Both the position numbers and the translations under genes were made by a program. DNA of 64,000 nucleotides from Rhodohalobacter sulfatireducens (GTDB lineage Bacteria > Bacteroidota > Rhodothermia > Balneolales > Balneolaceae). The notes below the pieces were generated by a model that was not told the DNA's origin, searched no databases, and worked only from the letters and a program-made list of their open reading frames with translations. The stretch covers positions 62,001 through 126,000 of the forward strand of contig NZ_JAKLWS010000010.1 of the NCBI RefSeq assembly GCF_022012475.1, in the 5' to 3' direction. Positions 1 through 64,000 of the stretch are shown piece after piece. How positions within the stretch are numbered: the first letter of the stretch is position 1; each line of letters starts with the position of its first letter.

Positions 1-869
1 CTACCTATGAGTTTGGCAGCAATGAATGGCAACTGAATGGAGATAATATCTATGCAAACGGAACTCCTTCATGGTACAACGGTACGAATTTGTGGGCACC
101 ATCTGTATTTAAAATTAATTCCAACAAACTTAGATTATACCATTCCGCAGTTTCAGATGAAGACATGCACCAGTCCAAAATTGGCTTTGCAACGGTTCAT
201 ACATCAACGTCTAATTTTACTTTTACACCTTCAAGCGACTATGTGCTTGAATCTCAAAACACAGAACAACCATTTGCTATTGACCCGGCAGTTTTTGAAG
301 ACGACTCTAATCGTATGTGGTTGGTTTACGGCTCACACGCTAAAGGAATCTGGATGATAGAATTGGATAAAGCAACAGGGTTGCTAAAAGAAAATCCAGC
401 AAATAAAACATGGAACACTACAGATAACAGGTTTATTGAGATAGCCAATTATGGAGGTCAACTCAATGAAAATAATATTGAAGCCGCCTATATCTACAAT
501 CACCCTGATAACCCCTATTATTATTTATTTGTCAATTGGGATGTTTGCTGCAGTGGTGTCAATAGCACTTACAATATTCGTGTAGGAAGGTCTAACTCGC
601 CAACAGGGCCTTTTCTGGATAAGGATGGTGTAGATTTAAAATCAGGAGGTGGAACGATGTTTTTAGATGCGAACGGAGAAATAATCGGGAATAATCGTTT
701 CGCAGGCCCGGGTCATTCAGGTATTTACCGGCATTCAGATGGTAAATTTTATTTCTCTCACCATTTTTACGATGTAGATAACAATGGCGAAGCATCAATG
801 GCTATTTGGAACTTAGACTGGGTTGATGGATGGCCTCTCTTGAATACTCAAAATGAAGTAAATCTTTAG
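1..869 (+). CDS. GH43 family arabinan endo-1,5-alpha-L-arabinosidase, 5' truncated by window edge
   Basis: The reading frame is open from base 3 to the stop at 869, so the start lies upstream of the window. The visible ~288 residues carry GH43 landmarks: an LWAPSVF motif near the first blade, AIDPAVFEDDSNRMWLVYGS (catalytic-acid region and blade), NNIEAAYIYN (the glutamate expected as general acid), a VNWDVCCSGVNSTYNIRVGR stretch typical of endo-arabinanases (subfamily 5-like), and GPGHSGI near the end. The enzyme would hydrolyse alpha-1,5-arabinan outside the cytoplasm, though the signal peptide is not visible. It lies 13 bp upstream of an SGNH lipoprotein gene and probably forms a sugar/ester-degrading unit with it. 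Family assignment is firm; exact substrate is inferred. Confidence 0.88.
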   Translation, partial: TYEFGSNEWQLNGDNIYANGTPSWYNGTNLWAPSVFKINSNKLRLYHSAVSDEDMHQSKIGFATVHTSTSNFTFTPSSDYVLESQNTEQPFAIDPAVFEDDSNRMWLVYGSHAKGIWMIELDKATGLLKENPANKTWNTTDNRFIEIANYGGQLNENNIEAAYIYNHPDNPYYYLFVNWDVCCSGVNSTYNIRVGRSNSPTGPFLDKDGVDLKSGGGTMFLDANGEIIGNNRFAGPGHSGIYRHSDGKFYFSHHFYDVDNNGEASMAIWNLDWVDGWPLLNTQNEVNL

Positions 870-882
870 TTAAATAAATACG

Positions 883-1620
883 ATGAAAATCACAGTAAAT
901 TATTTACTTATTGGAATATCATTTTTGATGTTCAACGCTTGCGACAATGATCATTTAAATTCCAAACCGGAAAGCAACTCAATAAATAAAATACTTCCAC
1001 TGGGAGCTTCGAGAGTTGAAGGGGCAAGACCCGAATTTGAAAGTTACCGTTATGAACTTTGGAAAGATTTGAAAGAAAACAATTGGGATTTTGACTTCGT
1101 TGGGACACAATCAGACAATGCGTCTTATCCACGATTTGATAATGAAAATTTTGATATCGACCACGAAGGAAGAGGAGGATGGACCTCGGGACAAATTTTA
1201 AACGGATTGAATGGTTGGCTGCGTCAAACCGGCTCACCTGATATTGTCCTTTTTAGCTCACCAGGGGGTAATGATCTATTAGAAAGTTTGGATTATAACC
1301 AAACCATATCAAATATCAACGCTATTATTGACGCTTTGCAAGCAAATAACCCATATGTGACGATAATAATTGAACAACCCGCACAAGGTCGTTCAGACTT
1401 CATGATAACGGATCTTACAAACGCCTTCAATCAAATGCGAGAAGATATAGTAACTATTTCGGCAAATCAGACGACAGGAGAATCGCAAGTAATAGCAGTT
1501 GATATGTACACAGGATTTAACGACAGTTACTTAGCAGACGAAGTACATTATAATGAAGCTGGAGCAGAATTTATTGCGACACGATACTACAACGTTTTAA
1601 TAACTGTGCTTGAGCAATAA
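883..1620 (+). CDS. SGNH/GDSL-family hydrolase, predicted lipoprotein
   Basis: A 245-aa protein starting with a hydrophobic segment that ends in FNAC (Cys20), a plausible lipobox, so it is probably anchored to a membrane. SGNH blocks are visible: block I as ILPLGASRVEG (the usual GDS is GAS, but the serine is present), block III as GGND, and block V as DEVHYN carrying the Asp/His pair. This supports a serine esterase or carbohydrate esterase of the GDSL superfamily. It follows the GH43 gene by 13 bp and is likely co-transcribed with it, suggesting deacylation of plant- or algal-type polysaccharide. The exact substrate cannot be read from sequence. Confidence 0.85.
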   Translation: MKITVNYLLIGISFLMFNACDNDHLNSKPESNSINKILPLGASRVEGARPEFESYRYELWKDLKENNWDFDFVGTQSDNASYPRFDNENFDIDHEGRGGWTSGQILNGLNGWLRQTGSPDIVLFSSPGGNDLLESLDYNQTISNINAIIDALQANNPYVTIIIEQPAQGRSDFMITDLTNAFNQMREDIVTISANQTTGESQVIAVDMYTGFNDSYLADEVHYNEAGAEFIATRYYNVLITVLEQ

Positions 1621-1750
1621 AACAGAGAATTGAGCAGGTGACCGTGAGCAAAAAGCTTACGATGCGCCCGCCTTACAAATGCCAAACCGTAATAAACCTT
1701 CAATTTGAAGACATTATTTTAATTGCAAAAATCTCAAATTGGCAAAATTC

Positions 1751-2698
1751 ATGAGAACAAAATATTCAGTGCTTCAGGTAAGCGGGGTTCTTTGGATTTT
1801 GCTACTGATTGGCTGCTCTACAAATGACTCAGTTTATTCCGGGACTGTCCAGGTTTCTGAGGGTAAGAATGTCATTGAAACAGATAAATATAATTGGCCG
1901 GGGATTAATCGCGTTTGGTATTATCGGCCTTCTACCTCAGAAGACTCCCTTCGGTTAGTCATGGTTTTCCATGGTATGGGACGAAACGGGGAAGACTATC
2001 TTGACTCATGGATACCTTATGCCGATGAAAACCAATTGTTAATAGTAGCTCCTGAATTTTCTGATGAACAGATAATTGGATTTGTCGGATCCCTCTCGAC
2101 AGGTGGGTTTGAATATCGATACTCTACAGGTAACGTCGTGTCATGGTTTTCACGGGACCTTTCTGAAAAGGAGTGGTACTATACATCTGTCGAGCACCTT
2201 TTCGATACTTTCCTGCGATCTGATTCTCAACTATTGAAGCGATATGTTCTGTTCGGCCATTCAGCCGGCGGCCAGTTTGTCCACCGAATGGCTATGTTTA
2301 CACCAGATGCTCGCTTTGATCTGGCTATCGCTGCTAACTCCGGATGGTATACCATTCCAGACAACGAACAGAACTATCCTTATGGCATTTCGGGAGCTCC
2401 AAAATTGCAAGACAGAATTTCATATTCGCTCCAACGACCACTCGTTGTATTTCTTGGAACAGAGGACAAACCAGACCAAGGTGGGTTTAGAACGCGACCG
2501 GAGGCAATGAAACAGGGGGAATCAAGGCCGCAAAGAGGTAAACATTTTTTTGAGGCAGCTCAACATTATGCAACCAACCGCGGCCTAACTCTGGGCTGGC
2601 AGATCAAATATGCGGAGGGTATAGGACACAACTACAAAGAGATGGCTGAAGCGGCCATTCCCATTATTCATGAGAAAGGATTAATTCCAGGAAAATAA
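1751..2698 (+). CDS. alpha/beta-hydrolase lipoprotein (PHB-depolymerase/LpqC-like)
   Basis: Start placed at ATG 1751; an in-frame TTG lies four codons upstream at 1739 but fits less well before a signal peptide. The N-terminus has a hydrophobic run ending in LIGC, a lipobox. Alpha/beta-hydrolase marks follow: FHGMGRNGEDYL (oxyanion-loop HG), GHSAGGQ (nucleophile elbow), GTEDKPDQGG (candidate acid) and GIGHNY near the C-terminus (catalytic His). This layout matches the polyhydroxybutyrate-depolymerase/esterase group that includes feruloyl and acetyl-xylan esterases. With the GH43 and SGNH neighbours, a secreted polysaccharide esterase is the likeliest role. It is separated from the upstream gene by ~130 bp, so it may have its own promoter. 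Confidence 0.82.
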   Translation: MRTKYSVLQVSGVLWILLLIGCSTNDSVYSGTVQVSEGKNVIETDKYNWPGINRVWYYRPSTSEDSLRLVMVFHGMGRNGEDYLDSWIPYADENQLLIVAPEFSDEQIIGFVGSLSTGGFEYRYSTGNVVSWFSRDLSEKEWYYTSVEHLFDTFLRSDSQLLKRYVLFGHSAGGQFVHRMAMFTPDARFDLAIAANSGWYTIPDNEQNYPYGISGAPKLQDRISYSLQRPLVVFLGTEDKPDQGGFRTRPEAMKQGESRPQRGKHFFEAAQHYATNRGLTLGWQIKYAEGIGHNYKEMAEAAIPIIHEKGLIPGK

Positions 2699-3302
2699 GC
2701 TTGTACCCAGCCATATAATCATGCGCATCAAACAGCTTGGATAATCTATTTAAGGTTCCAATTTGTCGATTGGGCATAGCTTTTCAGGTTTAATAAACTC
2801 GCTACGATTGTTCATTCCCAACAGTTACTTTAGATGTCAATTTTTCGGCTAGAATCGCCCTTTGGCTCCATTACTGTTATTTACGTACACAATCTGTGGG
2901 ATTTTTTTACCGGTCTAATCACAGGCGTTTGGCTAAATGATTGCGCCGGTGCAGCGCCAAACCGTTTTACAATTTTTTTTCACATAACTCCGTCATCAAT
3001 TCACTCAAAATATCTCTCTGCAAAATCAATAAAATAAGGCCGGTCGGGGACCTGTGTTATGTCTGCCTTCGTGTTTGCGCCAGGCGATATCGCCGTCATC
3101 CAGATTGGTCCCAACAACACCACTTATTGTTAATTCATCCGATAAGGGGATGAGGTATAAACCCGCTCGTACTATTGTCAAGAGCAAAAGCGAGACGCTT
3201 GCGCTATCCCCAATCTGTGATCTTTGGCATTTAAAAACTTTTTCTTGAAACTCCAGCCCCCCACCTCTATTATCTTGCTGGATCTTTAATCACATAAATG
3301 AA
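2699..3302. other. 600-bp gene-poor stretch with gene debris
   Basis: No intact gene is supported. The reverse strand at 3001-3181 carries the frameshifted C-terminus of an alpha/beta-hydrolase (separate entry). A GTTTGGC/GCCAAAC inverted repeat lies at 2927-2962, and a short TCATCC/GGATGA dyad at about 3136-3153. Short open frames on the plus strand at 2834-3248 are low-complexity, overlap one another and resemble no protein family. Confidence 0.6.
3001..3181 (-). pseudogene. remnant of an alpha/beta-hydrolase C-terminus, frameshifted
   Basis: Read on the minus strand from 3181, one frame gives LTIVRAGLYLIPLSDELTIS, then GVVGTNLDDGDIAWRKHEGR and HNTGP. After an extra C in a CCCC run (plus-strand GGGG at 3046-3049) the reading continues in another frame as DRPYFIDFAERYFE and a TGA stop at 3001. 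The DGDIAWRKHEGRHNTGP type of motif with a closing ...FAERYF resembles the catalytic-His end of secreted alpha/beta-hydrolases acting on polysaccharide esters. About 59 codons survive and no coherent upstream part is visible, so this is a 3' fragment. It indicates that the esterase cluster once held another member, or that a fragment was left by rearrangement. Confidence 0.6.
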
Positions 3303-5243
3303 ATGTATACCGGGAAAAGATTTCTGTTTCTCTTTGGACTTTGTCTGATTTCTACATCGGTTTTTGCACAAATCCAGCTTCCAAAGCTGATAAGTGACGG
3401 AATGGTTCTTCAGCGAAACCAGGAACTTACAATTTGGGGATGGGCTTCACCCAATGAAGATGTGACGTTAACATTTCAAGAGAGTACATTTTCAACAACA
3501 GCAGATAATGAGGGTATTTGGGAGATTAAGCTGCCGCCACAAGAAGCCGGCGGACCGTATGAGATGAATTTTGAAGGGAGCAATCAAGTCAATGTAAAAA
3601 ATATTCTTTTTGGGGATGTATGGGTTGCCTCCGGTCAGTCGAATATGGAGTTGTGGATGGGGCGAGTGAGATACACATATGAAAATGAAATTCAAAACTC
3701 AGGGAATTCTGAAATCCGGCAATTTTTAGTTCCTGATCAATACGATTTTAAGCAAACACACAATGATTTTGAAGGTGGTGAATGGCAGAGTGCCGGGCCC
3801 GAAACTATCCTGGACTTTTCAGCCGTCGCATATTTTTTCGCAAAAGAGTTGAACAGAAATTATAACATTCCGATCGGCATCATCAACGCAGCAATGGGCG
3901 GCTCGCCTGTAGAATCCTGGATGAGTGAAGAATCCCTGAAAGAATTTCCGGATGCGTATGAGGAACTACAGAAATTCAAAGATGACGATCTGATTCAGGA
4001 AATTCAGCAGGAAGATCAAAAAAGGATTGGCAACTGGTATTCTGAACTAAACCAGAGGGATCAAGGACTAAAAGCTAATCCAAAATGGAGTCAGCCAAAT
4101 ATGAACGATTCCGGTTGGGAAGAGATGAACCTGCCGGGGTATTGGTCCGAAGAAACATCCCTTGGCGATCAAAACGGAGTCGTTTGGTTTCGAAAAGAGA
4201 TTGATGTCCCTGAACGAATGACCGGTAAACCGGCCCGGTTGTGGATGGGACGAATTGTAGACCAGGATTCAGTATTTGTAAATGGCCAATTGGTTGGGAA
4301 CACCGGCTATCAATATCCACCTCGGCGATATCACCTGGATTCAACCGTTTTAAAGGAGGGCAAAAATGAAATTGCTATTCGGGTCATAAACAGTTCAGGG
4401 AGCGGAGGTTTTGTACCGGACAAACCCTATTACCTTTCAGTCGGTACGGATACACTTCATCTGACCGGTGATTGGAAATACAAACTCGGGGCTTCGATGG
4501 AACCATTGGCGAGCCAGACGTTTGTGCGATGGAAACCGGCCGGGTTGTATAATCGAATGATCACCCCTCTTTTGGACTATTCAATCAAAGGTGTGATTTG
4601 GTACCAGGGTGAATCCAATACTGATGATCCCGGTGAGTATGAAAAACGATTTTCTACCATGATTGAAACCTGGAGAGATAACTGGAACCAAGGTGATTTT
4701 CCCTTTCTTTTTGTTCAGCTTGCAAATTATATGGAAACGACTGATGAGCCGGTTCAAAGCAACTGGGCGGAACTGCGCCAGGCTCAACTTAATACACTAA
4801 AGCTTCCTAATACCGGCATGGCGGTTACGATAGATGTTGGAGAATGGAATGATATCCACCCGTTGAATAAAAAAGATGTCGGACACCGGTTGGCCCTGCA
4901 GGCGCAAAAAATTGCTTATGGTGAAGAAGACCTTGCAGCGGGCGGACCTATTCCCGACCGTTCAATGTTCCGTTCTAATGAAGTAATCATTCACTTTAAA
5001 AATGTTGTCAATTGCTTAACAACGTCTGACGGAGAAGCTCCTAAACACTTTGCTATATCTGATGATGGTGAAAATTTTGTCTGGGCCAAGGCAGAAATCA
5101 TGGAAAACTCTATCAGGGTTTGGAATGATGAGATCTCAAACCCGGCGGCCGTTCGATATGCATGGGCAAATAATCCTGAATCAGCCAACCTGACCAATCA
5201 AAAGGGTTTACCGGCAACCCCTTTTGAAGTAACTAAAAACTAA
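3303..5243 (+). CDS. sialate O-acetylesterase family protein
   Basis: A 646-aa secreted enzyme with a signal peptide (residues ~1-22, ending SVFAQ). The mature N-terminus, LPKLISDGMVLQR, is typical of the family. SGNH-type catalytic motifs are VASGQSNMEL (nucleophile Ser), a middle jelly-roll insertion with VWFRKEIDVP and VFVNGQLVGNT (~290-390), GVIWYQGESN, and DIHPLNK (Asp/His). These enzymes remove acetyl groups from sialic acids or from xylan-like sugars; outside animals the substrate is often not sialic acid. The gene begins the strongest downstream part of the hydrolase cluster and is 19 bp upstream of the phosphatase gene, so the two may share a transcript. Confidence 0.92.
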   Translation: MYTGKRFLFLFGLCLISTSVFAQIQLPKLISDGMVLQRNQELTIWGWASPNEDVTLTFQESTFSTTADNEGIWEIKLPPQEAGGPYEMNFEGSNQVNVKNILFGDVWVASGQSNMELWMGRVRYTYENEIQNSGNSEIRQFLVPDQYDFKQTHNDFEGGEWQSAGPETILDFSAVAYFFAKELNRNYNIPIGIINAAMGGSPVESWMSEESLKEFPDAYEELQKFKDDDLIQEIQQEDQKRIGNWYSELNQRDQGLKANPKWSQPNMNDSGWEEMNLPGYWSEETSLGDQNGVVWFRKEIDVPERMTGKPARLWMGRIVDQDSVFVNGQLVGNTGYQYPPRRYHLDSTVLKEGKNEIAIRVINSSGSGGFVPDKPYYLSVGTDTLHLTGDWKYKLGASMEPLASQTFVRWKPAGLYNRMITPLLDYSIKGVIWYQGESNTDDPGEYEKRFSTMIETWRDNWNQGDFPFLFVQLANYMETTDEPVQSNWAELRQAQLNTLKLPNTGMAVTIDVGEWNDIHPLNKKDVGHRLALQAQKIAYGEEDLAAGGPIPDRSMFRSNEVIIHFKNVVNCLTTSDGEAPKHFAISDDGENFVWAKAEIMENSIRVWNDEISNPAAVRYAWANNPESANLTNQKGLPATPFEVTKN

Positions 5244-5262
5244 TTCTTAAAAAATAAATCTA

Positions 5263-6102
5263 ATGCTTGGAAAAGAAATTGCTGCCATCCTCGAAGAGAT
5301 CAACTCGATGATCGTTGAAAACTTTCACTCAGCTCATGAAATCACTGTCAAATCAGATGAAAGTATCGTCACAAAAACAGATCGCGAGGTGGAAGAAATC
5401 CTGATACCAAAATTAAATGAGTTACTGCCGAATTCCGTAATTATTGGAGAAGAATCAGCTCCAAGCGAACCAGAAGAGATAGGCAGATCCTTTCAAAGTG
5501 AATATCTATGGGCGGTAGATCCTATCGACGGAACGACGAATTTTGCTTCTGGCATCCCAAATTTTGCAGTTTCTGTAGGACTTCTTAAACAGAATGAGGA
5601 TGGGTTTGAGCCGATTGCCGGTGGAATTAGTTTTCCCGCAATGTCAAAAATCTATTATACACATGAAGGTAAAACGCTCTGTAGAGACCTACTTACAAAC
5701 CAAGAAGAGGAGATTATATTCAGAGAACAGCAGCCGTTATCCACAATTATGCTGCCCAATCACCTGGCTCTTCAACTAAACCTGGATCCAAAAAACCGTT
5801 TTGTCGGAAACCTGAGGTTTATGGGAAGTTCAGCAGCTGATCTTGTTTTTTTAAGTCTCGGAAAAGCATCTGCAACATGCACCATTGCCCACATTTGGGA
5901 TGTGGCAGCCGGTTTTGCAATCGCAAAAACACAAAATATATTCCCAAAGCTACTCAGTACCGGTCAAATCAAGATAAATTTAACTCGTGATGATTTTCTG
6001 TATGGAGAGGCCAAAATAAACTGGCGGCTGAAAAATCCGCTTGCATTGTGTGATGATGAATATTTTTCCGATGTTCAAGAACTGTTTAATAATCATAAAT
6101 AA
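5263..6102 (+). CDS. inositol monophosphatase (SuhB/CysQ-like) family protein
   Basis: A 279-aa protein with the metal-binding signature of the Li-sensitive phosphatase family: IIGEES (Glu pair), WAVDPIDGTTNF (DPIDGT box) and HIWDVAAGFAIAK (C-terminal WDxAAG box). Such enzymes remove phosphate from inositol monophosphate, fructose-1,6-bisphosphate or 3'-phosphoadenosine phosphate using Mg2+. Which of these applies is not decidable here. Cytosolic, no signal peptide. It lies between the acetylesterase and a DinB-like gene with 12-19 bp gaps, consistent with one operon. Confidence 0.9.
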   Translation: MLGKEIAAILEEINSMIVENFHSAHEITVKSDESIVTKTDREVEEILIPKLNELLPNSVIIGEESAPSEPEEIGRSFQSEYLWAVDPIDGTTNFASGIPNFAVSVGLLKQNEDGFEPIAGGISFPAMSKIYYTHEGKTLCRDLLTNQEEEIIFREQQPLSTIMLPNHLALQLNLDPKNRFVGNLRFMGSSAADLVFLSLGKASATCTIAHIWDVAAGFAIAKTQNIFPKLLSTGQIKINLTRDDFLYGEAKINWRLKNPLALCDDEYFSDVQELFNNHK

Positions 6103-6114
6103 ATTCAATTTTTT

Positions 6115-6597
6115 ATGATGAAGAATTCGTCCCATTCCAATTTATCACTTCGCAAGCAACTGGTCTCACATCTTGAAGGAGGGCAAGCATTCTCACCCAT
6201 TGACAAGGTGCTCGATAATATGTCTTACGATCTGATCGGAATTGTTCCGGATGGCCTCCCCTATTCATTTTATCAACAGTTTTACCATATCTGGTATGCT
6301 CAAAAAGATATCATTGAGTATTGCAAGAATGACGATTATAAGGCCCAAAATTGGCCGGATGATTATTGGCCCGAAAACAGTTCGCCGGACCATGAATCTG
6401 AATGGAAAGAATTGATCCAAAATTTTTTTCGTGACAGGGATTCACTCAGTCATTACATCTTAGATTCATCCAACAAACTCTTTGAGCCGTTTGAATCCGA
6501 TTCGGATCATAATTTATTTCGAGAAATCCAGGTTGTGATCGAACACAACTCCTATCACACCGGCCAACTTTATCTGATTTACCGGCTGCTTAATTAG
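6115..6597 (+). CDS. DinB-superfamily protein
   Basis: A 160-aa helical protein with the spaced histidines of the DinB/YfiT four-helix-bundle metal site: QQFYHIWYAQKDI in the first part and EHNSYHTGQLYLIYRLL at the C-terminus. The family includes thiol-dependent metal enzymes and many proteins of unknown job. Two ATGs are adjacent (6115 and 6118); either works. It is 12 bp after the phosphatase gene and probably in the same transcript. The specific activity is unknown. Confidence 0.82.
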   Translation: MMKNSSHSNLSLRKQLVSHLEGGQAFSPIDKVLDNMSYDLIGIVPDGLPYSFYQQFYHIWYAQKDIIEYCKNDDYKAQNWPDDYWPENSSPDHESEWKELIQNFFRDRDSLSHYILDSSNKLFEPFESDSDHNLFREIQVVIEHNSYHTGQLYLIYRLLN

Positions 6598-6699
6598 ATA
6601 TCTTGCTTCATTCTTTTTGCTGTTTTTCTTTGCAGATATTTAGTTAATATAACGGCTGTATGTGAGTGCAAACCTAATATTCGAGATATAGATTGAGAG

Positions 6700-8004
6700 A
6701 TGAAACCATTAAACATCAATAAAAATTTTGTTTTTTATGGGTCTCTGATTGGGCTGGCTCTGGGCTTTTTATTTGGGATTGTTGCTAAACAGGGAGATAT
6801 AGATTTCCTCTTCACCTTCTCAAACATCCTTGAACCGATTGGTAATCTTTGGATTAATGCACTTCGGATGATCGTTGTGCCGCTCATCATTGCCTATATC
6901 GTAACAGCCGTGGCTTCATTTTCGCACCTGAAATCAACATTCAAGATTGGCGGTAGTGCTATACTCACTCACCTTTTTTTGATCGGAACTGGGATGGCAA
7001 TTATGACTCTGCTGTCGCCCTCAGTAGTATCCATGTTTGATGTAACTCCTGAAATGACCACATCTCTCCACTCGCATGTTATGGATATGCCTATGCCCGA
7101 GGAAGAGTCTGCAACTGACGGCAGCATATCTGATGCCATTAGCTATTTAATTCCATCTAATTTATTCAGGGCAGCTGCGGATGAAAATATTCTACCCATT
7201 TTTGTAGCGTCATTTCTTTTTGCACTTGCACTCACGCGTGTTTCCGAATCCAATCGTAAAAAAATTGTTGGCTTTTTTGATGCCCTTATTGAAACCCTGC
7301 ATGTACTCATCGGCTGGATTATTACAGTCATGCCATTTGCTGTTTTTACACTTGTTTTTGCAATGGCTACAGAATCAGGTGCTGACCTGCTTTCTGCCCT
7401 CATGTTTTTTGTTGTTGCATACTGTGCGTTAACCGTTCTATTGATTTTGTTCCTTTACGTCATCACACCGCTTTTGGGAAATGTCTCACTCAAAAAATTT
7501 GCTAAGGCGATGCTGCCGGCACAGACGGTTGCAGTTGGTACAAGATCCTCGATGGTCTGCCTTCCGGCTCTCATTGAAGGAGCAAGAGATAAACTTCAGC
7601 TCCCTGAAAAAGTTATCGGAATTATCATGCCGATGTCTGTCTCCATCTTTAAAGTAAACAAAGCTGTATCTGCTCCCCTTCAACTTTATTTCCTGGCACA
7701 TATCTACGGAATTCAACTCGACCCCATCCCGGTCCTGTTATTCATGCTGGCGTATATTCCCACGAGTTTTACGTCGCCCGGAATTCCAAGTACCGGCCTT
7801 TTTATCACGTTACCTCTTTACCTGGCAATGGGAATTCCTGTAGAAGGATATGTAATCCTGAAAACGGTAGATGCCATTCCCGATATTTTTAAAACCGTAG
7901 TGAATGTAACGGAAGATATGAGTGTGGCAACTATTATCTCACGATTTGTTTCTGATTCTGCTTTTGCAGGTGAAACAGCGAGTCCAACTGCCATTACATC
8001 ATAA
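6700..8004 (+). CDS. dicarboxylate/amino acid:cation symporter (DAACS)
   Basis: A 434-aa integral membrane protein with many hydrophobic segments and family motifs: LRMIVVPLIIAYIVTAV in the N-terminal half, TRSSMVCLPALI in the hairpin region where glutamate carriers have an S-rich loop, and PSTGLFITLPLYLAMGIP with KTVDAIPDIFKTVVNVT near the C-terminus. It should couple Na+ or H+ to uptake of glutamate, aspartate or C4-dicarboxylates; GltP, GltT and DctA are the characterised relatives. It is followed after 15 bp by an ATP-grasp-like gene, a possible two-gene operon. Confidence 0.93.
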   Translation: MKPLNINKNFVFYGSLIGLALGFLFGIVAKQGDIDFLFTFSNILEPIGNLWINALRMIVVPLIIAYIVTAVASFSHLKSTFKIGGSAILTHLFLIGTGMAIMTLLSPSVVSMFDVTPEMTTSLHSHVMDMPMPEEESATDGSISDAISYLIPSNLFRAAADENILPIFVASFLFALALTRVSESNRKKIVGFFDALIETLHVLIGWIITVMPFAVFTLVFAMATESGADLLSALMFFVVAYCALTVLLILFLYVITPLLGNVSLKKFAKAMLPAQTVAVGTRSSMVCLPALIEGARDKLQLPEKVIGIIMPMSVSIFKVNKAVSAPLQLYFLAHIYGIQLDPIPVLLFMLAYIPTSFTSPGIPSTGLFITLPLYLAMGIPVEGYVILKTVDAIPDIFKTVVNVTEDMSVATIISRFVSDSAFAGETASPTAITS

Positions 8005-8019
8005 TTTTTGGAATGCACC

Positions 8020-9024
8020 ATGATCTATTTCATAACGCCGGCAGACCAGATTTGGATCATTCATAATTTGATAGACCGACTGGATGAGGATGTCCGCCCT
8101 TCAGTCAGGCCAACCTCTTATCACGATTTTTATAAATCCCTGGATATCGTTGAGGGGACCGTAGTATTTACAGGCTTGGGAGTTCTGACAGAGGTACAAA
8201 GAGAAATTGCCATCGAATTAGCAGATCAATTAACCCGATCTGATCTGAACTTTAGAGTTATGAATAATCCCCAAAAAGCTTTGGGAAGATTTGATTTATT
8301 GACGGAATTACACACGAAAGGATTGAATTCATTCCGGGCTTACCGACTCTCTGAAATTTCTCTTGATGAACCGAATTTTCCAGTTTTTATTCGTGAGGAA
8401 CATAACCATACCGGGACTGTCTCCGATATAATTAATGACCCTGAAGCTCTTAAAAATGCACTTACTGAGGTTCAAAACCGTGGATTTAAAATTGAATCAC
8501 TTCTTGCAGTTGAATACCTCGATACAAGTGATGAAACAGGACTTTTCAGGAAATACTCGGTACAAAAGTTTGGTGATAAGATTATCCCAAGATATTTAAG
8601 TCTTGATTACCATTGGATGGTAAAAGAGAATTCAGCGCTCCCTGATGGACGAGAATTATATACAGATGAAAGAGTTCAGGAGGAAGTTCAATTTATGCTG
8701 GAAAATCCTCATGAAGAGAAGTTGCGAGAAATTTTTGAAACAGCCGGTATTAATTTTGGGCGTATTGACTACAGTTTGTTGAACGGTGCGGTTCAAACCT
8801 GGGAAATAAACACACTTCCCACTTTTGGCGGCTATCCTGGTATCAAAAAACAGAATCCGAAACGAAAAAAACGGGATGAATCTAAACGAATTTTTTATGA
8901 TTTATTGAGCCGTGCAATGCGTGAATTAATGGATGATCACATTGGAGAAGTATTAACGATTTCGATTTCAGGACATTTAAGAAAAAAAAATATCACGGGA
9001 ACGGCGAAAACAAACTTTGGTTGA
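8020..9024 (+). CDS. ATP-grasp-fold protein of unknown function
   Basis: Start set at ATG 8020; an in-frame TTG at 8008 would add four residues. About 334 aa. The C-terminal part shows ATP-grasp features: FPVFIREEHNHTGT (substrate/ATP strand with a basic residue), a GFKIESLLAVEYLDT strand, and GRIDYSLLNGAVQTWEINTL, matching the usual G-x-D-y...E-x-N metal/ATP motif. No close family name is recognised. The last ~20 residues after LMDDHIG are rich in Lys/Thr and may not be folded. The neighbouring transporter may supply a substrate to ligate to another molecule, but that is inference. Confidence 0.75.
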   Translation: MIYFITPADQIWIIHNLIDRLDEDVRPSVRPTSYHDFYKSLDIVEGTVVFTGLGVLTEVQREIAIELADQLTRSDLNFRVMNNPQKALGRFDLLTELHTKGLNSFRAYRLSEISLDEPNFPVFIREEHNHTGTVSDIINDPEALKNALTEVQNRGFKIESLLAVEYLDTSDETGLFRKYSVQKFGDKIIPRYLSLDYHWMVKENSALPDGRELYTDERVQEEVQFMLENPHEEKLREIFETAGINFGRIDYSLLNGAVQTWEINTLPTFGGYPGIKKQNPKRKKRDESKRIFYDLLSRAMRELMDDHIGEVLTISISGHLRKKNITGTAKTNFG

Positions 9025-9181
9025 TTTAACACTTTGGATCGGAAAAAAGATGCCAAGAATACCATTCTTAAGTAATCTCCGTGCTATCCTGAGGCGAAAA
9101 GTACGGCAAAAAAAAGAACGCTGATAATTACAAATCTGTCTAAATAAGTAACTCAACAAAATCGAAATTCATCATAATACC

Positions 9182-10003
9182 ATGGAAAACCAAAAAGTAG
9201 CTCTTGTCACCGGGGCATCCTCCGGAATTGGAAAGGAAACGGCAACGAAATTACTGAAAGACGGCCTTACCGTTTATGCGGCAGCCCGGCGATTTGAAAA
9301 AATGAAGGATCTTGAGGAACTCGGTGCTACTGCTATCAAAATGGATATCACAGTCGAGGAAGATATACAGAATGTGGTTTCAACCATCAAAGAAAACCAT
9401 GGTGGTGTGGATATATTGGTCAATAACGCCGGTTATGCCATTTATGGTGCTGTTGAAGATACCTCTATTGAAGATGCCAGGCACCAATTTGATGTAAACC
9501 TTTTTGGCCTTGCACGGCTCACACAACTGGTATTGCCATATATGCGCGAACAAAAATCTGGCAAAATCATTAACATCTCTTCCATGGGTGGAAAAATATA
9601 CACTCCTCTAGGAGCATGGTATCATGCCAGTAAACATTCTTTGGAAGGTTGGAGCGACTGCCTGAGGATTGAACTTGCACCGTTTGGTGTCGATGTTGTT
9701 ATTATTGAACCCGGTATTATTGAAACGGAGTTTGGTGATGTAATGAGCGGCCCTATGATGAAGCGATCCGGTGATACGGATTATGCTAATCTCGCAAAAT
9801 CTGTCAGTAAATCAGCTGCTGAGTCTTATGAAAAAAGCGGAGGATCTCCCCCTTCAGTGGTAGCGGAAGCTATTTCAAAAGCTGTAGCAACCAATAAACC
9901 AAAAACCCGGTATGCGATGGGAAAATTGGCCAGACCATTGCTGTTTCTGCGAAAATACCTCAGTGACAAGCTCTTTGACAAAGCTGTCATGAGCCAGGTT
10001 TAA
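9182..10003 (+). CDS. SDR family oxidoreductase
   Basis: A 273-aa classical short-chain dehydrogenase. The cofactor site VTGASSGIGKETA (TGxxxGIG) lies at residues ~9-21, NNAG is at the end of beta-4, the catalytic serine is in NISSMGG, and the YHASK tetrad motif follows. An arginine-containing AARRFEK after beta-2 suggests NADPH preference. The best general match is the 17-beta-hydroxysteroid/retinol-dehydrogenase-like SDR group; substrate unknown. It stands alone, followed by a stem-loop repeat. Confidence 0.9.
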   Translation: MENQKVALVTGASSGIGKETATKLLKDGLTVYAAARRFEKMKDLEELGATAIKMDITVEEDIQNVVSTIKENHGGVDILVNNAGYAIYGAVEDTSIEDARHQFDVNLFGLARLTQLVLPYMREQKSGKIINISSMGGKIYTPLGAWYHASKHSLEGWSDCLRIELAPFGVDVVIIEPGIIETEFGDVMSGPMMKRSGDTDYANLAKSVSKSAAESYEKSGGSPPSVVAEAISKAVATNKPKTRYAMGKLARPLLFLRKYLSDKLFDKAVMSQV

Positions 10004-10014
10004 CCCGGAAAGGT

Positions 10015-10076
10015 AGTCATCGCATAAGTGTTTTGAACTTTAAATATAGTGTTCATTCATTACTCATCCGATGACT
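10015..10076. repeat. dispersed stem-loop repeat (AGTCATCG.../ACTCATCCGATGACT)
   Basis: Left arm AGTCATCGCATAAGT (10015-10029) and right arm ACTCATCCGATGACT (10062-10076) are inverted copies with two mismatches, separated by an AT-rich ~32-bp loop. The same two arms recur at 62410-62474 and three to four times in the array at 33464-33989. It lies between two tail-to-tail genes, where a REP-type element or a bidirectional transcript end would be expected. Confidence 0.8.
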
Positions 10077-10103
10077 GAAAACATATCACAAATAACTATA
10101 AAT

Positions 10104-11468
10104 TTATACCACTTGTGTTATTCCGGGAGTCGGTACAGGGTAATATCCATCTTCACCCTTACTCACAAGTGCCGGGGTATCATAATTAACTTCCTCGGGT
10201 AAAAATTTATGATCCGGATAAAATCTCATATCGGAATTAAGTGCTTCATCCCACGTTAACGTTTGTCCTGAATAGGTAGCCATAAAGCCCAAAATAGCCG
10301 TCATCGTTGTGTGAGCAGCTCTCTCAGTATTGTCAAGAGTTTTTCCATTCCGGATGGCATCAAACAGTTCGGCATGCTCCTGCACGTATGGATTGGTTTC
10401 TGTACTGCCATGATAGTCGAAAAGGACATTATCATTTAAATCAGAAATGATTCCATAATCGGCAAAACCTTGAGTCATCGCAATACCTTTGGAACCAACG
10501 ATACGCTCAGCAACTTTAGTAAACGTGTTTCTCTGGCGCCTTGCCTGAGCAGAAACCATTACTCCGCCGGGATAGGTATATTCTATAAAGTTATGATCGT
10601 ATACCTGTCCGGTATCTTTACCGGTGATCTCTTCAACACGTCCTCCCATTCCCTGGGCTGAAATTGGATGAGAACCTACATACCAGTTCGCGATGTCAAT
10701 ATTGTGAATGAGCTGATCAAGAACCTGCCCGCCTGATGTCCAGAAAAACTGAAACTGGTTGCGAATCTGCATCTCGAGCTCACTCCATGAAGGCTCCCAA
10801 CGGACACTACCGAAAGCACCTTCCATCCAGTAAATATTCCCGGAAACTACATCACCAATCTCTCCGTCCCGGATTCGACTGTGAATTTCCCGGTATTTAT
10901 TTGAATAGCGACGCTGCAAACCAACCACTACATTCAGATTTTTCTGTTTGGCAATCTTAGCTGATTCGAGAACTCTTCGTACACCGGCGGGATCAACCGC
11001 TACAGGTTTCTCCATAAAGATATGTTTCCCTTGTCGAACGGCTTCTTCGTAATGTAACGGCCGCCAGAATGTGGGTGTTGTTAGGATTACAACATCAGCT
11101 ATTGATATGGCATCTTTATAAGCATCAAACCCGATAAACTTATTTTCATCCGGCACCATCACTTTTTCAGTTCCTGCATGTCTCTGAGAAAGGATATTGT
11201 AACTGTTGTTCAAACGATCTTCATAGATATCAGCCATTGCCACAAGCTGAACTCCATCTGCAGCATCCAATGCATTGGCAACAGCACCGGTTCCTCGGTT
11301 ACCGCATCCAATAATTGCAAGCTTTAAGGTATCGCTGGCGCCTGCATATGCACTGGCACTCAGTGGTAATGAGCCCAACATAAATCCACCGGCTGTAAAT
11401 GCAGAAGCAGCTTTTACAAAGTCGCGTCTTGAAATTCTGTTGTTGATAAGATTTTTATCTTTTTTCAT
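10104..11468 (-). CDS. Gfo/Idh/MocA family oxidoreductase with Tat signal
   Basis: Start taken at 11468 (MKKDKN...), preceded by a purine-rich AAGAGAGA stretch; an upstream in-frame start at 11492 is possible. The N-terminus has a twin-arginine motif (SRRDFVK) followed by a hydrophobic Ala/Gly-rich region, so the folded enzyme is probably exported. The dinucleotide site is LKLAIIGCGNRGTGAV; FMEKPVAVDPAG is the conserved EKP motif carrying the catalytic lysine. The C-terminal beta-sheet domain follows. Exported members act on sugars and sugar acids, often beside glycan-degradation genes. No such partner is directly adjacent. Confidence 0.9.
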   Translation of the reverse strand: MKKDKNLINNRISRRDFVKAASAFTAGGFMLGSLPLSASAYAGASDTLKLAIIGCGNRGTGAVANALDAADGVQLVAMADIYEDRLNNSYNILSQRHAGTEKVMVPDENKFIGFDAYKDAISIADVVILTTPTFWRPLHYEEAVRQGKHIFMEKPVAVDPAGVRRVLESAKIAKQKNLNVVVGLQRRYSNKYREIHSRIRDGEIGDVVSGNIYWMEGAFGSVRWEPSWSELEMQIRNQFQFFWTSGGQVLDQLIHNIDIANWYVGSHPISAQGMGGRVEEITGKDTGQVYDHNFIEYTYPGGVMVSAQARRQRNTFTKVAERIVGSKGIAMTQGFADYGIISDLNDNVLFDYHGSTETNPYVQEHAELFDAIRNGKTLDNTERAAHTTMTAILGFMATYSGQTLTWDEALNSDMRFYPDHKFLPEEVNYDTPALVSKGEDGYYPVPTPGITQVV

Positions 11469-11636
11469 CGATCTCTCTTTTTGGGTGATCATTTATTCTT
11501 GTTACCAATATAAGGGTATTCGTACAATTTTATCTGCTATTATAATCAAGTTTTTAAACCTGTTTAAATCTATTCTACTTGCTTATTATTCTATTCAATT
11601 TGCAAAAATATCAAACCCTTTACTGTTAAACTAAGG

Positions 11637-12425
11637 ATGATATACTCCACACTAAAAAACATCTATTTTAGAATCAGCCGTACTTTAAGAGAAGGATATG
11701 CATACTATCATGATTATACCAAAGAGTTATCGAGAGAGCAGAAAAGGATTGTAATTTACGGGCAAGGCAGAACCGGAAGTACGCTTCTTGAAAGTCTCCT
11801 GGCATCCACCGGTTACGTTGCAGAACACGGTGAATTATTATCTACAAAGTTTAGAGAAATCAAGTACCCGCTGAAGTTTATCCGTGGATTAGCCAAATCA
11901 ACAAATCCCCAGGGTTTTATTTTTCACCTTAAATCCTATCAGCTTAACAAAAAACGAAAAAAATCTGTCGAACCATCTCATTTTTTGGAGGAACTGCAAA
12001 AAGACGGGTGGTTCATAATTTACTTGAGACGAGAAAACAAAGTGAAACATGCACTCTCTTCTATAATCGCACATCAAAGAGGCAGCTTCCATAAGGTTGA
12101 TGACCAAATAGAAGAAATAAATGTACATGTTGACTGTGAAAACCTCATGAGAAGAACCAACAAAAGAATAAAGATTGACAGAATTGATGCGGAAAGTTTA
12201 AAGAATATCAATTTCCATGAAGTAGTTTACGAATTGGATCTCGAACATGAAAAAAATCATCAATCTACAATAGATAAAATATTAAAAAAACTTCATTTAG
12301 AGCCTAAAATGGCGACCAGTAAACAGCGAAAAATTTATAGAGCACCTCTCCACGATATGATCAAAAATTACGACGAATTCATAGATTGCGTTCATAATAA
12401 TGGATGGGAAAAATACCTCTCATGA
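11637..12425 (+). CDS. sulfotransferase-like protein
   Basis: A 262-aa protein with a P-loop-like PAPS site, YGQGRTGSTLLESLLAS, near residue 43 (the 5'-phosphosulfate-binding loop), and FIIYLRRENKVKHALSSII, which matches the 3'-phosphate-binding strand and helix (R...S) of sulfotransferases. It would transfer sulfate from PAPS to a carbohydrate or lipid acceptor. The gene is isolated and AT-rich compared with neighbours, and has no recognisable biosynthetic partners, consistent with a mobile or accessory gene. The acceptor is unknown. Confidence 0.78.
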   Translation: MIYSTLKNIYFRISRTLREGYAYYHDYTKELSREQKRIVIYGQGRTGSTLLESLLASTGYVAEHGELLSTKFREIKYPLKFIRGLAKSTNPQGFIFHLKSYQLNKKRKKSVEPSHFLEELQKDGWFIIYLRRENKVKHALSSIIAHQRGSFHKVDDQIEEINVHVDCENLMRRTNKRIKIDRIDAESLKNINFHEVVYELDLEHEKNHQSTIDKILKKLHLEPKMATSKQRKIYRAPLHDMIKNYDEFIDCVHNNGWEKYLS

Positions 12426-12447
12426 ATTCTGTTAATGCTCTCCCAAT

Positions 12448-12478
12448 TAAAAAACCCCTCCTGTAAAATCAGAAGGGG
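12448..12478 (-). terminator. Rho-independent terminator of the EF-hand gene
   Basis: On the minus strand CCCCTTCTG pairs with CAGGAGGGG (12455-12478, one G-T pair) around a short loop, followed by a run of six or more T (plus-strand A run at 12448-12454). It is 24 bp past the stop of the EF-hand gene. Confidence 0.85.
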
Positions 12479-12501
12479 CAAATTTTTGAAACACTAAAAA
12501 G

Positions 12502-13053
12502 TTATGTTTCAAGATAAAGGTTGTTAAATGTCGTGAACTCGTTGTTACTGAGATATCCGTTACCGTCAATATCCCACGTGGTGTAGATGGCTTTCGCCAA
12601 CTCATTTTCATTCAGATGACCGTCGCTGTCACTGTCAAAATCTCTATAGTAACCAGACTCATAAATAGATCTGTAAAATGTACGATAGTCGATCTCGCTA
12701 TCTGACTCTTTTTTAACAGCGACTTCATAATCTACATAATCACCATAAAGATAATCATAACCCCATTTGGACTCAGAGAAGTCGAGTCGATCGTTATTGT
12801 TCGAATCCAGGACTTTAAATGTCATCCTGTAAAAATCCTCATCATCCAGATGATTATCATTGTTCATATCCCAGTCGGAGTAGTAATATTCGACAAAATG
12901 GGATTGAAACTCATCCATGCTAATCTTGCTATTATTGTTACTGTCCCACTCATTAAATGAAGTATCCGGGACTACATTTACAACAGTTAAAAGCAAGAAT
13001 AGAAGTGTAGATGTTTTTAGTGCTTTACCTGCATGCTCTTTGATGCTCCACAT
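12502..13053 (-). CDS. secreted EF-hand protein with five calcium-binding loops
   Basis: A 183-aa protein with a hydrophobic N-terminal segment (about residues 14-28) and then five canonical 12-residue EF-hand loops: DSNNNSKISMDE, DMNNDNHLDDED, DSNNNDRLDFSE, DSDSDGHLNENE and DIDGNGYLSNNE. All have acids at positions 1, 3, 5 and 12 or close substitutes. Five loops is an odd number, since EF-hands usually pair. The gene is monocistronic with its own terminator. A role in Ca2+ buffering or Ca2+-dependent adhesion is plausible but not shown. Confidence 0.88.
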   Translation of the reverse strand: MWSIKEHAGKALKTSTLLFLLLTVVNVVPDTSFNEWDSNNNSKISMDEFQSHFVEYYYSDWDMNNDNHLDDEDFYRMTFKVLDSNNNDRLDFSESKWGYDYLYGDYVDYEVAVKKESDSEIDYRTFYRSIYESGYYRDFDSDSDGHLNENELAKAIYTTWDIDGNGYLSNNEFTTFNNLYLET

Positions 13054-13123
13054 AACTATTCATCAATTAGATTAAAACTCTGATGCAGAATTTTATCTAA
13101 TTCGCTAAAAAAGCTTGAATGGT

Positions 13124-13330
13124 TTACTCGCCCTTAAATTTATAAAGTGACCATGCCGCTGCTCCTAAAACAACAGCTGCTCCTCCAAAAATTAGTGCGA
13201 GGTTAACATCGCGCTGAACTCTTTGAGCTCTTGAAAGATAATTTGAACCGACCCCCTTCTCGGAAATTAATTTTTCGAGTTTTCTAACTCTGTCTTCTAA
13301 TTCCGCTCTTGTTTTATTTTTCAAATCCAT
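13124..13330 (-). CDS. small single-pass membrane protein with coiled-coil N-terminus
   Basis: A 68-aa protein. Residues 1-25 are charged and heptad-like (LEDRVRKLEKLI), and residues ~45-63 form one membrane segment (LALIFGGAAVVLGAAAWSLY) followed by KFKGE. The family is not recognised. Size, composition and clean start/stop separation from neighbours support a real gene. It lies in a reverse-strand group with the EF-hand and cupin genes but with gaps of 70-90 bp. Confidence 0.6.
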   Translation of the reverse strand: MDLKNKTRAELEDRVRKLEKLISEKGVGSNYLSRAQRVQRDVNLALIFGGAAVVLGAAAWSLYKFKGE

Positions 13331-13415
13331 TTTGACTTAGATTACTTTATTTATTCAACTTCATTCATTTATAAAACAGATTTAAGGATTAATGAGTTTC
13401 ACATTACTTGATGAG

Positions 13416-13928
13416 TTACTTCTCAATATCATTCCAAATAGTAGGTAATCCCGCATATGTACCCTGTAATGGGTCCGTTGATGGAACAGGGACTTCGGAA
13501 ATATTTTTGTCAGCTTGTGGACGCTCTCCTTGTTTCCCTGTCTTCAAATCATAGCCACTCCCGTTTGGGTGGGCTCCAACAACCCCGAAGTCTCTGCTTG
13601 AACCGAGATTTTTGTGGCCCACACCTGCCGGAATAATAATGACGTCACCGGTCGAAACCTCAACCTTAATTCCGCTTTCACCGCCCATAAGTAGTTTGGC
13701 ACTACCGGAGTAAACACCTAACACTTCATGCGTATTGCTGTGGTAGTGATGGTAGCTGAATACTCCATTTCTCCATGAATTATACCAGTTGTTTTGTTTA
13801 AACTTGTTTTCAAACCACCTCGCTCCTCCGCTATCACGATCTGTAAATACATCTCTGTATATCAACAGCGGTAATCTGTTGTTTGGGATACTGCCATCGT
13901 CCTCAAGAAAGAATGACTCAGGTTGCAT
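13416..13928 (-). CDS. cupin-domain protein (YjlB-like)
   Basis: Start set at ATG 13928 (MQPESFF...). An in-frame GTG 30 bp upstream lies inside the terminator stem of the previous gene and is unlikely. The metal-binding cupin motif is YSYHHYHSNTHEVLGVYSG, followed by GDVIIIPAGVGHKNLG. The C-terminal VPSTDPLQGTYAGLPTIW matches the tail of the B. subtilis YjlB family. Length is ~170 aa, as usual for that family, whose function is unknown. Confidence 0.86.
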   Translation of the reverse strand: MQPESFFLEDDGSIPNNRLPLLIYRDVFTDRDSGGARWFENKFKQNNWYNSWRNGVFSYHHYHSNTHEVLGVYSGSAKLLMGGESGIKVEVSTGDVIIIPAGVGHKNLGSSRDFGVVGAHPNGSGYDLKTGKQGERPQADKNISEVPVPSTDPLQGTYAGLPTIWNDIEK

Positions 13929-13949
13929 AAACAGCTTCTTTTTTATGAT

Positions 13950-13991
13950 AAAAACCACGGAATTATTTATTAAATCATTACAATTCCGTGG
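13950..13991 (-). terminator. Rho-independent terminator after the YbaK-like gene
   Basis: Perfect 10-bp inverted repeat AATTCCGTGG / CCACGGAATT (arms 13982-13991 and 13955-13964). It is followed on the minus strand by TTTTT (plus-strand A run 13950-13954). It sits just after the stop of the deacylase gene at 14009 and just upstream of the cupin gene start. Confidence 0.85.
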
Positions 13992-14008
13992 CTGTATTTC
14001 AGTTACGA

Positions 14009-14482
14009 CTACGACATAGCCCGAACAGCAATTGGAACAATTTCCGGATTTACAAGATCTTCGAAATCTTTGTAATTCATTTTTACAACCTCTTTATGCG
14101 TTCCGGCATTAAAGGCGATTTTCTCATCTTCTGTCAACACTTCTGCAACATAAGTATCCATATCGAACAGGTTGCCAAATGGCGGCATTGCTCCAATCTC
14201 GCAATCAGGGAACATATCCTCGAATTCAGATTCTGATGCCAGCTCAACATTTTCAGCATCAAAAGTATCTTTGATTGCTTCGAAATCAACATCATGTGTT
14301 GATGGTAAAACGAACATCTTAATATCGTCGTCAACCTTTACCATCACCGTTTTAACCATCTCTTTTCCCGGGATATGAGCCGAAGCTGCTACCTCTTGGG
14401 CAGTAAATGCCTTTGAATGTCTAACAACCACGTACTTGATTCCCTTTTCATCCAGATAACTAGTGAGTTTTTCTAGTGCCAT
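14009..14482 (-). CDS. YbaK/EbsC-family aminoacyl-tRNA deacylase
   Basis: A 157-aa single-domain protein of the YbaK/ProX editing family. LDEKGIKYVVVRHSKAFTAQ (N-terminal sheet), the GKEMVKTVMVKVDDD strand with the conserved lysine, and IGAMPPFGNLF in the C-terminal part all match. Such enzymes hydrolyse mischarged tRNAs such as Ala- or Cys-tRNAPro. The free-standing form lacks the ProRS body, so it acts in trans. Substrate specificity cannot be read. It is transcribed away from gltB with a long intergenic region between them. Confidence 0.85.
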   Translation of the reverse strand: MALEKLTSYLDEKGIKYVVVRHSKAFTAQEVAASAHIPGKEMVKTVMVKVDDDIKMFVLPSTHDVDFEAIKDTFDAENVELASESEFEDMFPDCEIGAMPPFGNLFDMDTYVAEVLTEDEKIAFNAGTHKEVVKMNYKDFEDLVNPEIVPIAVRAMS

Positions 14483-15089
14483 AATTCCTCCCGATTTTGT
14501 GAACTGTTATACTATTAATAAAATACGTGATCTGTCGGAATCATTCCGTCATAATTGATACTTAGTAGACTGCCGAAAACAGACTTATTAAGTCAAAGAT
14601 TTGAACAATTTCATGCACAGAAATCAGATATTTTTCAGATCAAAAATGGAAAAATCTGCTAAAAAACTTATCACTTTTCGACTTTTCTTTGAATTTGTTT
14701 GAGAACTAAAAATGCTGTATATGATAAAGCAGAGTGCTTGTAACCGCTTCCAACTGTAAATTGTCTAATTACCAACAGAAAAATGATCTTTAATTGCGTT
14801 TAAATTGAAAAATCGCCCAAAAATCTTATTACATTAAAGGTTCAAATTCTTCGGTTTCTAATTCCTGCTCCGAGTTAGATGAACCGTTGTGCGATTGGTA
14901 AACAGACCGATAAACCTTTTTACATGAGGATGATAAATAACGTCAATATTTGCCCGGCTCTACAACACTGTTTTAGGATATAACCCCCCTCCCGGAAAAT
15001 GCAAATGGCGTTATATCTAGATTTAGGATATTAACCAGGTATTGGAAAACCGAACGAACAAGTTTCTATAAGTAAGCTCATTGAATATT
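14483..15089. other. 600-bp divergent intergenic region upstream of gltB
   Basis: No gene on either strand. The sequence is AT-rich and serves as the 5' region of both the YbaK-like gene and the gltBD operon. The only ordered element seen is the dyad group at 14977-15036 (separate entry). Promoters presumably lie here, but no -10/-33 pair is convincing enough to call. Confidence 0.5.
14977..15036. promoter_or_regulatory. candidate operator with repeated GGATATAAC-type sites before gltB
   Basis: GATATAAC (14977-14984) and GTTATATC (15010-15017) form a perfect 8-bp inverted pair. A third, near-direct copy, GGATATTAACC, lies at 15026-15036, about 50 bp before the gltB start. Three related sites in 60 bp suggest binding of a dimeric regulator, such as a nitrogen-responsive one, but no known consensus is matched. 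Confidence 0.4.
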
Positions 15090-18000
15090 ATGGACATTGC
15101 AGCAACAAATAAGCGGCCCGGAAAACAAGGCTTATACAACCCCGAGTACGAGCACGATGCTTGTGGCATTGGATTTGTAGTAAATATAAAGGGTAAGCAG
15201 ACTAACAAAATTGTTAAGCAGGCTTTAACAGTATTGCGAAATTTAGACCACCGGGGTGCTACGGGTGCAGAAGCAAATTCCGGGGATGGTGCGGGTATTC
15301 TCATGCAGATTCCGCATAAATTTTTAAAACACTCTTGCGAAGGGCTGAATATAGATCTTCCTGAACCGGGTCAATACGGAGTGGGCATGATGTTCCTACC
15401 CGGTGATCGCGAAGACAGGCGACCTTGTGAAAAAGTAGTTGAACGAATTGTAGAAGAAGAAGGCCTCGAAGTATTAGGATGGAGAAAAGTACCAACGGAT
15501 AACTTCCACCTTGGTAAAACTGCTAAAGCATCCGAACCTTCATTTCGTCAACTGTTCATAAGAAGAAGTGATGATCTCGAAACCGATCTCGATTTTGAGC
15601 GAAAGCTCTATGTGATCCGCCGGCGTGCGACTCGAGCGATTGAAGAGACGGACATGAACATTAAGGAGAAAGATCTGTTCTATATCGCAAGTCTTTCAAG
15701 CCGCACCATTATTTATAAAGGGATGCTTACACCTAAACAGGTGGAAACATTTTTCCCGGATCTGCAAGATCCAAATGTTGAATCTGCCCTTGCGTTGGTT
15801 CACTCGCGATTTAGCACCAATACATTTCCGAGCTGGAAACTGGCTCACCCCTACCGGTACCTGATCCATAACGGAGAAATCAACACACTCCGTGGAAACC
15901 AAAACTGGATGCGGGCACGACAGGGACAGTTGGCATCTGAACTGTTCGGCGATGACCTGAAAAAGATCTTCCCGATAATCCAGGACGATGGAAGTGACTC
16001 AGGCAAATTCGATAACTGTCTTGAATTTCTTGCCCTCAGCGGACGATCTCTCCCCCACGTTATGATGATGATGATTCCTGAACCGTGGGAGAAACATAAA
16101 AGCATGGACCCCGAAAAGCGGGCATTTTACGAATATCACAGCTGCCTGATGGAACCCTGGGATGGCCCGGCATCGATCGCATTCACAGACGGAAAAGTTG
16201 TTGGAGCAACTCTCGATCGAAATGGCCTTCGACCTTCACGTTATTATGTAACGCGTGACGATACCGTAGTATTAGCATCTGAGGTAGGCGTGCTTGATAT
16301 TCCGGAAGAGGACGTTGTTCAGAAAGAACGCCTTCAGCCCGGGCGTATGCTTTTGATCGATACGGAAAAAGGGCGAATTATCAGCGATGAAGAGATTAAG
16401 AAGAAGATTGCAACGGAACATCCATATGGAGAATGGCTCGAAAAGAACTTAATCAACTTTGATAAAGCCACCGAAAAGCTTACCTACGCTAAACCTGAAT
16501 TATCTCACAAGGATATTGTACATCGGCAAAAGGTATTTGGTTACACATATGAAGATCTCCAGGTAAATGTAGGTCCGATGGCTGAAAATATGCTTCAGCC
16601 GGTTGGAGCGATGGGCAATGATGCTCCTATTGCAGTACTATCTAATCAACCCCAGCTGCTCTATAACTATTTCAAACAGTTGTTTGCGCAGGTTACAAAC
16701 CCGCCAATCGATCCTATTCGGGAGGAGTTAATTACCTCAACTGAAACTATTTTGGGATCTCAGGGAAACATCTTAAAGCCAACTCCCGAAAGTTGTCGCC
16801 AAATTGAATTGTCATCTCCAATTATGACAAATGAGGAGATGGAACAACTCAGGGATTTAAAACTTCCCGGTTTCAAAACTGAAACACTTCCAATTTTATT
16901 TGAGGCAGGTTCCGGTGGTGAGGGGCTCGAAAAAGCGCTCGATAAACTGTTCGAGAGAGCCGACATAGCAATTATGAAAGGAGTGAATATTCTAGTTCTC
17001 TCTGACAAAGATTTTGATCAAAACCGAGTACCGATTCCTGCCCTGCTGGCTGTTGCCGGTCTTCACCATCATCTGATTCGCGAAGGAAAGCGAACCAAGG
17101 TGGGTATTGTTCTTGAATCCGGCGAACCTCGTGAAACGCATCACTTCTGTACACTTCTTGGTTACGGAGTGGATGCGGTTAATCCATACATGGCCTATGA
17201 AAGTCTGCACGACCTGATCCAGGAAGGATTTATTGAGAATATTGACTACAAGCGAGCTGTAAAAGGATACAATAAAGCTGTGGTAAAAGGCATTGTAAAA
17301 GTGATGTCTAAGATGGGGATTTCCACTATCAAATCGTACAGAGGTGCCCAGATTTTTGAAGCACTCGGTCTTGGAAAAGAGGTCATCGATAAATATTTCT
17401 CCTGGACAGATTCCAGAATTGGTGGAATTGGACTTGAAGAGATCGCCAAAGAAGCTGAAATGCGGCATAAAGAAGCTTATCCAAATGTTCAAACCAACGG
17501 ACAGGTTCTGGATGAAGGCGGCCAGTACAAGTGGCGGAGAAATGGGGAGTACCATATGTATAATCCAAAAACCGTTCATACACTTCAGTTTGCAAGCAAA
17601 ACCGGTGATTATCAACTTTATAAAGAGTATGCAAAGCTGATTGATGATCAACTGGATCCCCCTCCCACACTTCGTCACTTATTGGATTTTAACTTTGAGG
17701 AAAATCCAATCCCAATCGAAGAGGTGGAATCAGTAGAATCGATCTGTAAACGATTCAAAACCGGTGCGATGTCGTACGGCTCCATCAGCCAGGAAACGCA
17801 CGAGGCACTGGCCATTGCAATGAATCGAATTGGAGGGAAAAGCAATACCGGCGAAGGAGGCGAGGATCCCAAACGTTATACACTCGATCCGAATGGAGAT
17901 TCACGAAACAGTGCCATCAAACAGGTTGCTTCCGGGCGCTTTGGCGTTACCAGCGAATACCTCACACAGGGAAATGAAATTCAAATTAAAATGGCCCAGG

Positions 18001-19706
18001 GTGCCAAGCCCGGTGAAGGTGGCGAGCTGCCCGGACGAAAAGTGTACCCCTGGATTGCCAAGGTGCGATTATCGACTCCAGGTGTTGGACTGATTTCACC
18101 TCCGCCCCACCACGATATTTACTCTATTGAGGACCTGGCACAGTTGATCCACGATCTAAAAAATGCCAACAATAAAGCACGAATTAACGTGAAGTTGGTC
18201 TCTCTGAAAGGAGTTGGCACGATTGCAGCCGGTGTATCCAAAGGACATGCGGATGTTATTCTGGTCAGCGGCCATGATGGAGGTACGGGTGCATCACCCC
18301 AAACAAGTATTAAACATGCGGGACTACCGTGGGAGCTTGGACTTTCTGAGACTCACCAAACTCTTGTGATGAATAATCTTCGAAGCCGTGTAACACTCGA
18401 AACAGACGGGCAGATCAAAACAGGCCGCGATATTGCAATCGCAGCTCTGCTTGGGGCTGAAGAATATGGATTCGGCACAAGTGCACTGATTACACTGGGT
18501 TGTATTATGATGCGTGTTTGCCACCTCGATACATGCCCTGTAGGAATTGCCACACAGAACCCGGAATTGAGACATCAGTACAAGGGCGACCCCCAGTATG
18601 TGGTGAATTTCATGAAGTTTGTTGCACAGGATGTGCGAGAGTATATGGCGAAGCTTGGATTCCGAACGGTTGATGAGATGATCGGCAGAACCGACAAACT
18701 CAAACAACGAAAAATTGATCACTGGAAAGGAAAAAAACTGGATCTTTCACCGATCCTGTTTAAGCCGGAAGTAGGTGACGAAATAGGAATTCGAAAGCTG
18801 ATTGAGCAAAACCATGGCCTTGAGAACTCCCTTGATGTTCAAACATTGATGGATATCTGTGAGCCGGCTCTTACAAATAAAGAGCCCGTAAGAGCAACAC
18901 TGCCAATTCGGAATATTAACCGTGTGGTTGGTACTATTCTCGGAAGTGAAGTTACCCGTAGGCACGGGCGCGACGGACTGCCGGAGGATACCATTCACTT
19001 GAAGTTTAAAGGTTCTGCGGGGCAAAGCTTTGGAGCATTTGTGCCAAAAGGGGTAACTCTTGAACTGCAGGGAGACGCCAACGACTACTTTGGAAAAGGA
19101 TTATCCGGTGGAAAGCTGATACTCTATCCGGGAGAAGGTGCGAAATTCAAACCGGAAGAAAATATTATTGTTGGTAATGTATCTTTCTATGGTGCAACCA
19201 GTGGAGAAGCATACATTCGTGGCATGGCCGGTGAGCGTTTCTGCGTACGAAACAGTGGCGTTAGAGCCGTTGTGGAATCCGTGGGTGATCACGCTTGTGA
19301 ATATATGACCGGCGGGCGTGTAGTTGTACTTGGTTCAACGGGCCGAAACTTTGCAGCGGGTATGTCGGGTGGAATTGCCTACGTGCTCGACCAACAAGGA
19401 ACATTTGAACATTACTGCAATACCGAGATGGTTTATCTTGAACGCCTCAAAGATGAAAATGAGATTGAGGAAGTTGAACAGATGATTCGAAACCATTCCG
19501 ATTATACAGATAGTACAATGGGCTGGAAGGTACTTGCGAAATGGGACGAAATGGTTCCGAAATTTGTCAAAGTAATGCCAAAAGACTTTAAACGAATGCA
19601 AGAATCGATCGAGGAGTCCGAGAAAAATGGACTTTCCGGCGAAGATGCAGTAATGGAAGCATTCCTTCAAAATAAAGAAGATAAAGCCCGCCAGGAAGGT
19701 AACTGA
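15090..19706 (+). CDS. gltB: glutamate synthase large subunit
   Basis: Start at ATG 15090 rather than TTG 15081. A 1538-aa protein. A ~24-residue propeptide precedes CGIGFVVN, so Cys25 becomes the N-terminal nucleophile of the class II amidotransferase domain. The central domain and the FMN/3Fe-4S synthase domain ([32 protein letters not shown] and the [20 protein letters not shown] cluster region) follow, then the C-terminal beta-helix ([24 protein letters not shown]). It makes two glutamates from glutamine and 2-oxoglutarate with electrons from GltD. It is followed 102 bp later by gltD. Confidence 0.97.
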
Positions 19707-19808
19707 GGCAGGCTTAAGTTCTCCCTTGACCGTCTACCAAATAATTAATGATGATCAGGGACTGTTTACACTGACTGAAAACATTAATGAATAGAAGCAG
19801 ATTAGATT

Positions 19809-21293
19809 ATGGGTAAACCAACCGGATTCATGGAGTTTGAGCGAAAGTCAACTCCATACCGAGATCCCAAAGACAGACTTGAAAGCTGGAATGAATTTTA
19901 CGAACCGTTAACTGAAGAAGAGCTGCAGCAACAGGGTGCGCGTTGTATGGACTGCGGTATCCCCTTTTGCCAAACCGGTTCAGAAATTGATAACAAATCT
20001 CTGGGATGCCCGGTCTACAACCTGATTCCTGAGTGGAACGATCTTGTTTACCGCGGTAAATGGAAAGAAGCTCTCCAGCGTCTTCATAAAACAAATAATT
20101 TCCCTGAGTTTACCGGCAGAGTCTGTCCGGCTCCATGTGAAGGATCTTGTGTTCTTGGTATCATCGAACCTCCTGTAGCCATCAAAAGTATTGAACAGGC
20201 CATTGTTGATAAAGGGTTTGAAGAAGGATGGGTTGTTGCAGAACCTCCTAAAAAACGAACCGGAAAAACAGTGGGTATTGTTGGTTCCGGCCCGGCAGGA
20301 CTTGCCGCCGCTGCTCAATTAAATAAAGCCGGTCACAAAGTAACCGTCTATGAACGAGCCGACAGAATTGGAGGATTGCTGACTTATGGCATCCCAAATA
20401 TGAAATTGGATAAATCGATTGTGAAGCGCCGGGTGGATCTGCTTGCCGAAGAGGGAGTTGAGTTTATTACGAATACGGAAATAGGCACCGATATTCCTGC
20501 ACAGGATCTGAAAGAAAAGCATGATGCTCTTGTACTTTGTGGTGGCGCTACCCGACCCCGGGATCTCCCGATTGACGGACGCGATCTGGACGGCATTCAC
20601 TTTGCAATGGATTTTCTGCATGCCGATACAAAAAGTCTTTTGGATTCAGATCACGAAGATGAAAAATTTATCTCTGCCAAAGACAAAAATGTAATTGTCA
20701 TTGGCGGTGGTGATACCGGAACAGACTGTGTAAGTACATCGATGCGCCACGGCTGTAAAAATCTAACTCAATTTGAGATTCTGCCGAAGCCTCCTGATGA
20801 GCGAGCAGATGAAAATCCATGGCCACAGTGGCCCAACGTGTATAAAGTGGACTATGGCCAGGAAGAGGCCGCCTCCATTTTTGGTGACGACCCGCGCCAA
20901 TATCAAGTGATGACAAAGAAATTTGTTGGTGATGGCAACGGTAATGTTAAGGAGCTTCACACAGTTCAAATAGAGTGGGTAACCGACGATAATGGACGCA
21001 AATCTCCTAAAGAGATCGAAGGAACTGAAAAAGTTTGGAAAGCAGATCTCGTTCTTTTGGCAATGGGATTCCTCGGGCCTGAAAATCCGGTTTTGGAACA
21101 GTTGAATGTTGAACGTGACGGTCGATCGAACGCTAAAGCCGAACACGAAGAGTACGATACAAGTGTTGAGGGCGTTTTTGCCGCCGGTGATATGCGCCGG
21201 GGACAAAGCCTGGTCGTTTGGGCCATCAACGAAGGCCGTGGGGCAGCCCGCGAATGCGACCGCTGGCTAATGGGAAGTACAGAACTCCCCTGA
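19809..21293 (+). CDS. gltD: glutamate synthase small subunit
   Basis: A 494-aa NAD(P)H-dependent subunit feeding electrons to GltB. N-terminal cysteines for two 4Fe-4S clusters are visible: [10 protein letters not shown] with [11 protein letters not shown], and [11 protein letters not shown]. The FAD site is [14 protein letters not shown], the NADPH site [12 protein letters not shown], and the C-terminal FAD contact [15 protein letters not shown]. Length and order match standard bacterial GltD. Probably co-transcribed with gltB; 18 bp later comes the CPBP protease gene. Confidence 0.97.
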
Positions 21294-21311
21294 TAACGAA
21301 TTTTATGAAAT

Positions 21312-22070
21312 ATGCAAGTGAAGGGCGGACATGATTTTCAATCAAACCTTTTACGTCCGGCACTTGTAAAACTGTTTCCAAAGGCATGGATACTGGCAGT
21401 ACTACTGTTTGATGTTCATGCCTTGATTCGTTTTGGCGGCCTCTGGAACTCTCTTCTGATTCCTCTCTCCATGATCATCATCTTGCCCCTCCCCTGGATT
21501 TTGTCAGATAAAGAGGGACGCCAAAACCTTGGACTAAAATCTCCAACATCCTGGAATTGGTTCGTAAACGGCTCATTTTTCGCAATTGGAGCCCTCATAT
21601 TATACATTGGATCTGCGTGGGTAATTTTTGGCACTTCTGAGAATAACTGGTTTGTTCAGCATGCGTTTATGCTTAAAGATTCTTTAGGTTCAATACCCGG
21701 TGAAACCTCACTCGAAACCAAGTTTTGGATCGTTACAATCCCGGCCATGATTTTCAGTCCTATTGGTGAAGAATTTCTTTATCGAGGCTGCATTCAAAAA
21801 AGTTTTTCGGATGAATGGGGTCCTAAAGTTGGTCAGATTGTCCAGGCAGGGACTTTTGCTTTCGTTCACCTCGCACATTATGGCCTGATGCCATTCCAGC
21901 CATTACTTATACTCATCTGGGTTCCTTCAATGTTTCTGACCGCTTTGGTCTTTGGTTGGATCGTCCAAAAAAGTGACTCTCTCTGGCTGGCCGTAGCAGC
22001 TCATGCGATTTTTAATCTTGGGATGAATGCAGTCGTCTTCCTGATGCTGCCAAACCAGGTTGGAGTCTAA
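21312..22070 (+). CDS. CPBP-family intramembrane glutamic endopeptidase
   Basis: A 252-aa polytopic membrane protein with the CPBP (Rce1/CaaX-protease-like) motifs: GEEFLYRG (EExxxR), GTFAFVHLAHYG (FxxxH) and AAHAIFNLGMN (HxxxN). These bind the catalytic water in intramembrane glutamic proteases. Bacterial members work in bacteriocin immunity, sortase-linked processing or unknown roles. It sits 18 bp after gltD, so it may ride on the glutamate-synthase transcript, without an obvious functional link. Confidence 0.88.
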   Translation: MQVKGGHDFQSNLLRPALVKLFPKAWILAVLLFDVHALIRFGGLWNSLLIPLSMIIILPLPWILSDKEGRQNLGLKSPTSWNWFVNGSFFAIGALILYIGSAWVIFGTSENNWFVQHAFMLKDSLGSIPGETSLETKFWIVTIPAMIFSPIGEEFLYRGCIQKSFSDEWGPKVGQIVQAGTFAFVHLAHYGLMPFQPLLILIWVPSMFLTALVFGWIVQKSDSLWLAVAAHAIFNLGMNAVVFLMLPNQVGV

Positions 22071-22071
22071 A

Positions 22072-22533
22072 TTGAAAATCCGGCGTTTCCAACCACCCGA
22101 TACAGACCAAATTGCACAACTCTTCCACGATACCATTCGGTCTGTTAATCTTGGCGATTATTCCGAGAAACAAGTAAAAGCCCGGGCACCGGATGATATC
22201 TATTCTCGCGATTGGAAAGAGAAATGTTCATCAACTTACACACTGGTAGCAGACAGCAATGGAATCGTTGCCGGATTCGCACAACTTGACGATGACGGCC
22301 ATATTGACTGTTTTTATAGCCACAAAGATTTCCAGGGACAAGGTATCGGACGATTGCTTTTTGAAAAGATTGAGAGTGAGGCACAAAAAAGGAACCTTAC
22401 AAGGTTATTTCTTGAAGCAAGTATTACGGCCAAAGTCTTCTTTAAGAAAATAGGATTTGCTGTTACAAAGAAACAGACTGTAAAGATAAGAGGGGCTAAA
22501 CTCATTAATTATATCATGGAAAAAGAGCTATAA
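22072..22533 (+). CDS. GNAT family N-acetyltransferase
   Basis: No ATG fits the N-terminus. TTG at 22072 follows directly after the upstream stop (22068-22070) and gives MKIRRFQPPDTDQIAQLF, the usual start of this family; a second TTG at 22060 is the alternative. The fold is shown by the CoA-binding motif A GQGIGRLLFEKIES and the preceding IDCFYSHKDFQ strand. It transfers acetyl to an unknown amine. Translation is likely coupled to the CPBP gene. Confidence 0.85.
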   Translation: MKIRRFQPPDTDQIAQLFHDTIRSVNLGDYSEKQVKARAPDDIYSRDWKEKCSSTYTLVADSNGIVAGFAQLDDDGHIDCFYSHKDFQGQGIGRLLFEKIESEAQKRNLTRLFLEASITAKVFFKKIGFAVTKKQTVKIRGAKLINYIMEKEL

Positions 22534-22595
22534 ATAAGTTATTCCTCAAGTTTTCAGAATTATTACATTCAATAAATGACAATCAAGGCCCATTA

Positions 22596-23111
22596 ATGAT
22601 GAATGTAAAATTTACGATCTGTTTTTCGATCATCATTCTTTCTTTGAGTCCTCATCAAATTTTTTCCCAGGAACTTCAACCGAATTCTAATTCAAATCCA
22701 CTTTCAGGGTTTGAAACGATTATTGGAGGTGAATGGCATCAGCAAGGAGGTTATCAAATATTCAAATGGGGACTTGGAAAAAAATCCGTGATTGCTGAAA
22801 ACTATTTTATAGTGGAAGGAGAGGCTCAAAAAGTCTCTGAGGGAGTTTGGTTCTGGCATCCCGAAGAGCAACAGATCAAAGGCTATTTTACTGCTATCAA
22901 CATGCCGGTTGAGTTTTTTGATTACACGACGCGATTTACAGATGATGGAATAGAGAGTGATTTATCCGCTTACAATTCATCGGGTCAATTAACTCAGTAT
23001 TCTGAAAAATGGGTTTTTGATGATCAGAATCAGATTTCCTGGACACTTTATTCGCTGGAAGGCAATGAAAAAAAGCAGGTTATGGGAGGAGTTTTAAAAA
23101 GAGAGAATTAA
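22596..23111 (+). CDS. secreted protein of unknown function (beta-rich)
   Basis: A 171-aa protein with a signal peptide (hydrophobic residues ~5-22, ending IFSQE). The mature part alternates short polar and hydrophobic strands (GEWHQQGGYQIFKWG, EGVWFWHPEEQQIKGYF, EKWVFDDQNQISWTLYS), suggesting a lipocalin-like or DUF1579-like barrel that binds small ligands. The family is not recognised with certainty and no catalytic residues are apparent. Confidence 0.65.
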   Translation: MMNVKFTICFSIIILSLSPHQIFSQELQPNSNSNPLSGFETIIGGEWHQQGGYQIFKWGLGKKSVIAENYFIVEGEAQKVSEGVWFWHPEEQQIKGYFTAINMPVEFFDYTTRFTDDGIESDLSAYNSSGQLTQYSEKWVFDDQNQISWTLYSLEGNEKKQVMGGVLKREN

Positions 23112-23193
23112 ATTAATCCATTAAAAACCGAACCATAGATTTTCATCATAAGAAGGCTAACAATCATTCAAACTTCAAACCATCTCTTAAGAT

Positions 23194-23664
23194 ATGGTTC
23201 AGCATAAACTTTCCTTAATTCTGTGCTTTTCATTTGGACTTCTTTCTATGCAAACTGTCGAAATCGAAACAAATAGGTTGAACTCAGCATCTGTTTCAAT
23301 TTCAGACACATCTGATACCGGTTATAATCATGAACTGGCAGAGGAGCTTGGAGCTGACGATTACGGAATGCGTCAATATGTGATGGCATTTTTGAAAACG
23401 GGTCCCAATCCAAGTACAGATTCAACCGAAGCGATGAAACTTCAGAGGACTCATTTGGATAATATCAGGCGAATGGCCGAAGCGGGTGACTTATTATTAG
23501 CCGGACCTTTTATGGATGATGGTGAAGTTCGTGGAATCTATGTGTTTGATGTGCGCACCGTTGAAGAAGCCAGGAAACTTACCGAAACCGACCCTGCTAT
23601 CCGGGCAGGTGCTCTTGAAATGGAGCTGCATCCTTGGTATGGTTCAGCTGCATTGATGAAATAA
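23194..23664 (+). CDS. exported YciI-like protein
   Basis: A 156-aa protein. Residues 1-20 form a plausible signal segment, followed by a linker and a YCII-type ferredoxin-like domain: YVMAFLKTGPNP, QRTHLDNIRRMAEAGDLLLAGPF, GIYVFDVRTVEEARKL, and DPAIRAGALEMELHPWYGSA with the conserved His/Asp-type region. YciI domains are small ligand-binding or dehalogenase-like modules. Export is unusual for the family and suggests a periplasmic role. Followed directly by a nest of repeats. Confidence 0.8.
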   Translation: MVQHKLSLILCFSFGLLSMQTVEIETNRLNSASVSISDTSDTGYNHELAEELGADDYGMRQYVMAFLKTGPNPSTDSTEAMKLQRTHLDNIRRMAEAGDLLLAGPFMDDGEVRGIYVFDVRTVEEARKLTETDPAIRAGALEMELHPWYGSAALMK

Positions 23665-23713
23665 ATGAGATTCACTCGCAGATTAGTAAGCAGAATCCGT
23701 AGCCTCGAAAAGA

Positions 23714-23809
23714 AGACATGGTTTTTTTTCTTTATGAGAAAAGATATTGAACTGATTCTCAAGACAGAGCTAATTGAGAATGTTTAATTGGCTTTAAAAT
23801 ACCATATCT
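23714..23809. repeat. TIR element, copy A (96 bp)
   Basis: Starts AGACATGGTTTTTTTT and ends TAAAATACCATATCT, forming imperfect terminal inverted repeats. An inner hairpin ATTCTCAA...TTGAGAAT encloses a loop containing CAGAGCT. It is ~85% identical to copy C over its whole length. No coding capacity. Confidence 0.8.
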
Positions 23810-23822
23810 ATTGGAATAAACT

Positions 23823-24058
23823 GTCTAAAACGCGTTTACCAGTTAAGACCCTTCATGTGGCGGGGATGGAGGTCTTAACCACTCAATAACGTGAATAACC
23901 GAGGTGCCCACAACCCTTCTCGCAAGGCGATCCCTTTGGGAAAGGAACTTCGCTCCGCTGCGTACCTCAAGGTTGTTTGATTTGAGCCTCCTTGAAGAGT
24001 CCGCAGGACCTCCAAGAGTGGCGGGGATAGAGCTCTAACCGGTAAACGCGTGTCTAAA
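23823..24058. mobile_element. 222-bp MITE-like inverted-repeat element with flanking duplication
   Basis: Terminal inverted repeats ACGCGTTTACCAGTTA (23830-23845) and TAACCGGTAAACGCGT (24036-24051) match at 15 of 16 positions. The element is bracketed by the direct repeat GTCTAAA (23823-23829 and 24052-24058; 8 bp if the shared T is counted), as a target-site duplication would be. Inside are a 9-bp hairpin (GTTAAGACC 23842-23850 / GGTCTTAAC 23871-23879) and two direct copies of GTGGCGGGGATNGAG near the two ends. No transposase is encoded, so movement would need a partner elsewhere. Confidence 0.75.
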
Positions 24059-24068
24059 CAAATATTGG

Positions 24069-24164
24069 AGACATTGTATTTTTTTGAGATGGCAAGTATT
24101 CCTAGCCCTTTCAAAATTTTGAAATGGTTTAGAAGTTTTAAATGGCATTAAAAATACAATGTCT
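24069..24164. repeat. TIR element, copy B (96 bp)
   Basis: Perfect 15-bp terminal inverted repeats AGACATTGTATTTTT / AAAAATACAATGTCT. The interior differs from copies A and C and contains the palindrome TTTCAAAATTTTGAAA. Same length as copy A. Confidence 0.82.
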
Positions 24165-24185
24165 TTAAAATCCTTAGTCAAGAGC

Positions 24186-24282
24186 AGACATGGTTTTTTT
24201 TCTATATGAAATAAGCTACTGAATTGATTCTCAATGCAGAGCTTGTTGAGAATGTTTAATTAGCGCTAAAAATACCATGTCT
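24186..24282. repeat. TIR element, copy C (97 bp), overlapping a stop codon
   Basis: Ends AGACATGGT / ACCATGTCT are perfect inverted repeats with T- and A-runs inside. The inner hairpin ATTCTCAA/TTGAGAAT is kept while the loop varies from copy A. Its last bases (24281-24282) form part of the TAG stop of the flavin oxidoreductase gene on the minus strand. Confidence 0.82.
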
Positions 24283-25306
24283 AAGTAGTCGCCTTTCTGA
24301 CCTCAGGAGCCACTTCAGTCGCAAATAACTCAATAGATCGCATTAATTTTTTGTGAGGAATACTTCCAACACTCATCTGGATCGAAAAACGATCATGACC
24401 AAATATTTCATATTGATGCAAAATCTTTTCTATCACCTGCTGTGGACTTCCAACTACATTTGCTCCATGAAGGCCCATTGATGAATCAAACTGCTGTCGG
24501 CTCATGGGTGACCACCCTCTCTCCTTCCCGATTTTGTCCATCGTCTGTTTGAAAGCCGGAAAAGCGATATCGGCCGCTTCTTGAGAACTATCGGCGATAA
24601 AGCCATGTGAGTTGATACTTAAAGCCTTTGGCTGATGATCATTTTCCTTTGCACCTCGTTTATGCAGATCAGCAAAAGGTTTGAACTGAGCCGGTTGACC
24701 TCCAATTATAGCGAGTGCCATGGGAATCCCCAATGCCCCTGCACGATATGCGGACTGTGGAGTTCCACCAACAGCAATCCAAACCGGCAATGGATTTTGC
24801 ATCGGGTGAGGATGAATTTCGCGACCCGGTATTGACGCTCGGTATTTGCCGCTCCAATTGACTTTTTCTTCTTCTCGGAGCGTTAGGAGCAGGTCCAGTT
24901 TTTCAGCAAACAATTCATCATAATTATTTAGATCGTACCCAAACAGAGGAAAGGATTCAATAAAAGAACCACGACCCACCATAATTTCTGCCCGACCTTC
25001 TGACAGCAGATCAAGCGTGGAAAATTGTTGATAGACTCGCACCGGATCTTCTGATCCCAATACTGTCACCGCACTCGACAAGCGAATATTCTCAGTTCGG
25101 GCCGCAGCCGCTGCAAGAATTACCGAAGGCGCTGATGAGATATACTCCTCCCGATGATGCTCCCCGATTCCCACTACATCCAAACCGGCCTGATCTGCCA
25201 ATTCAATCTCTTCCATTAAGTTCGCCAGACGCTTTGAGGGATGTAGTTTTTCCCCTGTTTCTGAATCCGGTGTGTTTTCAACAAACGTGTATAAACCTAA
25301 TTCCAT
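24281..25306 (-). CDS. LLM-class flavin-dependent oxidoreductase
   Basis: A 341-aa luciferase-like monooxygenase (TIM-barrel). Visible marks: [10 protein letters not shown] (strand 1), [14 protein letters not shown] (the EHH motif of the F420/FMN site), [30 protein letters not shown], and the [16 protein letters not shown] phosphate loop. It would use reduced flavin and O2 on an unknown substrate. Monocistronic; its stop codon is built from the end of a repeat element, so the native C-terminus may have been changed slightly. Confidence 0.92.
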
Positions 25307-25568
25307 AGTTTCTATCTTTCAGTAATGATTTCACTGTTATGCAAATGAAGTGAACAAAATGAACGGAATGCGCAATCTTCAAATGTTATTGCTGTGAATT
25401 TGTCGCAATCGCTGATACTTCTTTGCACTGACTATATTCAGTATTTATAAATCGTTCAATATTAAACAATTTTTGAATCAATTAATACTTAGATCAAAAA
25501 TCAGAAAAAAGAGCAAGAATCAATATCTTAGCCGGAGAAACAATTCAAAATAAATCACAAAAAAAGAT

Positions 25569-26057
25569 ATGTCTGACCAACCAATTGCCGGACTTGTGAT
25601 GGGCAGCGACAGCGACTGGCCCACAATGAAAGAAGCCGCTGAAATCCTTGATGAGTTTAAAATTCCTTATGAAAAACGAGTAGTCTCAGCTCACAGAACC
25701 CCCGATCTGATGGCTGAATATGGGAAAACGGCTCGTGAAAGAGGTTTAAAAGTAATCATAGCCGGTGCCGGCGGAGCAGCTCATCTCCCCGGGATGTTGG
25801 CTGCCTACACGACATTGCCGGTCATTGGTGTTCCGGTGAAAACATCAGCTTTAGGAGGAGTTGACAGCCTCTACTCCATCGTGCAGATGCCCAATGGTGT
25901 TCCCGTTGCAACGGTGGCAATCGGAAAAGCAAAAAATGCAGGATTACTTTGTGCTCGAATCTTAGGGGCTGAAAACAGTGATATTGCAAAGAAACTTGAA
26001 GATTATCACACAGCGATGGCAGAAGAATCCCTGGAGAAAACCAAGAATTTGACATAG
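25569..26057 (+). CDS. purE: N5-carboxyaminoimidazole ribonucleotide mutase
   Basis: A 162-aa Pur[10 protein letters not shown] (phosphate loop), [12 protein letters not shown] (catalytic His region), [13 protein letters not shown], and [19 protein letters not shown] are all family signatures. It rearranges N5-CAIR to CAIR in purine synthesis as an octamer in the cytosol. purK is not adjacent; the next gene is a lipoprotein, so purE is probably transcribed alone or with it. Confidence 0.97.
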
Positions 26058-26090
26058 CCATAGAAACATTTTGAGAGTTCTCCTGTTTCA

Positions 26091-26897
26091 ATGAACTTGG
26101 AAAAAATCATTGCTTCTACATCTCATAGTTTTCTCCCTGTATACCTGATTTTGCTTTTTTTGATCTCTTGTAATCAACAAGAAAATCAAAAGAACAACGA
26201 ACCTTCTGAACGAACAAAATCAATCTCTTCTACAGATGATATTGATTTGAATCTACCGGCTATGTACACGGGGACTCTTCCTTGTGCTGATTGTCCCGGG
26301 ATCAACTATCAACTAATTCTCGAAGATGATGGATTCACGGAACTCTCTCAATACCGGGATCGATCTCCTGCAAAGTTTGAGGAAACGGGATCCTGGTCTG
26401 CTAATAAAGACACGTTAACCCTGGTGGGACAGGAAGATTTAATTCTGAAAAGATTTCTGTTTCATAAAGACAGCCTGACCTTACTCGACAGGAATAATCA
26501 GAAAATTAACGGAGATTTAGCCGATATGTATGTGTTAGAGAGAGTTGGGAATCAAGAATCGATTCGAAAGCACCACCAAAAACTTTCAGAACAGGGTTTT
26601 ATATTTTTTGCAGCGGGAAATGAACCTTTTTGGTCAATCAAGATAGATTCTTTAAATCTAATGACATACGAAAAACCGGGTTCAACAAGAAACCTTGGAG
26701 AGGTAAGTCGATCTATGATTGAAAATGGAATACTCTTTGAGACATCGGCCGATTCTATTCAACTTTCAATCCGGGTTCAGGATAAATACTGCCGCGATTC
26801 TATGAGTGGCTACCTGTTTCCCGAAACCGTAACTGCAGTGATGCAATCATCTCAAGTGGATACTCTACGCGGTTGTGGACTTTTCCTGGAAAATTAA
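26091..26897 (+). CDS. NlpE-like lipoprotein with C-terminal COG3650-type domain
   Basis: A 268-aa lipoprotein: hydrophobic signal ending LLFLISC, then an NlpE N-terminal domain (YTGTLPCADCPGINYQLIL, with the CxxC of the family, and KDTLTLVGQEDLILKRF). A second domain at ~165-268 has AAGNEPFWSIKID and CGLFLEN, as in COG3650/META-associated membrane proteins. In E. coli NlpE senses outer-envelope stress through Cpx. No Cpx partner is adjacent, so function is inferred only as envelope-associated. Its stop shares the palindrome TTAA with the stop of the converging gene. Confidence 0.85.
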   Translation: MNLEKIIASTSHSFLPVYLILLFLISCNQQENQKNNEPSERTKSISSTDDIDLNLPAMYTGTLPCADCPGINYQLILEDDGFTELSQYRDRSPAKFEETGSWSANKDTLTLVGQEDLILKRFLFHKDSLTLLDRNNQKINGDLADMYVLERVGNQESIRKHHQKLSEQGFIFFAAGNEPFWSIKIDSLNLMTYEKPGSTRNLGEVSRSMIENGILFETSADSIQLSIRVQDKYCRDSMSGYLFPETVTAVMQSSQVDTLRGCGLFLEN

Positions 26898-27649
26898 GAT
26901 TTCCCCAATTCATTACGATTCAGGTCAATCACCTTTTCATAAGCTTCGAGAACAGCATCTGTTGTCTCACTTTGCAGGGTTTGGGTAACTTTTTTCACAG
27001 AGGAAATTGCATTTGAGGGTGAATATGGAAGTTTAACTTTCTCAAGAGCAGCGATATCTCCGCCTGAATCACCTATATAGGCAATCTCGTCCAGTGTTAC
27101 ATCCAGTTTGTTGCCCAATAATTTCATCCCCTGGAGTTTATTATTACCCGGCATTAAAATATTGACCGATACGTCGGTTGTATGAATTTCCAAGTCCGGA
27201 TGATCGGACTCAATTTTGTTCTTCATCACCGGGTACATCTCTTCAACGACTTTCTTATCCGGGCATACAATACCGGCATCCATCATTTTTGTAAACTCAA
27301 GTTGTGCTGTAGGAAATGAATTCAACAGATCATTTTTTATCCATTTCTTCATTGCCCGAATCGGCTTTAGTGCACCATCAGTACTGCTCAATGCCGTTTC
27401 AATCTGATTCCCTTCCCAGATGTAGAGTGCAGCACTTTCAAACACAAAAGGGATTCGTACATCCAGCCATTGGGCCACTGCCTCGGCATAGGGGTAAGGA
27501 CGACCCGTGCAAATTGTCAACGGAGGTACTGACTCATCCGTACGGCTTAAAAGATTCAACTCCCTGATTTTATTGATAGTCTCCCATTTTGGGGTCTGGA
27601 ACGGGTAAGAGATACAACCATCAATATCGGTTACAAATAATTTTATCAT
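26894..27649 (-). CDS. HAD-superfamily phosphatase (Cof-like)
   Basis: Start set at ATG 27649 (MIKLFVTDIDG). A GTG at 27670 overlaps the stop of the upstream gene and is the alternative. Motif I is VTDIDGC, the Thr motif II is LTICTGRPYPY, and the C-terminal motif IV region is IAYIGDSGGDIAALE. This is the type IIB HAD layout that dephosphorylates sugar phosphates or flavin nucleotides. Likely cotranscribed with the VWA gene, perhaps only by proximity. Confidence 0.88.
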   Translation of the reverse strand: MIKLFVTDIDGCISYPFQTPKWETINKIRELNLLSRTDESVPPLTICTGRPYPYAEAVAQWLDVRIPFVFESAALYIWEGNQIETALSSTDGALKPIRAMKKWIKNDLLNSFPTAQLEFTKMMDAGIVCPDKKVVEEMYPVMKNKIESDHPDLEIHTTDVSVNILMPGNNKLQGMKLLGNKLDVTLDEIAYIGDSGGDIAALEKVKLPYSPSNAISSVKKVTQTLQSETTDAVLEAYEKVIDLNRNELGKS

Positions 27650-27669
27650 TCCTAGTTCTGGTTTATTCA

Positions 27670-28698
27670 CTATTTCTCAAAAATCCGGGGTTTTGTTTCG
27701 GGGAAAAACAAAGTGATCATCAAAAAGAATAACCCGATACCCAATAGCACCTGGTACTGGTTTTTATAGTCTGCAAATTCCTGGCTGGAAAACTCGCCTC
27801 TTTCCAGTTCATCTAACCTTGAAAAAAACGGTTCGATATTGTCACTGCCTGACCGAATTTCGTAGTACTCTCCGCCCCCTGCATTGGCAATATTTCTCAT
27901 CGCATCTGATTCAAGACGAGTGGTAATCGTATTCCCGCTATTGTCGCGTTCGTAAGAAGCAAGCGTTCCATTTTCGTCATATACCGGAATGGGTGCCCCA
28001 TTTGGTGTTCCAATTCCAATGGAGAATGTTACTACATTACTCTCCACCAGCTCTTCTAATTGAGCATCGTAACCTGGGCCATGATTTTCTCCATCCCCCA
28101 CAAATAACAAAACATCAGCAGCATTTCCCTGTTCCTGCTCATCAAGAGAATTAAAACTGTCCTGTGCGGTTCTCATTGCTGCACTAAAATTCGTACCACC
28201 GGACGGCATCTGATCTGAATTGGCTATATCAATAAACAGCCGGAGTGCAGAATAATCTGTTGTAAAGGGAACCTGGAGAAACGCCTGATCGGTAAAAATC
28301 AGCAACCCGATCCTGTCGCCCTGAAGTCGATTAATGAGCCGATTGATCTCAAATTTGGCCTTTTCAAGACGGCTGGGACGGACATCTTCCGCATTCATAC
28401 TGGTTGAAAGATCCAACGCCACCATTAAATTCACTCCTTTTCTTTGAACCTCCCGAACTTCTGTACCGATTTTTGGTCCGGCAAGTGCCACGATAAAAAA
28501 GAGAGTAGCTGCGAGGAAAGAAATCAGGCGTACCTTATCCCCGGTTTTCCAAAAATTCTTCCGGAGCTGCTGTACCAAGCGGTTATCAAAATACTCAGAT
28601 CGCCGCTCCCCCTGCTGACGCTTATGCCACCAATATCCGCCATAAAGCAGCGGTATCAGTAGTAAAAACCATAAATAGAATCCGTCTTCCCAGATCAT
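27670..28698 (-). CDS. VWA-domain membrane protein (BatA/BatB-like)
   Basis: A 342-aa protein with an N-terminal membrane segment (YLWFLLLIPLLYGGYWW), a second one near 60-77, a von Willebrand A domain with the MIDAS motif (VALDLSTSMNAEDV, DxSxS), LLIFTDQAFLQVPFT, VGDGENHG, and a C-terminal membrane anchor (LGIGLFFLMITLFFPET). It matches the aerotolerance-operon Bat proteins that work with a MoxR ATPase. Neither moxR nor the usual bat partners are nearby, so it is either relocated or works alone. Confidence 0.88.
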   Translation of the reverse strand: MIWEDGFYLWFLLLIPLLYGGYWWHKRQQGERRSEYFDNRLVQQLRKNFWKTGDKVRLISFLAATLFFIVALAGPKIGTEVREVQRKGVNLMVALDLSTSMNAEDVRPSRLEKAKFEINRLINRLQGDRIGLLIFTDQAFLQVPFTTDYSALRLFIDIANSDQMPSGGTNFSAAMRTAQDSFNSLDEQEQGNAADVLLFVGDGENHGPGYDAQLEELVESNVVTFSIGIGTPNGAPIPVYDENGTLASYERDNSGNTITTRLESDAMRNIANAGGGEYYEIRSGSDNIEPFFSRLDELERGEFSSQEFADYKNQYQVLLGIGLFFLMITLFFPETKPRIFEK

Positions 28699-28830
28699 TT
28701 TTCACCAACTTTTTTTATGTGATTCAAAAGATAACATTATTACAATTATATATAAGGTTTGATTTTTATTGAATTCTAATGACTCAACACTCAGAGAATC
28801 AAACAAATTCTGCTATATTTTCCGGTGCGT

Positions 28831-29388
28831 ATGAGTTCAATAAAATCATTTTTTAAATCAGACATCGCTCGGTTCCTTGTAAAAGTAGTTTGCATATACT
28901 TTGTTTGGTATATGGTTTATGAACTGTGGATACTCCCAAACGGGTATATTGACGAACCACTCTCCAAAAATATTGCCTCCATCAGTGCAGGAGTTCTAAC
29001 CTTTATGGGTGAAGATGTTTTTTACTACGGCAGGGTTGTTGGAATTGTGGGAACGGCCGGGGGTGAAATTGTAGACGGTTGCAATGGAATTGCGGCAATT
29101 GGCCTGTTTCTCGGATTTATTTTTGCCTATCCCGGGGCCTGGATGCCTAGAATTTTCTTCTCTATTTTTGGGATTGCAGTAATCTACCTGGTAAATGTGG
29201 CGCGAATTGTTATCCTCTCCTACACACAGTATTACTGGCCCCAGGTGTTTGATTTCACTCATGATTACTCCACCACGGCCATCTTCTATTTTGTGATTTT
29301 TATCCTCTGGATGATCTGGGCGAATTACGGAGAGCCGATGGATTTAGACACCTCCGGCAAATCTCTTGAGTCTGCTGTTGTTACTTGA
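28831..29388 (+). CDS. exosortase/archaeosortase family protein
   Basis: Start set at ATG 28831; a GTG two codons upstream is an alternative. A 185-aa multi-pass membrane protein. Conserved catalytic residues of the Xrt family are seen: Cys84 in EIVDGCNGIAA, Arg125 in VNVARIVIL, and His144 in FDFTHDY. Exosortases cut and transfer PEP-CTERM-like C-terminal sorting signals. It resembles the Bacteroidota-type enzymes (XrtF-like). No PEP-CTERM-like protein or EPS cluster is in the window, so the substrates are elsewhere. Confidence 0.87.
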   Translation: MSSIKSFFKSDIARFLVKVVCIYFVWYMVYELWILPNGYIDEPLSKNIASISAGVLTFMGEDVFYYGRVVGIVGTAGGEIVDGCNGIAAIGLFLGFIFAYPGAWMPRIFFSIFGIAVIYLVNVARIVILSYTQYYWPQVFDFTHDYSTTAIFYFVIFILWMIWANYGEPMDLDTSGKSLESAVVT

Positions 29389-29390
29389 TA

Positions 29391-29425
29391 CTGTTCATTC
29401 TGAATGCAGTAAATGCAATGAACAG
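29391..29425. repeat. palindrome after exosortase gene
   Basis: CTGTTCATT (29391-29399) and AATGAACAG (29417-29425) form a perfect 9-bp stem with a 17-base loop. It lacks a clear T-tail, so it is a weak terminator at best or a REP-type unit. Confidence 0.65.
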
Positions 29426-29543
29426 AATGTGGAAATCGCATTTCGATAATGTAGCTTCACAGATTATTAGGAGATTACGCCATTGGCATCCCTTCAAGGC
29501 TTCGTTCCGCTCGCAAAGACACTTAGCCTGCATTTCTCACCAA

Positions 29544-29670
29544 GAAATTTTGTTGTGAGCAAGGCGAAGTTCAAATTGCGCAGTGAGGCGTACATGCTGT
29601 ACGTTGATCAAGCTATTTGAACTTCTGCCAAAGGCATGCCCTGGGCAAACGCAGCTCACGGGAAAATTTC
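29544..29670. repeat. 127-bp nested inverted repeat
   Basis: Outer arms GAAATTTTGTTGTGAGC (29544-29560) and GCTCACGGGAAAATTTC (29654-29670) pair at 14 of 17 positions with a 3-nt internal mismatch. Inner arms GAAGTTCAAAT (29566-29576) and ATTTGAACTTC (29615-29625) are perfect over 11 bp. The centre contains GTAC...GTAC. The long matching arms without coding capacity suggest a folded RNA or a MITE-like unit. Confidence 0.78.
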
Positions 29671-29780
29671 GCCGAATTACACATTGCACTTTTAAAAATG
29701 AAATATAGATTATTCCAACTCTATGGTACTTAAATGGTTATAAATTTATAACATATATGTTTGTGAGAAATGCAGGTTAA

Positions 29781-31061
29781 CTATGAAGAAGGCTTCAACT
29801 CAAGCCCATCCAAAACTTCGTCCGGTGCGTCTTTCTCTTTCGGGGCTATTTTTATGAGCCAAAATGATCCTGATAGAATCAAAAGAATAGCGAAAGCAAG
29901 CATACATTCTCTAATCGATAATAATTCGTATTCAAGGATCAGTGAAGCGATAGTTACCGATACGGATTGAGCCAATGTAAACAACAACCATTCGGTACTA
30001 AATACCCGCCCACGAAAAAGATCCGGCGAGCGGCGTTGAAGGAGAACCGTACTCATCACCCAGTTTGAACCGGATGCCATATGTGCAAGCAAAACAAAGA
30101 TGCTCATAAATACAATGGAACTCAGCCAACTGGCTATGCAATACATTAAACCGCAAAATATCATAAAGAGGCCCATAGCCCGGATCCAGCCCGATTCTCT
30201 TCGAAATAGCCGGCGTCCCAAAACGGGCCCAATACCCGTCCCAATTCCGCGAGCGGCGTAGAGAATTCCAAGCCCCACGCTTCCCATTAAGAGAACATCC
30301 TCAGCTACAATAATCAACATGTAGACCAAAGCCCCGATACACATTGTGAATGTTCCTTTTGCCAGTGCCGGGCGCAGAACCGAACGGTTATCTCTTAAAA
30401 AGCGAAATCCTTCAAATATGCCGGTTAACGGATTCCGGTTCTTTCTTTTCTCCTCATCACTCATTTCTACCTGAGGAATCACGGCTCGATAGATAAAAAC
30501 GGCAGAAACCAGGTAACTGATCGTGTTAATAATAAATACAAGGTCAGTTCCAAGATAAGCTGTAGCAAAACCACCAAATGCCATTCCGGTTGTAAAGATT
30601 ATACTCCAGGATGCTGCCGATAAGATATTGGCATTCACCAGTTCTTTATCAGAAGTAACATTTGGGATGGATGATGTTTTTGCCGGCTCAAAAATTGCCG
30701 AAAATACCATCTGAACAGCCGTGATTACGTAAGCCAACCACAAGAGTTCTTCAGATTTAATCAGAATCAGTCCCAGCACAAGCACCCCCCTGGCAAAATC
30801 ACAGATGATCATCAGGCGACGGCGGTTGAATCGATCGGTAATAAAGCCGGCAAGTGGTGACGAAGCTGCAAGACTGAGCATCTTCACCACAATTATCAAG
30901 CCCAAAAGCAGCTCTGAACCACTATATTGCTGAATCAATGCGTAAACGGCGAGAATACCAAACCAGTCTCCAAAATTGGAAATGATTTGAGCCAGCCATA
31001 ATCGCCGATAATTTTCGTTTTGACCAACTAGGTCAATGTAGGGTTGTAACTTCTCTTTCAC
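29781..31061 (-). CDS. MFS transporter (DHA3-like)
   Basis: A 426-aa carrier with about 12 membrane segments. NYRRLWLAQIISNFGDWFG is a typical first-helix signature of the DHA3 (macrolide/enterobactin exporter-like) group, and GFITDRFNRRRLMIICDFAR is the loop 2-3 motif. GRVFSTEWLLFTLAQSVS lies in the C-terminal half. It should export or import a small molecule by proton antiport; the substrate is unknown. It may share a transcript with dut, DUF3108 and the ArsC-like gene on the minus strand. Confidence 0.87.
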   Translation of the reverse strand: MKEKLQPYIDLVGQNENYRRLWLAQIISNFGDWFGILAVYALIQQYSGSELLLGLIIVVKMLSLAASSPLAGFITDRFNRRRLMIICDFARGVLVLGLILIKSEELLWLAYVITAVQMVFSAIFEPAKTSSIPNVTSDKELVNANILSAASWSIIFTTGMAFGGFATAYLGTDLVFIINTISYLVSAVFIYRAVIPQVEMSDEEKRKNRNPLTGIFEGFRFLRDNRSVLRPALAKGTFTMCIGALVYMLIIVAEDVLLMGSVGLGILYAARGIGTGIGPVLGRRLFRRESGWIRAMGLFMIFCGLMYCIASWLSSIVFMSIFVLLAHMASGSNWVMSTVLLQRRSPDLFRGRVFSTEWLLFTLAQSVSVTIASLILEYELLSIRECMLAFAILLILSGSFWLIKIAPKEKDAPDEVLDGLELKPSS

Positions 31062-31127
31062 AGGTTAGCGATTATAAAACAGTTCTTGGGAATTTCACGT
31101 AATAACACCGGGTAAAAAACTGTTTTG

Positions 31128-31571
31128 TTAACGAACGCCGGTGCTGCCAAATCCTCCATCTCCTCTTTTTGTTTTTGGAAGTTCATACACCTGTTGGATC
31201 TCAATCTGTAGGATCGGCGACACGACCATCTGAGCAATCCGATCTCCATGATTGATTGTAAACGCCTCCTCCCCATGGTTAATAGCCAAAACTTTAATCT
31301 CTCCCCTGTAATCCGAATCGATTGTACCGGGAGTATTCAACATTGTAATTCCATTTCGATATGCCAAACCGCTTCGAGGGCGAATCTGTGCTTCATATCC
31401 CTCAGGAAGTGCCATTCTGAGTCCTGTAGGTATAAGCGCCCGTTTACCAGGTTCAAGAGTTATTGCCTCCGATACCGCAGCTCTGAGGTCACAGCCTGCT
31501 GAATCTTTTGTTTTATATTCAGGCAGCGGTAATCCTTGTGCGTGATCAAGTTGTTGAAAGTAAACCTTAAT
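31128..31571 (-). CDS. dut: dUTP diphosphatase, with apparent ATT start codon
   Basis: A 147-aa trimeric dUTPase hydrolysing dUTP to dUMP. All five motifs are visible: [36 protein letters not shown] and [10 protein letters not shown]. Motif 1 lies before the first internal ATG (31415), so the true start must be upstream. The frame is closed by TAA at about 31604 and contains no ATG, GTG or TTG before motif 1. The homologous start ([17 protein letters not shown]) falls on ATT at 31571-31569, five bases after a perfect GGAGG. This ATT overlaps the TAA stop of the upstream gene. Either a rare ATT initiation codon or a mutated ATG. Confidence 0.88.
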
Positions 31572-32385
31572 AATTACCTCCTTCTCTACTGTATGAAATT
31601 AGTCTGACTTTAACATTTCCGAAAATGACTTTCACGTGTGCTTCCACAGGAACTCGAAGATCGCCGGTAGAAAACCATGATTTAAAATTACCTCGAAAAC
31701 CGAAAGGGCCATTAATATCAGCGTTTCCTTCACTCAGGTAAGTTTCAATTGGTTCATTAAACGCCTCATATTCTCTCATATAAGTCTTTTTACTGCTGCT
31801 TGATGTTACATATCCAAGTTCATTTTCGATATATACGGGAAGTTTGTACGGAGTTTCTTCTCCGGCAAACATTCTTGAATAATAAAAAATGATATCACCA
31901 CCGCTTGCAGGTTCTTCCAAATCGAGTGTTTCTTCCAATTCCCCGCGCTCATAAAAATGGACTTTACTGCTATCGCGGTCAAAAATAATTCTTGTGCGGT
32001 TCGGCTCATTATCATGGAGGTCATCCCTCCAAAAAACAAAGCTATAAGGCCATTTCTCATTGAATTGGAATAAGTTTTCGTAATGCACCAGGTTTTTTCC
32101 AATCAAAATATTACTGCTGTTGGCCTCCATCACCGTTTGCAGGTGATATGCCTTCTGCCCATTGAACGTTGAATCAGGCAAAAGTTGAACATCAATCCAT
32201 CCGAGAGTAAACCATCCGTAAGTTACTTCATATCTAAATACCTCTCTCGCATCAATCATCATCTCCATCGTGGGTGGTTCCTCCCTGTTGAATGTAAATT
32301 CAGATTGTGCGGAAAGCACAGGAACATAAACTACTAAGAATAAGCCAATACTAATCCACAAACGTTTCAAAAGCATCCTCATCAT
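31567..32385 (-). CDS. DUF3108 exported protein
   Basis: A 272-aa protein with an N-terminal signal segment ([16 protein letters not shown]...SAQ). The body matches DUF3108: [48 protein letters not shown], and a C-terminal [19 protein letters not shown] strand pair. The family is periplasmic and of unknown function. Its start overlaps the ArsC-like gene by 35 bp and its stop overlaps the dut start, so the three are translationally coupled. Two further Met codons near the start leave the exact N-terminus open. Confidence 0.87.
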
Positions 32386-32692
32386 ATCCTACTAATATTC
32401 CCTCTCCATTAATCAGTACAGGCCTTTTTATCATTGATTGATTCTCGAGTAATTGTTCGAAAAGTTCATCTTCGCTTAAATCTTTATCTTTCAAACCAAG
32501 TTTTCGCCAGGTCATTCCACGTTTGTTGACAAGCGTATCCAACCCTACCCTGTATACGAACTCTTCCAGTTCTTCACGGGAAAGGGGTTCCTTTTTAAGG
32601 TCAAAAAAATCAAATTCAATCTCGTTCTGTGATAACCACTTTTTTGTTTTTCGGATTTTATCACAGTTATTGATTCCGTAAACTTCAATCAT
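32351..32692 (-). CDS. ArsC/Spx-like thioredoxin-fold protein
   Basis: A 113-aa protein: VYGINNCDKIRKTKKWLSQN holds the single N-terminal Cys10 used by ArsC/YffB-type reductases (not a CxxC as in most Spx). DFFDLKKEPLSREELEEF and the SMIKRPVLING motif (the conserved RPV) complete the fold. It may be a glutathione/thioredoxin-dependent reductase or a YffB-like protein; arsenate activity is not supported by neighbours. Confidence 0.87.
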   Translation of the reverse strand: MIEVYGINNCDKIRKTKKWLSQNEIEFDFFDLKKEPLSREELEEFVYRVGLDTLVNKRGMTWRKLGLKDKDLSEDELFEQLLENQSMIKRPVLINGEGILVGYDEDAFETFVD

Positions 32693-32822
32693 AGAATTCT
32701 GCTTTTTAATTAAACTTCAAAATACAACTTTTCGAGCGCTTTTTTGAACCCGAATTTATTTTCACATATCTGTCTAACCGCTTAAAACTGCCTGACGGTT
32801 AGCTCTATTTACTTTCACTTGA

Positions 32823-33347
32823 ATGGATCAAACATTGAAAAGTTTCAACTTCATTCCGGCACTGCTGATTGCACTTTTTTTATTTTTGAGTGTCTCTTGC
32901 AACCAAAATGATGAACAAAGGAAATTTGAGAGAGAAGCAATCAGTCTTCCACAAAATATTACCGAAACGAATGAAAATGGTAAAATAGTTGAAGGCCGGG
33001 AAGATCCGGACGACTGGAGAATTGGCCCCTTTTTCCAGGGGGTTGTGTATGTGGAGCCGTTGCCATTTCCAAATCCACTGCTTACAAATCAACGTCTCAA
33101 CCTAAATATTTTTGTAACCGGTGTAGATGGAGTGTCTGGTTTGAGAGTTTTGGTTTTATATGCTGAAAGCAGTGCCAGGCCATTATATGAATCCAACACA
33201 TCTCCCCTTCCTACGGGAGTAACCTCTATCTCATTAGCGGCAGGAGATATCGCCCGCTTTGATGAAAATCCGCAGGGACTCTACCGAATTATTGTTCAAG
33301 ACCGCCAGGGTGTGATTATTACATATGGAGATGTGAGGATTGAGTAG
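32823..33347 (+). CDS. lipoprotein of unknown function
   Basis: A 174-aa protein with a signal segment ending in LSVSC (lipobox, Cys26). The mature part has one Ig-like or beta-sandwich stretch (NPLLTNQRLNLNIFVTGVDG, GLRVLVLYAES, GLYRIIVQDRQGVIITYGDV). No family recognised. It is isolated, convergent with nothing, and followed by the 158-bp repeat array. Confidence 0.7.
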   Translation: MDQTLKSFNFIPALLIALFLFLSVSCNQNDEQRKFEREAISLPQNITETNENGKIVEGREDPDDWRIGPFFQGVVYVEPLPFPNPLLTNQRLNLNIFVTGVDGVSGLRVLVLYAESSARPLYESNTSPLPTGVTSISLAAGDIARFDENPQGLYRIIVQDRQGVIITYGDVRIE

Positions 33348-34054
33348 TAAGCCTCAATTAGCCAATACGAGCTGAGCGGTTATTGTATTGTTAGCCTGCC
33401 GAATCAAACAACTCTCTAGCCGGTTCAAATTTTCGCCCGAAGAGACACTTTAGATCAATAGCAGCACAAGTTACAAACTTGCGCTAGTTGAGAGCCGATC
33501 CAAAACCATTTAGTCATCGGGTGAGTATTCCTGCACTTAATTTAAATTCTAACTCAAAAAACTCATCCGATGACTGTTCCATCGTACTGGTTCAAGTTTG
33601 CAACTTGGACCACCATCATCTGCACAAGTTACATACTTGCGCTAGTTGAGAGCCGATTCAAAACCATTTAGTCATCGGATAAGTATTCCTGCACTTTGAC
33701 TAAATTCTAACTCAAAAAACTCGTCCGATGACTGTTCCATCGTACTGGTTCAAGTTTGCAACTTGGACCACCATCATCTGCACAAGTTTCAAACTTTCGT
33801 TAGTTGAGAGCCGATTCATAACCGTTTAGTCATCGGATGAGTTATCCTTCACTCTATTTAAACTGTAACTCAAAAAACACTCACTGGTTCAAGTTTGTAA
33901 CTTGGACCCTACGATGCACAAGTTCCAAACTTGCGCTAGTTGTTTGAGTTTAAATTCTAACTCAAAAAACTCATCCGATGACTGTTCCAAAAAATCAGAT
34001 AAATATTTCTTTTATTTTGATTGTCATTCGTTCTCAGAGCATCTATTTTTAAGT
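33348..34054. other. 700-bp stretch dominated by a tandem palindromic repeat
   Basis: No gene is supported. The 158-bp array occupies 33464-33989; 33348-33463 shows no recognised element. An open frame from 33902 continues into the next gene but its first ~50 codons are translated repeat, so the start of that gene is put at 34055. Confidence 0.75.
33464..33989. repeat. tandem array of a 158-bp palindrome-rich unit (2 full, 1 deleted, 1 partial)
   Basis: Units start with GCACAAGTT: 33464-33621 (158 bp), 33622-33779 (158 bp), 33780-33915 (136 bp, missing a block around CATCCGATGACTGTTCC) and 33916-33989 (partial). Each full unit contains a first palindrome of CAAGTTACAAACTTG type, a stem formed by AGTCATCGGATNAGT and ACTCATCCGATGACT about 35 bp apart (e.g. 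33512-33526 with 33561-33575), and a third palindrome CAAGTTTGCAACTTG. Units 1 and 2 are about 95% alike. It ends ~65 bp before the winged-helix gene. Confidence 0.9.
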
Positions 34055-34327
34055 ATGGCTAAAATGAAATTAACCAGTTCAGAAAAATCTATCCTTAGAG
34101 AGTTGATCTTTCCGGAACCATTCGAGCATATACAAGAAGAAACGGGTTTAGGCTTTGGAACCATCAGAGATGATCTGATTAAACTGATCAATCATGGATT
34201 TATTGAAGTCTATGAAAAATACTCCTCTTCCAGTGTATCTCCTTTTTATGATTCCGATAATATCGATCAATTCTCATTTAAGGCAACTAAACGCGGACTA
34301 AAAAATATTCAAAATCATGCAATTTGA
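34055..34327 (+). CDS. small winged-helix-like protein
   Basis: A 90-aa protein, start at ATG 34055 (MAKMKLTSSEKSILREL). EHIQEETGLGFGTIRDDLIKLI reads as a helix-turn-helix (residues ~22-45), followed by a short wing-like NHGFIEV and KATKRGLKNI. Its 3' end overlaps the next gene by 11 bp. It may bind DNA or simply be a coupled partner of the biotin protein. Family not recognised. Confidence 0.7.
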   Translation: MAKMKLTSSEKSILRELIFPEPFEHIQEETGLGFGTIRDDLIKLINHGFIEVYEKYSSSSVSPFYDSDNIDQFSFKATKRGLKNIQNHAI

Positions 34328-34826
34328 GAGCGAAATTAACGGAGAGGTATTTGAAGTTGAACTTAATGATCAACTGACCGATGCTGTTGTTGAAGATACA
34401 AATGTACCCATCGAAATAATTGTTCAGAAATCCGGACGATTACTATTTCGAACGGGAACTAAACTGTATAAAATCGATAACATTGAAGTGAACGAACGGA
34501 ATGTATCGTTCTCCATCAACGGCACCTATTTTGAAACGACGGTGAAAGATGAGCAAGAGCTCTTGTTAGAGAAGCTTGGCTTCCATGCAGGAGCAGCTGC
34601 ATCTGCAGGGAGCTTGAACGCTCCAATGCCGGGCAAAATATTAGAACTACTCATCAAAGACGGTGATGATGTAGAAGAGGGCCAACCGGTACTTATACTC
34701 GAAGCGATGAAGATGGAGAACGAATTGAAATCTCCATCCAACGGTGTAGTATCAAAATTGCACATACAACAGGGAGATAACGTAGAAAAAAATCAACTAC
34801 TTATAGACATAGAACCCAGTGGATAA
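34317..34826 (+). CDS. biotin/lipoyl-attachment carrier protein
   Basis: A 169-aa protein. The C-terminal ~75 residues form a biotinyl domain: APMPGKILELLIKDGDDV, then ILEAMKMENELKSP with the EAMKM biotin site, and QQGDNVEKNQLLIDI. The N-terminal half resembles the acyl-carrier part found in propionyl/methylmalonyl-CoA carboxylase carrier subunits. No biotin carboxylase or carboxyltransferase gene is adjacent. It overlaps both the upstream winged-helix gene (11 bp) and murA (8 bp), so the three are coupled. Confidence 0.9.
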   Translation: MQFESEINGEVFEVELNDQLTDAVVEDTNVPIEIIVQKSGRLLFRTGTKLYKIDNIEVNERNVSFSINGTYFETTVKDEQELLLEKLGFHAGAAASAGSLNAPMPGKILELLIKDGDDVEEGQPVLILEAMKMENELKSPSNGVVSKLHIQQGDNVEKNQLLIDIEPSG

Positions 34827-36087
34827 ATTTATTATTGAAGGACCCACACCTCTCAAAGGAAGTATACCCATAAGTGGATCAAAGAATGCGGCCTTACCCC
34901 TGATGGCCGCTTCTTTATTAGGCAATTCTCCATCATCAATAGATCTTGTTCCCCGCCTGGAAGATATCTACACATTTAACAATGTGATTAGAGTTACGGG
35001 TACGCAGGTAATTTTCGATGAGCAGGAGAATAAGCTGCATATAAACCCGGAAAACCTGGCTCATTTCGAAGCACCGTACGAATTAGTTCGAAAAATGCGG
35101 GCTTCTTTTTATATGCTGGGTGCCCTGATCGGACGAGCAGGGGAAGCTAAAGTTTCCCTGCCCGGCGGTTGTGCCTGGGGACCTCGACCGGTTGACCTGC
35201 ACCTGAAGGGTTTTGAAGCAATGGGAATAAATATAGAACTGCACCAGGGGTATGTTCATGCATCTATTGAAAATAACTCAGTCGAGGGCGGCGAATTTAC
35301 TCTTGAACCCAGCAGCGTAGGCGCTACCATCAACTTGATACTTGGCGCGGTTCTGAGAGCTAAAAAATTCACAATTAAAAATGCTGCTAAAGAACCTGAT
35401 GTTGTTCTGCTTTGCAAAATGCTCAAAAAAATGGGCGCCGATATTGAAGGGATTGGTACAAGTACCCTCATTATACAAAAGGTGGATAAACTGGAAGGGA
35501 TTGAATTTTCAAATGACCCGGACAGAATCGAAACCGGTACCTATATGATTGCCGCTGCCATGCATCCAAACTCAGATATCACTCTCACCGGTTGCAAACC
35601 TGAAGATTTGGGCAGATTCCCTCATCACTTCAAAAAACTCGGTGTTCATTTCGATATATCTGGATCAGATATCCGTGTGCAAACCAATGGCGGGATCAAC
35701 CCGATATCTATCAAAACAAAAATCTACCCCGGCTTTCCAACAGACCTTCAAGCGCAATGGGCAACACTCATGACCCAAGCCCAAGGCACAAGTACTGTAA
35801 CCGACACTATCTATTTCGACCGCTTTAGCTATGTTCCTGAATTGAAACGGCTTGGGGCCGACCTTTCAGTCGACAAAAATAAAGTTACCATCAACGGACC
35901 TACGAAGTTAACAGGCACATCTGTTATGAGTACAGATTTGCGAGCCAGTGTAAGCCTGGTTCTGGCTGCCATGGTTGCAGAAGGTGAATCGGAAATATTG
36001 AGAGTCTACCACCTGGACAGAGGATATGAACAGCTTGAAAACAAATTGAATAATGTAGGGGCATCGATCAAGAGAACCGAACAATAA
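34819..36087 (+). CDS. murA: UDP-N-acetylglucosamine 1-carboxyvinyltransferase
   Basis: A 422-aa MurA starting at GTG 34819, which overlaps the stop of the biotin-carrier gene. N-terminal IPISGSKNAALPLMAASLL, the catalytic cysteine in PGGCAWGPRPVDLHL, FPTDLQAQWATLM and DLRASVSLVLAAMVAEG are signatures. It catalyses the first committed step of peptidoglycan synthesis, adding enolpyruvate from PEP to UDP-GlcNAc. The cysteine form implies sensitivity to fosfomycin. The coupling with a biotin carrier is noteworthy. Confidence 0.96.
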   Translation: MDKFIIEGPTPLKGSIPISGSKNAALPLMAASLLGNSPSSIDLVPRLEDIYTFNNVIRVTGTQVIFDEQENKLHINPENLAHFEAPYELVRKMRASFYMLGALIGRAGEAKVSLPGGCAWGPRPVDLHLKGFEAMGINIELHQGYVHASIENNSVEGGEFTLEPSSVGATINLILGAVLRAKKFTIKNAAKEPDVVLLCKMLKKMGADIEGIGTSTLIIQKVDKLEGIEFSNDPDRIETGTYMIAAAMHPNSDITLTGCKPEDLGRFPHHFKKLGVHFDISGSDIRVQTNGGINPISIKTKIYPGFPTDLQAQWATLMTQAQGTSTVTDTIYFDRFSYVPELKRLGADLSVDKNKVTINGPTKLTGTSVMSTDLRASVSLVLAAMVAEGESEILRVYHLDRGYEQLENKLNNVGASIKRTEQ

Positions 36088-36605
36088 GGTGCATTAAATT
36101 AAGATGTTCGTTTGATTAAAGTTACACTCCAATTACGGTGCAGATCTGCAATTAGCGGATAAAATCTCAACTCACGTAGAGAACTGATCTTCTATTTTTC
36201 AATCTCTTCCATGATTTGATTACGGCTTGCCATTTTTAATTCATTCAATATTTAATAATTCCGTAACTTTACACTATATTAGAATAGCTGTGAATACTGT
36301 GTGGATACAAGCATTTATGATTACTAAGCGAAGCATTATCAAACACTTATACCTTTTTTTAAACCCTTTCTTTTGTACTCTGAGGGCGATCTTTCGCTCA
36401 ACAGAAACTGCTGATATTTCCAATAATCAAGGCGTTCACACTGCCAATTCATTAGATAACAAGAATTATAACACTGTAGCAGCTCGCACTGCTGTAATGA
36501 ATGATTATTACTATATGATATTTTATTTCTCTCACAGGATGGAAGCGCTCCTATTAGTTGTGACAGAGAAGCTTGGCGAGTTGCTGATGAAATTCCATTT
36601 CTTAC
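36088..36605. other. 520-bp intergenic region before the RNase G/E gene
   Basis: No gene is supported: an open frame at 36227-36700 runs into the ribonuclease gene and is compositionally random. No strong hairpin or known RNA motif is visible. The 3' part is AT-rich and presumably holds the promoter and 5' UTR for the ribonuclease-hslVU group. RNase E/G genes often have long, autoregulatory leaders, so a structured leader here is possible. Confidence 0.4.
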
Positions 36606-38348
36606 ATGAAGAATCAAATTATAATCCATTCCTCGGGCAAACAGACCCGGGTGGCCCTGTTAGAAAACGGAGAACTTGCTCAGTTATTCATAGAGTCTGA
36701 AGAGAATCAACGTACCGTAGGCGATATTTATATCGCCAGAGTTCATAAAGTGATGAGTGGTATCCGTGCTGCATTTATTGATGTAGGCATGGAAAAAGAC
36801 GCTTTCCTTCACTTTTCCGATGCAGGGGATCACCTTGGCCAATATATCATGATGCTTAATGGTGAAAATAGCATCTCCAATTCGGCCAAAAAAGAATTAA
36901 AGAACTTCAACAAACTCTCCAACAACGACAAGCAGATCCTGGCCGGCAAGCTTTTGAAAAACAACCAAAACTTGCTCGTACAAATTGTTAAGGAACCGAT
37001 CGGCACAAAAGGCCCAAGGGTATCCACAGATATTACAATAGCAGGACGTTTTTTGGTTCTCATTCCGATGGGAGAGTATATTGCACTTTCTAAAAAAATT
37101 AACAACGGAAGAGAGCGGCGACGGCTGAAAAGCATTGTTGGTTCTATGCTTCCAGAAGGGTTTGGAGTGATTGTAAGAACAGTTGCTCAAAAACAGGATA
37201 AGGAAGCTATTGAAGACGATATGCGCAACATTCTGAAGAAATGGGAGCGTATTCTCAATAAGCTAGAAGATGCCAAACCACCAACGCTTCTATACAAAGA
37301 TCTTGACATTACAGAGAGTTTAATCCGCGATCTTTTTGCGAAAGATTACGAGCGGGTTCTTATAGACGACTACCAGCTTTATAAGTCGGTAAAAAGCTAT
37401 GTTTCACAAATCGCCCCGAAGAAGTTACCTGCCGTTCAACTTTATAAAGGTAAAGATCACATCTTTGATCATACAAATATTGGACACGATGTAAATTCTA
37501 TTTTCTCTCCCCGTGTACGTATGCCATCCGGTGGTTACCTGATTTTTGAACAAACCGAAGCGATGTATGTGGTGGACGTGAACTCCGGCCCATACGCTGC
37601 AAAAGAAAAACAGGAAGACAACTCACTAAAAACGAATCTTGAGGCTGCACGCGAAGTTGCCAAACAGTTGCGCCTGAGGGATATTGGTGGAATTATTGTG
37701 GTTGATTTTATTGATCTCCGCGATAACAAAAACCGAAAGAAAATTTATGATGAGCTCAAAAAAGAGTTCAAAAAAGACCAGGCCAAAACCAATGTGATTG
37801 GCATGAGTGATTTCGGGTTGGTCCAGATCACACGGCAGAGAATTCGCCCAAGTGTGGTAAACTCAGTTTCCAAAGTTTGCCCTATGTGTGGCGGAACTGG
37901 TAGTGTTGTGAGCCAGGATACTATTGTTACAGATATTGAAAGCTGGATCAGCAAATTTAAGTACAGTACGGAGTATCGAGCCGTTGATATCTACGTCAAT
38001 CCTTACCTGCGATCATTCCTTTGTAAAGGAGTTTTCAGCCAGCGGTGGAGATGGATGCTCAGGTACAAACTTAAAATCAGTTTCATTGCGGATGAAACGA
38101 TATCGCTTAATGAATTCAAATCAACACTTGCCGGTTCAGACCTGGAAATCACAGACGTAGTTTTACAGGATCAATCCCTTGACGATATTATTGAAGCACA
38201 CCATCAACAGATGCAGGAAGTTGAGAGTGAAGAGCAAAATACTCTCGACTATTACTCTAAAGACGACCGTAACGGAAACGGAAGTAACAACGGATCAAAT
38301 AAACGCTCTAACTTGCCTCCCCGACCTAAAAGACAAAGTTACGGGTAA
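36606..38348 (+). CDS. rng: ribonuclease E/G family endoribonuclease
   Basis: A 580-aa protein. The S1 domain begins at residue ~38 (GDIYIARVHKVMSGIRAAFI, DVGMEKDAFLHFSD). The DNase I-like catalytic part carries YVVDVNSGPY and VVDFIDL (metal-binding Asp). CPMCGGTG is the Zn-link, and a small basic C-terminal tail, rich in Asn/Gly, follows. It cuts single-stranded AU-rich RNA in rRNA maturation and mRNA decay. Length and lack of a long scaffold fit RNase G or a short RNase E. Followed by hslV after 33 bp. Confidence 0.94.
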   Translation: MKNQIIIHSSGKQTRVALLENGELAQLFIESEENQRTVGDIYIARVHKVMSGIRAAFIDVGMEKDAFLHFSDAGDHLGQYIMMLNGENSISNSAKKELKNFNKLSNNDKQILAGKLLKNNQNLLVQIVKEPIGTKGPRVSTDITIAGRFLVLIPMGEYIALSKKINNGRERRRLKSIVGSMLPEGFGVIVRTVAQKQDKEAIEDDMRNILKKWERILNKLEDAKPPTLLYKDLDITESLIRDLFAKDYERVLIDDYQLYKSVKSYVSQIAPKKLPAVQLYKGKDHIFDHTNIGHDVNSIFSPRVRMPSGGYLIFEQTEAMYVVDVNSGPYAAKEKQEDNSLKTNLEAAREVAKQLRLRDIGGIIVVDFIDLRDNKNRKKIYDELKKEFKKDQAKTNVIGMSDFGLVQITRQRIRPSVVNSVSKVCPMCGGTGSVVSQDTIVTDIESWISKFKYSTEYRAVDIYVNPYLRSFLCKGVFSQRWRWMLRYKLKISFIADETISLNEFKSTLAGSDLEITDVVLQDQSLDDIIEAHHQQMQEVESEEQNTLDYYSKDDRNGNGSNNGSNKRSNLPPRPKRQSYG

Positions 38349-38381
38349 AAAAGAAATTCAAATTACTAGTACCCTTTTATA

Positions 38382-38936
38382 ATGAATCATTTAAAAGATC
38401 TCCATGCAACAACAGTTGTTGGAGTGATACACAACGGACGCGTTGCTATTGGCGGCGACGGCCAGGCTACCCTCGATAAAACCGTAATGAAAGCAACGGT
38501 AAAAAAAGTCAGGAAACTGCAAAATGGCAAGATCCTTGCTGGGTTTGCAGGATCCACGGCAGATGCATTTACACTCTTTGAAAAGTTTGAGGAAAAACTA
38601 AACAGCTACAACGGTCACCTGCAACGTGCCGCTGTAGAACTGGCCAAAGAGTGGCGGAAAGATAAATTTTTGCAGAAACTGGAAGCATTATTGGTTGTTA
38701 TGGATGAAGAACAATCCCTCCTAATATCAGGTCAGGGTGATGTTATAGAGCCAGACGATCAGATACTTGCGATTGGGAGCGGCGGATCATACGCATTGGC
38801 AGCCGCCAGGGCCCTGAAAGAAAATGCACCAGAATTATCTGCAAAAGAGATCGTTGAAAAGTCGTTACACATAGCGGCTGATATATGCATCTACACGAAT
38901 AATAATTTGACTATTTTAGAAATCGAAGACGAGTAG
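38382..38936 (+). CDS. hslV: ATP-dependent protease subunit HslV
   Basis: A 184-aa N-terminal nucleophile peptidase. A 9-residue leader (MNHLKDLHA) precedes [20 protein letters not shown], so the catalytic Thr is residue 10. [20 protein letters not shown] and [14 protein letters not shown] are family marks. HslV forms a double hexamer with HslU in the cytosol and degrades misfolded proteins. hslU starts 3 bp after the stop, a coupled operon. Confidence 0.97.
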
Positions 38937-38939
38937 TTC

Positions 38940-40358
38940 ATGAATATTACACAACAACAAAATTTAACACCCCGACAAATTGTCGAGGAGCTTGATAAGT
39001 ATGTTATCGGGCAAAAAGAAGCCAAGCGGTCTGTTTCAATTGCACTTAGAAACCGCTGGCGACGACTCAAAGCAGATCCAGAAATTCGGGATGAAATAAT
39101 CCCAAACAATATTTTAATGATCGGTCCGACCGGTGTTGGTAAAACAGAAATTGCACGCCGGCTTGCCAAACTTGCAGGAGCGCCTTTCATTAAAGTGGAA
39201 GCGTCTAAATTTACCGAAGTGGGTTATGTCGGTAGAGATGTAGAATCGATGATTCGCGACCTGACAGACCTTGCCGTGAACATGGTAAAGGAAGAGATGC
39301 AGGAACGCGTGAAAGAAAAAGCTGCAGAAATTGTAGAGGAGAAGATACTTGACATCCTCATCCCTCCTGTTAAAGCAAAAAGCAGATCCAACTCCTCATC
39401 AAACCAAAAGGAAGTAGGGTTTAATGCAGACGAAGCCTCCAATGCAGAACTCAATGAGCGAACCCGCGAGCGTTTTCGCGAGAAATTGAAAAATGGGGAA
39501 CTTGAGGATCGAAATATTGAGATTGAAGTTCAGTCCAGTAAAACCCCAATGATGCAGGTTTTTGGCCCCCAGGGAATGGAAGAGATGGGCGTGAATCTAC
39601 AGGATATGCTTGGAAACCTTCGAGGCGGCGGCAAGAAAACGAAGCGAACTCTGCCTATCCATGAAGCACGAGAGGTATTAATTGACCAGGAATCTGAAAA
39701 ACTGGTGGATCATGAAGCAGCTGTTCAGGAAGCGATTGAACGTGTTCACAACCAGGGAATTGTTTTTATTGATGAGATTGACAAAGTAGCCAGTGATTCC
39801 TCCTCTGGTGGTAAAGGTGGCGGAGGCTCAGCTGATGTGAGCCGGCAGGGTGTTCAAAGAGACCTCCTCCCTATTGTAGAAGGAAGTACCGTGAACACAA
39901 AACATGGAATTGTAAAAACCGACCATATACTGTTTATCGGTTCGGGAGCATTTCACGTATCAAAACCGTCTGACTTAATTCCCGAACTGCAGGGTAGATT
40001 TCCGATTCGGGTTGAACTGAACTCCCTCACAGAAGAGGATTTCTTTAATATTCTTACTCAACCCAAAAATGCTCTTACAAAGCAGTACCAGGCAATGTTG
40101 AAATCTGAAGGAGTAACCGTTGACTTTACAAAAGGAGCCGTTCGCCAAATTGCGAAAATTGCAGCCGAGGTCAACCAGCAAGTTGAAAATATTGGTGCCC
40201 GCAGACTACACACCATTTTATCTTCGTTGCTTGAAGAGCTTCTTTTTGCCGTGCCTGATGATATAGGCAGCGGTGAGATCACAATTGATGAATCATATGT
40301 ACACAAACAGTTAGACGGATTAGTGAAAAACAAAGATCTCAGTCATTATATATTGTAA
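38940..40358 (+). CDS. hslU: ATP-dependent protease ATPase subunit HslU
   Basis: A 472-aa AAA+ unfoldase. It has the N-terminal [20 protein letters not shown], Walker [16 protein letters not shown], the pore motif [15 protein letters not shown] (GYVG), a long I-domain insert with Gly/Ser-rich NSSSNQKEV, Walker [11 protein letters not shown], and the C-terminal sensor-2 region ending [10 protein letters not shown] that docks into HslV. It is 2-3 bp from hslV. Length is typical for FCB-group HslU. Confidence 0.97.
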
Positions 40359-40500
40359 CCAAAACGAATTTTTACACTTTTAAGAAACGTTTTCTCAATT
40401 CTTGTGTTAATAATAAATAGAAATGGCAATTAGAAATCCCAATTAGTATAATCTTTGGAACCGGTTTTCCGTTGAAGCAGTAACATTAACTTAAGCTTTT

Positions 40501-42387
40501 ATGTCCGTGAAAAAATTTATCGCCCCGCAACTTGCCGTCTTGCTCATTCTTTCAGCAGTTTGGTTGGCAGGTGTCGACAGTGTTATCGTTAAAAATGATT
40601 CTCACCAGGACAACCTCCACAAATATTTACAGGTTCAGAGGCGGGTAGTCGATAACTATTTTGGTGAAACAGATCTTAATAAGCTATACCAAAGCAGCTT
40701 GGTAGGAATGGTAAAAGCTATTCAAGATACCACACTCAGTATTGCGGGAACACCTCTTGACACTACGGCTACAACGGATATTGGGAACCTGAGAGATTCC
40801 TACAATCATTTTGAGGAAGCTTACTTATATGTTGCAAATAATCATCCCGATGAAAATATGTCTTCGCTTGTTGAAGCTTCTATAAGAGGAATGCTTGGGA
40901 CTCTGGATCCACACTCGGTTTATATTGAACCAGAGGAGAGTGAACAGATACAGGAACAGTTTGAAGGCAAATTCCAGGGAATAGGAATCCAATTCAACAT
41001 TATTCAAGACACAATTACGGTTGTGACTCCAATCTCGGGCGGACCGAGTGATCAGTTAGGCATAATGTCCGGAGACCGTATTGTTGCTATTGATGATACA
41101 AGTGCCGTTGGTTACAACAACCAGCAAGTTGTAAATCGACTTCGGGGTGAAAAAGGAACAGAGGTAGATGTAACTATTCATCGACCCGGAAATCCAAAAA
41201 ATATGGACTTTACGATTGTACGTGATGACATTCCACTTACGACGATCGACACAGAATATATGCTGGATGACAAAACCGGATATGTAAAAATAAACCGATT
41301 TGCGGCAACTACACACGACGAGTTTATCGAATCTGTGGAGGAACTTAAGGATAAAGGTATGCAACGGATTGTGCTAGATCTCCGTAACAACCCGGGCGGT
41401 TACCTGAGCCAGGCGATTGCCATATCGGAAGAGTTTTTCCCCAGAGGCACGAAACTTGTTTCTACAAAGAGCAGGCATAGTCGATTTAACTCTGAGGTTT
41501 ATTCACGCCGAAATGGAGTTCTGAAAGATATGCCGGTCATTGCCCTGGTGAACGAGGGTTCTGCCTCTGCAAGTGAGATTGTAAGCGGTGCCATTCAAGA
41601 CCAGGACCGCGGTTTAATTGTAGGACAGCGTACCTTTGGAAAAGGCTTAGTTCAGCAACAGTATGAATTGGTGGATAATAGTAATATTCGTGTAACGATC
41701 TCACGATACTACACTCCCTCCGGCCGGTTGATTCAAAAACCATTTGATAATGGTGCTGAAGAATATGTTTATGAAATAAGCCACCGTGCTGAAAACCCAA
41801 CAATGGATGCCGTTCAATTTAAAGAGCAGGTACCGGATTCACTGCACTACAAAACTAAAAATGGACGAGATATATTTGGTGGTGGAGGAATTGTTCCCGA
41901 TATCATCGTTCAGAGTGACAGTGTATCCTATCTTTATGGCTTTATGCTAAGTAACCGGGTTGATTTTAATTTCGTGCGAGACTACCTCGATAAAAATGGT
42001 GATGACTTCCGCGCTAAATGGGAAGACAATTATGATGGCTTCAGAGAAAACTTCACCTGGAATGAGCAAGCAGAAGACGATTTTCTACAGATGATGAAGG
42101 ATGAAGGCATGGTTCTCACTGCAGAATCTGAAGAGATTTCTGTTGAAGGAGATACACTTCAAATTTCAGTTGATGAGTTTAACGAACTGAAACCAAACGC
42201 ACTTGCACGCATGAAAGCTGAACTGGCAAGACAAGTATGGGGAATGGAAAACTTTTACCCGGTTATTAACGATCATTTCAATGCCGAGTTAAGAGAAGCA
42301 ATGACCCTTTGGGATGCTGCCGAAAACCTCGAAACCTTAGTTCAGATTACAACCGGCAGTACAAGCTCCAACCTCAATCAGAATTAG
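40501..42387 (+). CDS. S41 family C-terminal processing peptidase
   Basis: A 628-aa secreted or membrane-linked serine protease. An N-terminal hydrophobic segment at ~9-25 is followed by a helical domain, a PDZ domain (GIGIQFNIIQDTITVVTPIS, GDRIVAIDDTSAVGY), and the protease core: VLDLRNNPGGYLSQAI, then GSASASEIVSGAIQD (catalytic Ser) and GQRTFGKGLVQQQ (catalytic Lys). It is a CtpA/Prc-type enzyme that trims envelope proteins. Followed by a strong terminator. Confidence 0.94.
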   Translation: MSVKKFIAPQLAVLLILSAVWLAGVDSVIVKNDSHQDNLHKYLQVQRRVVDNYFGETDLNKLYQSSLVGMVKAIQDTTLSIAGTPLDTTATTDIGNLRDSYNHFEEAYLYVANNHPDENMSSLVEASIRGMLGTLDPHSVYIEPEESEQIQEQFEGKFQGIGIQFNIIQDTITVVTPISGGPSDQLGIMSGDRIVAIDDTSAVGYNNQQVVNRLRGEKGTEVDVTIHRPGNPKNMDFTIVRDDIPLTTIDTEYMLDDKTGYVKINRFAATTHDEFIESVEELKDKGMQRIVLDLRNNPGGYLSQAIAISEEFFPRGTKLVSTKSRHSRFNSEVYSRRNGVLKDMPVIALVNEGSASASEIVSGAIQDQDRGLIVGQRTFGKGLVQQQYELVDNSNIRVTISRYYTPSGRLIQKPFDNGAEEYVYEISHRAENPTMDAVQFKEQVPDSLHYKTKNGRDIFGGGGIVPDIIVQSDSVSYLYGFMLSNRVDFNFVRDYLDKNGDDFRAKWEDNYDGFRENFTWNEQAEDDFLQMMKDEGMVLTAESEEISVEGDTLQISVDEFNELKPNALARMKAELARQVWGMENFYPVINDHFNAELREAMTLWDAAENLETLVQITTGSTSSNLNQN

Positions 42388-42414
42388 ATTTTTCCGCTAA
42401 CTTGATTGAACTAG

Positions 42415-42441
42415 AAAGGCTCGATTTTTCGGGCCTTTTTT
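42415..42441 (+). terminator. Rho-independent terminator of the S41 peptidase gene
   Basis: AAAGGC-TCG pairs with CGG-GCCTTT (42415-42420 with 42433-42438) around an ATTTT loop, followed by a run of T through 42441. It overlaps the 3' end of the converging rsmE gene, so the two genes end on each other. Confidence 0.9.
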
Positions 42442-43138
42442 ATTGCAGGCGGACAAATCGATCTACCATCACAATAGCGGCAGTTTCAGCTCTAAGACGA
42501 TGGCCTCCAAGAGAGTAAAACGTAGGATTAAAATTCTTTAAATACTCTCTCTCACTTGAAGAAAAGCCTCCCTCTGGTCCTACCATCAAAAAGAGTTCAC
42601 TGGGTTGACCCTTTTTATCCCGGTCAGATTTCGCTACCGTTTCATCCGCGAGAATAAACTTAGTATTTTCTGCGTGTTTTGAAACTGCATCGGATATATT
42701 TTTCTCAACGAACACCTCGGGCAAGAAAAATCTCAGTGACTGTTTCATTGCAGAAACAACTGTGCTTTCCAATCGATCTTCCCTCACTCTTCCCTTTTGG
42801 CTGTGTTCACCTTCAAACAGTACGATTTTCGATACACCCAACTCCACTGCTTTTTCCACCGCAAACTCTAATCGATCTCTCTTTTTTATGATTCCCATGC
42901 ATAGCGTGATTTTCGGGTTTGTTTCAGTATGTCTCTCAGAGTTTACAATCTCCAGGTATACACTTTTCTTTTTTACATTGATAATTTTACAATCATATTC
43001 ATTCCCTAATCCATCCGTAACGATTACCTGATCGCCTTCAGAGTACCTGAGAACTTTTGAGATGTGTATCGCCTCCTGGCCATCAATTACAATACTTTTC
43101 CCCTGTACATCACCCGGTTTTACATAAAAAAGATTCAT
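42440..43138 (-). CDS. rsmE: 16S rRNA (uracil-1498-N3) methyltransferase
   Basis: A 232-aa SPOUT methyltransferase. N-terminal PUA-like part with GQEAIHISKVLRYSEGDQVI (the HxxxVLR motif), MGIIKKRDRLEFAVEKAVEL in the middle, and the SAM-binding trefoil knot as MVGPEGGFSSSERE with SLGGHRLRAETAAI at the C-terminus. It methylates U1498 of 16S rRNA in the 30S subunit. First 9 bases overlap nothing; the Bfd-like gene lies 9 bp upstream. Confidence 0.94.
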   Translation of the reverse strand: MNLFYVKPGDVQGKSIVIDGQEAIHISKVLRYSEGDQVIVTDGLGNEYDCKIINVKKKSVYLEIVNSERHTETNPKITLCMGIIKKRDRLEFAVEKAVELGVSKIVLFEGEHSQKGRVREDRLESTVVSAMKQSLRFFLPEVFVEKNISDAVSKHAENTKFILADETVAKSDRDKKGQPSELFLMVGPEGGFSSSEREYLKNFNPTFYSLGGHRLRAETAAIVMVDRFVRLQ

Positions 43139-43147
43139 CTCATCCTC

Positions 43148-43345
43148 TTATTTGAATCTTTTTGACTGAAAAACTGTCTCTCCGGTTTTAAGCATCTCAC
43201 GTATGTAAGGATCACATAACTTGCAGTTGGTGCTGCAAATATTTTCCGCTCGAAGTTCATCAATCGATGAGAATTTACGAGCCTCGACAATTTTCTTAAT
43301 TTGAGAAAAACTAATGTTGTGACAAATACATCGATCAACCTTCAT
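43148..43345 (-). CDS. Bfd-like [2Fe-2S] protein
   Basis: A 65-aa protein with four cysteine ligands in the bacterioferritin-associated-ferredoxin pattern: CIC near the N-terminus (Cys6, Cys8) and CSTNCKLCDP at ~38-45. The helix DELRAEN fits the Bfd fold. It could pass electrons to bacterioferritin or act as a redox partner in another reaction. Ends 9 bp before rsmE and starts 2 bp after the dcd stop, so it is likely in the dcd-rsmE operon. Confidence 0.82.
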   Translation of the reverse strand: MKVDRCICHNISFSQIKKIVEARKFSSIDELRAENICSTNCKLCDPYIREMLKTGETVFQSKRFK

Positions 43346-43347
43346 CC

Positions 43348-44559
43348 TTATTTTTGTTTGAAATGCTTACCGAGTTTTAATCCCTGCCCCTGGTAATTAC
43401 TTTTGATATCGGTTCCGTAAATATATTCAGGGATCTCAGTATTGGGTTCAAACTTCATGCTGCAGAACGTCTGACCATGTTCAATCAGAAAGGGCACATC
43501 GTGTGAGCGAACTTCCAAAACTGCTCGCGCCCCTTTATCACTGACGGATCCGCCAAAACCACTGTCAAAAAAACCGGCGTAATGTGTTCGCAACTCGCCA
43601 GAACCGGTGTCATATGCTATCATTTCAGCAGCCAGGTGTTTGGGAATTCGACATCTCTCCCTGGAAGCGAAAATGTAAAATGCTTCCGGCTCCAAAATCA
43701 GATGTTCATCATCCCGTGCCAGTATCGGCTCCCAGAAATCTGCAATTTCGTAGTGATTGATGTTATCCAGGTCAATCAGGTCTCGATGCTTTTTGGCCTT
43801 GTAGCCAAGGATATCATCCTCATCAGCCCGAAGATTTACACTCATAAAAAGGCCATTATTCACCTTGATTGCCGACAGCGGAAGAGGATCTCCGTCACCA
43901 TCAAACAGAAGGGTATCACTCCCGTGAATTCGCAGTATATCCTGGTCGCTGAGAACCGTATGTCCGTGGCGAACCCGCAGTTGATTGAGCCTGTGCCCTG
44001 TTCTCACTTTGATCGGAAAAGATTTTGGAACAACTTCCAGATATAACTTTCCGTGATACCCCGGTTCAATCTCTTCAAAACGGTGGGACCGATCTGTAAT
44101 CACGCGTGTAAAGATATCTAAACGGCCGGTCGTACTTTTGGGATTTGCTTTGGCAGTTAAATTCTCTTCCGAGTAAAGACGCAGTTCATCAGCTCCATTA
44201 CCGTTAAAAAGATTCTTTTGCATAGAGTAGTGCGAATGTGGCAAGCGAACTTCCTCCAACAGGGGGATGATGTACACACAATTCGGTTCCAGAACAGCAC
44301 CATCCTCAATTGAAAATGAATACTGGTGCAGCTTTTTGATCTTCTGATCCACCGTTTCATTTTCCGGCAAAAAACTGCTTCGCACACGGTGGGCTTTCGT
44401 TCCTAATCTCAGATCAATGGAGTTGGGTTGAAACTGATTCTCCTCAATAGGAAATCCATCTACTCCGGAGATGATACCTGCATTAACGAGGATTTTTAAT
44501 TTCTGAACAGGCAAAATGCCCTTGGTCCTTAAAGTAACTTCGCGTATCGATTCACTCAT
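43348..44559 (-). CDS. dcd: dCTP deaminase, double-domain type
   Basis: Start set at ATG 44559 (MSESIREV...); an upstream in-frame TTG (44595) is less likely. About 403 aa, twice the usual dCTP deaminase length, with two dUTPase-like domains: domain 1 (~15-190, NQFQPNSIDLRLGTK, PKSTTGRLDIFTRV) and domain 2 (~200-400, EPEAFYIFASRERCRIPKHL, GFFDSGFGGS). This matches the COG0717 long form in Bacteroidota and some Proteobacteria. It converts dCTP to dUTP, or directly to dUMP in bifunctional forms. The window also holds dut. Confidence 0.9.
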   Translation of the reverse strand: MSESIREVTLRTKGILPVQKLKILVNAGIISGVDGFPIEENQFQPNSIDLRLGTKAHRVRSSFLPENETVDQKIKKLHQYSFSIEDGAVLEPNCVYIIPLLEEVRLPHSHYSMQKNLFNGNGADELRLYSEENLTAKANPKSTTGRLDIFTRVITDRSHRFEEIEPGYHGKLYLEVVPKSFPIKVRTGHRLNQLRVRHGHTVLSDQDILRIHGSDTLLFDGDGDPLPLSAIKVNNGLFMSVNLRADEDDILGYKAKKHRDLIDLDNINHYEIADFWEPILARDDEHLILEPEAFYIFASRERCRIPKHLAAEMIAYDTGSGELRTHYAGFFDSGFGGSVSDKGARAVLEVRSHDVPFLIEHGQTFCSMKFEPNTEIPEYIYGTDIKSNYQGQGLKLGKHFKQK

Positions 44560-44640
44560 GTTTATTCGTTTTTTTCTGCTTTGCGAAGTTAACAATTTAT
44601 GAGCTGTTTTAAAGCCCCGATCTGACTTTTCAGTAATAAA

Positions 44641-46209
44641 TCAAGACTCTCTATCCAGATCTGCTAAAAATCGTTCGGTTGATTCCCTGATCGCCTCTTT
44701 TTCCTGGTCTGATTTTCGGTTGTCAAACATATTTACCATAAAATTAACGCGACCGCTGTCATTAAATGTATCTCGTTGTTTATCTACAAAATTCCAGTAT
44801 AGGTAGTTAAAGGGACAAGCATTCTCCCCGGTTTTTTTCGTGACACTGTATTCACAATGTTTGCAGTAATCACTCATTTTATTGATATAATTCCCGCTCG
44901 AAACATACGGTTTCGAAGCTAAAACTCCACCGTCCGCAAACGTACTCATACCCAGTACATTCGGTAACTCTACCCATTCATATGCATCTATATAGGCAAA
45001 CCAAAACCATCTGTTCAGCTCGCGCGGATCCGTCTCAGTCAGATTACTGAAGTTACTCAGGATCATTAACCGCTGAATGTGATGCGAATATCCCTCCTCA
45101 ATGACCGGCTTCACACTTTCTTCCATGCACTTTAATTTGGTTTTGCCGGTCCAAAACATTGAAGGTAGTTTGTTTGTAAATCCAAAATGATTGGCATCGC
45201 GAACATCAGGCATCATCGCTTCATAATAGATCCGAATAAACTCCCGCCAGCCGATAATCTGTCGAATAAACCCTTCCACGGAGTTTAACCTTGCATTACC
45301 CTTATGATAGGCTTCAAGTGCTCTCTCACAAACCTCAGCAGGCAATAACAAGCCGTTGTTGAGGTAAAGTGATAACTGAGAATGAAACAGTTTATGGTTC
45401 CCGGTTTTCAATGCATCTTCATAAGGGCCAAATTTATCCAAACGATTTTCGATAAAATCATCCAGTAAAGTGCATGCCTGATCACGAGTTACAGCATATT
45501 CAAATCTATTCAACTCACCGAAATGATCAGTAAACGTTTCATCTATCAATTGCATCACTTCTTTGGTGATTTCATCCGGCTCAAACAGAGGGAATTCAGG
45601 TAACGGATGATTCTTCGGAAGCGACTCTCGATTATCCTCATCATAATTCCACTCTCCACCTTCCGGGTCATCGCCGTCCATCAGGTAACCGGTTTGTTTC
45701 CTGATTTCGCGGTAAAAATATTCCATCCGGTAATTCGGTCCGATCTTATCTTTCCATTGATCAACATCTGCCAGGAAAAAGGAGTTGGGGATCTCCTGTA
45801 CCTGATTCTCAAAATTTGATTTGACTGATCGAAGCCGTTCTCTTGTTTCCCACTCTGATGGAGTCATAAATGTCAATTGTCCATCAAATCCATCGAGGAT
45901 TGCACTCAACCCATCATCGTAGTGACCTTCTGTGGAGTGATAGAGAACATTAAAACCGGATTCGGTACATTCTATGGCAAAGTGCCTCATACTGCTCAAG
46001 ACATATGTCAATTTTTGTTTGTGATACGGCAGGCTCTCCCCTTTTTCCTTACTCTCTATGAAAATCAGCAGAGGTTTTTCTTTCTTGATCCAATCCGGCC
46101 AGGCTTCCAAATTCAATTGATCGTGGAGAATAAAAATAGCTTTATCAAAAGAATTCAGATTCGGTTTATGAATCGTCTGATCAATCTGTTTTAAGTAAGG
46201 TCTGGACAT
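44641..46209 (-). CDS. Fe-S cryptochrome/photolyase-related protein (PhrB-like)
   Basis: A 522-aa member of the FeS-BCP family of deoxyribodipyrimidine photolyase-like proteins. N-terminal alpha/beta domain: KAIFILHDQLNLEAWPDW and a phosphate-type IFIESKE. The FAD domain contains SVEGFIRQIIGWREFIR and NRWFWFAYIDAYEWVELPN. Cluster ligands are in YCKHCEYS and ENACPFNYLYW near the C-terminus, with a further cysteine upstream. Related PhrB of Agrobacterium repairs (6-4) photoproducts with FAD, DMRL and a 4Fe-4S cluster. Monocistronic, divergent from the LOG-like gene. Confidence 0.92.
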   Translation of the reverse strand: MSRPYLKQIDQTIHKPNLNSFDKAIFILHDQLNLEAWPDWIKKEKPLLIFIESKEKGESLPYHKQKLTYVLSSMRHFAIECTESGFNVLYHSTEGHYDDGLSAILDGFDGQLTFMTPSEWETRERLRSVKSNFENQVQEIPNSFFLADVDQWKDKIGPNYRMEYFYREIRKQTGYLMDGDDPEGGEWNYDEDNRESLPKNHPLPEFPLFEPDEITKEVMQLIDETFTDHFGELNRFEYAVTRDQACTLLDDFIENRLDKFGPYEDALKTGNHKLFHSQLSLYLNNGLLLPAEVCERALEAYHKGNARLNSVEGFIRQIIGWREFIRIYYEAMMPDVRDANHFGFTNKLPSMFWTGKTKLKCMEESVKPVIEEGYSHHIQRLMILSNFSNLTETDPRELNRWFWFAYIDAYEWVELPNVLGMSTFADGGVLASKPYVSSGNYINKMSDYCKHCEYSVTKKTGENACPFNYLYWNFVDKQRDTFNDSGRVNFMVNMFDNRKSDQEKEAIRESTERFLADLDRES

Positions 46210-46290
46210 TTTTTCTTTCTTTTTAGCATCTTAATACAAATCAAACAAAACACGTTCCAGCATGATTGAAAATATAAACCAATTATCGGA

Positions 46291-46764
46291 GTGATGGGAC
46301 CCGGAAATCCCAAAGATTCAGAAATATTGAAACACGCTGAAGAAATCGGAATGCAAATCGCGAGTAGAAAGTGGGTGTTACTCACGGGCGGACGAAAAGC
46401 AGGTGTGATGGATGCCGCATCCAAAGGAGCTTCCGAAGCCGGCGGTGAAGTGATTGGAATTCTGCCGGGTGATTCACATCGAGGCATGTCAGATTTTGTA
46501 TCGATTCCAATTGTGACTGGTGTCGGTAGTGCCAGGAATTATATTAATATTTTATCATCAGATATAGTGATTGTTTGCGGAATGGGTTTGGGCACCTCAT
46601 CGGAGGCAGCACTAGCCATGAAACATGGAAAACCTACCCTATTCACAAAAGTTGGAAAGTCTCAACTTGATTTTTTTCAATCGCTCACCAATAAAAAGAT
46701 ACTTTTCTTTGATGAATCTGATGCTTTGTTTGAGTTTATAGAGAAGAATTTAATCAAAGACTAA
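46291..46764 (+). CDS. LOG-like Rossmann protein (TIGR00725-type), N-terminus probably damaged
   Basis: A ~157-aa protein with nucleotide-binding motifs: VMGPGN, TGGRKAGVMDAASKGA, GGEVIGILPGD and GLGTSSEAALAMKHGKPT (the PGGxGT-E like element). The family normally starts with a strand such as KPIIGVMGPGN. Here that strand is present in frame (46276-46293: K-P-I-I-G-V) but the only ATG upstream (46262) is two bases out of frame; GTG 46291 is the first usable start and cuts off the strand. Function in this family: nucleotide phosphoribohydrolase or unknown. Confidence 0.72.
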   Translation: MMGPGNPKDSEILKHAEEIGMQIASRKWVLLTGGRKAGVMDAASKGASEAGGEVIGILPGDSHRGMSDFVSIPIVTGVGSARNYINILSSDIVIVCGMGLGTSSEAALAMKHGKPTLFTKVGKSQLDFFQSLTNKKILFFDESDALFEFIEKNLIKD

Positions 46765-46790
46765 ATATTGTATTTTTTAGCACCGATGAG

Positions 46791-46888
46791 AAACATGGTA
46801 TTTTTCGAGCCATTTAATATGTAAGCATCTATATAAAAGTCATTGTCTCACTCACAACTTCTACTCAATTCTAAAAAATACCATGTTT
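46791..46888. repeat. TIR element, copy D (98 bp)
   Basis: Begins AAACATGGTATTTTT and ends AAAAATACCATGTTT: 15-bp perfect terminal inverted repeats, the same sequence type as copies A-C near 24 kb apart from position 2. The interior is unrelated to the others. It lies between the LOG-like gene and the blaI-like gene. Confidence 0.82.
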
Positions 46889-46928
46889 TAAGAACTCATA
46901 ATTTGACTTTAATCTTAAATACTATTTT

Positions 46929-46940
46929 ATTAGTACTAAT
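46929..46940. promoter_or_regulatory. candidate BlaI-type operator
   Basis: ATTAGTACTAAT is a perfect 12-bp palindrome, extending with one mismatch into TTT/AAA arms, 15 bp before the BlaI-like start. BlaI/MecI/CopY repressors bind AT-rich dyads that overlap their own promoters, so this is the natural autoregulatory site. Confidence 0.55.
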
Positions 46941-46955
46941 CAAATAATAGAATGA

Positions 46956-47339
46956 ATGACTATGAGAAAACCACTTGATCCACTTGGCGAAACTGAAATG
47001 GAAATCCTGAATATTGTTTGGGATTTAGGCGAAGCATCCGTCGCGGATGTGCGGGAAAGAATCCTGAAATATCGTAAGGTTGCTTACACCACGGTGATGA
47101 CTATTATGAAAAATCTTGCCGACAAAGATTATTTAAAATACAGAAAAGACGGGTTGAGTTACATCTATAGTGCAGCCGTTAATCCCGACCAGGTTCGCTA
47201 CAGTCTTATTGACCGATTGGTAGATAAAGTATTCAAGGGATCACCGACAGATCTTGTACAAACGCTGGTAAAAAATGAGAATTTATCCGAAGAAGAGAGG
47301 AGAGAAATCAAAAATTTGATTGACAAACTTGAGGATTAA
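46956..47339 (+). CDS. BlaI/MecI/CopY-family repressor
   Basis: A 127-aa winged-helix repressor: PLGETEMEILNIVWDLGEAS, then YTTVMTIMKNLADKDYLKY (recognition helix and wing), and a C-terminal dimerisation helix with LVKNENLSEEERREIKN. The N-terminus may be at ATG 46962. It is two bases from the BlaR1-like gene, as in bla/mec systems, and probably cleaved or released when that sensor is activated. No beta-lactamase is nearby. Confidence 0.92.
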   Translation: MTMRKPLDPLGETEMEILNIVWDLGEASVADVRERILKYRKVAYTTVMTIMKNLADKDYLKYRKDGLSYIYSAAVNPDQVRYSLIDRLVDKVFKGSPTDLVQTLVKNENLSEEERREIKNLIDKLED

Positions 47340-47341
47340 AA

Positions 47342-49060
47342 ATGGAGACTTTTATTCAAGAGATCGCATTTATTGGTGAACAAATCGTACAATTTTCATG
47401 GCTTCCGCTTTTAATTTGGACGATCTTTAGCACTATTGTTTGGGTGGTACTTCGATTTGCTCCGGCAATTCATTCACAATATCAATATCACGGCCGTCTT
47501 GCACTTTTGTTTGCATTGCCGCTTGGTTTTGTAACTCTCGGTTTCATAGAATTCGCTAGTGGGCTATTTTTTACATCCACATCTACGTCAGGACTTACAT
47601 TAATTTCTGTATCAGCGCCATTTCAATTGACTGTAACAGCGGCGAGCGCCAACGCAGTATCCACACTGGAAATATTATATGCGGTATCATTTCTATTTTT
47701 GTTGATCGGGCTTATTCTTTTTGTAATCCGGAATTCTTTACAGTGGTTTCAGCTTCGTCAGCTCCAGACAAATTGTGAGTTTTCTCCCATCCTAAAAGTT
47801 TCGGGACTGGATAATGAAACTCATAGTCTGATTCAGACAACGAATAGAACCGTTCAAATTACATTTCTTGATAAAGAAGTAATACCTGTCACATTCGGCG
47901 TGCGTAAGCCGGTGATAGTACTGCCGGACTCGATCAAAAAAGATTCAGAAAAGTTAAACTTGGTTCTACAACATGAACTCACCCATATCATCCAAAAAGA
48001 TTTTCTATCAAACATCGCTATAGTTCTGACTCAAATAGTTTTTTGGTTCCATCCCTTGGTGCATGTTTTAAAACGGGAACTTATTGATTATCGCGAAATT
48101 CGGTGCGACAGTATAGTGCTTTCCAACCCATCCATTTCGAGAAAGAAATATGCCACCCTCCTGCTGGAACTATTGCCGATGCCGAATATCAACAAAGAAC
48201 TTTCTGTAAATATGGCTCAGGAATCATCCAACCTAAAAAAGAGGATACAAATGATTACCCAACAATCAACTAATCGACCGATTCCAAAGCGGTCGAGCGC
48301 AGCCATATTTGCATTCATCATTCTTTGCACGGCCATTGCCATGTCTTGTACGGATATGCAGACTCAGGGAGAGGAACCATCATCTGCATCTATTCAAGCT
48401 GAATCTCAAGAAGGAGATTATTATGAAGTTGTTGAACAGATGCCTGAACTTATTGGTGGGTTGGAAAGCCTTCAAGACAAAATATCTTATCCTGAATTAG
48501 CAAAAAAAGCTGGTGTTCAGGGTCGGGTTTACATTCGCTTCATTGTGAATAAAAATGGCGATGTTGAAAACGCAGAAGTCATACGAGGGATTGGTAGCGG
48601 TGCAGATGAAGAGGCTCTGAGAGTTGTAAATGAAGCTAAGTTTACACCAGGTATGCAAGATGGTAATCCTGTTCGAGTACAATATGCTATTCCTGTTTTT
48701 TTCAGATTAGGAACCGATTCTGAAAACATCTCTTCAAAATCTGGTAAAGTTCACACTACAGCGGATGAAATGCCTAAGCTTAAAGGTGGTCTTGAACAGG
48801 TGATGAGGAATATCAGATACCCGGAAATGGCAAAAGAAGCGGGTATTGAAGGAACGGTTTATATCCAATTTGTAGTAAACGAAAATGGAAATGTAGAAGA
48901 TGCTACAGTTATCCGTGGTATTGGCGGTGGTGCTGATGAAGAAGCGCTGAGAGTAGTGAGAGAAGCTATATTTGAACCTGGTTATCAAGACGGAAAACCC
49001 ATACGGGTTCAATATTCAATCCCTATTCAGTTTAAATTATCTCAGGATACAGACCAATAA
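47342..49060 (+). CDS. M56 family (BlaR1-like) metallopeptidase with two TonB C-terminal domains
   Basis: A 572-aa membrane protein. Membrane segments at ~18-38, 52-75 and 108-128, the zinc-protease motif HELTH (211-215) with a further membrane segment just after it, and RELIDYREIRCD. A last membrane or lipobox-like segment (~319-336, ending AIAMSC) leads to a periplasmic part with two similar ~90-residue TonB_C repeats (~366-456 and ~477-568). Each has PELAKKAGV/PEMAKEAGI, GDVENAEVIRGIG-type and GNPVRVQYAIP-type blocks. It is the sensor partner of the BlaI-like repressor; the TonB_C domains replace the usual penicillin-binding sensor. Confidence 0.9.
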   Translation: METFIQEIAFIGEQIVQFSWLPLLIWTIFSTIVWVVLRFAPAIHSQYQYHGRLALLFALPLGFVTLGFIEFASGLFFTSTSTSGLTLISVSAPFQLTVTAASANAVSTLEILYAVSFLFLLIGLILFVIRNSLQWFQLRQLQTNCEFSPILKVSGLDNETHSLIQTTNRTVQITFLDKEVIPVTFGVRKPVIVLPDSIKKDSEKLNLVLQHELTHIIQKDFLSNIAIVLTQIVFWFHPLVHVLKRELIDYREIRCDSIVLSNPSISRKKYATLLLELLPMPNINKELSVNMAQESSNLKKRIQMITQQSTNRPIPKRSSAAIFAFIILCTAIAMSCTDMQTQGEEPSSASIQAESQEGDYYEVVEQMPELIGGLESLQDKISYPELAKKAGVQGRVYIRFIVNKNGDVENAEVIRGIGSGADEEALRVVNEAKFTPGMQDGNPVRVQYAIPVFFRLGTDSENISSKSGKVHTTADEMPKLKGGLEQVMRNIRYPEMAKEAGIEGTVYIQFVVNENGNVEDATVIRGIGGGADEEALRVVREAIFEPGYQDGKPIRVQYSIPIQFKLSQDTDQ

Positions 49061-49108
49061 TATAGTTTACATTACAACCGAAAGCTGAGCCATAGCTTTA
49101 CGGAATCC

Positions 49109-49144
49109 GGCGGAATTCACGAAAGTGGATTTCGCCTTTTTTTG
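49109..49144 (+). terminator. Rho-independent terminator of the blaI-blaR1 pair
   Basis: GGCGGAATTCAC (49109-49120), a GAAA tetraloop, and GTGGATTTCGCC (49125-49136) form a 12-bp stem with one G-T pair, followed by eight T bases. Confidence 0.92.
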
Positions 49145-49152
49145 TTTACTTC

Positions 49153-49219
49153 ATTCTGAATTTATTTCAGAATCTCCAGAAGATCAGAAAGTTCGGAGAT
49201 CCTGAATCAAGTTCAGGAT
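49153..49219. repeat. pair of REP-type palindromes (ATTCTGAA... / ATCCTGAA...)
   Basis: ATTCTGAA...TTCAGAAT (49153-49173) and ATCCTGAA...TTCAGGAT (49199-49219) are two related palindromes 25 bp apart. The second is of the common TTCAGGATGAC type found between genes in many bacterial genomes. Confidence 0.75.
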
Positions 49220-49323
49220 GACACTTCTCCTGTCTCACGAAAATCTATTGTTCTTTTTGAAACTTTGAAGTTATGTTGCCGTACGTACAAGAAATGCATT
49301 TAAAACTTCGAAGGAATTTGCTC

Positions 49324-49506
49324 ATGCCAGCTAAGCTCAGAAAATCACGAACAGACAAGATGATCGCCGGTGTCTGCGGCGGATTCGGTGAATATCTCGG
49401 TTGGGATCCTACCATCATACGTATCATCTTTCTTATTCTAATGTTCTCATCATTCGGTGCGATGGTACTTATTTATTTTATTCTTGCACTCATCATGCCC
49501 GAATAA
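49324..49506 (+). CDS. PspC-domain protein
   Basis: Start chosen at ATG 49324, with AAGGA eight bases upstream; an ATG 51 bases further up (49273) gives an unlikely N-terminus. The 60-aa product is a single PspC domain: KMIAGVCGGFGEYLGWDPTI followed by one membrane segment (IIRIIFLILMFSSFGAM) and IYFILALIMP. PspC-like proteins sit in the inner membrane and are linked to envelope stress. No pspA is near. Confidence 0.9.
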   Translation: MPAKLRKSRTDKMIAGVCGGFGEYLGWDPTIIRIIFLILMFSSFGAMVLIYFILALIMPE

Positions 49507-49580
49507 TTTTCTATTTACAATTTGGAATAATGGTTGCTCCTCTCCATTTTCCCTGAAACGGCATTTAACAATTTCAGCCT

Positions 49581-50432
49581 ATGAAAATTGCCATTGTGGG
49601 TGAGCGTGAGCGTGCAACTGCGTGGGAAAAGCATCTGCGTAAGTTAACGACTGTCAAAGAGGTGACTATAACCACATCCCTGTCCGACAGTGCAGGATTG
49701 GATGCTGTGTTACTGATTGACGATACTAAAGACAATTTACATCGACTTCTTAACTCAGTAAAAGCAGGTAATCATACCTACCTGATATCCAAACTTCCTA
49801 CCGATAAAGCACTCCTTGAAAAATTGTATCACGTCTCTGAAGAGGCACATGTAAACGTTCAATTTTCTCACTGGCCGTCCATGTCTGAATCTATGAATTG
49901 GATTCATAAGGAGATCCCCAAGCCTGAGCTTATCCAGATCAAAAAGGAATCTGTTCCTTTGAACAATCGGGTTTTGAGCCCGGATGATTTTCATCACAAT
50001 TGGGTGGATGAACTTGCACTCATCATTAAATGGATGGGAGGAAATATTCACCGGTATGAAGTAAAACCTGTCATTGTTGATTCTAACTATCTGGGATTGA
50101 CTATTACTCTGAGATTTGAAAATGCATCACTGGCCTCCATGCAGTTTTTGGCAACCGCAGAGAGTGAAATTCATCAAAGAATCTTTTCCAATCGTACTTT
50201 GATGGCAAATTGCGATGTGACAAAACAAAAAGTAAAATTGTACAGGGGGAATAACGGTGACAGATTAACCATCCAGGAAAAGAAATTTGATCCCTCAGAT
50301 ACAGCTGAATGGTCAATTATGCAGTTCATCAAGTCGATTCAACTGGAGCAGGAAACAGTTTTTTCTCCCTACCAGGCTCTCCGAACAGCAAATGCATTAG
50401 ATCAGATTAAGTCATTGATGGAGAAGGATTGA
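49581..50432 (+). CDS. Gfo/Idh/MocA-like protein with degenerate cofactor site
   Basis: A 283-aa protein of no recognised family. The N-terminus MKIAIVGERERATAWEKHL looks like a Rossmann strand-helix, but GERERA lacks the glycines of a dinucleotide loop. LDAVLLIDDTKDNLHRLLNS and VKAGNHTYLISKLPTDKALL resemble the second half of a Gfo/Idh Rossmann fold, with the EKP motif as SKLP. The C-terminal half (VDELALIIKWMG, YLGLTITLRFENASLASMQF) fits the beta-sheet domain. It may have lost NAD(P) binding and work as a non-enzymatic partner. Confidence 0.6.
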   Translation: MKIAIVGERERATAWEKHLRKLTTVKEVTITTSLSDSAGLDAVLLIDDTKDNLHRLLNSVKAGNHTYLISKLPTDKALLEKLYHVSEEAHVNVQFSHWPSMSESMNWIHKEIPKPELIQIKKESVPLNNRVLSPDDFHHNWVDELALIIKWMGGNIHRYEVKPVIVDSNYLGLTITLRFENASLASMQFLATAESEIHQRIFSNRTLMANCDVTKQKVKLYRGNNGDRLTIQEKKFDPSDTAEWSIMQFIKSIQLEQETVFSPYQALRTANALDQIKSLMEKD

Positions 50433-50441
50433 CCGAGCGAC

Positions 50442-50544
50442 CTTGAAGATTTTCTTCGCGCTTTTCGAAGAATCCTTCAAGAATCGCGCTAGGACTGTGT
50501 GCATCGAACTCTGCGATCCCGACGCTTCGGGAGGACTCTCGCAG
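50442..50544. repeat. two adjacent intergenic palindromes
   Basis: CTTGAAG and TTCTTCG pair with CGAAGAA and CTTCAAG (50442-50481). The second set, CTGCGA...TCGCAG (50511-50544), contains a TCCCGA-CGCT-TCGGGA hairpin. They lie between two converging genes and lack T-tails, so they look like REP units that may also end transcripts. Confidence 0.7.
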
Positions 50545-50555
50545 GTTCTCGGATC

Positions 50556-51407
50556 TTAACTCATCTTCTTCATCATTTTGAAAATGGCTTTGAGTTTACC
50601 TCTGCTCATCATCGAATCCACAAAATTAAATTGCCCTCCTGAGAGTTTTTCGCCGCCATCGATAGTAACCGTTTCTCCTGTTATATATGGAGCCATATCG
50701 CTCATCAAAAAAGCGGCAAGATTGGCAAGCTCTTCATGGTTCCCATAACGACCGGCAGGTATTTTCTCCAAATATTTTTTCTCTACTTTTTTTGTCGGAA
50801 AGAGTCGTGTCCACGCTCCTTCAGTCGGAAACGGCCCCGGAGCAATGGCATTCACTCTGATGTTGTATTCAGCCCATTCAAAAGCGAGTGACCGGGTCAT
50901 TGCTAAAACCCCGGCTTTTCCGCATGCAGACGGTAAAACAAATGCAGATCCGGCATCCTCTGCATAAGTCGTAACTATGTTCAGGATATTCCCTTCTTTC
51001 TTATTGTCAATTAAATAATTCCCGAAGTGGTGTGTACAGTTGAAACTCCCGTGAAGAACAATATCGACCACTGTTTTGAAGCCGTTCGGCGTCAAATCTT
51101 CTGAAGCACTGAGAAAATTCCCGGCGGCATTATTTACCAAGCCAGTAATCCCTTTAAATTCATTGATAATCTCTTCAAACATCTTTCCTACAGCTTCATA
51201 GTCCCGAACATCCGTTACATAGTATTGAACCTCCGTTCCGAATTCTGATAACTCCTCAACAGCATTTTGAAGCTTCTTTTCCGTCCGGCCGCAAATCGCA
51301 ATATCTGATCCTAATTCAGCGAACTTCTTTCCCATAGAGAGACCGAGTCCGCTTCCGCCGCCTGTAATAAGTATCGTATTTCCTTTGAGAGTGTCTTCTT
51401 TGAACAT
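50556..51407 (-). CDS. 2,4-dienoyl-CoA reductase-like SDR
   Basis: A 283-aa SDR. The cofactor site is ILITGGGSGLGLSMGKKF, then NNAAGNFLSASEDLTPNGFK and APGPFPTEGA, phrases typical of peroxisomal/mitochondrial 2,4-dienoyl-CoA reductase and related bacterial enzymes. The classical YxxxK is SACGK, which fits the DECR group, where the serine/tyrosine arrangement differs. It is the last gene of the fatty-acid beta-oxidation set, for use of unsaturated fatty acids. Confidence 0.88.
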   Translation of the reverse strand: MFKEDTLKGNTILITGGGSGLGLSMGKKFAELGSDIAICGRTEKKLQNAVEELSEFGTEVQYYVTDVRDYEAVGKMFEEIINEFKGITGLVNNAAGNFLSASEDLTPNGFKTVVDIVLHGSFNCTHHFGNYLIDNKKEGNILNIVTTYAEDAGSAFVLPSACGKAGVLAMTRSLAFEWAEYNIRVNAIAPGPFPTEGAWTRLFPTKKVEKKYLEKIPAGRYGNHEELANLAAFLMSDMAPYITGETVTIDGGEKLSGGQFNFVDSMMSRGKLKAIFKMMKKMS

Positions 51408-51472
51408 GTTCTTTTAGTTGTTAGCAGATAGTAGGTGGTAGATAGTATAAAATCTAAATGGAAAACGGGATT

Positions 51473-51535
51473 GCGCAAGCATCATGCTTGTGCCCTTTAA
51501 TTTCCGGAGCACGAGCGAGGCACTCGCGGCACTCC
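51473..51535. repeat. two REP palindromes inside the beta-oxidation operon
   Basis: GCGCAAGCATCATGCTTGTGC (51473-51493) is a near-perfect palindrome of the GCRCAAG...CTTGYGC type, the same design as the first palindrome of the 158-bp array. A second, GGAG...CTCC with GCGAG/CTCGC inside, lies at 51506-51535. They lie between the SDR and thiolase genes, where intercistronic REP units often stabilise mRNA. Confidence 0.75.
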
Positions 51536-51544
51536 ATCTTTCAT

Positions 51545-52750
51545 CTAATAATTCAAATTTTCAAAAATTCCGGCAGCTCCCATTCCTCCGCCAACGCACA
51601 TGGTAACCATGCCGAAACGTTTGTTGAGGCGTTTTAAGTCGTAAAGAATCTGAGTGGTTAATTTTGCTCCGGTACAACCCAAAGGATGTCCCATCGCGAT
51701 CGCTCCTCCATTGATATTCACTTTTTCGGGGTCTAACCCTGTTTCCCGAATCACAGCAATCGATTGTGCCGCAAAAGCCTCATTCAATTCAATGAGATCT
51801 ATGTCGTCCAGTTTTATGTCTGTTTGCTTCAAAACTTTCGGAATCGCCTCAACCGGGCCAATTCCCATAATTTCAGGAGCAACTCCGGCAACTGAAAAAC
51901 CATGATATTTAGCGATTGGTTCAAGTCCCAGTTCCTCTGCTTTTTGGAGAGTCATCACCATCACACCTGCTGCAGCATCATTCATTTGAGAGGAATTCCC
52001 GGGAGTTACAGTCCCACCTTTTTTGAACACCGGTCGTAACCCGCTCAGTGCTTCTAAAGAAGTATCGGGCCTTGGCCCTTCATCTTTTTGAAAATTGAAA
52101 ATAGATTTATCCATTTCGCCATCAGCAGTCACAAATTTGTGTGTGACTTCAATCGGTGTGATTTGGTCATCGAAATAACCATTTTCCCAAGCTTTCACAC
52201 ATTTTTGATGGCTCTTTAGTGCAAATTCATCCTGATCCTCACGACTTACACTATACTTCTCAGCAACATTTTCTGCCGTCAACCCCATACTTATATAGAT
52301 CTCCGGCCGATCTTCAGCAAGTTCAGGATTGGGTTGAAAGGACAATCCCCCCATCGGTACTAAACTCATCGACTCTACCCCACCGGCAATAATCATATCT
52401 GCCCCGCCAGCCATGATTCGTTCAGCTGCCATGGCAATCGTTTGAAGTCCTGACGAACAAAACCGATTCACGGTCATCCCGGGGACCGAATTCGGAAGTC
52501 CACCCAGAATTGCACATTGACGGGCAATATTCAGCCCTTGCGATGCTTCCGGGAAGGCACAACCAACAATCACATCATCAATCATATCGGGTTCAACACC
52601 TTTTGAATTCTTCAGTAAATCTTTGATCACTTCACCCATCAACGTATCCGGACGAGTAAATCGAAGTGAACCCTTGTTCGCTTTCCCGCAAGCGGTTCTT
52701 TTGGCTGCTACGATTACAACTTCGGTCTCGAGTTTTGAGTTCTGAGTCAT
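51545..52750 (-). CDS. fadA: acetyl-CoA acyltransferase (thiolase)
   Basis: A 401-aa thiolase. Catalytic Cys is in [16 protein letters not shown], the His in [16 protein letters not shown], and the second Cys in [10 protein letters not shown]. It cleaves 3-ketoacyl-CoA. Transcribed after fadN with a 118-bp gap. The first residues after Met (TQNSKL) are encoded by a copy of a dispersed GAGTTTTGAGTTCTGAGT-type repeat, so the native N-terminus may originally have begun at a later codon. Confidence 0.94.
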
Positions 52751-52868
52751 TGAATTCTGAGTTTAATTTCTACTTTTTTAATTTTTTGCATATGATGTGT
52801 TTGTGAGCTGTAAAATTCTGAGCATCAATATGAGTCGCACTCAAAACTCAGAACTCATCAACTCACAA

Positions 52869-55229
52869 CTAGTTCCTTAATGGTTTCCCCGTCTTCAGCA
52901 TGTGCTCCATTCGCTTGTGGGTTCGCTTATCCCGGAAGCATTCCAGAATCGCTTCACGTTCAAGTTTCAAAATGGCTGATTCAGGTACCTCCTGAGACTC
53001 ACTGATATCTCCACCGGTCAATACCGTTGCCACTTTTCGGGTGAGCACTTTATCATAATCACTTGCATAATTTCCTTCACTCATGATATACAACATGATA
53101 TTTAATGCACTAAACCCTGTTTTTCCGGTAAGTTTGATTTTCGGTTCAGCCGGCGGACGATATCCCTGGTCTGATAAAATTCTTGCATGATCCCTGGCCG
53201 TATTCAGAATCAAATCCCGATTCATTACAATCACATCTGAGGGTCGCAGGTACCCCAGCTCTATTGCCTTATGAGCACTGTCGGATACTTTGGCCAAACC
53301 TATAGTTTTGAATGCGTGTTTTAAATATGGTAATGGATCAGCATCTTCAGACACTTGAACCTTCTCCATCGCCCGCAATAAGAGCTCTTTTGTGCCACCA
53401 CCGGCGGGTATCAATCCTACTCCAAGCTCAACAAGTCCGGCATACAATTCATGATGAGCCACTACTTTATCGCAATGCATCATAAATTCAACTCCACCAC
53501 CAAAGGTTCGGCCGGAAACGGCAGCTACCACCGGAAAGGGTTGATATCTGAGTCCGACTGCCACTCGCTGAAAATTCTCCACCGCCTCTTTCACTCTGGA
53601 AAATTCTCCCTCTTTCAATGCATGGCCCGCTTCAGCTAAATTCGCCCCATAACTAAAATTCTCATGATCATGCCCGATAACCAGTCCGTCAAATTTCTCT
53701 TTAACAATTTCACACGCTTCCTCAACGGATTGGACCAGTTCAAATCCAAGTGTTTGCTGCTTGGTTCTGAACTCAAAAAGTGCGATTCCATCACCCATAT
53801 CATACAAACCGGCACTCTTATTTCCCCAAACCTCTTGATCCTGATTCTTCAGAATATTTACCGTAATGGCATTGTTCGCCGGTGGCGGGATCGATTCAGC
53901 TTCTCCTGAAACCAGGTTATAAACTGTACCATCTACATAAAATGAATCGCGGCCACTGTCTAACATCTCTTTCACTGAATCAGGTACTTCTCTTCCTTCC
54001 GAGGCCATTCTTTTAACAGACTCTCGAATTCCAATTGCATCCCAACGCTGAAAGGGACCCAATTCCCAGTTAAAACCCCATTGCATCGCTCTGTCAATAG
54101 ATTCAACCGAATCTGTTATTTCCGAAATACGATTAGCTGAATAGAGAAGCAAGTCACAGTGAATCTCCCAAAGGAATTTTCCAACTTCATCATCCTGATT
54201 GACTAAATATTTGAGCCGCTCTTCAGGTGTTTTAAACTTCTTCTTTGCCTCCTTAACTGAATCAAAATGAACCTCTTTCTGAGGTTCATATTCTAAATTA
54301 TCCGAGTTGATGACATGATACTCTTTTCCATCATCGGTCTGCACTTTTTTGTAAAAACCATGACCCGTTTTATTGCCATGAGCTCCCTCGTCGACCATTT
54401 TTTTAAAGGAATCAGGTAATTCAAAGATCTCTCTTCGTTCATCATCAGGAACAGCGGGAAGCAGATTTTCAGCCACATGATTTAACACATCCAGCCCTGC
54501 CATATCTGCCGTTCTAAACGTTGCGGCTTTAGAATACCCGGTTAGAGTACCTGTTAGTTCATCAATCTCTTCAATTCGAAATTTTCCGTCAAAGAACCAT
54601 GGCATGATGGAAGCCATCGAAAAGACACCAATTCGGTTTGCTATAAAATTTGGTGTGTCGTTGCATTGAACAATACCTTTGCCCAAAATCTTCTCACAGA
54701 AACCGGTCATGTACTCCACAACTTCTTCTGAGGTATCTTGGGTAGGGATAATCTCCAGAAGTTTCATGTACCGAGGAGGATTAAAGAAGTGAGTTCCCAA
54801 GAAATGACTCCTAAATTCTTCCGAACAATCTTCCCCAATCTCTGAAATGGGCAACCCTGATGTGTTGGAGCTTATAATCGTCCCCGGTTTTCGAACCTTT
54901 TCAATTTTAGACATCATCTCTTTTTTGATGTCCATTCGCTCTATAATCACCTCACAAACCCAGTCAGAATTTGAAATCCAATCCAGGTGATCCTCAAAAT
55001 TTCCGGGGGTAATTCTGTCTGCCCAATCAGAAATTGTCAGCGGAGCAGGATTCATTTTTTGAAGTTTCTGAATCGCCTCCTCTGCAATTTTATTGGGTCG
55101 ATCTTCATCATCGGATTTCAAATCTAACAATTTCACCTTTAGTCCGGCATTGATACAATGAGCCGCAATTTGGCTTCCCATCACTCCGGCTCCAAGAATT
55201 ACTACATTTTGGATGTTGAATTTCTGCAT
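52869..55229 (-). CDS. fadN: 3-hydroxyacyl-CoA dehydrogenase/enoyl-CoA hydratase, FadN type
   Basis: A 786-aa fusion with dehydrogenase first: VVILGAGVMGSQIAAHC (NAD site), a NTSGLPISEIGED stretch, the GTHFFNPPRYMKLLEI signature, and DTPNFIANRIG. The hydratase domain is at the C-terminus (~470-700): VVAAVSGRTFGGGVEFMMHC and GLVELGVGLIPAGGG with its two glutamates. This order and length match Bacillus FadN, not E. coli FadB, which is hydratase-first. It works with the adjacent thiolase as a trifunctional-like complex. Confidence 0.94.
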   Translation of the reverse strand: MQKFNIQNVVILGAGVMGSQIAAHCINAGLKVKLLDLKSDDEDRPNKIAEEAIQKLQKMNPAPLTISDWADRITPGNFEDHLDWISNSDWVCEVIIERMDIKKEMMSKIEKVRKPGTIISSNTSGLPISEIGEDCSEEFRSHFLGTHFFNPPRYMKLLEIIPTQDTSEEVVEYMTGFCEKILGKGIVQCNDTPNFIANRIGVFSMASIMPWFFDGKFRIEEIDELTGTLTGYSKAATFRTADMAGLDVLNHVAENLLPAVPDDERREIFELPDSFKKMVDEGAHGNKTGHGFYKKVQTDDGKEYHVINSDNLEYEPQKEVHFDSVKEAKKKFKTPEERLKYLVNQDDEVGKFLWEIHCDLLLYSANRISEITDSVESIDRAMQWGFNWELGPFQRWDAIGIRESVKRMASEGREVPDSVKEMLDSGRDSFYVDGTVYNLVSGEAESIPPPANNAITVNILKNQDQEVWGNKSAGLYDMGDGIALFEFRTKQQTLGFELVQSVEEACEIVKEKFDGLVIGHDHENFSYGANLAEAGHALKEGEFSRVKEAVENFQRVAVGLRYQPFPVVAAVSGRTFGGGVEFMMHCDKVVAHHELYAGLVELGVGLIPAGGGTKELLLRAMEKVQVSEDADPLPYLKHAFKTIGLAKVSDSAHKAIELGYLRPSDVIVMNRDLILNTARDHARILSDQGYRPPAEPKIKLTGKTGFSALNIMLYIMSEGNYASDYDKVLTRKVATVLTGGDISESQEVPESAILKLEREAILECFRDKRTHKRMEHMLKTGKPLRN

Positions 55230-55265
55230 TTGTACTCTTTAAATTTCAAATTTGTGGAGAATTCT

Positions 55266-55283
55266 CCTCCTTCTTAAGGAGGG
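55266..55283. repeat. short hairpin CCTCCTT/AAGGAGG flanking the DUF559 remnant
   Basis: CCTCCTT (55266-55272) and AAGGAGG (55276-55282) form a tight 7-bp stem next to GGGATTTAGGGGTGG. On the other side of the pseudogene, CATCTCC...GGAGATG lies at about 55700-55731. Such repeats commonly bracket DUF559 genes in this phylum. Confidence 0.6.
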
Positions 55284-55297
55284 GATTTAGGGGTGGT

Positions 55298-55690
55298 TCA
55301 ATTATCTGTAATCTCTTTCGCTCTTTTCTTGAATTTATCTTCCAAATAGACAATTATACTTTCATAATCTCTTTTTAAATCAAGTGTTGAAATCCTAATT
55401 ACTTTAATGCCACACTTTTTGAGTATCCGATCTTTTTTCTGATCCTCAACACATCTTCCATAGATATAATGAACATCACCAACCACCTCAATTCCCAGTT
55501 TTAGTTCTGGGCAATAGAAATCAATGACGTAATTATTTACACCATACTATCGTCTAACTTTGTAGCCCAACATTTGTTGAAGATCCTTCTATAAACGAAT
55601 CTCCCATTTTGTCATATTATTTCGGTGATATTGGCGCTGCTTTTTTGTTCTGTTAGGATTTAACACTTTAAATTCTTTCGAAAGTTGAAA
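55298..55690 (-). pseudogene. DUF559-domain endonuclease-like gene with two in-frame amber codons
   Basis: One frame from 55690 reads KVLNPNRTKKQRQYHRNNMT, KWEIRL-stop-KDLQQMLGYKVRR-stop-YGVNNYVIDFYCPELKL, then GIEVVGDVHYIYGRCVEDQK and KKCGIKVIRIS to the TAA at 55298. The stops are TAG at 55591-55589 and 55549-55547, at positions where relatives have W (RLWKDL) and Q (RRQYGV). Each could arise from one point mutation. DUF559 is a Vsr/restriction-endonuclease-like fold. No intact start is seen. It sits between fadN and the acyl-CoA synthetase gene. Confidence 0.8.
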
Positions 55691-55737
55691 TAAAAGGCTA
55701 CATCTCCTAACCCCTTCTTGCAAAGGAGATGAACTCA

Positions 55738-57546
55738 TCAATCACCTCCATTTGCTTTTACTTCATCCTCATACATAGACTCAATCTCCTCGCTGAATTT
55801 TTCATTAATTACATTTCGTTTTACCTTCATCGTTGGAGTCAACTCATCTGCTTCCACAGTGAGAGGTTCTTCCAAAAGCACGAATTTTTTGATTCTCTCC
55901 CAGGGTGATAGCTCTTTATTCACCTTATCCACTTCACGTTGAATAAGCTCACGAATTTTTCCATCCTCAGAGTAGGGTTCCTCAGGAGTATAGTGATCCC
56001 TCTTTAATCGTTTTTTCACATTCGAGTAATCTGGAATAATCAGGGCCGAGCAGAACTTTCGTTTGTAGCCTATGACAATGACCCTGTCGATAAAACCGGA
56101 ATTTTGAAGTTTATTTTCAATGTTTTGCGGTGCCACATATTTTCCGGTCGAGAGCTTAAACATCGATTTCTTTCTATCGGTGATGTATAAAAACCCATCC
56201 TCATCAATTTTACCTACATCCCCGGTTTTAAACCACCCGTCATCCGTAAATACTTCCTTCGTTTTTTCTTCATTTTTGTAGTATCCCTTCATGATATTGG
56301 GACCGCGGGCGAGGATCTCTCCATCATCGGCAATCTTAATTTCAACATCCCGAAGAGGTTTCCCGGATGTGCCTATTCTCATTTCACCCGGTTTTTGCAC
56401 TGTAATAACCGGAGATGTTTCGGTTAATCCATACCCCTGTACACATATCAACCCAATGGCATTCATGAACTTAAAAACTTCGGGTGATAATGCAGCCCCG
56501 CCACTTACCATCCCGCGTAAATTACCTCCAAAAAGTTCTCTTATCTCCTGATAAACAAATTTGTCAGCAATTTTGTGTTTCAGTGCACCAATACCACTCG
56601 GTGGGTTTTCAGGATTGTACTCTTCGGTTAGATAAATAGCCCAATAATAAATTGACTTTTTGATTCCCGAAAATTCCTGCCCCTTCACTTTTACACCGGT
56701 CTGTATCTTTTCGGGAAGACGCGGCACCGTTGCAAAGAAGAAAGGCTTGACATGCATCAAATCATCCCGGATCTCTTCGATATTTTCTGTATAAAAGATC
56801 CTGCAACCCATATAGATGTACATGTAGTCAATCATGCGTTCAAAAACATGTGAGAGTGGCAGATACGACAGTACCCTTTCCTGGTAGAACTCTTTCTCAT
56901 CGAACGGTAATTTTTCCATTGATGCCAAGACATTCGATGCAATATTATTGTGGGTCAACATCACCCCTTTTGGCATTCCTGTGGTTCCGGATGTGTAGAT
57001 CAACGTGGCAAGATCTTCTGATTTCACTTCGCTTTTAAGTGAATCAAACAGATCCGGTTTTTCTTTACGAAGCTTCTCGCCCCTTTCCAGGATACTTTCA
57101 AAAGGCTTTAACTTTTTATGTTTTGAGCCATATAGAGTGATAATTGCTTTAACAGTCTCGATCTCCTTTATAAGAGGTTTTGTCTCAGCAAAAATCTCAT
57201 CATCCGAAACTATATGAACTTTTGAATCAGAATTCTCCAGGATGTATTTAATCTGATCCCCGGGTTGTGTTGAATAGATTGGAACATCCGCTGCACCGAT
57301 TGACAGGATTGCGATATCACAAATAAGCCATTCGGCTGAATTTTCGGCATGAATGGATACCTTGTCCCCCGATCTTACTCCCAGATCGTATAAACCGAGA
57401 GCAAAATTGATAATTTTTTCACGAAAGTCTGAGACGTTGATTTCATGCCAAGTGCCATCTCTCTTCGATGAAGCGAATAATCCTTCCCCGTAATTTTCAA
57501 GTCCTTTGAATACAATTTCCGGTAGTGTGTGACTTGAAGAATTCAT
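55738..57546 (-). CDS. long-chain acyl-CoA synthetase (AMP-forming)
   Basis: A 602-aa adenylate-forming enzyme: LATLIYTSGTTGMPKGVM (P-loop motif), SYLPLSHVFERM, GYGLTETSPV, GWFKTGDVGKIDEDGFLYI and TDRKKSMFKLSTGKYVAP. This is the FadD/FACL type that makes acyl-CoA from fatty acids and ATP. First gene of the beta-oxidation set on the minus strand (synthetase, fadN, fadA, SDR), but an acyl-CoA dehydrogenase is absent from it. Confidence 0.94.
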   Translation of the reverse strand: MNSSSHTLPEIVFKGLENYGEGLFASSKRDGTWHEINVSDFREKIINFALGLYDLGVRSGDKVSIHAENSAEWLICDIAILSIGAADVPIYSTQPGDQIKYILENSDSKVHIVSDDEIFAETKPLIKEIETVKAIITLYGSKHKKLKPFESILERGEKLRKEKPDLFDSLKSEVKSEDLATLIYTSGTTGMPKGVMLTHNNIASNVLASMEKLPFDEKEFYQERVLSYLPLSHVFERMIDYMYIYMGCRIFYTENIEEIRDDLMHVKPFFFATVPRLPEKIQTGVKVKGQEFSGIKKSIYYWAIYLTEEYNPENPPSGIGALKHKIADKFVYQEIRELFGGNLRGMVSGGAALSPEVFKFMNAIGLICVQGYGLTETSPVITVQKPGEMRIGTSGKPLRDVEIKIADDGEILARGPNIMKGYYKNEEKTKEVFTDDGWFKTGDVGKIDEDGFLYITDRKKSMFKLSTGKYVAPQNIENKLQNSGFIDRVIVIGYKRKFCSALIIPDYSNVKKRLKRDHYTPEEPYSEDGKIRELIQREVDKVNKELSPWERIKKFVLLEEPLTVEADELTPTMKVKRNVINEKFSEEIESMYEDEVKANGGD

Positions 57547-57739
57547 AGTTAAAAAACCGCTTTTTTAGTAAACTGAGGTTGGTTAACACCGTTACCTAAT
57601 AAGTAACATTTTGCTGTGACTTTTAAAAATTTCTTTGAAAAAAATTTGATGATTTATCGATATTTTATTGCTAATCGTAGCTGACACTGATTTTTTCTAT
57701 TACTTCATAGTGTTTAACTAATTTTCAAATCAATTCCAG

Positions 57740-58174
57740 ATGCATATAGAACAGCAGATCAAGGAAAAGTTCGAGGGATTTTATAAACGACAGAAAAAAA
57801 ACATGGCAGATGCACTGGGATTGGAGTTCGAATATGTAAGCCGTGATGAGATGCGGGCTTCTATGCCGGTAGATGAAAATACCACTCAACCGATGGGAAT
57901 TTTACATGGCGGTGCTTCCGTCGCTCTTGCAGAAACGCTGGCCTCTGTTGGTGGGTATTTAAATCTAAAAAATGAAAATAAGATCGTTGTTGGCCTTGAA
58001 ATCAATGCCAATCACGTGAGACCGGTTTCCGAAGGCAACAAAGTTGTTGGGATATCCAAACCCATTCATCGTGGTTCACAAACACAAGTTTGGGAAACCC
58101 GAATTAAAAATGAGAGCGGAAAGTTGGTCTGCATCTCCCGCTGTACTCTTGCTGTGGTGAATAAACGCAAATAA
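57740..58174 (+). CDS. hotdog-fold thioesterase (PaaI/MenI-like)
   Basis: A 144-aa protein. SRDEMRASMPVDENTTQP, then MGILHGGASVALAETLASVG with the conserved HGG and catalytic Glu, and VVGLEINANHVRPVSEG are typical of the PaaI/DHNA-CoA hydrolase group. It hydrolyses aromatic or other acyl-CoA esters. It is divergent from the beta-oxidation set, so a link through CoA-ester metabolism is plausible but not shown. Confidence 0.9.
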   Translation: MHIEQQIKEKFEGFYKRQKKNMADALGLEFEYVSRDEMRASMPVDENTTQPMGILHGGASVALAETLASVGGYLNLKNENKIVVGLEINANHVRPVSEGNKVVGISKPIHRGSQTQVWETRIKNESGKLVCISRCTLAVVNKRK

Positions 58175-58178
58175 ACGT

Positions 58179-58505
58179 CTATCCCGTAATTCGAAACACG
58201 CCCGGTTCCGGTTCGGAGTTTTCATCAGTTTGAACAAATGTGTTGGAAGGCTTTAACACTCGCTCAAATAAAAATAAGAGTGAGGATTTAGTTTGAAGCA
58301 ACTCCTCTTCCGAAGTATCCTGATTGCTCTTCAATTTTGAGAGATAAAGATCTTTATGCCATTGCCTTATTTGGGATGAATGGGAAAGCGACATACTTTC
58401 CAAAAAATTACGGACGATTCGAACCATGGTTCTCTCAGTCGGGTACCCTGATTCTTTTCTTCGAATTTCAATTCGCAATCTCGAAAGTATCAATGATCGG
58501 TTCAT
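58179..58505 (-). CDS. orphan N-terminal SAM-like domain of a tyrosine recombinase
   Basis: A 108-aa protein, clean ATG at 58505 with AAGGAG six bases before. YPTERTMVRIVRNFLESMSL and QTKSSLLFLFERVLKPS parallel the IntI/XerC N-terminal core-binding domain (YLxWIxxFI... ALLFLYREVLG-type). No catalytic C-terminal domain follows: the gene stops after ~30 further residues and the next gene converges. Seen: the domain; inferred: a DNA-binding remnant or a stand-alone protein. No related integrase or clear attC site was recognised. Confidence 0.6.
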   Translation of the reverse strand: MNRSLILSRLRIEIRRKESGYPTERTMVRIVRNFLESMSLSHSSQIRQWHKDLYLSKLKSNQDTSEEELLQTKSSLLFLFERVLKPSNTFVQTDENSEPEPGVFRITG

Positions 58506-58633
58506 AATATCTCCTTTTTACTTGTATGAACCGGATTTTCTAAATCCCTTACAGAATTTTTTTGAATTGATTATTTGATGGATTTCAGTACTATTAAAAC
58601 ATGAACAAATGAGAAAATTCCAATGACCAAATC

Positions 58634-58709
58634 ACAAATAACAAACATTCGACTCATATTTTTGAAGTGCTTTAATTCAATTGCTTGAAAATTGGAGCTT
58701 GTTATTTGT
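58634..58709. repeat. 11-bp inverted repeat between orphan integrase-domain and VOC genes
   Basis: ACAAATAACAA (58634-58644) and TTGTTATTTGT (58699-58709) form perfect arms about 55 bp apart, in an AT-rich block resembling a common dispersed Bacteroidota repeat. No terminator T-run. Confidence 0.6.
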
Positions 58710-58768
58710 CCCATAGGGATCACTTTGTGGGAGTTTTCTACTAACATCAATCAAAACAAATAACCAAT

Positions 58769-59152
58769 ATGGCAAATAAAAAACCTATAACTGTAGGATG
58801 GTTTGAGATTCCAACCGCAGATATGGAACGTGCAATCAGATTTTACGAAACCGTTTTTGATTGCAAACTTGATCGAAATGCAATGGGCGATTTCGACATG
58901 GCCTGGTTTGCCTGGGATGAAGATATGAAAGGTGCAGGAGGCTCACTCGTCCATCATGAAACTTACTCTCCATCTCAAGATGGCACACTGGTATACTTTT
59001 CTTCTGAAGACACAAATACCGAACTAAATCGGATTGAAGAAGCAGGCGGTAAAATTCTCCAGGAGAAAACAGAGATCAGCCCGGATATAGGATATATGGC
59101 ACTGTTTTTAGATACCGAAGGAAACAGGATTGCGCTTCACTCAAGGAAGTGA
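58769..59152 (+). CDS. VOC family (glyoxalase-like) protein
   Basis: A 127-aa protein with two VOC repeats: TVGWFEIPTADMERAIRFYE with Glu/His metal positions, then TLVYFSSEDTNTELNRIEEA and MALFLDTEGNRIALHS. Members include glyoxalase I, dioxygenases and antibiotic-binding proteins; specificity is unknown. Single gene, no operon partner; its end faces the aminotransferase gene 17 bp away. Confidence 0.88.
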   Translation: MANKKPITVGWFEIPTADMERAIRFYETVFDCKLDRNAMGDFDMAWFAWDEDMKGAGGSLVHHETYSPSQDGTLVYFSSEDTNTELNRIEEAGGKILQEKTEISPDIGYMALFLDTEGNRIALHSRK

Positions 59153-59169
59153 TTTTCTATATCTGTTTA

Positions 59170-60096
59170 TCAGCTCAGCTTCGCCTTTCGTACTTCCTCC
59201 TCAATCAGAGCTTCGTACTTTTGTTGAAGGTCTTTTGTAATCTCTCCAAGAGAACCATTTCCGATCTTGCGGCCATCTACTTCCGGTACCGGAGTAAGTC
59301 CGCCGAACGTTCCGGTTACGAATGCTTCATCGGCGCCATATAGATCAAACAGAGAAAAATTCTTTTGATGACAGGGAATTCCGTAGTCATTACAAATTCT
59401 AATTACGTTATGACGCGTAATTCCATTCATACAATACTGACCGGTTGAGGTCCAAACTTCACCATTTGTCACCATAAAAAAGTTGGTGGCATTACAGGTA
59501 GATACAAAACCATTCACGTCAAGCATCAAAGCTTCATCTGCTCCGGCCTCCAGCGCCTGTATCAGTGCCTGCACTTCGTGAAGTTTACTATGGCAATTCA
59601 ATCTCGGATCTAAATAATCGGGGGAGCCTCTTCGGATTGTGCTGGTGAAAAGCGTAACTCCTTTATTTTTGGTCTCGGGTGATGCTTTTTTGAATTCGGG
59701 AATAATCACCAAATTCGGTCCGCTTACCGTTAATCGCGGATCTTGTGATGGAGTCTTTTTTATCCCTCTGGTGAGCATAAAACGAACATGAACTCCATCT
59801 TCCATTCCATTGGCATTCAGTGTCTTCCAAATTTCATTAGTCAACTCCTCTTTGGAAAATGGAAGATCCATACCAACCGTTTTAGCGGCTGTCCAAAGAC
59901 GGTTCAAATGAAGATCAAGAAAAACAAGAACACCTTTATGTAGTCGGCAGGCCTCCCAGACGCCATCCCCTACTAAATACCCACTATCAAAGACAGATAT
60001 TTTGGCTTCACTTCTTGGAAGGAGCTCACCATTGACAAAGATTTTTATGGATTCATTTCGCGGATCATCAAGAGCATTGTGGGTACCGTGAGTCAT
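59170..60096 (-). CDS. aminotransferase class IV (BCAT/D-amino acid transaminase-like)
   Basis: A 308-aa PLP enzyme. FVNGELLPRSEAKISVFDSG (family start), DPRLNCHSKLHEVQALIQAL with the PLP lysine in the SKLHEV region, ADEALMLDVNGFVSTCNATN and GADEAFVTGTFGGLTPVPEVD fit the class IV fold. It could be a branched-chain or D-amino-acid transaminase or an aminodeoxychorismate lyase; the exact reaction is not decided. Unclustered. Confidence 0.9.
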   Translation of the reverse strand: MTHGTHNALDDPRNESIKIFVNGELLPRSEAKISVFDSGYLVGDGVWEACRLHKGVLVFLDLHLNRLWTAAKTVGMDLPFSKEELTNEIWKTLNANGMEDGVHVRFMLTRGIKKTPSQDPRLTVSGPNLVIIPEFKKASPETKNKGVTLFTSTIRRGSPDYLDPRLNCHSKLHEVQALIQALEAGADEALMLDVNGFVSTCNATNFFMVTNGEVWTSTGQYCMNGITRHNVIRICNDYGIPCHQKNFSLFDLYGADEAFVTGTFGGLTPVPEVDGRKIGNGSLGEITKDLQQKYEALIEEEVRKAKLS

Positions 60097-60177
60097 AATG
60101 TAAGCAGAATCAAATCTTCAATTTTCAAACAAATGGAAAAAATCATGCTAAACGATTTTATCGTAAGCATATTTAAA

Positions 60178-60504
60178 TCACCCGGCAAAGATCCCCCAAA
60201 ATTCCCATAAAACTACAATAGCATAAATCACAAAGGCGATAAACCCGGCAATATTCCACTTTCTTTGAATTTCTTTAAAGTGTTCAATACTCTCCCAATT
60301 CTTATTACCCCAGGCCAACTCATTTCCCTTTAATCCAAGGTAAATCATAACCGGAACATTAATCACCGGCACAAATGCAAGCAGGGCAATATATGTTTTG
60401 TTCCCAATTCCCCAGAAACCGTTTAAAAAGAATGCACCCCAATTCCACCCTTCAATTTCATGAGGGAATGAATCTTCGATATTATCGTCTGTAGTATGTT
60501 CCAT
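60178..60504 (-). CDS. small DUF2628-like membrane protein
   Basis: A 108-aa protein with a conserved WNWGAFFLNGFWGIGNK motif near the start, two or three membrane segments (YIALLAFVPVINVPVMIYLG, WNIAGFIAFVIYAIVVLWEFW) and a central KGNELAWGNKNW turn. The family is of unknown function. It lies between the aminotransferase and cstA genes on the same strand with gaps of 80-100 bp. Confidence 0.75.
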   Translation of the reverse strand: MEHTTDDNIEDSFPHEIEGWNWGAFFLNGFWGIGNKTYIALLAFVPVINVPVMIYLGLKGNELAWGNKNWESIEHFKEIQRKWNIAGFIAFVIYAIVVLWEFWGIFAG

Positions 60505-60605
60505 GCTTGATGTTATTCAATGTTTCTTTGCATTCAATTTGCAAAATTATCACTTCTTAAAAAAAGCAAATTTACGGGTTTTATCACTTGGTACCGAATC
60601 GTTTT

Positions 60606-62330
60606 TTACCCGTCTGATTCCTTTCGAAATAAGAACAGTGCTTCCAGTACTATCCAGACAGCAAACGACAGAATAATAGCCCCAAAAATAAAAAGAAGCA
60701 TATTCCCTTCCGTTGCTCCAAAACCGGACCAATCAAAGAACACCTGCTGTATCATTGCCCAAAGAGTCATAAAAATTAAAAACAACAATGGAATGAGTGT
60801 ATAGATGTAGTTTCTGCCCTTTCGCTTGAGCCAGATAGTAACAATCAACAAGCTGATTGCCGCCAGGAGTTGGTTTGATGTTCCAAACAGGGGCCACAGA
60901 AGATAACCGCCTGAACCAATGCCTCTCGGGCCTTCCGGAATGAGAACTAACGCAGCACTCGCTCCTACTGCAATTGAGGTGGAGATATGCATCTTCGTTA
61001 GCGGTTTTACGCTGTACTCCTGTCCGAGCTCGTTAATAATGTAACGCATCAAACGGACGGAAGTATCAAGAGTGGTAGCTGCAAAGCTTATAACGATCAC
61101 TGCTATTATGGTCTCAGCGGCTTGCAGCGGAATGTTCAGAGCTGTAGCTAATTGAGCCGCTCCCTGCACAAAAATATTGAGGCCTGAAGATCCCGCACTG
61201 GCAAAAGAGTGATAGGTATCAAGAAATTCACCTGTTGTGTTGAAGTAAGTAACCACTGCTACAATAGTAATCAGGGCAAGTGCTCCCTCTCCAACAGCTC
61301 CAAGATACCCGATAAAACGGGCATCAGTCTCTTTATCTAACTGTTTGGCAGTGGTTCCTGATGATACCAATCCGTGAAATCCGGATATAGCTCCGCAAGC
61401 AATTGTAATAAATAATAGCGGGAACCAACTGACATCAGTTGCGGCTTCATTGGTTGTAGGAGCAGTAATTTCCGGACTCATTACGAATAAACCCAAATAT
61501 AGAATTACCAAACCAACAATCAGTTGGTGTGAATTAATAAAGTCTCTCGGCTGTAATAACTTCCATACGGATAATGTTGAAGCGATATAAACATAGATCA
61601 TCAGGATAATAATCCACAAAAGGAATGAGATCTCAACACCGTTTAAGCCCATTATTACAGTGTTCTCCTCACCTCCGAAATAACGAACAAAATCTATCTG
61701 CAGCGCCGGCACATAACTGGCAATGATGGCTGCAAAATACATCACAAAAAGAACTATGATGGATGGAATGAGCATGCTGCCGGTTTTCCTGTAGGAACGA
61801 TACCCGATCCATACAGCAAGTGGAATCTGAATAAATATGGAGAGAACACTTGCTGGAAAACTGATAAAAAGGTTAGAGATCACCCACGCGAACACGGCAT
61901 TCACCATCAATACAAGAATTAAGATGATAAACAGGAATAGAATCTTCGCTCTGCGACCCACAATTTTATCAGCTAAAATTCCAATCGACTGACCTTTGTT
62001 TCGAACGGAGAGTACCATCACACCAAAATCATGAACACCTGCGGCAAAAATGGTTCCTATAACAACCCAAAGCATAGCCGGTAACCACCCCCAGTAAACG
62101 GCTATAGCCGGACCCACGATTGGAGCTGCACCGGCTATGGATGTAAAATGATGTCCCCAAAGGATATATTTGTTGGTAGGAACGTAATCCACTCCATCCT
62201 CGAACTTATGGGCAGGTGTTACATAATTGGGATTGAGCTTGTAGATCTTCTCTGCAAGAAATTTCGAGTAGTATCTATATCCTACGAAAAAGAGTACAAG
62301 AGAAATTGCCGCTACGAGACTACCGGACAT
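60606..62330 (-). CDS. cstA: carbon starvation protein A
   Basis: A 574-aa membrane transporter with many hydrophobic segments. HHFTSIAGAAPIVGPAIAVY near the N-terminus, GVHDFGVMVLSVRNKGQSIG, FHGLVSSGTTAKQL, FAATTLDTSVRLMRYIINEL and LWPLFGTSNQLLAAISLL are CstA signatures. In E. coli it imports peptides or pyruvate under carbon limitation. The length fits the shorter (~570-aa) class. Its upstream region carries the AGTCATCGG stem-loop. Confidence 0.94.
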   Translation of the reverse strand: MSGSLVAAISLVLFFVGYRYYSKFLAEKIYKLNPNYVTPAHKFEDGVDYVPTNKYILWGHHFTSIAGAAPIVGPAIAVYWGWLPAMLWVVIGTIFAAGVHDFGVMVLSVRNKGQSIGILADKIVGRRAKILFLFIILILVLMVNAVFAWVISNLFISFPASVLSIFIQIPLAVWIGYRSYRKTGSMLIPSIIVLFVMYFAAIIASYVPALQIDFVRYFGGEENTVIMGLNGVEISFLLWIIILMIYVYIASTLSVWKLLQPRDFINSHQLIVGLVILYLGLFVMSPEITAPTTNEAATDVSWFPLLFITIACGAISGFHGLVSSGTTAKQLDKETDARFIGYLGAVGEGALALITIVAVVTYFNTTGEFLDTYHSFASAGSSGLNIFVQGAAQLATALNIPLQAAETIIAVIVISFAATTLDTSVRLMRYIINELGQEYSVKPLTKMHISTSIAVGASAALVLIPEGPRGIGSGGYLLWPLFGTSNQLLAAISLLIVTIWLKRKGRNYIYTLIPLLFLIFMTLWAMIQQVFFDWSGFGATEGNMLLFIFGAIILSFAVWIVLEALFLFRKESDG

Positions 62331-62409
62331 AAGTTTACTCCGTTTTATTTTTTAGGCCAACGGAATATCTGACATGGAAAGTAAAATGTCGAATTTTTTT
62401 GTGCTCCCA

Positions 62410-62474
62410 AGTCATCGGATAAGTGGAAATTCCATAAAATTTGTTCATTTATCCAAAATCCTCATCCGATGACT
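62410..62474. repeat. dispersed stem-loop repeat (AGTCATCGGATAAGT/CTCATCCGATGACT)
   Basis: AGTCATCGGATAAGTG (62410-62425) and CTCATCCGATGACT (62461-62474) are inverted copies with one mismatch over 14 bp, separated by ~35 bp. They are the same arms as at 10015-10076 and in the 158-bp array. It sits upstream of cstA. Confidence 0.82.
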
Positions 62475-62517
62475 CCTACTGCTACTCACGTTTTTCAAAG
62501 AATCTGTGTCCTACCCC

Positions 62518-62555
62518 GCCACTCTTCAAGGAGCTGGCGCACTCTTGAAGGTGGC
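62518..62555. repeat. hairpin sharing sequence with the 222-bp element
   Basis: GCCAC-T-CTTCAAG (62518-62530) pairs with CTTGAAG-GTGGC (62544-62555), a 12-bp stem with one bulge. Its reverse complement, CTCCTTGAAGAGTGGCGGGG, closely matches the CTCCTTGAAGAG and GAGTGGCGGGGAT blocks inside the 222-bp element at 23830-24051. Confidence 0.7.
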
Positions 62556-62564
62556 TCTATACAA

Positions 62565-62984
62565 TTATTTCCCAACTACCTGAACGATCACATGCCGCTT
62601 TCTTGATTGATTGTCATGATCGAGCACAACGATCTGTTGCCAGGTTCCGAGGATGCACTTGCCATCACGAATAGGAACTGTTATTCCGGGCCCCATAAAA
62701 GTGGCACGAATATGTGAGAACCCGTTGTCATCGCCCCACGTTTCTGAGTGGTGAGATTTCATATTCTGCGATGCAAAATCCTCCAGTTTCTCTTTGATAT
62801 CTTTTACAAGGGCGGGCTCAAACTCCATCGTTGAAATAGAAGCGGTTGAACCGACTACATGAATGTGACAAAATCCATCATTAAATCCGGTCTCTTTTAC
62901 AGTCGCATCCACTTTCGGTGTAATATTATGGATGTCTGAAAATCCTTTTGTCTTCAAGTGTAGATCTTTTGTGATGATATCCAT
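62565..62984 (-). CDS. YjbQ family protein (UPF0047)
   Basis: A 139-aa single-domain protein: LHLKTKGFSDIHNITPKVDA at the start, GFCHIHVVGSTASISTMEFE in the middle, ILGTWQQIVVLDHDNQSRKR at the end, with the histidines and the WGDDNGFSHIRATFMGP block of the family. Members have weak thiamine-phosphate-synthase-like activity; the cellular role is not settled. Its stop at 62565 directly follows the hairpin upstream of cstA. Confidence 0.9.
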   Translation of the reverse strand: MDIITKDLHLKTKGFSDIHNITPKVDATVKETGFNDGFCHIHVVGSTASISTMEFEPALVKDIKEKLEDFASQNMKSHHSETWGDDNGFSHIRATFMGPGITVPIRDGKCILGTWQQIVVLDHDNQSRKRHVIVQVVGK

Positions 62985-63243
62985 AAAAGTTAATTTAACA
63001 GGTTAAAATAAATTGATGAGAATCACCACTAAATTAAGTTCTCTGAGATATTTAACCAATCATTGAACAGGATTATTTGTGCTGCCCCTTCTAAAAATCA
63101 GCTCACAATACATCTTTGAGAGAAACAGCAAGTTCTTTTCGCATATATTATAGTGTAAACTCAGTACTCTGATGAAATTTAAAGATCAGAAAAAATTAAA
63201 ACGAAGCTTCCAATTGGATAAACACTAACTAAACAAATAAGCC

Positions 63244-63828
63244 ATGAGAACCTCTCTACTCAAATATCTGCTAATAGTTATATCAAGCTTGTCTCTAATT
63301 TTTATTATGAATTGTGAAGGACCGGAAGGGCCAACCGGCCCGGAAGGACCGCAAGGGCCACAGGGTGAACTAGGACCCGAAGGGCCTCAAGGACCTCCCG
63401 GTGAAGATGGTAATGCTAACGTAATCTCTTCTGAATGGATTCGACTTGGTGATGTTGCAACTCCCGCCGATACAAGTCTAATAGGTCGAAATTACACAAG
63501 ATATCATATTCCAGCTGATCAACTCACGCAGGAGATCATTGATGGTGGTACTATTATAGTTTACTATCAACTATTGGGAATGATAACTCCCCTCCCATAT
63601 ACATTGGCCGGAATCGGTGGAGATGAGGATAAACTGATAACCTTTGCTCCATTTACGCCAGAACGAATAACAATTTTAAGCCAGGAATTAGACAATACAG
63701 CTTGGCCTATCAACTTGAATACTGAATTCAGGTATATTCTTATACCAAGCAGTACACCTGCCAAACAAAAACTACCGGATTTTGCTGATTACCATGCAAC
63801 CATGGATTTTTATGGATTAGAGTATTAG
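63244..63828 (+). CDS. lipoprotein with short collagen-like repeat
   Basis: A 194-aa protein: signal segment to IFIMNC (lipobox Cys24), then about eleven G-x-y triplets (GPEGPTGPEGPQGPQGELGP and on to GPPGED, residues ~26-57). After that comes a globular domain of ~130 residues (IRLGDVATPAD, YTRYHIPADQL, IIVYYQLLGM). Bacterial collagen-like lipoproteins often act in adhesion or as surface trimers. The globular part is unrecognised. Terminated by a strong hairpin. Confidence 0.85.
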   Translation: MRTSLLKYLLIVISSLSLIFIMNCEGPEGPTGPEGPQGPQGELGPEGPQGPPGEDGNANVISSEWIRLGDVATPADTSLIGRNYTRYHIPADQLTQEIIDGGTIIVYYQLLGMITPLPYTLAGIGGDEDKLITFAPFTPERITILSQELDNTAWPINLNTEFRYILIPSSTPAKQKLPDFADYHATMDFYGLEY

Positions 63829-63847
63829 TAAAATAATATTATCAAAT

Positions 63848-63900
63848 AAACCTGTTGGCTGTGATTTAACCAATCAACACAGTTAACAGGTTTTTTATTT
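63848..63900 (+). terminator. strong Rho-independent terminator after collagen-like gene
   Basis: AAACCTGTT-GG-CTGTG pairs with CACAG-TT-AACAGGTTT (63848-63863 with 63878-63893) as a long stem broken by a 2-nt mismatch, followed by TTTTTATTTTT. Confidence 0.92.
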
Positions 63901-64000
63901 TTAAACATTTTAATATTTGATATCTGCTCATTTTAAACAATGATGCTTTTAAGTTGATGTTTGACATTCCAGCACATCTTTTTTTTAAGTTAGATGTTAA

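Follow-up and report, generated by a model that had tools for sequence, protein, structure and literature searches.

A conserved stand-alone core-binding domain of integron integrase type in Balneolaceae, preceded by a promoter-like box common to DNA uptake and recombination genes

In Streptococcus pneumoniae, comEC, radC, ssbB, and the recA operon are driven by ComX (PMC6560143). In Vibrio cholerae, QstR is needed for full induction of comM and comF, and QstR peaks lie near comEC and radC; the radC peak is 118 bp upstream of the gene, whose expression was not significantly affected (PMC6237807). Among the open-licence PMC papers listed in our searches, screened by title and the start of the abstract, we recognized no account of natural stand-alone proteins made of the N-terminal or core-binding part of the integron integrase IntI, of Balneolaceae integrons or their control, or of the promoter-like box described below.

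The window analyzed here is a 64,000-nucleotide stretch of the Rhodohalobacter sulfatireducens genome (contig NZ_JAKLWS010000010.1, positions 62,001 to 126,000). The initial annotation had proposed that it encodes a stand-alone integrase-type core-binding domain with its own ribosome-binding site and a proper stop. This observation was real. The gene (58505..58179, minus strand) encodes 108 amino acids from an ATG start to a TAG stop, and AAGGAG (58511..58516) ends 5 nt before the ATG; the minus strand and the promoter-like box are additions to the earlier description. PF13495 (Phage_int_SAM_4) matched residues 7 to 85 (58251..58487) above its cut-off (29.9 versus 27 bits, E = 7.5e-7); 15 of 16 aligned members of the protein family introduced below match it at E ≤ 0.1. 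The integron integrase profile TIGR02249 matched over positions 1 to 81 of 315 only (30.8 bits, cut-off 265), so the protein is not a full-length integron integrase with a catalytic domain but a core-binding domain standing alone, referred to here as the orphan. The absence of a catalytic domain nearby held when other frames were included: a profile built from the catalytic parts of seven recombinases (five IntI and two XerC-like) gave no hit at E ≤ 0.01 across 1154 window frames; as a positive control it recovered the IntI of the same genome (locus L107) with an E value of 1.4e-114. A tblastn search of the window with IntI also gave no match, which is a weak test given that the orphan ORF itself was missed. 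A profile of the orphan family matched this ORF and no other in the window.

The AlphaFold model of the orphan (mean pLDDT 79.9) consists of four helices, with a tail at the C terminus that is disordered. The best Foldseek match in the PDB was the integron integrase 2a3v (E = 5e-3, probability 1.00), followed by XerA and other core-binding domains; none of the PDB matches reached E ≤ 0.001. The predicted structure is that of a four-helix core-binding fold. Recombination directionality factors (excisionases) have a winged-helix DNA-bending fold, and this identity was rejected on the basis of the predicted fold and its top match.

An aligned profile was searched against 92 Balneolaceae genomes, and homologs of similar length were found at E ≤ 2.5e-29 in 20 of them, one per genome. 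These proteins are 104 to 117 amino acids long as delimited (that of G101 taken without its first M), and the next matches, at 7e-17, are where longer IntI-like frames begin. Carriers comprise 16 of the 28 genomes of the genus and four genomes in two other genera, and named relatives come from Balneolaceae MAGs, Rhodohalobacter halophilus, and one MAG titled Chitinophagaceae. In the tree, all 20 proteins group in a single clade (support 100/100) with a long stem. NG86 dN/dS was 0.05 to 0.19 in the 17 of 25 closest pairs with finite dS, the other eight being saturated; the pair G014/G002, for example, has a dS of 0.47 and a dN/dS of 0.088. The basic first helix of IntI (LRxELRRK) is retained, and over residues 1 to 90 the net charge averages +5.5 in the family versus +6.1 in IntI. 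Two features each present in 17 of 17 IntI sequences, T-Q-N in helix 4 and the HP-turn P, are replaced, while S8, Q45, W49, and L70 are invariant in all 20 members and new relative to IntI. The tail E-P-G-x-F-R-I-T-[AG] or a close variant is kept in 16 of 20 members, diverged in G003, G099, and G102, and missing in G015; in the window it reads EPGVFRITG (58182..58208), and it is absent from the IntI sequences compared. We set this tail against the RLPVVLT linker of IntI by eye and claim no connection between the two. These patterns of sequence conservation make it almost certain that the orphan is a real, conserved, functional gene.

The family occupies three main sites, next to the thioesterase gene paaI and fadD (nine genomes), next to CorA (three genomes), and at M23/hprK/hpf/xerC (three genomes), plus others; gene names are from Pfam on one example per site, except that xerC was named by the catalytic profile. 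At the paaI site, which includes the window, the orphan lies 3' to 3' with paaI, and the AMP-binding fadD gene adjoins. Among 25 paaI loci of the genus, one from every genome that had a paaI match and each spanning 2.3 to 3.4 kb, nine contain the orphan and none contains a recombinase catalytic part by the catalytic profile. The full-length recombinase that would have made the orphan a simple truncation is thus missing from this locus in relatives, and truncation was rejected on this result together with the similar length of the family and its purifying selection. The only catalytic part in 19 neighborhoods scanned was the xerC gene of the M23/hprK/hpf site, about 2.5 to 2.7 kb away. Because the family is spread over three main sites and others, paaI is an unlikely partner, and linkage to it was rejected. 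The paaI gene ends at 58174 and the orphan at 58179, leaving 4 nt between the 3' ends and therefore no room for attC; with no inverted repeat of ≥14 nt in 57600-59200, an integron gene cassette was rejected as well. Relatives were not confirmed in viral contigs and not found in plasmids at E ≤ 0.01, and PHROGs gave weak matches only, so a viral or plasmid origin was also set aside. Elsewhere in the window (55298-55741, minus strand), two short frames look like fragments of a single small gene, which by reading is apparently decayed here; the version in L042 (12198-12587) is longer.

Alignment of the upstream regions of the family revealed a promoter-like box, TGTAAGG-N16-TTCATAC, followed by TAAAA and often by a ribosome-binding site. 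In the window, the exact form TGTAAGG-N17-TCATAC lies at 58524..58553 on the minus strand, 18 nt 5' of the orphan ATG, which places the gene in the set defined by TGTAAGG-N17-TCWTAC 5' of a start codon; it is the one box site in the window, against a chance expectation of 0.00. In a test that allowed one substitution per box and spacers of 15 to 18 with a 7-base second box, 19 of 20 family members had the box, always with N16. The remaining member, G013, was counted as a miss; its contig starts 53 nt upstream of the gene, and TGTAAGG is followed there by a T-tract. The genome of the window (G000) contains 28 exact TCATAC sites and 31 with TCWTAC, versus none for a reversed-pattern control, and 46 versus 11 when one mismatch is allowed. 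Counts for 126 genomes of the order show 5 to 31 box sites in most Balneolaceae, with 0 to 2 in genus g5 and 1 to 3 in eight others; other families have 0 to 3 per genome, as does the reversed control.

A nameable gene follows 21 of the 31 box sites in G000, and the other 10 have none close by. The box precedes recA (at 154 nt), radC, comEC, comM/yifB, recQ, ssb, and a comF-like gene that scores below its family cut-off. It also precedes six IS200-like transposase genes (five pass the Pfam cut-off, and the sixth is 49% identical to another), GIY-YIG and GxxExxY genes, two genes for four-helix-bundle proteins, a 90-amino-acid DUF559 frame, a TPR gene, an HTH_18-like gene scoring below cut-off, and the orphan. 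The sites with one mismatch include intI. An exact box lies 5' of recA, radC, ssb, and the TPR gene in all four genomes read (G000, G066, G060, and G065), ssb being identified by Pfam in G000 and by reading in the others. In G066, the box is also found 5' of comEC, comM, intI, an orphan, and recN (at 229 nt). In a lenient search that had no chance control, 13 of 15 resolved IntI loci had a box with ≤2 mismatches, L022 and L031 failing, and 9 of 9 in this family had one with ≤1; three loci lacking a resolved frame were left out, and L109 repeats L023. In the stricter test, the intI genes of G000, G070, and G072 passed and that of G067 failed.

The orphan is very likely a member of this boxed gene set, and the set in turn likely concerns DNA uptake, recombination, or repair. 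As in a competence regulon, comEC, the comF-like gene, comM, ssb, recA, and radC all have the box in G000; the core competence gene dprA has no box in the fetched locus L228. The missing dprA box, together with boxed recA, ssb, recN (in G066), recQ, radC, and intI, is in keeping with a DNA-damage regulon in which the orphan helps repair, and recA, ssb, recN, recQ, and intI would fit such a regulon too. We regard this alternative to competence as possible but somewhat doubtful, as comEC, comM, and the comF-like gene are in the set. The box shared by the IS200-like genes (L137, L138, L142, L152, L155, L182), the four-helix-bundle genes (L136, L141), and the GIY-YIG and GxxExxY genes (L157, L158) suggests a common DNA-processing program, and the box offers a handle on these small genes of unknown role.

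An ECF-like sigma factor gene of 179 to 181 codons lies directly 5' of the TPR gene in all four genomes read. Its product matched TIGR02937 at an E value of 7e-10 (38.7 bits, under the cut-off of 42.9) and Sigma70_r4_2 at 18.6 (under the cut-off of 25.7). Among 12 genomes with both lists in view, the box starts 3 to 26 nt past the end of the sigma match, a gap that includes the stop codon, in 11, the miss being G059. The order of ECF-like sigma gene, box, and TPR gene is seen on contig C50 of G000 (L144, L145) and in L218 to L220; by reading, the TPR product is anti-sigma-like with an apparent single membrane segment. The pair adjoins radC in G000; in the three other genomes, a gene that by reading is scpA-like lies nearby. 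At E ≤ 1e-15, 118 of the 126 genomes have sigma relatives, usually two paralogues per genome. In g5, the five genomes that have no relative show 0, 0, 0, 0, and 1 box sites, which is consistent with this sigma factor as the reader of the box. G107, G111, and most genomes of other families have a sigma relative and few or no box sites, so that either the box differs there or the candidate is not the reader. The association of sigma factor and box in these sequences is a correlation, not proof. A long IntI-like frame lies about 6.6 to 7.7 kb from the sigma-like gene in G059, G060, G061, G064, and G090, possibly a physical linkage of integron and regulator.

Other stand-alone IntI-type core-binding domains occur in these bacteria. 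In genus g7, the members of a second orphan clade of four (L055, L097, L098, L099; support 100/100) neighbor a deaminase gene of tadA type, named by Pfam in one of the four loci. Its dN/dS of 0.10 to 0.12, in the three of six pairs with finite dS, indicates that these sequences are under purifying selection, and all four genes have the box, again with N16. In g7, an orphan also lies directly 3' of full-length intI in G070 and G072, and likewise in G067 with a GIY-YIG gene between, and G040 and G048 have another orphan with the same gene order in both (L056, L057). For nine other orphans, the tree needs five gains or losses, at least three of them forced by starred branches. Five of the nine (G067, G070, G072, G069, and G104) had the box in the 7-base test, with N16 here as well, and seven of nine with a shorter 6-base second box, with which G073 and G029 also passed with one mismatch; the G040 and G048 orphans have TGTAAGG and lack the second box. 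Orphan genes may owe their box simply to descent from intI, a point against the reading favored below.

The relation of the orphan to IntI itself was assessed by co-occurrence. The 5.1-Mb genome of the window has one IntI over the cut-off, on another contig (C65); by reading, pairs of small antitoxin-like and PIN-like genes on the 5' side of this complete intI (L107, 11807-14340) are possibly a cassette array. In the 28 genomes of the genus, IntI over the cut-off was found in 10 of 16 orphan carriers versus 5 of 12 noncarriers, so there is no significant link (Fisher P = 0.45), and co-occurrence was dropped as an explanation. Five of the six carriers without such an IntI are drafts of about 260 to 410 contigs; the sixth, G012, is 99% complete in about 10 contigs. 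A role for IntI only is disfavored because 6 of 16 carriers lack IntI over the cut-off and the association is not significant. The suggestion in the initial annotation that such domains could be regulatory or decoys stays a conjecture; a decoy of IntI alone is unlikely, and the box points to the DNA uptake and recombination gene set instead. A broader version, in which the orphan competes or coassembles with full-length IntI on attC or attI and so damps or redirects cassette recombination, draws on the common domain, on a box found at most intI genes tested, and on the orphans 3' of intI in the three g7 genomes. We consider it unlikely, given the lack of association in the genus, the absence of IntI over the cut-off in G012, and the replacement of the helix 4 T-Q-N.

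A small DNA-binding fold with a flexible tail, under a box common to its presumed targets, would also suit a protein that regulates transcription of this gene set or of its own gene. This is improbable, since by eye no second conserved box accompanies the promoter-like one in five upstream alignments, and core-binding domains are clamps and are not known as operator readers. Truncated IntI-like frames do exist in relatives (for example, G043 and G114), but a nonfunctional relic of this kind is hardly credible for a gene whose dN/dS is well below 1 and whose length, box, and tail are kept across 20 genomes.

The reading that we favor, if only by a little, is that the orphan is a domesticated, noncatalytic IntI core-binding domain that serves a competence-like gene set, or one for DNA damage, as an accessory protein that binds DNA; the DNA-binding role in the particular form given here we put at even chances. 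The orphan is thus more probably a functioning accessory DNA-binding protein than a recombinase that has broken down. Control by the sigma factor, DNA binding, and a partner are elements of this scheme that we infer. The gene would have arisen from the 5' half of an integron integrase gene, comprising promoter and core-binding domain. During DNA uptake or repair, a sigma factor of ECF type would read the box, possibly the one whose gene immediately precedes the TPR, anti-sigma-like gene. DNA binding is suggested by the fold and the retained basic residues: the IntI-like four-helix clamp may bind folded single strands or duplex resembling a core site. It would be unable to cut or join DNA, and its flexible tail might recruit or modulate a recombination partner. 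A more far-reaching version, which we hold to be rather unlikely, is that a dedicated Balneolaceae ECF-sigma competence program activates the integron integrase and IS200-like single-strand nucleases along with DNA uptake and recombination, with the integrase clamp as a separate noncatalytic chaperone for incoming folded single-stranded DNA that couples transformation to cassette capture. If the favored reading is true, a dedicated sigma factor ties integron activity in these bacteria to the uptake or repair of DNA, and half of a recombinase has become a gene in its own right more than once.

Of the known systems, the integron integrase (TIGR02249; 2a3v) has the same N-terminal core-binding domain, basic first helix, and fold as the orphan, and in Balneolaceae its gene has the same box. 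The orphan differs in lacking a catalytic domain, in the replaced residues of helix 4 and the HP turn, and in its own C-terminal peptide. Core-binding domains whose structures were solved in isolation (lambda Int, 2oxo; Haloarcula, 3nrw) show the same small helical fold as a separate crystal unit, but by their titles these are domains of full recombinases, whereas the orphan is a natural gene. The boxed set resembles late-competence regulons by analogy. Like the ComX regulon, it places comEC, recA, radC, and ssb under a single signal of the alternative-sigma type; it has a different box and an ECF-like candidate sigma factor beside an anti-sigma-like gene, has no box at dprA, and includes integrase and IS200-like transposase genes (PMC6560143). 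Like the TfoX/QstR regulon, it has comM, comF, and comEC under one regulator, which in V. cholerae is a transcription factor and not, as proposed here, a sigma factor; an integrase does not appear in the excerpted text on TfoX/QstR (PMC6237807). The domain is known, and its existence as a separate, selected gene within this gene set is, as far as we have seen, new.
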